From Candidatus Iainarchaeum sp. (GTDB taxonomy: Archaea > Iainarchaeota > Iainarchaeia > JAGGVJ01), in the NCBI GenBank assembly GCA_021158055.1, contig JAGGVJ010000032.1, positions 1 to 11,565 on the forward strand: 11,565 bases of DNA, read 5' to 3'. Below the pieces are notes generated by a model. The model did no database searches. It was given only the letters and a program-made list of their open reading frames with translations, and was not told the origin of the DNA. Of the stretch, positions 1 to 11,565 are shown one piece after another; position 1 is the first letter of the stretch, and every line of letters begins with the position of its first letter. The position numbers and the translations under genes are program-made.

Positions 1-110
1 GATAGGCACATAAAATTACTTTGATAGGCACATAAAATTACTTTGATAGGCACATAAAATTACTTTGATAGGCACATAAAATTACTTTGATAGGCACATA
101 AAATTACTTT
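1..110. repeat. Five perfect 22-bp tandem repeats, cut by left edge
   Basis: Five head-to-tail copies of a 22-bp unit start at 1, 23, 45, 67 and 89. The unit begins GATAGGCACA and ends AAATTACTTT. All five copies are identical, and the pattern stops at 110, where the next bases read GGTAGTTAAC. The array starts exactly at the window edge, so its true length is unknown. There are no spacers and no obvious internal dyad. Perfect identity suggests recent expansion by slippage or unequal recombination, or strong homogenisation. Function is unknown; a protein-binding iteron array or a neutral minisatellite are both possible. Confidence 0.95.
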
Positions 111-352
111 GGTAGTTAACGCGATTTTTCAGTAATGTAATCCGGATTTCAATCATTAACTTTTTAGTCCAGAGTTTATTTATTATTTTATAAACACTAT
201 TGTTTCATAGGCATATATTTAAAGTGTTTTTTAGTAATTAAATATGTTTTGAATAGGTTGTGTGCTAAACATGTTTGCGGGTGGCTGTGAAAATTTTCAT
301 GCGGCTTCAAAGCATGGTGTGGCATTTTTTTGGTGTTTGAGTGGTGAAATAA
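111..352 (+). other. Non-coding leader region upstream of the first gene
   Basis: I see no gene, tRNA or other structured RNA here. The left half (111-245) is AT-rich and contains TATA-like stretches. The right half (about 245-352) is rich in G and T and poor in C on the plus strand, and holds a short perfect palindrome, GAAAATTTTC, at 289-298. A TAA in frame at 350-352 abuts the ATG at 353, so the downstream gene cannot extend into this region. With the repeats at 1-110 this makes a 352-base stretch without a gene. Confidence 0.6.
229..245 (+). promoter_or_regulatory. Candidate TATA/BRE promoter element
   Basis: The AT-rich block TTTTTAGTAATTAAATATG ends near 245 and contains a TTAAATA core suited to archaeal TBP. 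A second TATA-like stretch, TATATTTAAA, lies just upstream at about 214-223. The same TTTTTAGTAATTA string recurs upstream of the Lrp-family gene at 8840-8852. A start point roughly 25 bases downstream would leave a leader of about 85-110 nt before the ATG at 353. Assignment rests on composition and on the shared motif only. Confidence 0.35.
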
Positions 353-889
353 ATGGAATTTGGCGTGAAGAAAGTTGCATTTGCTCTTTTTTCTTTTTTG
401 GTTTTGATGGCTGTTTGCCTTTTGCTCGGGTTGTTTGTTGAACAGTTTTCTTTTATGAAAATGGATAACCCGACCTTTGCGCTCATAACTGTTCCGGCTT
501 TTTTTCTTGGGTTTTTGCTGCCGGAAGCCCTGTTAAAGTATTTCGGAGAAGAGCCGTTTGGTTTTGCGTTGTCTGTTCCGGTGATATTTGTTTTCCTTAC
601 GGTTGCGGGGTTTGTTGTTTCGGTTTCAATTTTTCTCCCCGCGCTTTACGGCAGTTCCAATTTGGATTTTGCAGTGAATGTGTTTTCGCCAAAAGAAATG
701 TCTTTTGACACGCAGTATCTTGAAGACGGGACCGCTAAAACAATTTTGATATACAATCCTTGTTTGATGCTTGTTAATTCTGCAGTAATTTTTGTTGCAA
801 TATTCGGGTTTTTTGGCATATTAACTGCGAACATATTTGACTGGTACAGAAAAGAACACTGTAAAGAACAGAAGAGCAAGGGTAATTGA
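353..889 (+). CDS. Small four-helix membrane protein, unknown function
   Basis: This 178-residue protein is not recognised. It shows four hydrophobic segments at about residues 7-29, 41-61, 70-98 and 136-162, so it should sit in the cytoplasmic membrane. The roughly 37 residues between helices 3 and 4 are the largest soluble loop, and the C-terminus is short and basic (DWYRKEHCKEQKSKGN). No catalytic motif is visible. The start is firm: an in-frame TAA lies directly before the ATG, and a GGTGA element at 343-347 gives a Shine-Dalgarno-like site 5 bases upstream. The stop lies 22 bp before the synthetase-like gene on the same strand, so the two are probably co-transcribed. Whether they work together is unknown. 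Confidence 0.8.
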   Translation: MEFGVKKVAFALFSFLVLMAVCLLLGLFVEQFSFMKMDNPTFALITVPAFFLGFLLPEALLKYFGEEPFGFALSVPVIFVFLTVAGFVVSVSIFLPALYGSSNLDFAVNVFSPKEMSFDTQYLEDGTAKTILIYNPCLMLVNSAVIFVAIFGFFGILTANIFDWYRKEHCKEQKSKGN

Positions 890-911
890 CTGGAATTGAA
901 GGATTGAAAAA

Positions 912-3689
912 ATGATTGCTGAAGTTGAACGCGGGCTTGACGCGAAAAAAATGGAAAAGCAGATTATTAGCCATTGGAAGGAAAACGATTGCGCTTTCCA
1001 GGCAAAAACAGCACCCCACAAAAAGAAACAGTTAGTCTTTTTTGACGCGCCTTTAACCACTGCAAAATCAAAGAGGTCAAGTGAACTGCGAAAGGAGATT
1101 TTACGCGACACACTTGCAAGGTTTTGGTCAATGAATTGTTTTTCACCGGAGCCGCTTTCGGTTTTTCTTCCTCCTCTTTCGGTTACTTTTGGTTCGCATG
1201 CTTTGATTGAAGAAGAAAAAAAGCAAATGGAACAAGTTGGAATCTGGACCTGCCCTGATTCTGTTTATACGATTTCCTCCAAAAAGTTTATGAATGTCGC
1301 GTGGAGCACAGTAAAGCAGCTGTATGAAAAAAATCTGCTTTATCCTGGAAAGATAATTTCGCAGGTTTGCCCTTCATGCAATGAGGTTTCAAGGCAAAGG
1401 GAGAACGAGCAGTCCAAAACAACAGGGGTAATCGTAAAACTTGGTTTTTCTGACGGCAACGGGAGTTTGGCGGTGTTTGCCGCAAACCCGAAAGATTTTC
1501 TTGACGCTTGCGGTGTTTCGGTTTCATCCAGGTCCCGGTATGTCCGGTTTGAATTTGCAGGCGAACAGATAACGGCAGAGGAGTCTGTTGCAGAATTTAT
1601 TTCAAAAAAGACACTGAAACCCCTGAAGAAACAAGAGGTTCTTTCAAAAGAAATTGCGGGCCGCGAAGTCAACAATTTGGTTGCGGGAAATTCTTTCGGG
1701 GTTGATGTTTTGGGCGGGTTCAAGGTAGTTGTTCAAAACCCGAGGGACGCATTGCAGCTAAACCAGGGGCTGAAACTTGTTGTACCGACTGCAAGTCAGA
1801 AAGATTACTTAATTGCCCTTGAGAACAACCTGAAAATTGTTCAAAATGTCAGCAAGTTGGAGTCAGCCGACAAAAAAAGACCTGCAGGCAAAAAAATTGA
1901 TTTGGACAGCAAAGTTTTAAGCAGCCTTGACAAAAAACAGCTTTTGGTGGAAAAGGTGCCTTCAGTGGTGTTTTCACAGGACTGTTTGTTTTGCGGTTCA
2001 GAAACAAAAGCGTTGCTTGGCAGCCACTGGATGTTAAGGGCAGTGGATTTCAATTTTGAGCTTATAAAGTCGCTTGATTCAGTTGAATTTGAACCGGATG
2101 AAAGCAGGCAAAAAGTAAAAAAGAATCTGATGTCAACTGATTTTCCGATTTCCCGCGTCGGCGGTTCCGGAATCCCTCTTCCTTTTTGGGTGTGCGACAG
2201 GTGCGGTAAACTGGAGATAGTCGGAAGCGTTTCAGAGCTTTATGAAAAAAGCAACAAAAACAACCGTTTTTCAGATGACTTTGATTCAGTGACAGATTCG
2301 TTTTGCGGGCTTGTAAGGGAAACAACTTGGAGTTGCGGCAGTTGCAGCAACGGCAAGATGAAGTGGGTTGATCAAATATTCTCAAGGTCTTTTGAACTGG
2401 CAGTGACGCCGTTTTTGCCTGGCCGAAAAGACAGTGAGTTCCAACCCGCTGATTTTGTGCTTGCAAACAGGATTGACAAGATGCATTTGCTGCTTTTGTT
2501 GCCGTTTGCGTTGCACCGGAAACCGTTTTTTTCAAGGATTTACTGCACAAATTACCCTGATTCAGAAAATCAAAGCCAGTTGCCTGCAAGCGGAAAAAGT
2601 GCAGATGCCTTGAGGATAGCAAGCCTTTCAGACAAATCACTTGCACTTGACATCAGTCTTCTTGACGAGCCGGAGGAGTTTATCAGTTCTCTTTTAAAGC
2701 TTCACAGCAATATGGTTTACTTTTTTTCGTTTGAGTTCCAACCGGAAGTTTACGTTGTCGAGCATTCAGAGCCAGAGGATTTGTGGCTTGACTCAAGGCT
2801 GAATTCACTGAGCAGAGACGTGGCTGATGCTTACGAAAAACTTGATTTCAAGCGTGTGTTTTTTGAAATAAGAAATTTTGTCGAAAAAGACCTGCTGGAA
2901 TTTTTTGTCCCGCTGTCAAGGAAGAAACTCTTGATTCGCGATTCAAAGCACCCGGAAAAACAGGCTGCTTTCAGGAGCATTTACGACGCGCTTGTTCAAG
3001 TCGCCTTTCTTTTGGCGCCGATGGCACCGTTTGTTTCAGAAAAAATTCACCTTGACTTGGTGTACCCATCAGACAATGCAAGCACTCCCACAATTCACGC
3101 CAAGAGATGGCCCGGGTTTGCGCAAATGAAAATAAATTCTGAAAAAGAAGAGCGAATGGGCCTGGTAAAGGAAATTGTTTCAGTTGCGGGGGTCGAAACA
3201 GGCAGGGGTGAAAAAGATCTGTTTGTGCCTTTCGAGTCGGCAGTGATTTTTTCAGACGTGCAGAAAGTAGAGAAAGCGGTGACTGAAAACAAGCACATTC
3301 TTGAATTTTTCCTTAATGCGAAGGATATTGAGGTGAAGCCCCTTGCAGGTTCAGTTACCAAGGAATCAGTTGACTTTTCAAAGGGAAAAATTAAGCTTGT
3401 CCATTCAAAGACAAACGAATTTGAAGCAGAGGGAAAGGCAAACAAGCTCATAAAAGAAGTGGGTGTTTTGCGAAGCGAGCTTGGCATACTTCCAAAAGAA
3501 GAGATAATCCTTGAAGTTGCGGCTTCAAAAGAACTTGTTGCAGAACTTTCCGGTTTTGAGAAAAACATAAAGTTCATGTCGTTTGCAAAAAGCCTGATTT
3601 TTTCCGAAAAAATTCCGGCGCTTTCATCAATGTCAAAAAAAGTGGTTGTTTTCGGCCAGGAAGTCACGATTACAGTTGCAAAGAAATAA
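912..3689 (+). CDS. Isoleucyl-tRNA-synthetase-like paralog lacking catalytic motifs
   Basis: This 925-residue protein aligns along its length with archaeal IleRS, which is usually about 1,040-1,070 residues. Visible matches are an N-terminal EKQIISHWKENDCAFQ segment (15-30), VFFDAP at the Rossmann entry (42-47), the WSTVKQLYEKNLLYPGK insert helix (131-147), FPISR...GIPLPFWVCDRCG (411-432) matching the WCISRQRYWGTPIPIW region, PADF (512-515), SADALRIASL (563-572), the anticodon-binding bundle (about 625-716, with SRLNSL and LLAPMAPFVSEKI) and the C-terminal domain. HIGH is replaced by RSSE (55-58) and the KMSKS loop is deleted (536-566). The CP1 editing signatures are also lost. Four CxxC pairs remain (153/156, 358/361, 428/431, 475/478). 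Aminoacylation is therefore unlikely; a tRNA-binding, regulatory or scaffold role is inferred. An in-frame TGA at 897-899 limits the start. GAAGG at 898-902 is a weak ribosome site for ATG 912; ATG 951 is an alternative. It is not an ordinary pseudogene: the frame is intact throughout. Confidence 0.85.
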   Translation: MIAEVERGLDAKKMEKQIISHWKENDCAFQAKTAPHKKKQLVFFDAPLTTAKSKRSSELRKEILRDTLARFWSMNCFSPEPLSVFLPPLSVTFGSHALIEEEKKQMEQVGIWTCPDSVYTISSKKFMNVAWSTVKQLYEKNLLYPGKIISQVCPSCNEVSRQRENEQSKTTGVIVKLGFSDGNGSLAVFAANPKDFLDACGVSVSSRSRYVRFEFAGEQITAEESVAEFISKKTLKPLKKQEVLSKEIAGREVNNLVAGNSFGVDVLGGFKVVVQNPRDALQLNQGLKLVVPTASQKDYLIALENNLKIVQNVSKLESADKKRPAGKKIDLDSKVLSSLDKKQLLVEKVPSVVFSQDCLFCGSETKALLGSHWMLRAVDFNFELIKSLDSVEFEPDESRQKVKKNLMSTDFPISRVGGSGIPLPFWVCDRCGKLEIVGSVSELYEKSNKNNRFSDDFDSVTDSFCGLVRETTWSCGSCSNGKMKWVDQIFSRSFELAVTPFLPGRKDSEFQPADFVLANRIDKMHLLLLLPFALHRKPFFSRIYCTNYPDSENQSQLPASGKSADALRIASLSDKSLALDISLLDEPEEFISSLLKLHSNMVYFFSFEFQPEVYVVEHSEPEDLWLDSRLNSLSRDVADAYEKLDFKRVFFEIRNFVEKDLLEFFVPLSRKKLLIRDSKHPEKQAAFRSIYDALVQVAFLLAPMAPFVSEKIHLDLVYPSDNASTPTIHAKRWPGFAQMKINSEKEERMGLVKEIVSVAGVETGRGEKDLFVPFESAVIFSDVQKVEKAVTENKHILEFFLNAKDIEVKPLAGSVTKESVDFSKGKIKLVHSKTNEFEAEGKANKLIKEVGVLRSELGILPKEEIILEVAASKELVAELSGFEKNIKFMSFAKSLIFSEKIPALSSMSKKVVVFGQEVTITVAKK

Positions 3690-3767
3690 TTTTTTGTTTG
3701 ACAAAAGCAGTAATTCTTATGCTCTCTTGCAGTTTATGTTAAAATTTTGCAATTTTTAGTGGATAAA
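3690..3767 (+). terminator. T-run after the synthetase-like gene, and next leader
   Basis: A T6 run at 3691-3696 directly follows the TAA stop, with another short T tract after it. Poly-T tracts on the non-template strand are enough to terminate archaeal RNA polymerase, so partial or full termination here is plausible. No stem-loop precedes it. The remainder up to the ATG at 3768 is AT-rich, with an imperfect AAAATTTTGCAATTTTT symmetry at about 3742-3757, and could carry the promoter of the methylthiotransferase gene. I cannot assign a TATA box at a convincing distance. Confidence 0.4.
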
Positions 3768-5036
3768 ATGAAAGTTTTTGTTAAAACATTCGGATGCGCC
3801 ATGAACAAGGCTGATTCAGATTTGCTCAGGACATATATTTCTGCAGAACACGAAGTGGTTTCAGATGAATGCAAAGCAGATGCGGTTGTAATCAACACTT
3901 GCGCGGTCAAGACCCAGACTGAAAACGCGATGATCCGGCAGATAAAAGTGCTTTCGTCTTCAGGCAAACCTTTTGTTGTCGCGGGGTGTCTCCCGAAAAT
4001 CAACATGCCTCGCATAAGAGATGTTTGTCCGCATGCAGCGTGTGTTGACACAAAATCGATGGAAAAGATAAACCGCGCACTGGACAGTGCAGTGAACAGG
4101 TCGCCTGCTTTTTTTTCAGGTGAAAAAAGAACGCAGATGATTCCGACAGACAACAAGGCAAGGGAAAGCAAGGTAATTGCAGTGATTTCGATTGCCGAAG
4201 GCTGCCTGTCTGCGTGCAGTTATTGTGGGACAAGGCTTGCAAGGGGAAAACTCCAGAGTTTTTCGCAAGCACATATCGAACGTGAATTTGACAACGCGCT
4301 GAAAAATGGTTTCAAAGAGTTTTGGCTTACGGCACAAGATACTTCCGCGTTCGGCGCGGACTGCGGTACTTCACTTGATGCTCTTCTTTCAGGCCTTCTT
4401 TCAAGACAAGGGGAGTTTCGCATACGCATTGGGATGATGAACCCAAAGCATCTTTTTCCGATTCTTGATGGCGTTGTTGAAGCCCTGAAAAACGACAACA
4501 TGTATAAATTTTTGCATTTGCCTGTGCAGTCCGGAAGCGATTCGGTTTTAAAAGACATGAACAGAGGTTATTCAAGAGACGAATATTTTGGTCTTGTTAA
4601 AGAGCTGAGATCAAAAATTAAAGATCTGACCTTAAGCACGGATATAATTGTGGGTTTTCCAAACGAAACCGGGTCTGATTTTGAGGACACACTGGATCTT
4701 TTAAATCAGGTTAAACCGGACATAACAAACATTTCACGTTTCGGGGTGAGACCAAATACCACAGCAGCAGAAATGCCTCAGCTGCACGATCAGGTGAAAA
4801 AAGACAGGTCAAGGGTTGTTTCAAAGCTTTGCGCTGATTTGAGTTTTGAAAACAACAAAAAAATGGTCGGCAAAGTGCAGAGGTCACTTGTAAGCGGTCT
4901 TGGCAGGAAAGGGAATTTCGAGGCAAGAACCCAAAACTACAAGCCGGCGATCTTAACGGAAGCGGCTTTGGGTGAGTTTGTGGACCTGAAAGTAAAAAAA
5001 GCACACCGCACGTACCTTGACGCGGAATTGGTTTAA
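3768..5036 (+). CDS. tRNA-t6A37 methylthiotransferase, archaeal CDKAL1/e-MtaB type
   Basis: This 422-residue radical-SAM enzyme is expected to add a methylthio group to t6A at position 37 of ANN-decoding tRNAs, giving ms2t6A and stabilising codon-anticodon pairing. The N-terminal methylthiotransferase domain (about 1-120) has the three cysteines of the auxiliary 4Fe-4S cluster in family context: TFGC10AMNKADS, NTC45AV and AGC74. The radical-SAM core (about 135-360) has C146-x3-C150-x2-C153 (EGCLSACSYC) plus the LHLPVQSGSD and STDIIVGFPNE segments. A TRAM RNA-binding domain fills about 365-422. KADS after the first cysteine motif favours the archaeal/eukaryotic e-MtaB branch over bacterial MiaB. 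A TTG at 3747 would add seven residues, but ATG 3768 begins exactly at the family-typical MKVFVKTFGC. It lies 78 bp after the synthetase-like gene on the same strand. The gene looks complete and functional. Confidence 0.93.
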   Translation: MKVFVKTFGCAMNKADSDLLRTYISAEHEVVSDECKADAVVINTCAVKTQTENAMIRQIKVLSSSGKPFVVAGCLPKINMPRIRDVCPHAACVDTKSMEKINRALDSAVNRSPAFFSGEKRTQMIPTDNKARESKVIAVISIAEGCLSACSYCGTRLARGKLQSFSQAHIEREFDNALKNGFKEFWLTAQDTSAFGADCGTSLDALLSGLLSRQGEFRIRIGMMNPKHLFPILDGVVEALKNDNMYKFLHLPVQSGSDSVLKDMNRGYSRDEYFGLVKELRSKIKDLTLSTDIIVGFPNETGSDFEDTLDLLNQVKPDITNISRFGVRPNTTAAEMPQLHDQVKKDRSRVVSKLCADLSFENNKKMVGKVQRSLVSGLGRKGNFEARTQNYKPAILTEAALGEFVDLKVKKAHRTYLDAELV

Positions 5037-5044
5037 GTTGTTTT

Positions 5045-5079
5045 CCTGCAAAACCGGTTTTGTTTTGCAGGGGGTTTTT
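5045..5079 (+). terminator. Stem-loop plus T-run terminator
   Basis: A perfect 10-bp inverted repeat pairs CCTGCAAAAC (5045-5054) with GTTTTGCAGG (5062-5071) around a 7-base loop. It is followed by GGG and T5 (5075-5079). It begins 9 bases after the methylthiotransferase stop. This resembles an intrinsic terminator of bacterial style; in archaea the T tract alone may suffice and the hairpin may instead protect the mRNA 3' end. Confidence 0.75.
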
Positions 5080-5100
5080 CTCAGTTGGCGCTTGAACAAT

Positions 5101-5143
5101 CAAATTATTTAAACAGGTGTGTATACAATAATAAGGGGTTTTT
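5101..5143 (+). promoter_or_regulatory. Promoter and ribosome site for TTG-started membrane gene
   Basis: After the terminator comes a TATA-like AAATTATTTAAAC block (5102-5114), followed by AAGGGG (5133-5138) a few bases before the TTG at 5144. The TATA-like block is about 30 bases before the purine tract, so the mRNA leader would be very short. The purine tract is what supports TTG as the start codon. Confidence 0.45.
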
Positions 5144-5896
5144 TTGAAACTTGTCAGGCTTGCATTTGATTCATATAAGAAAAACGCAAAGATAGTCGGA
5201 TTGTTTGCGCTGTTGCTTCTTTTTGCGGCGCCAATGGCAGCTCTTGCTTCGTCTTATTTTTCTTCGGGCGGTCAGTTTATCAGGTTTTCAAACATCGGGT
5301 TTGAGTTGAGTCTTATTGACCTTGCAGGAACCATGGGTTTTTTCCTTTTGTCAACCCTTGTTTTTTCAATCGCCCTGACTTTGCTTATAGCAGTTGTAAA
5401 GTCACAGTTTGCAGTTACTCAAATCAGTTCCGCGATAATTGAGGAGATTGATTCAAATTATCCTCAGGTGTTTTTGTTTTTCGTGGCATTTTCAGTGTTT
5501 TCTCTTTTGATCGGCTCGATTTTCACAAAAGCGGAAATCCCGTATTACATTTCTTCCATAGTTACGTTCCTTGTCTGGATGCCTTTTGTTTTCACGCCGC
5601 AGGCAATCATAGTGGGTGACATGAACATAGTTGCGGCCATGGCTGACAGCGCAAAGTTTGTAAAAAGAAAAGCAGATCTTGCATTGCTTTGGCTTGCTGT
5701 GGGGTTTGTTCTGGTGGGACTGGTGGCAGTGTTTGAGGCATTGCTTTACAGTGCAGTGTTTTTCATGCCGGTTGTTTCGCTTGTTGTAGTGACTGTTTTT
5801 GTGTTGCCGTTTCTTGAAGTGCTCAAGACCGAGATTTACCTGTCAAAATACGACATAATGCGGGCATCGATTGAACGCGGAATGAACCCGGAATAA
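5144..5896 (+). CDS. Six-helix integral membrane protein, unknown function
   Basis: This 250-residue protein has six hydrophobic segments at about residues 16-37, 62-86, 108-127, 133-155, 178-200 and 202-225. It has a short basic N-terminus (MKLVRLAFDSYKKNAK) and a polar C-terminal tail. The general plan, with an amphipathic start, paired helices and a central KFVKRKADLALLW stretch before helix 5, resembles poorly characterised archaeal six-helix membrane families related to glycerophosphodiesterase-type membrane domains. This is a weak impression and I would not name a function. The start is TTG with AAGGGG upstream; the first in-frame ATG would remove part of helix 1, so TTG is preferred. 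It is flanked by a terminator on the left and converges on the redoxin gene on the right, and is probably a single-gene transcript. Confidence 0.75.
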   Translation: MKLVRLAFDSYKKNAKIVGLFALLLLFAAPMAALASSYFSSGGQFIRFSNIGFELSLIDLAGTMGFFLLSTLVFSIALTLLIAVVKSQFAVTQISSAIIEEIDSNYPQVFLFFVAFSVFSLLIGSIFTKAEIPYYISSIVTFLVWMPFVFTPQAIIVGDMNIVAAMADSAKFVKRKADLALLWLAVGFVLVGLVAVFEALLYSAVFFMPVVSLVVVTVFVLPFLEVLKTEIYLSKYDIMRASIERGMNPE

Positions 5897-5897
5897 G

Positions 5898-5921
5898 TTT
5901 TTTGCTGTTATGGGCTTTTTT
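5898..5921 (+). terminator. Two T6 runs after the six-helix gene
   Basis: T6 tracts at 5898-5903 and 5916-5921 follow the TAA at 5894-5896. Tandem T tracts are typical archaeal termination signals. They lie in the 58-bp gap between two convergent genes and would stop plus-strand transcription before it runs into the redoxin gene. No matching T tract is visible for minus-strand transcription in this gap. Confidence 0.5.
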
Positions 5922-5954
5922 GAGGAATAACAACATAGTAGGTTACTTAAGGTA

Positions 5955-6212
5955 TCATGAGGCGTCAAGAGCATCGTTTAATTCTTGTTTTGTCGGAACT
6001 GTTGAGACAAAAATCGCCTTGTCACCTATTATGATTGAAGGCGTGCTTGCCACTTGGTACTGTAGCCCGCGAAACATGTTTTCTGTCAGGTCAAGTTCTT
6101 CAAGTTCGGTGTCTTCCCGTTCGTCTGCAACTTCTTTTGCCACGCGTTTTGCTGCCGGGCAGTTTGGGCAGTTTTTTATCGTGAAGACAATCATTTTTTT
6201 CTTTTCAGTCAT
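5955..6212 (-). CDS. Glutaredoxin/NrdH-like redoxin paired with NrdD
   Basis: This 85-residue protein has a thioredoxin fold. A beta strand (MIVFTI) leads into the redox motif CPNC (residues 15-18, context NCPNCPAAKRVAKE). TPSIII near residue 58 is the cis-proline loop that contacts substrate in glutaredoxins and NrdH. The size and the CPxC motif fit a small glutaredoxin or NrdH-type redoxin in the cytoplasm. The gene begins 14 bp after the nrdD stop on the same strand, with a GGGGGG tract shortly before the ATG, so the two are almost certainly co-transcribed. Some class III ribonucleotide reductases use a redoxin rather than formate as reductant, and the pairing here points to that role. The partner reductase is not visible. 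A generic protein-disulfide reductase is the alternative. Confidence 0.88.
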   Translation of the reverse strand: MTEKKKMIVFTIKNCPNCPAAKRVAKEVADEREDTELEELDLTENMFRGLQYQVASTPSIIIGDKAIFVSTVPTKQELNDALDAS

Positions 6213-6226
6213 TTAAACCCCCCATG

Positions 6227-8587
6227 TTAGCTTTCATTCTCCTGCTTTATTTCTTCTGCACCGGCGCCTGCAACGGAACTGTCCTGTTCCTGGGCAGCTT
6301 TCGCAATCATAGAAGACGATGAAACCGAGTACTTTTGGCGGTCGCGCAGTTCCTGTTGTTTTCCTTTGTTCCAGGAACTGACTTTTTGCACGTATCCGGT
6401 TATCCTGCTGTACCCCTCAACGTTTGTTGAGTTGCAGTGGCTGCATTTATCGACGAGTGTTTGCGACACTTTTGAGCAGTCAGAGCACAAGGTGTAGTCT
6501 TTGGTGTATGCAAAGTAAGATGCAAGGGTGTTTTTTGCAATTTTTTTCGTCAACTCGTTTATTGCAATCGGGCTCGGGTTTGCTTCTCCAAGGAACATGT
6601 GGTTCATTGTGCCTCCTGAGAGAAGGGGGTGAAAGGATGATTCGATTTTCATCCTGTCAAACAAGCCGATATCAGCAGATGGCCGCACATGCGCACCGTT
6701 TGTGTAATAGATGTCCTCTGTGTTTTTGTTTCCCTGCACGTGCGCGTTTGGATATTTTTTGATGTCGATTTTAGGAAGCCTGTAAGACGCGCTTTCTGCG
6801 GGGGTTCGCGAGAGAACAAATCTTTTTCCGGTTTCTTTTGCAATGTCTGCAACTATTTCTTTTAGCGTGTTTATTGTTTTTAGCCCGAAGTCCCATGCTT
6901 CTTTTGAAGAGTGGAGTTCTTCCCCCATGTGGTTCAAGAGCATTTCATTCAGGCCTATGAACCCTATTTCAAGCGCCTGTTCGTCTAGGTCATAGTACAG
7001 CGTGCCTTTTTCATCAATTGGTTGGCTTAAAAATGGCAGTACTCCTGAAGACAGGCGTTTCTTTATGACTTCTTGTTTTTTTATAAGCATGTCTCGTGCC
7101 AGCTCGGCGCGTTCCCTCATCAATTCAAAAAGCTTGTTGTCGTCTCCGCCCGACTCAAGGCCTATTCTCGGCAGGTTCAAGGTGACTACCTGCAGTGCAC
7201 CGCCCCTGACAGTTCCGTTGTGAAGGTCGCTTTCGGTTGTCTGGTCTGAAAGCGGCATCAAATATGCGCAGCATTGGTAGCACGCGAATTCTGGCAGGTA
7301 CGGCTGGTTTATGAAGTAGTAAGGGGTGCCGAATTTTGCAGCAAGTTCGCTTACTTTCATCCAGCTGTCTTCATATTGGTTTGCTATCTTCGGGTTGTAT
7401 GTGACTTCGCATTTCGGGAAGCTGAATGGTTTTTCAAGCGCGTCCCCTTCAGTGTAAACGTCAATGAACGCGTCAAACAGTTTGTGCGTTTCGTCGGCGT
7501 AGTCTGCGTATGTTTTGCTTTCAGTTACTTTTCCTCCCGGAAGCACCGCCGGAATGTCTTCAAGAGTTTTTGGAACGTCCGGCTGGATGTTTATGCTTGA
7601 GAATACCACTTGCCCCCCGCGGGCAACGTACATTTGGCTCATTTCGTAAATCATTATTTGAGCCGCCTGCTTGTAGTCGGAGTAGCTTTTGCCTTCAAGG
7701 AACGGTGACATCAGGATGTTGAACCAGCTGAATCCCTGTCCTCCCGCAAAGTTGGTTTGTGCTGCCGCAAGTACTTTTGCAGCGTGCGACATTGCTACAG
7801 CATAGTGTTTTGCAGGCTTTGAGGTTGCTGTGTGAAGCCCGCGCCCGTCTGCCTTGAATCCGTTTTTTAGGAAGAACCTTATGTCGTGCGAGAAACAAAA
7901 AGGCCTTATTGGGAAGTAGTCAAGGTCGTGGATGTGAATTGCCCCGTTCATGTGGGCGTCTGCCTGATTCCTGTCAAGCACTTTTATGAGGGTGTATTCC
8001 CTCATCACGCTGTCTGCAATCAGCTTGTGGATGGTTTCGGGGTTGTGCTGCAGGTTTGCGTTTTCGGTGCTCCCCCCGTCGATCAGTTTGTTCACGTCAT
8101 AGACCGGCATTCCAAGCCTTGTGTAGTCAAGACGGGCTTTTTCAAGTCCGCTTTCAATGAGTTTTGAGTCGACCAGTTCTCTTATGAGCGGCGCTGAAAC
8201 AAAATCAAGTTTTAGTTTTTGGAGCTCTTCTTCTACGGAAGAGGATATCTGGTTTGAGAGGTCTGTTGAAAGTCCTGTTTCGCGTGTGAGGGATTCAGCG
8301 ATTCTGTCGCGGTCAAATGATTCTATTTCCATGTTGTTTGTGCGCACTTTTATCGTGAAAAGAGAGTGGTATTTCATCGCGACTTTTGCGTTTGTTTTCC
8401 CGAGTTCTTTTATTGCCTCGTATCGCAGTTCGCGCAAAGTGTTTGTGTTTGAGTTAAGTTTGAGCTTGTCAATCACCTCAACTGTTTCCCATATGCTTGC
8501 GCCGCATCTGACGCATTCGTTGCTTATCTGTTCAAGGTAGTTATTTTTTGTTTTTGCGAGTTCAAAGTTTTTTTTGTTTTCTGGCAT
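6227..8587 (-). CDS. nrdD: Anaerobic (class III) ribonucleoside-triphosphate reductase
   Basis: NrdD (786 residues) reduces ribonucleoside triphosphates to deoxy forms with a glycyl radical, without oxygen. Visible in order: an N-terminal extension of about 75 residues with CVRC (25-28); an ATP-cone-like allosteric domain (about 77-160, IKVRTNNMEIESFDRDRI); the glycyl-radical barrel with NGAIHIHDLDYF (214-225) and RPFC231; a cysteine-rich finger-loop stretch, CYQCC (436-440), where the thiyl cysteine is expected; a zinc site C701/C704/C715/C718; and the radical loop RITGYV with Gly731. About 55 residues follow the radical glycine, ending in a Ser/Ala/Glu-rich tail that looks longer than usual. 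The start is ATG 8587, supported by GGAGGG at 8593-8598; a TTG at 8623 would add 12 residues across that ribosome site. The activase NrdG is not in the window. The redoxin gene follows after 14 bp. Confidence 0.96.
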   Translation of the reverse strand: MPENKKNFELAKTKNNYLEQISNECVRCGASIWETVEVIDKLKLNSNTNTLRELRYEAIKELGKTNAKVAMKYHSLFTIKVRTNNMEIESFDRDRIAESLTRETGLSTDLSNQISSSVEEELQKLKLDFVSAPLIRELVDSKLIESGLEKARLDYTRLGMPVYDVNKLIDGGSTENANLQHNPETIHKLIADSVMREYTLIKVLDRNQADAHMNGAIHIHDLDYFPIRPFCFSHDIRFFLKNGFKADGRGLHTATSKPAKHYAVAMSHAAKVLAAAQTNFAGGQGFSWFNILMSPFLEGKSYSDYKQAAQIMIYEMSQMYVARGGQVVFSSINIQPDVPKTLEDIPAVLPGGKVTESKTYADYADETHKLFDAFIDVYTEGDALEKPFSFPKCEVTYNPKIANQYEDSWMKVSELAAKFGTPYYFINQPYLPEFACYQCCAYLMPLSDQTTESDLHNGTVRGGALQVVTLNLPRIGLESGGDDNKLFELMRERAELARDMLIKKQEVIKKRLSSGVLPFLSQPIDEKGTLYYDLDEQALEIGFIGLNEMLLNHMGEELHSSKEAWDFGLKTINTLKEIVADIAKETGKRFVLSRTPAESASYRLPKIDIKKYPNAHVQGNKNTEDIYYTNGAHVRPSADIGLFDRMKIESSFHPLLSGGTMNHMFLGEANPSPIAINELTKKIAKNTLASYFAYTKDYTLCSDCSKVSQTLVDKCSHCNSTNVEGYSRITGYVQKVSSWNKGKQQELRDRQKYSVSSSSMIAKAAQEQDSSVAGAGAEEIKQENES

Positions 8588-8592
8588 GCTAT

Positions 8593-8598
8593 CCCTCC
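8593..8598 (-). promoter_or_regulatory. Strong Shine-Dalgarno site fixing the nrdD start
   Basis: Read on the minus strand, GGAGGG sits five bases before ATG 8587. It is the best ribosome site in the window. It rules against the upstream TTG at 8623, which would place this site inside the coding region. Confidence 0.85.
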
Positions 8599-8614
8599 AT
8601 TTTGATTTGATTGG

Positions 8615-8719
8615 AAAAACCAATTGGTAATCTGTTTACGAATCAATTGATAATTGGTTTACGAATCAATTGATAATTGGTTTACGAATCAATTGATAAT
8701 TGGTTTACGAATCAATTGA
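8615..8719 (-). repeat. 23-bp-period dyad array in the nrdD leader
   Basis: Units start at 8638, 8661, 8684 and 8707 with an exact 23-bp period. Each begins ACGAATCAATTG and continues ATAATTGGTTT; the last copy is cut after TTGA. A diverged fifth copy occupies 8615-8637 and carries the perfect palindrome ACCAATTGGT (8619-8628). Each full unit holds the dyad CAATT-GAT-AATTG, extendable to an imperfect 19-bp symmetry. The array ends about 28 bp before the nrdD start codon and lies between it and the likely promoter, so it is probably transcribed. It looks like a multi-site operator for a dimeric regulator, though small RNA hairpins in the leader are also possible. Confidence 0.9.
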
Positions 8720-8839
8720 AATTAATTTAGTACAGATTATGAAGAAAAGAGTAAAAACTTGTTAATATATGTTTTGTGTAAGTAAAAATTGATATAAAAA
8801 GCAAACATTTTTCATCAAAAATCTTCATTTTTCAAACAT

Positions 8840-8859
8840 TTTTAGTAATTATTAAATAC
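8840..8859 (+). promoter_or_regulatory. Candidate promoter of the Lrp-family gene
   Basis: TTTTTAGTAATTA followed by TTAAATAC contains a TATA-like core. The first 13 bases are identical to a stretch upstream of the gene at 353. A start point about 25 bases downstream would leave a leader of roughly 90-100 nt. This is based on motif resemblance only. Confidence 0.35.
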
Positions 8860-8963
8860 TTTTGTATATCATAACTGTATTGTGGGTATGTATTGTGTAT
8901 ATCTTGGAATAGTGTTGTGTTATGTTAGAATGCTGTTGCTGTGTCTTGGGTTGTCAGATGTTT

Positions 8964-8970
8964 GAGGTGG
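8964..8970 (+). promoter_or_regulatory. Ribosome site of the Lrp-family gene
   Basis: GAGGTGG lies seven bases before ATG 8978. An in-frame TGA at 8963-8965 overlaps its start, so the coding region cannot extend upstream. Confidence 0.7.
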
Positions 8971-8977
8971 TTGCGGA

Positions 8978-9451
8978 ATGGAAGGTGAAATTGATGAAAT
9001 TGACAAAAAAATTCTTGCGTTGCTTTTAACAGATGGAAGGGCGTCTTTTAGCAGGATTGCAGAGGAAGTCACATTGACTGACGTGGCAGTCAAAAGGCGT
9101 GTTGAAAAAATGTTTGATTCGGGAGTTATTTCAGGCATTCACGCAAAGATAAATCCTAAAAAGCTCGGGTTTGGCTACACAGTTGTTTTTCTGGTTTCGG
9201 TTGAAGCAGGTAAAATTCAGCAGGCAGCTGTTGAGATAGCTGAAATTCAAAATGTTGTCGAAGTGTTTCAGGTAATGGGTGAAAAAAACCTTTTGGTAAA
9301 AATTTATGCAAAAGACATGGATCACGCAAAGAAATTCGCTGACGAGTTTGGGAGAATCAACGGTGTAATCAGTTACAGCACGAATGTTGTTTTGGATTCG
9401 TTTAAAGAAAGTTTTGGCTTGTTTGATTTTTCAAATTTCCAAAGCATTTAA
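8978..9451 (+). CDS. Lrp/AsnC-family transcriptional regulator
   Basis: This 157-residue protein has the standard two-part Lrp/AsnC build. An N-terminal winged helix-turn-helix (about 5-52) begins IDEIDKKILALLLTDGRASFSRIAEEV and has the recognition helix around TDVAVKRRVEKMFDSGVI. A RAM ligand-binding and oligomerisation domain (about 66-142) contains VVEVFQVMGEKNLLVKIYAKD. Such proteins form dimers to octamers and bind repeated AT-rich dyads, often responding to amino acids. Length matches the family. The start is fixed by an upstream in-frame stop and a good ribosome site. It is divergent from nrdD and lies 69 bp upstream of topA, so it may control its own gene, nrdD or topA. The ligand cannot be told from sequence. 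Confidence 0.93.
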   Translation: MEGEIDEIDKKILALLLTDGRASFSRIAEEVTLTDVAVKRRVEKMFDSGVISGIHAKINPKKLGFGYTVVFLVSVEAGKIQQAAVEIAEIQNVVEVFQVMGEKNLLVKIYAKDMDHAKKFADEFGRINGVISYSTNVVLDSFKESFGLFDFSNFQSI

Positions 9452-9462
9452 AGCATTAAGAC

Positions 9463-9493
9463 CTTAAATTTAAGTATAGGCCTTAATTTAAGG
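9463..9493. promoter_or_regulatory. Two adjacent palindromes upstream of topA
   Basis: CTTAAATTTAAG (9463-9474) is a perfect 12-bp palindrome. CCTTAATTTAAGG (9481-9493) is a 13-bp palindrome with a single central base. Their centres are 18-19 bp apart, close to two helical turns, and they share the CTTAA/TTAAG half-sites. They fall 28-58 bases upstream of the topA ATG, overlapping where its TATA/BRE should be, so they could be an operator. T6 at 9507-9512 just downstream might also end the lrp transcript. There is no clear Shine-Dalgarno site before topA, so a leaderless or short-leader mRNA is plausible. Confidence 0.5.
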
Positions 9494-9520
9494 CTTTAAT
9501 ATTCCATTTTTTGTGTTTGA

Positions 9521-11565
9521 ATGAGACTGATAATTTCTGAAAAAGTAATTGCCGGAAACAAGATTGCGGCTATTCTCAGCAACGGCACTGCAGAAAAGAG
9601 ATTTTCAGGGAAAATTCCTGTTTGGAATTTTGAGTTTCAGGGCGAAAAAACAACTGTGATTCCTCTTTCAGGTCACATTCTTGATGTTGATTACCCGAGA
9701 AAGTACAATTCCTGGCTTGGAACAGACCTTGAAAAACTTATTACTGTTGAACCTGATTACAAGCATTCTGCAGTGGCAATAATCCACGCGCTTAAAGAGC
9801 ATGCAAAAGACGCTGACCGAATTACGATCGCAACTGATTCTGACCGCGAGGGAGAGTCAATTGGGCTTGAAGCAGTTGAAGTGGTACAGGCTTTGAACAA
9901 AAACGTAAAAGTTGACCGTGCAAGGTTCAGCGCCATGACTTCGGAAGAGCTGACTCATGCTTTTGACCAAAAAAACATTGAGCCCTTGAATTTCAACCTT
10001 GCTTACGCCGCAAATGCAAGGCGGGAAATTGACCTTGTGTGGGGTGCGGTTTTAACAAGGTTTTTGTCTCTTTCAAGCGGAAGAATGGGCAGGGATTTTT
10101 TGAGTGCCGGTCGCGTTCAGTCGCCTGCTTTGGCTTTGCTTGTGGACAGGGAAAAAGATATTCTCAAGTTCAAGCCCGTGCCTTTTTGGGTTGTTTCCGC
10201 GCTTCTTGAGAAAGACAAAGTGGATTTTGAAGCTCTTCACGAGAAAAAAACATTCAGCAACGCGGAAGATGCAAACGAAGCTGTCGGAAACTGCGAGGAT
10301 CCGGCGCTGGTTACGGCTGTTTCAAAAAGAAAGAAAATTTTGAAAAAACCGGTCCCGTTTAATACGACTGCATTTTTGCAGGCCGCAAACGCCTTGAATA
10401 TTTCTGCTGCCGAAGCAATGATGATTGCCGAAAGCCTTTACATGGATGGTTACACGAGTTACCCGAGAACCGACAATCAGGTTTATGAAAAGTCCATTGA
10501 CCTGAAAGGGATCCTGAAAAATCTTGAATCAAGCCCGTGGTTTAAAAAAGAGGCGCGTGAGTTGCTTGACCAGCCAAAGATTGAGCCGAGCGCGGGGAAA
10601 AAAGCAGAGGACCACCCTCCGATTCACCCGGTTGATTTTCCGAAAAAGAAATTGCCTGATAAGTACTGGAAGATTTATGAATTGATTGTAAGGCGGTTTT
10701 TTGCTACTCTTTCAACTGACTGCATTTTGAACGCCGTTAATGTGAAGCTGGTGATTGGCACTGAAAAATTTCAGTCAAACGGCCAGACAATTGTTGACCC
10801 CGGCTGGAAGAAATATTATCCTTATTCAAAGACAACTGAAGTGGTTTTGCCTGAATTGGTCAAGGGCGACAATGCCAAAGTAATTGAAGTGAAATCCGAA
10901 AAGAAGGAAACAAAACCCCCGCAGCGTTTTTCACAGGGATCCCTTATTAAGAGAATGGAGGATATGGGTATCGGGACAAAGTCCACTCGCCACGAGATAA
11001 TCAAAAAACTTCAAAACAGGCGTTATGTGAACGCGGGAAAAGTTCTTCAGCCGACGTCTTTGGCTTTTGCTGTCATCGGTTCTCTTGAAAAGGGCGCGAA
11101 AGAAATTGTGCTTTCTGAAATGACTTCAAAGCTTGAAGAAGAAATGGATCTGATTGCTGCAAAGAAGAAGACAAAAAAAGAAGTGACTGTTGATTCTCAA
11201 GACATATTGAAGGAAGCCCTTAAAAAACTGAAAAAAACACAGAAGGAGTCAGTGGGTTTCATTAGAAGCGCGGTTGCTGACGCAAACATTGTCGGAAAAT
11301 GCCCGAAGTGCAACAAAGGTGATTTGAGATTGATCAAGTCAAAGGCAACCGGAAAAAGGTTTATCGGCTGCTCAAATTATCCCGAGTGCAGCAACAGTTT
11401 TCCTGCTCCTCAAGAGGGCCAGATAATTGCTTTAAAGACGCCGTGTCCCGAGTGCGGTCTTCCGCAGATAAAAGTGACCAGAAAACATTCGAGAGGTTAC
11501 CAGATGTGCATTGATCCCAAGTGCAAGTCAAAAGAAGGCTGGGGAAAAAAGAAAACTGATTCTAA
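9521..11565 (+). CDS. topA: DNA topoisomerase I, archaeal type IA (3' end cut)
   Basis: The frame is open from ATG 9521 to the window edge, giving 681 residues without the stop. This enzyme relaxes negative supercoils by single-strand passage through a 5'-phosphotyrosine link. The Toprim domain (about 1-150) holds the metal-binding D106-S-D108-R-E110-G-E motif, and MRLIISEKVIAGNKIAAILS at the start is typical. The core contains ANARREIDLVWGAVLTR, SAGRVQSPALALLVDRE and the catalytic Tyr314 in GYTSYPRTD. Later motifs include HPPIHP and GIGTKSTRHEII. Two C-terminal zinc ribbons follow: C594/C597/C617/C623 and C642/C645/C663/C668, which should bind DNA. The lysine-rich end after Cys668 suggests only a short piece is missing. 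The lack of an N-terminal helicase domain excludes reverse gyrase. Two candidate operator palindromes lie upstream, and the Lrp-family gene precedes it by 69 bp. Confidence 0.95.
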   Translation, partial: MRLIISEKVIAGNKIAAILSNGTAEKRFSGKIPVWNFEFQGEKTTVIPLSGHILDVDYPRKYNSWLGTDLEKLITVEPDYKHSAVAIIHALKEHAKDADRITIATDSDREGESIGLEAVEVVQALNKNVKVDRARFSAMTSEELTHAFDQKNIEPLNFNLAYAANARREIDLVWGAVLTRFLSLSSGRMGRDFLSAGRVQSPALALLVDREKDILKFKPVPFWVVSALLEKDKVDFEALHEKKTFSNAEDANEAVGNCEDPALVTAVSKRKKILKKPVPFNTTAFLQAANALNISAAEAMMIAESLYMDGYTSYPRTDNQVYEKSIDLKGILKNLESSPWFKKEARELLDQPKIEPSAGKKAEDHPPIHPVDFPKKKLPDKYWKIYELIVRRFFATLSTDCILNAVNVKLVIGTEKFQSNGQTIVDPGWKKYYPYSKTTEVVLPELVKGDNAKVIEVKSEKKETKPPQRFSQGSLIKRMEDMGIGTKSTRHEIIKKLQNRRYVNAGKVLQPTSLAFAVIGSLEKGAKEIVLSEMTSKLEEEMDLIAAKKKTKKEVTVDSQDILKEALKKLKKTQKESVGFIRSAVADANIVGKCPKCNKGDLRLIKSKATGKRFIGCSNYPECSNSFPAPQEGQIIALKTPCPECGLPQIKVTRKHSRGYQMCIDPKCKSKEGWGKKKTDS

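Follow-up and report, generated by a model that had tools for sequence, protein, structure and literature searches.

What does a gene of the isoleucyl-tRNA synthetase (IleRS) type do when it has kept its full length and carries neither HIGH nor KMSKS? We examined this on contig JAGGVJ010000032.1 of the uncultured archaeon Candidatus Iainarchaeum sp. (assembly GCA_021158055.1), where the whole analysed stretch of 11,565 nucleotides is referred to as the window. A preliminary description had called the gene a relic, and proposed a profile search, a structure prediction and a search for a canonical ileS elsewhere in the genome as checks. Our reading, to which we assign a probability of roughly 0.7, is that the gene product is an IleRS paralog of full length that no longer forms adenylate and has probably given up editing too; the gene would be retained for a non-catalytic role, with a separate canonical IleRS charging tRNA-Ile.

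The pseudoenzyme gene starts with ATG and forms a single frame of 925 codons with zero internal stops (Table 1). Its coordinates and intact codons had been given exactly in the preliminary description, and all of the IleRS landmarks named there could be located in the translated frame (EKQIISHWKEN, VFFDAP, ISRVGGSGIPLPFW, SADALR, SRLNSL and LLAPMAPF). IleRS is the top profile and fold match across the whole length of the protein. The TIGR00392 (ileS) profile scores 159.9 bits (E 8.3e-47), which falls short of the curated cut-off of 621 bits for a functional IleRS. Pfam recognizes the anticodon-binding domain at E 5.9e-18 and, more weakly, tRNA-synt_1 at E 2.3e-12, and the closest solved structures in a PDB sequence search are IleRS enzymes (1e-30). 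An AlphaFold2 model, run with the window protein and 45 IleRS sequences, reached a pLDDT of 79 and a pTM of 0.75 and superposes on IleRS2 over 882 residues with a Z of 32.1, ValRS being second with 24.4 (Foldseek was also run). Because an alignment of canonical IleRS biases prediction toward that fold, the model speaks for compatibility with the IleRS fold and is not proof of it; in the prediction the fold appears kept, and the least confident parts, residues 83-94 and 551-560, are the sites of the lost GxDxHG and KMSKS segments. The computations show that the pseudoenzyme descends from IleRS.

They also show that every class I signature motif has been lost and that the fold-defining residues are retained. 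HIGH, its active variant GXHH and KMSKS are all missing, with RSSE and SQLPA found instead. The preliminary description had placed RSSE where HIGH is expected and had seen a shortened KMSKS segment; alignment against canonical IleRS from its own class agrees on the former and gives SQLPA for the latter, the next loop being about 11 residues shorter. The DQxRGWW stretch is reduced to DKMH followed by a deletion, so that its Q and R are gone. The editing motifs are affected as well, and these losses, like those of Q and R, go beyond what had been described before: the WTTTPWTLPSN motif is lost, the H of HTAPGHG is Leu, and the Asp D298 is the sole editing-site residue remaining. All 8 Cys of the zinc-ligand type, on the other hand, are retained.

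Table 1. Features of the pseudoenzyme gene and its surroundings, in window positions.
Feature	Residues	Positions	Strand	Basis
IleRS-derived pseudoenzyme gene, 925 aa		912..3689	+	frame, profile, PDB and fold matches
FFDAP, remnant of class Ia DGPP motif; D and first P kept	43-47	1038..1052	+	alignments
RSSE at the HIGH position	55-58	1074..1085	+	alignment with same-class IleRS
GxDxHG and ~25 residues missing; model confidence <50 at 83-94	79-95	1146..1196	+	alignment, model
CPSC, zinc-ligand-type pair	C153, C156	1368..1379	+	conserved Cys kept
FAANPKDF replacing editing motif WTTTPWTL	189-196	1476..1499	+	alignments
CLFC, zinc-ligand-type pair	C358, C361	1983..1994	+	conserved Cys
CDRC, zinc-ligand-type pair	C428, C431	2193..2204	+	conserved Cys
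CGSC, zinc-ligand-type pair	C475, C478	2334..2345	+	conserved Cys
YPDSENQSQLPASGKSADALR, KMSKS segment lost, loop shortened; low confidence at 551-554 and 558-560	548-568	2553..2615	+	alignment, model
Anticodon-binding domain (Pfam Anticodon_1), best preserved part	623-760	2778..3191	+	Pfam, identity
C-terminal domain, DUF5915 match at E 3.7e-4, under the curated cut-off	829-924	3396..3683	+	Pfam
t6A37 methylthiotransferase (TIGR01578), downstream neighbour; homologs start at same ATG		3768..5036	+	profile
Hydrophobic protein, 178 aa, upstream, 22 bp before the pseudoenzyme gene		353..889	+	no family match
Hydrophobic protein, 250 aa		5144..5896	+	
Tandem array, 22-bp unit GATAGGCACATAAAATTACTTT, 5.2 copies, 98% identical, contig edge		1..115		
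Tandem array, 23-bp unit, 4.5 copies, nrdD 5' end		8621..8723		

These losses are distributed unevenly along the protein. Of the 158 alignment columns in which 27 canonical IleRS show 90% conservation or more, the pseudoenzyme retains 66 overall; it keeps 9 of 13 in the anticodon domain, 8 of 25 across the HIGH/GxDxHG region and only 3 of 20 in the second catalytic (DQxRGWW/KMSKS) half. Identity relative to canonical IleRS, taken domain by domain, likewise peaks at 0.70 in the anticodon domain and falls to 0.39 in the second catalytic half and 0.30 in the zinc stretch of residues 346-380. The pseudoenzyme has lost R797 and R805, C-terminal Arg residues that canonical IleRS conserve, and tRNA binding may therefore have changed.

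The search for a canonical ileS elsewhere in the genome was successful. It encodes 1010 aa with HMGH and KFSKS, and is split across contigs C26 and C17, which are joined by an exact 127-bp overlap. ValRS and LeuRS are likewise encoded, with their motifs present, in this 1.15-Mb genome, which is 95% complete with 0.05% contamination. The start of the canonical ileS is seen on two contigs (L044 on C26 and L048 on C41), which agree at 98.7% along 151 bp before diverging upstream, where C26 has radical-SAM genes between ileS and a gene common to both contigs; the difference looks like strain variation around ileS.

The claim made for the pseudoenzyme is a claim about one genome. In the 87 genomes of its own phylum (and 55 relatives) we found canonical IleRS or nothing and no pseudoenzyme ortholog, and the 24 well-sequenced class relatives have one IleRS-sized frame plus ValRS-sized frames and no counterpart. 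Nor was there an ortholog among some 725 genomes from four other archaeal phyla, namely the Micrarchaeota (301 genomes), the Nanoarchaeota (a sample of 371) and the phyla of genomes G093 (19) and G094 (34). In the large searches, scoring covered the two top candidates of each genome. IMG/VR held no ortholog, plasmids and phages gave distant IleRS only, and a genome_contigs search found none, its alignment scan being keyed on WTTTPWTL, which the pseudoenzyme lacks, and hence blind to orthologs. The matches checked for motifs (L015-L043 and L131-L150) were, wherever they covered the segment in question, canonical or a known type of motif variant. As an aside, two IleRS, one from a class relative (L040, genome G020) and one from the Micrarchaeota (L144, genome G391), have ALHH at the HIGH position (APPALHHIEM), which resembles the mupirocin hyper-resistance type A/GXHH motif of IleRS2 (PMC10485003).

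The pseudoenzyme gene is followed, 78 bp downstream on the same strand, by the gene for a t6A37 methylthiotransferase. A canonical ileS lies directly upstream of this gene, also on the same strand, in G002, a member of the same class where some 20 bp separate the two genes, and in G188 of the Micrarchaeota, and so the pseudoenzyme may occupy an old ileS locus, the adjacency being sporadic. More generally, class I synthetases repeatedly adjoin the methylthiotransferase gene (L164, L147 and L161), which directly follows ileS in G002 and G188 but directly precedes MetRS in G016; the synthetase in G016 had been considered as a second relic and was rejected as a MetRS. Hydrophobic same-strand proteins flank the pseudoenzyme and methylthiotransferase genes on either side, with zero match for either of them in Pfam or NCBIfam. 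Pfam and profile searches revealed no biosynthetic cluster in the window, and Rfam and tRNA scans of it were empty. The 22-bp array at the contig edge probably caused the assembly break, and the 23-bp array overlaps the listed TTG start of nrdD, a gene that may actually begin at a more internal position.

Two alternatives concern what the gene is. That it arose instead from ValRS, or from an older class Ia synthetase, is very unlikely, even though on so long a branch (about 5 substitutions per site at its end in our trees, where the median is 0.3-0.6) the AU test rejects neither a grouping with the ValRS of the genome (p 0.305) nor one with its own IleRS (p 0.21). The profile check gives about 160 bits for the IleRS model versus 102 for the best ValRS model, the fold comparison a Z of 32 versus 24.4, and the identity is about 23% to the canonical IleRS of the same genome versus 16% to its ValRS. 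A pseudogene in early decay, in which a stop codon has yet to arise, would account for the long end branch and for the lack of an ortholog in the genomes searched, but is quite improbable, since the protein has diverged to about 23% identity with no stop or frameshift, and its losses cluster in the catalytic segments, sparing the eight Cys as well as the residues of the anticodon domain. A random sequence of the same composition would be expected to contain about 57 stops in 925 codons, where we observed 0. The synonymous codon score of the gene, 0.101, falls inside the span seen for native genes (0.058-0.128) and lies 14 sd above that of random synonymous choice (-0.143, sd 0.017). Recent decay is thus argued against by the stop-free frame, the native codon usage, the low identity to the own IleRS and the near-complete, clean genome. 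From the open frame, the codon usage and the preferential loss of catalytic residues we infer that the gene is probably under selection, as the preliminary description had suggested from the stop-free 2.8-kb frame; its word relic is less likely to be apt, as the gene looks maintained. The presence of a canonical ileS, together with native codon usage and the missing stops, therefore points to a maintained pseudoenzyme and not to a fresh pseudogene.

Given that the chemical machinery is erased while the body and the tRNA-binding parts are kept, another tRNA-related job is probable, and our best guess, with binding judged from sequence, is a tRNA-binding, non-charging factor. Such a protein would keep the IleRS body and the anticodon-binding part and be unable to activate isoleucine; tRNA, most likely tRNA-Ile, would be bound by the anticodon-binding domain together with the C-terminal one, and would stay uncharged. 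The tRNA might be sequestered, tRNA-Ile might be handed to an enzyme that modifies it, for example the adjoining t6A37 methylthiotransferase, or the pseudoenzyme might regulate the active IleRS. Although doubtful, it is conceivable that the lineage's native IleRS gene, sitting in an old ileS-methylthiotransferase locus and relieved by another ileS copy, came to encode a dedicated tRNA-Ile binder that does no charging and offers the anticodon loop to the neighbouring t6A37 methylthiotransferase. If true, a synthetase scaffold would have been reused as an RNA-modification cofactor.

Two further alternatives would leave the protein with a chemical role. A repurposed enzyme moving isoleucine from the Ile-tRNA made by the canonical IleRS to another acceptor has a precedent in SbzA, the IleRS-like transferase of SB-203208 biosynthesis (PMC6331615), and would fit the kept fold and anticodon domain. 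SbzA, however, retains HIGH- and KMSKS-like motifs, and its published model uses His61, His64 and Lys608; the pseudoenzyme has no such motifs with active-site His and Lys, the corresponding positions are gone, and the window has no biosynthetic cluster, which makes a transferase of this kind unlikely. It is hardly credible that the protein still functions as a synthetase by means of an ATP site that escapes recognition: HIGH can vary, as the active GXHH-type IleRS2 with positions 1 and 3 naturally swapped demonstrates (PMC10485003), but RSSE contains no histidine at all, the GxDxHG, DQxRGWW and KMSKS segments are missing simultaneously, and the canonical ileS already meets the need.

Full-length synthetases without chemistry reveal which synthetase parts are useful alone. 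Found in an archaeal genome of 1.15 Mb, for which a spare 2.8-kb gene is costly, an IleRS case would extend the class Ia examples to one without even adenylation, and it would connect a synthetase scaffold with the A37 modification of tRNA in a way that can be tested.

Non-catalytic synthetase paralogs as such are established, as had been noted previously for HisZ and the second LeuRS of Sulfolobales, both of which are covered in PMC9437257; what appears to be new, from one genome, is an IleRS-derived paralog lacking both motifs. The preliminary description knew of no such IleRS case. In the open-access literature we found no IleRS-derived protein lacking both HIGH and KMSKS; SbzA is a described IleRS-derived non-synthetase, but one that retains motifs like these. 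As with paralogs of the HisZ/LeuRS-I kind, the pseudoenzyme coexists with the canonical gene in the same genome, and its catalytic residues are lost with the fold kept, according to the alignment and the predicted structure. It resembles canonical IleRS (TIGR00392; for example the Priestia megaterium IleRS2, 8c8u/8c8v) in domain order, in fold over about 880 residues, in its zinc-type Cys and in its anticodon domain, and differs in lacking the catalytic signature motifs and the Thr-rich editing motif and in scoring 160 bits against a cut-off of 621. It shares with SbzA the status of an IleRS paralog distinct from the housekeeping synthetase, whereas SbzA has HIGH/KMSKS-like motifs, charges weakly, belongs to a biosynthetic cluster and is bacterial (PMC6331615). 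LeuRS-I of the Sulfolobaceae, in the portion of PMC9437257 that reports Weitzel et al. 2020, still makes leucyl-adenylate, does not aminoacylate and binds tRNA; on that account both are archaeal second copies of a class Ia synthetase with a changed editing domain, the absence of aminoacylation and the binding of tRNA being predictions for the pseudoenzyme, which derives from a different synthetase and has its adenylation motifs erased. HisZ is a regulatory HisRS paralog without adenylation (PMC9437257), a non-catalytic state that we predict for the pseudoenzyme too; HisZ comes from HisRS, is bacterial and serves HisG as its regulatory subunit, whereas the pseudoenzyme is IleRS-derived, archaeal and full length with its anticodon domain kept. 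The GXHH-type IleRS2 (PMC10485003), finally, is also an IleRS with an altered HIGH, but there the change is confined to a swap of positions 1 and 3 in an active enzyme, whereas in the pseudoenzyme RSSE has no His and the other motifs are lost too.
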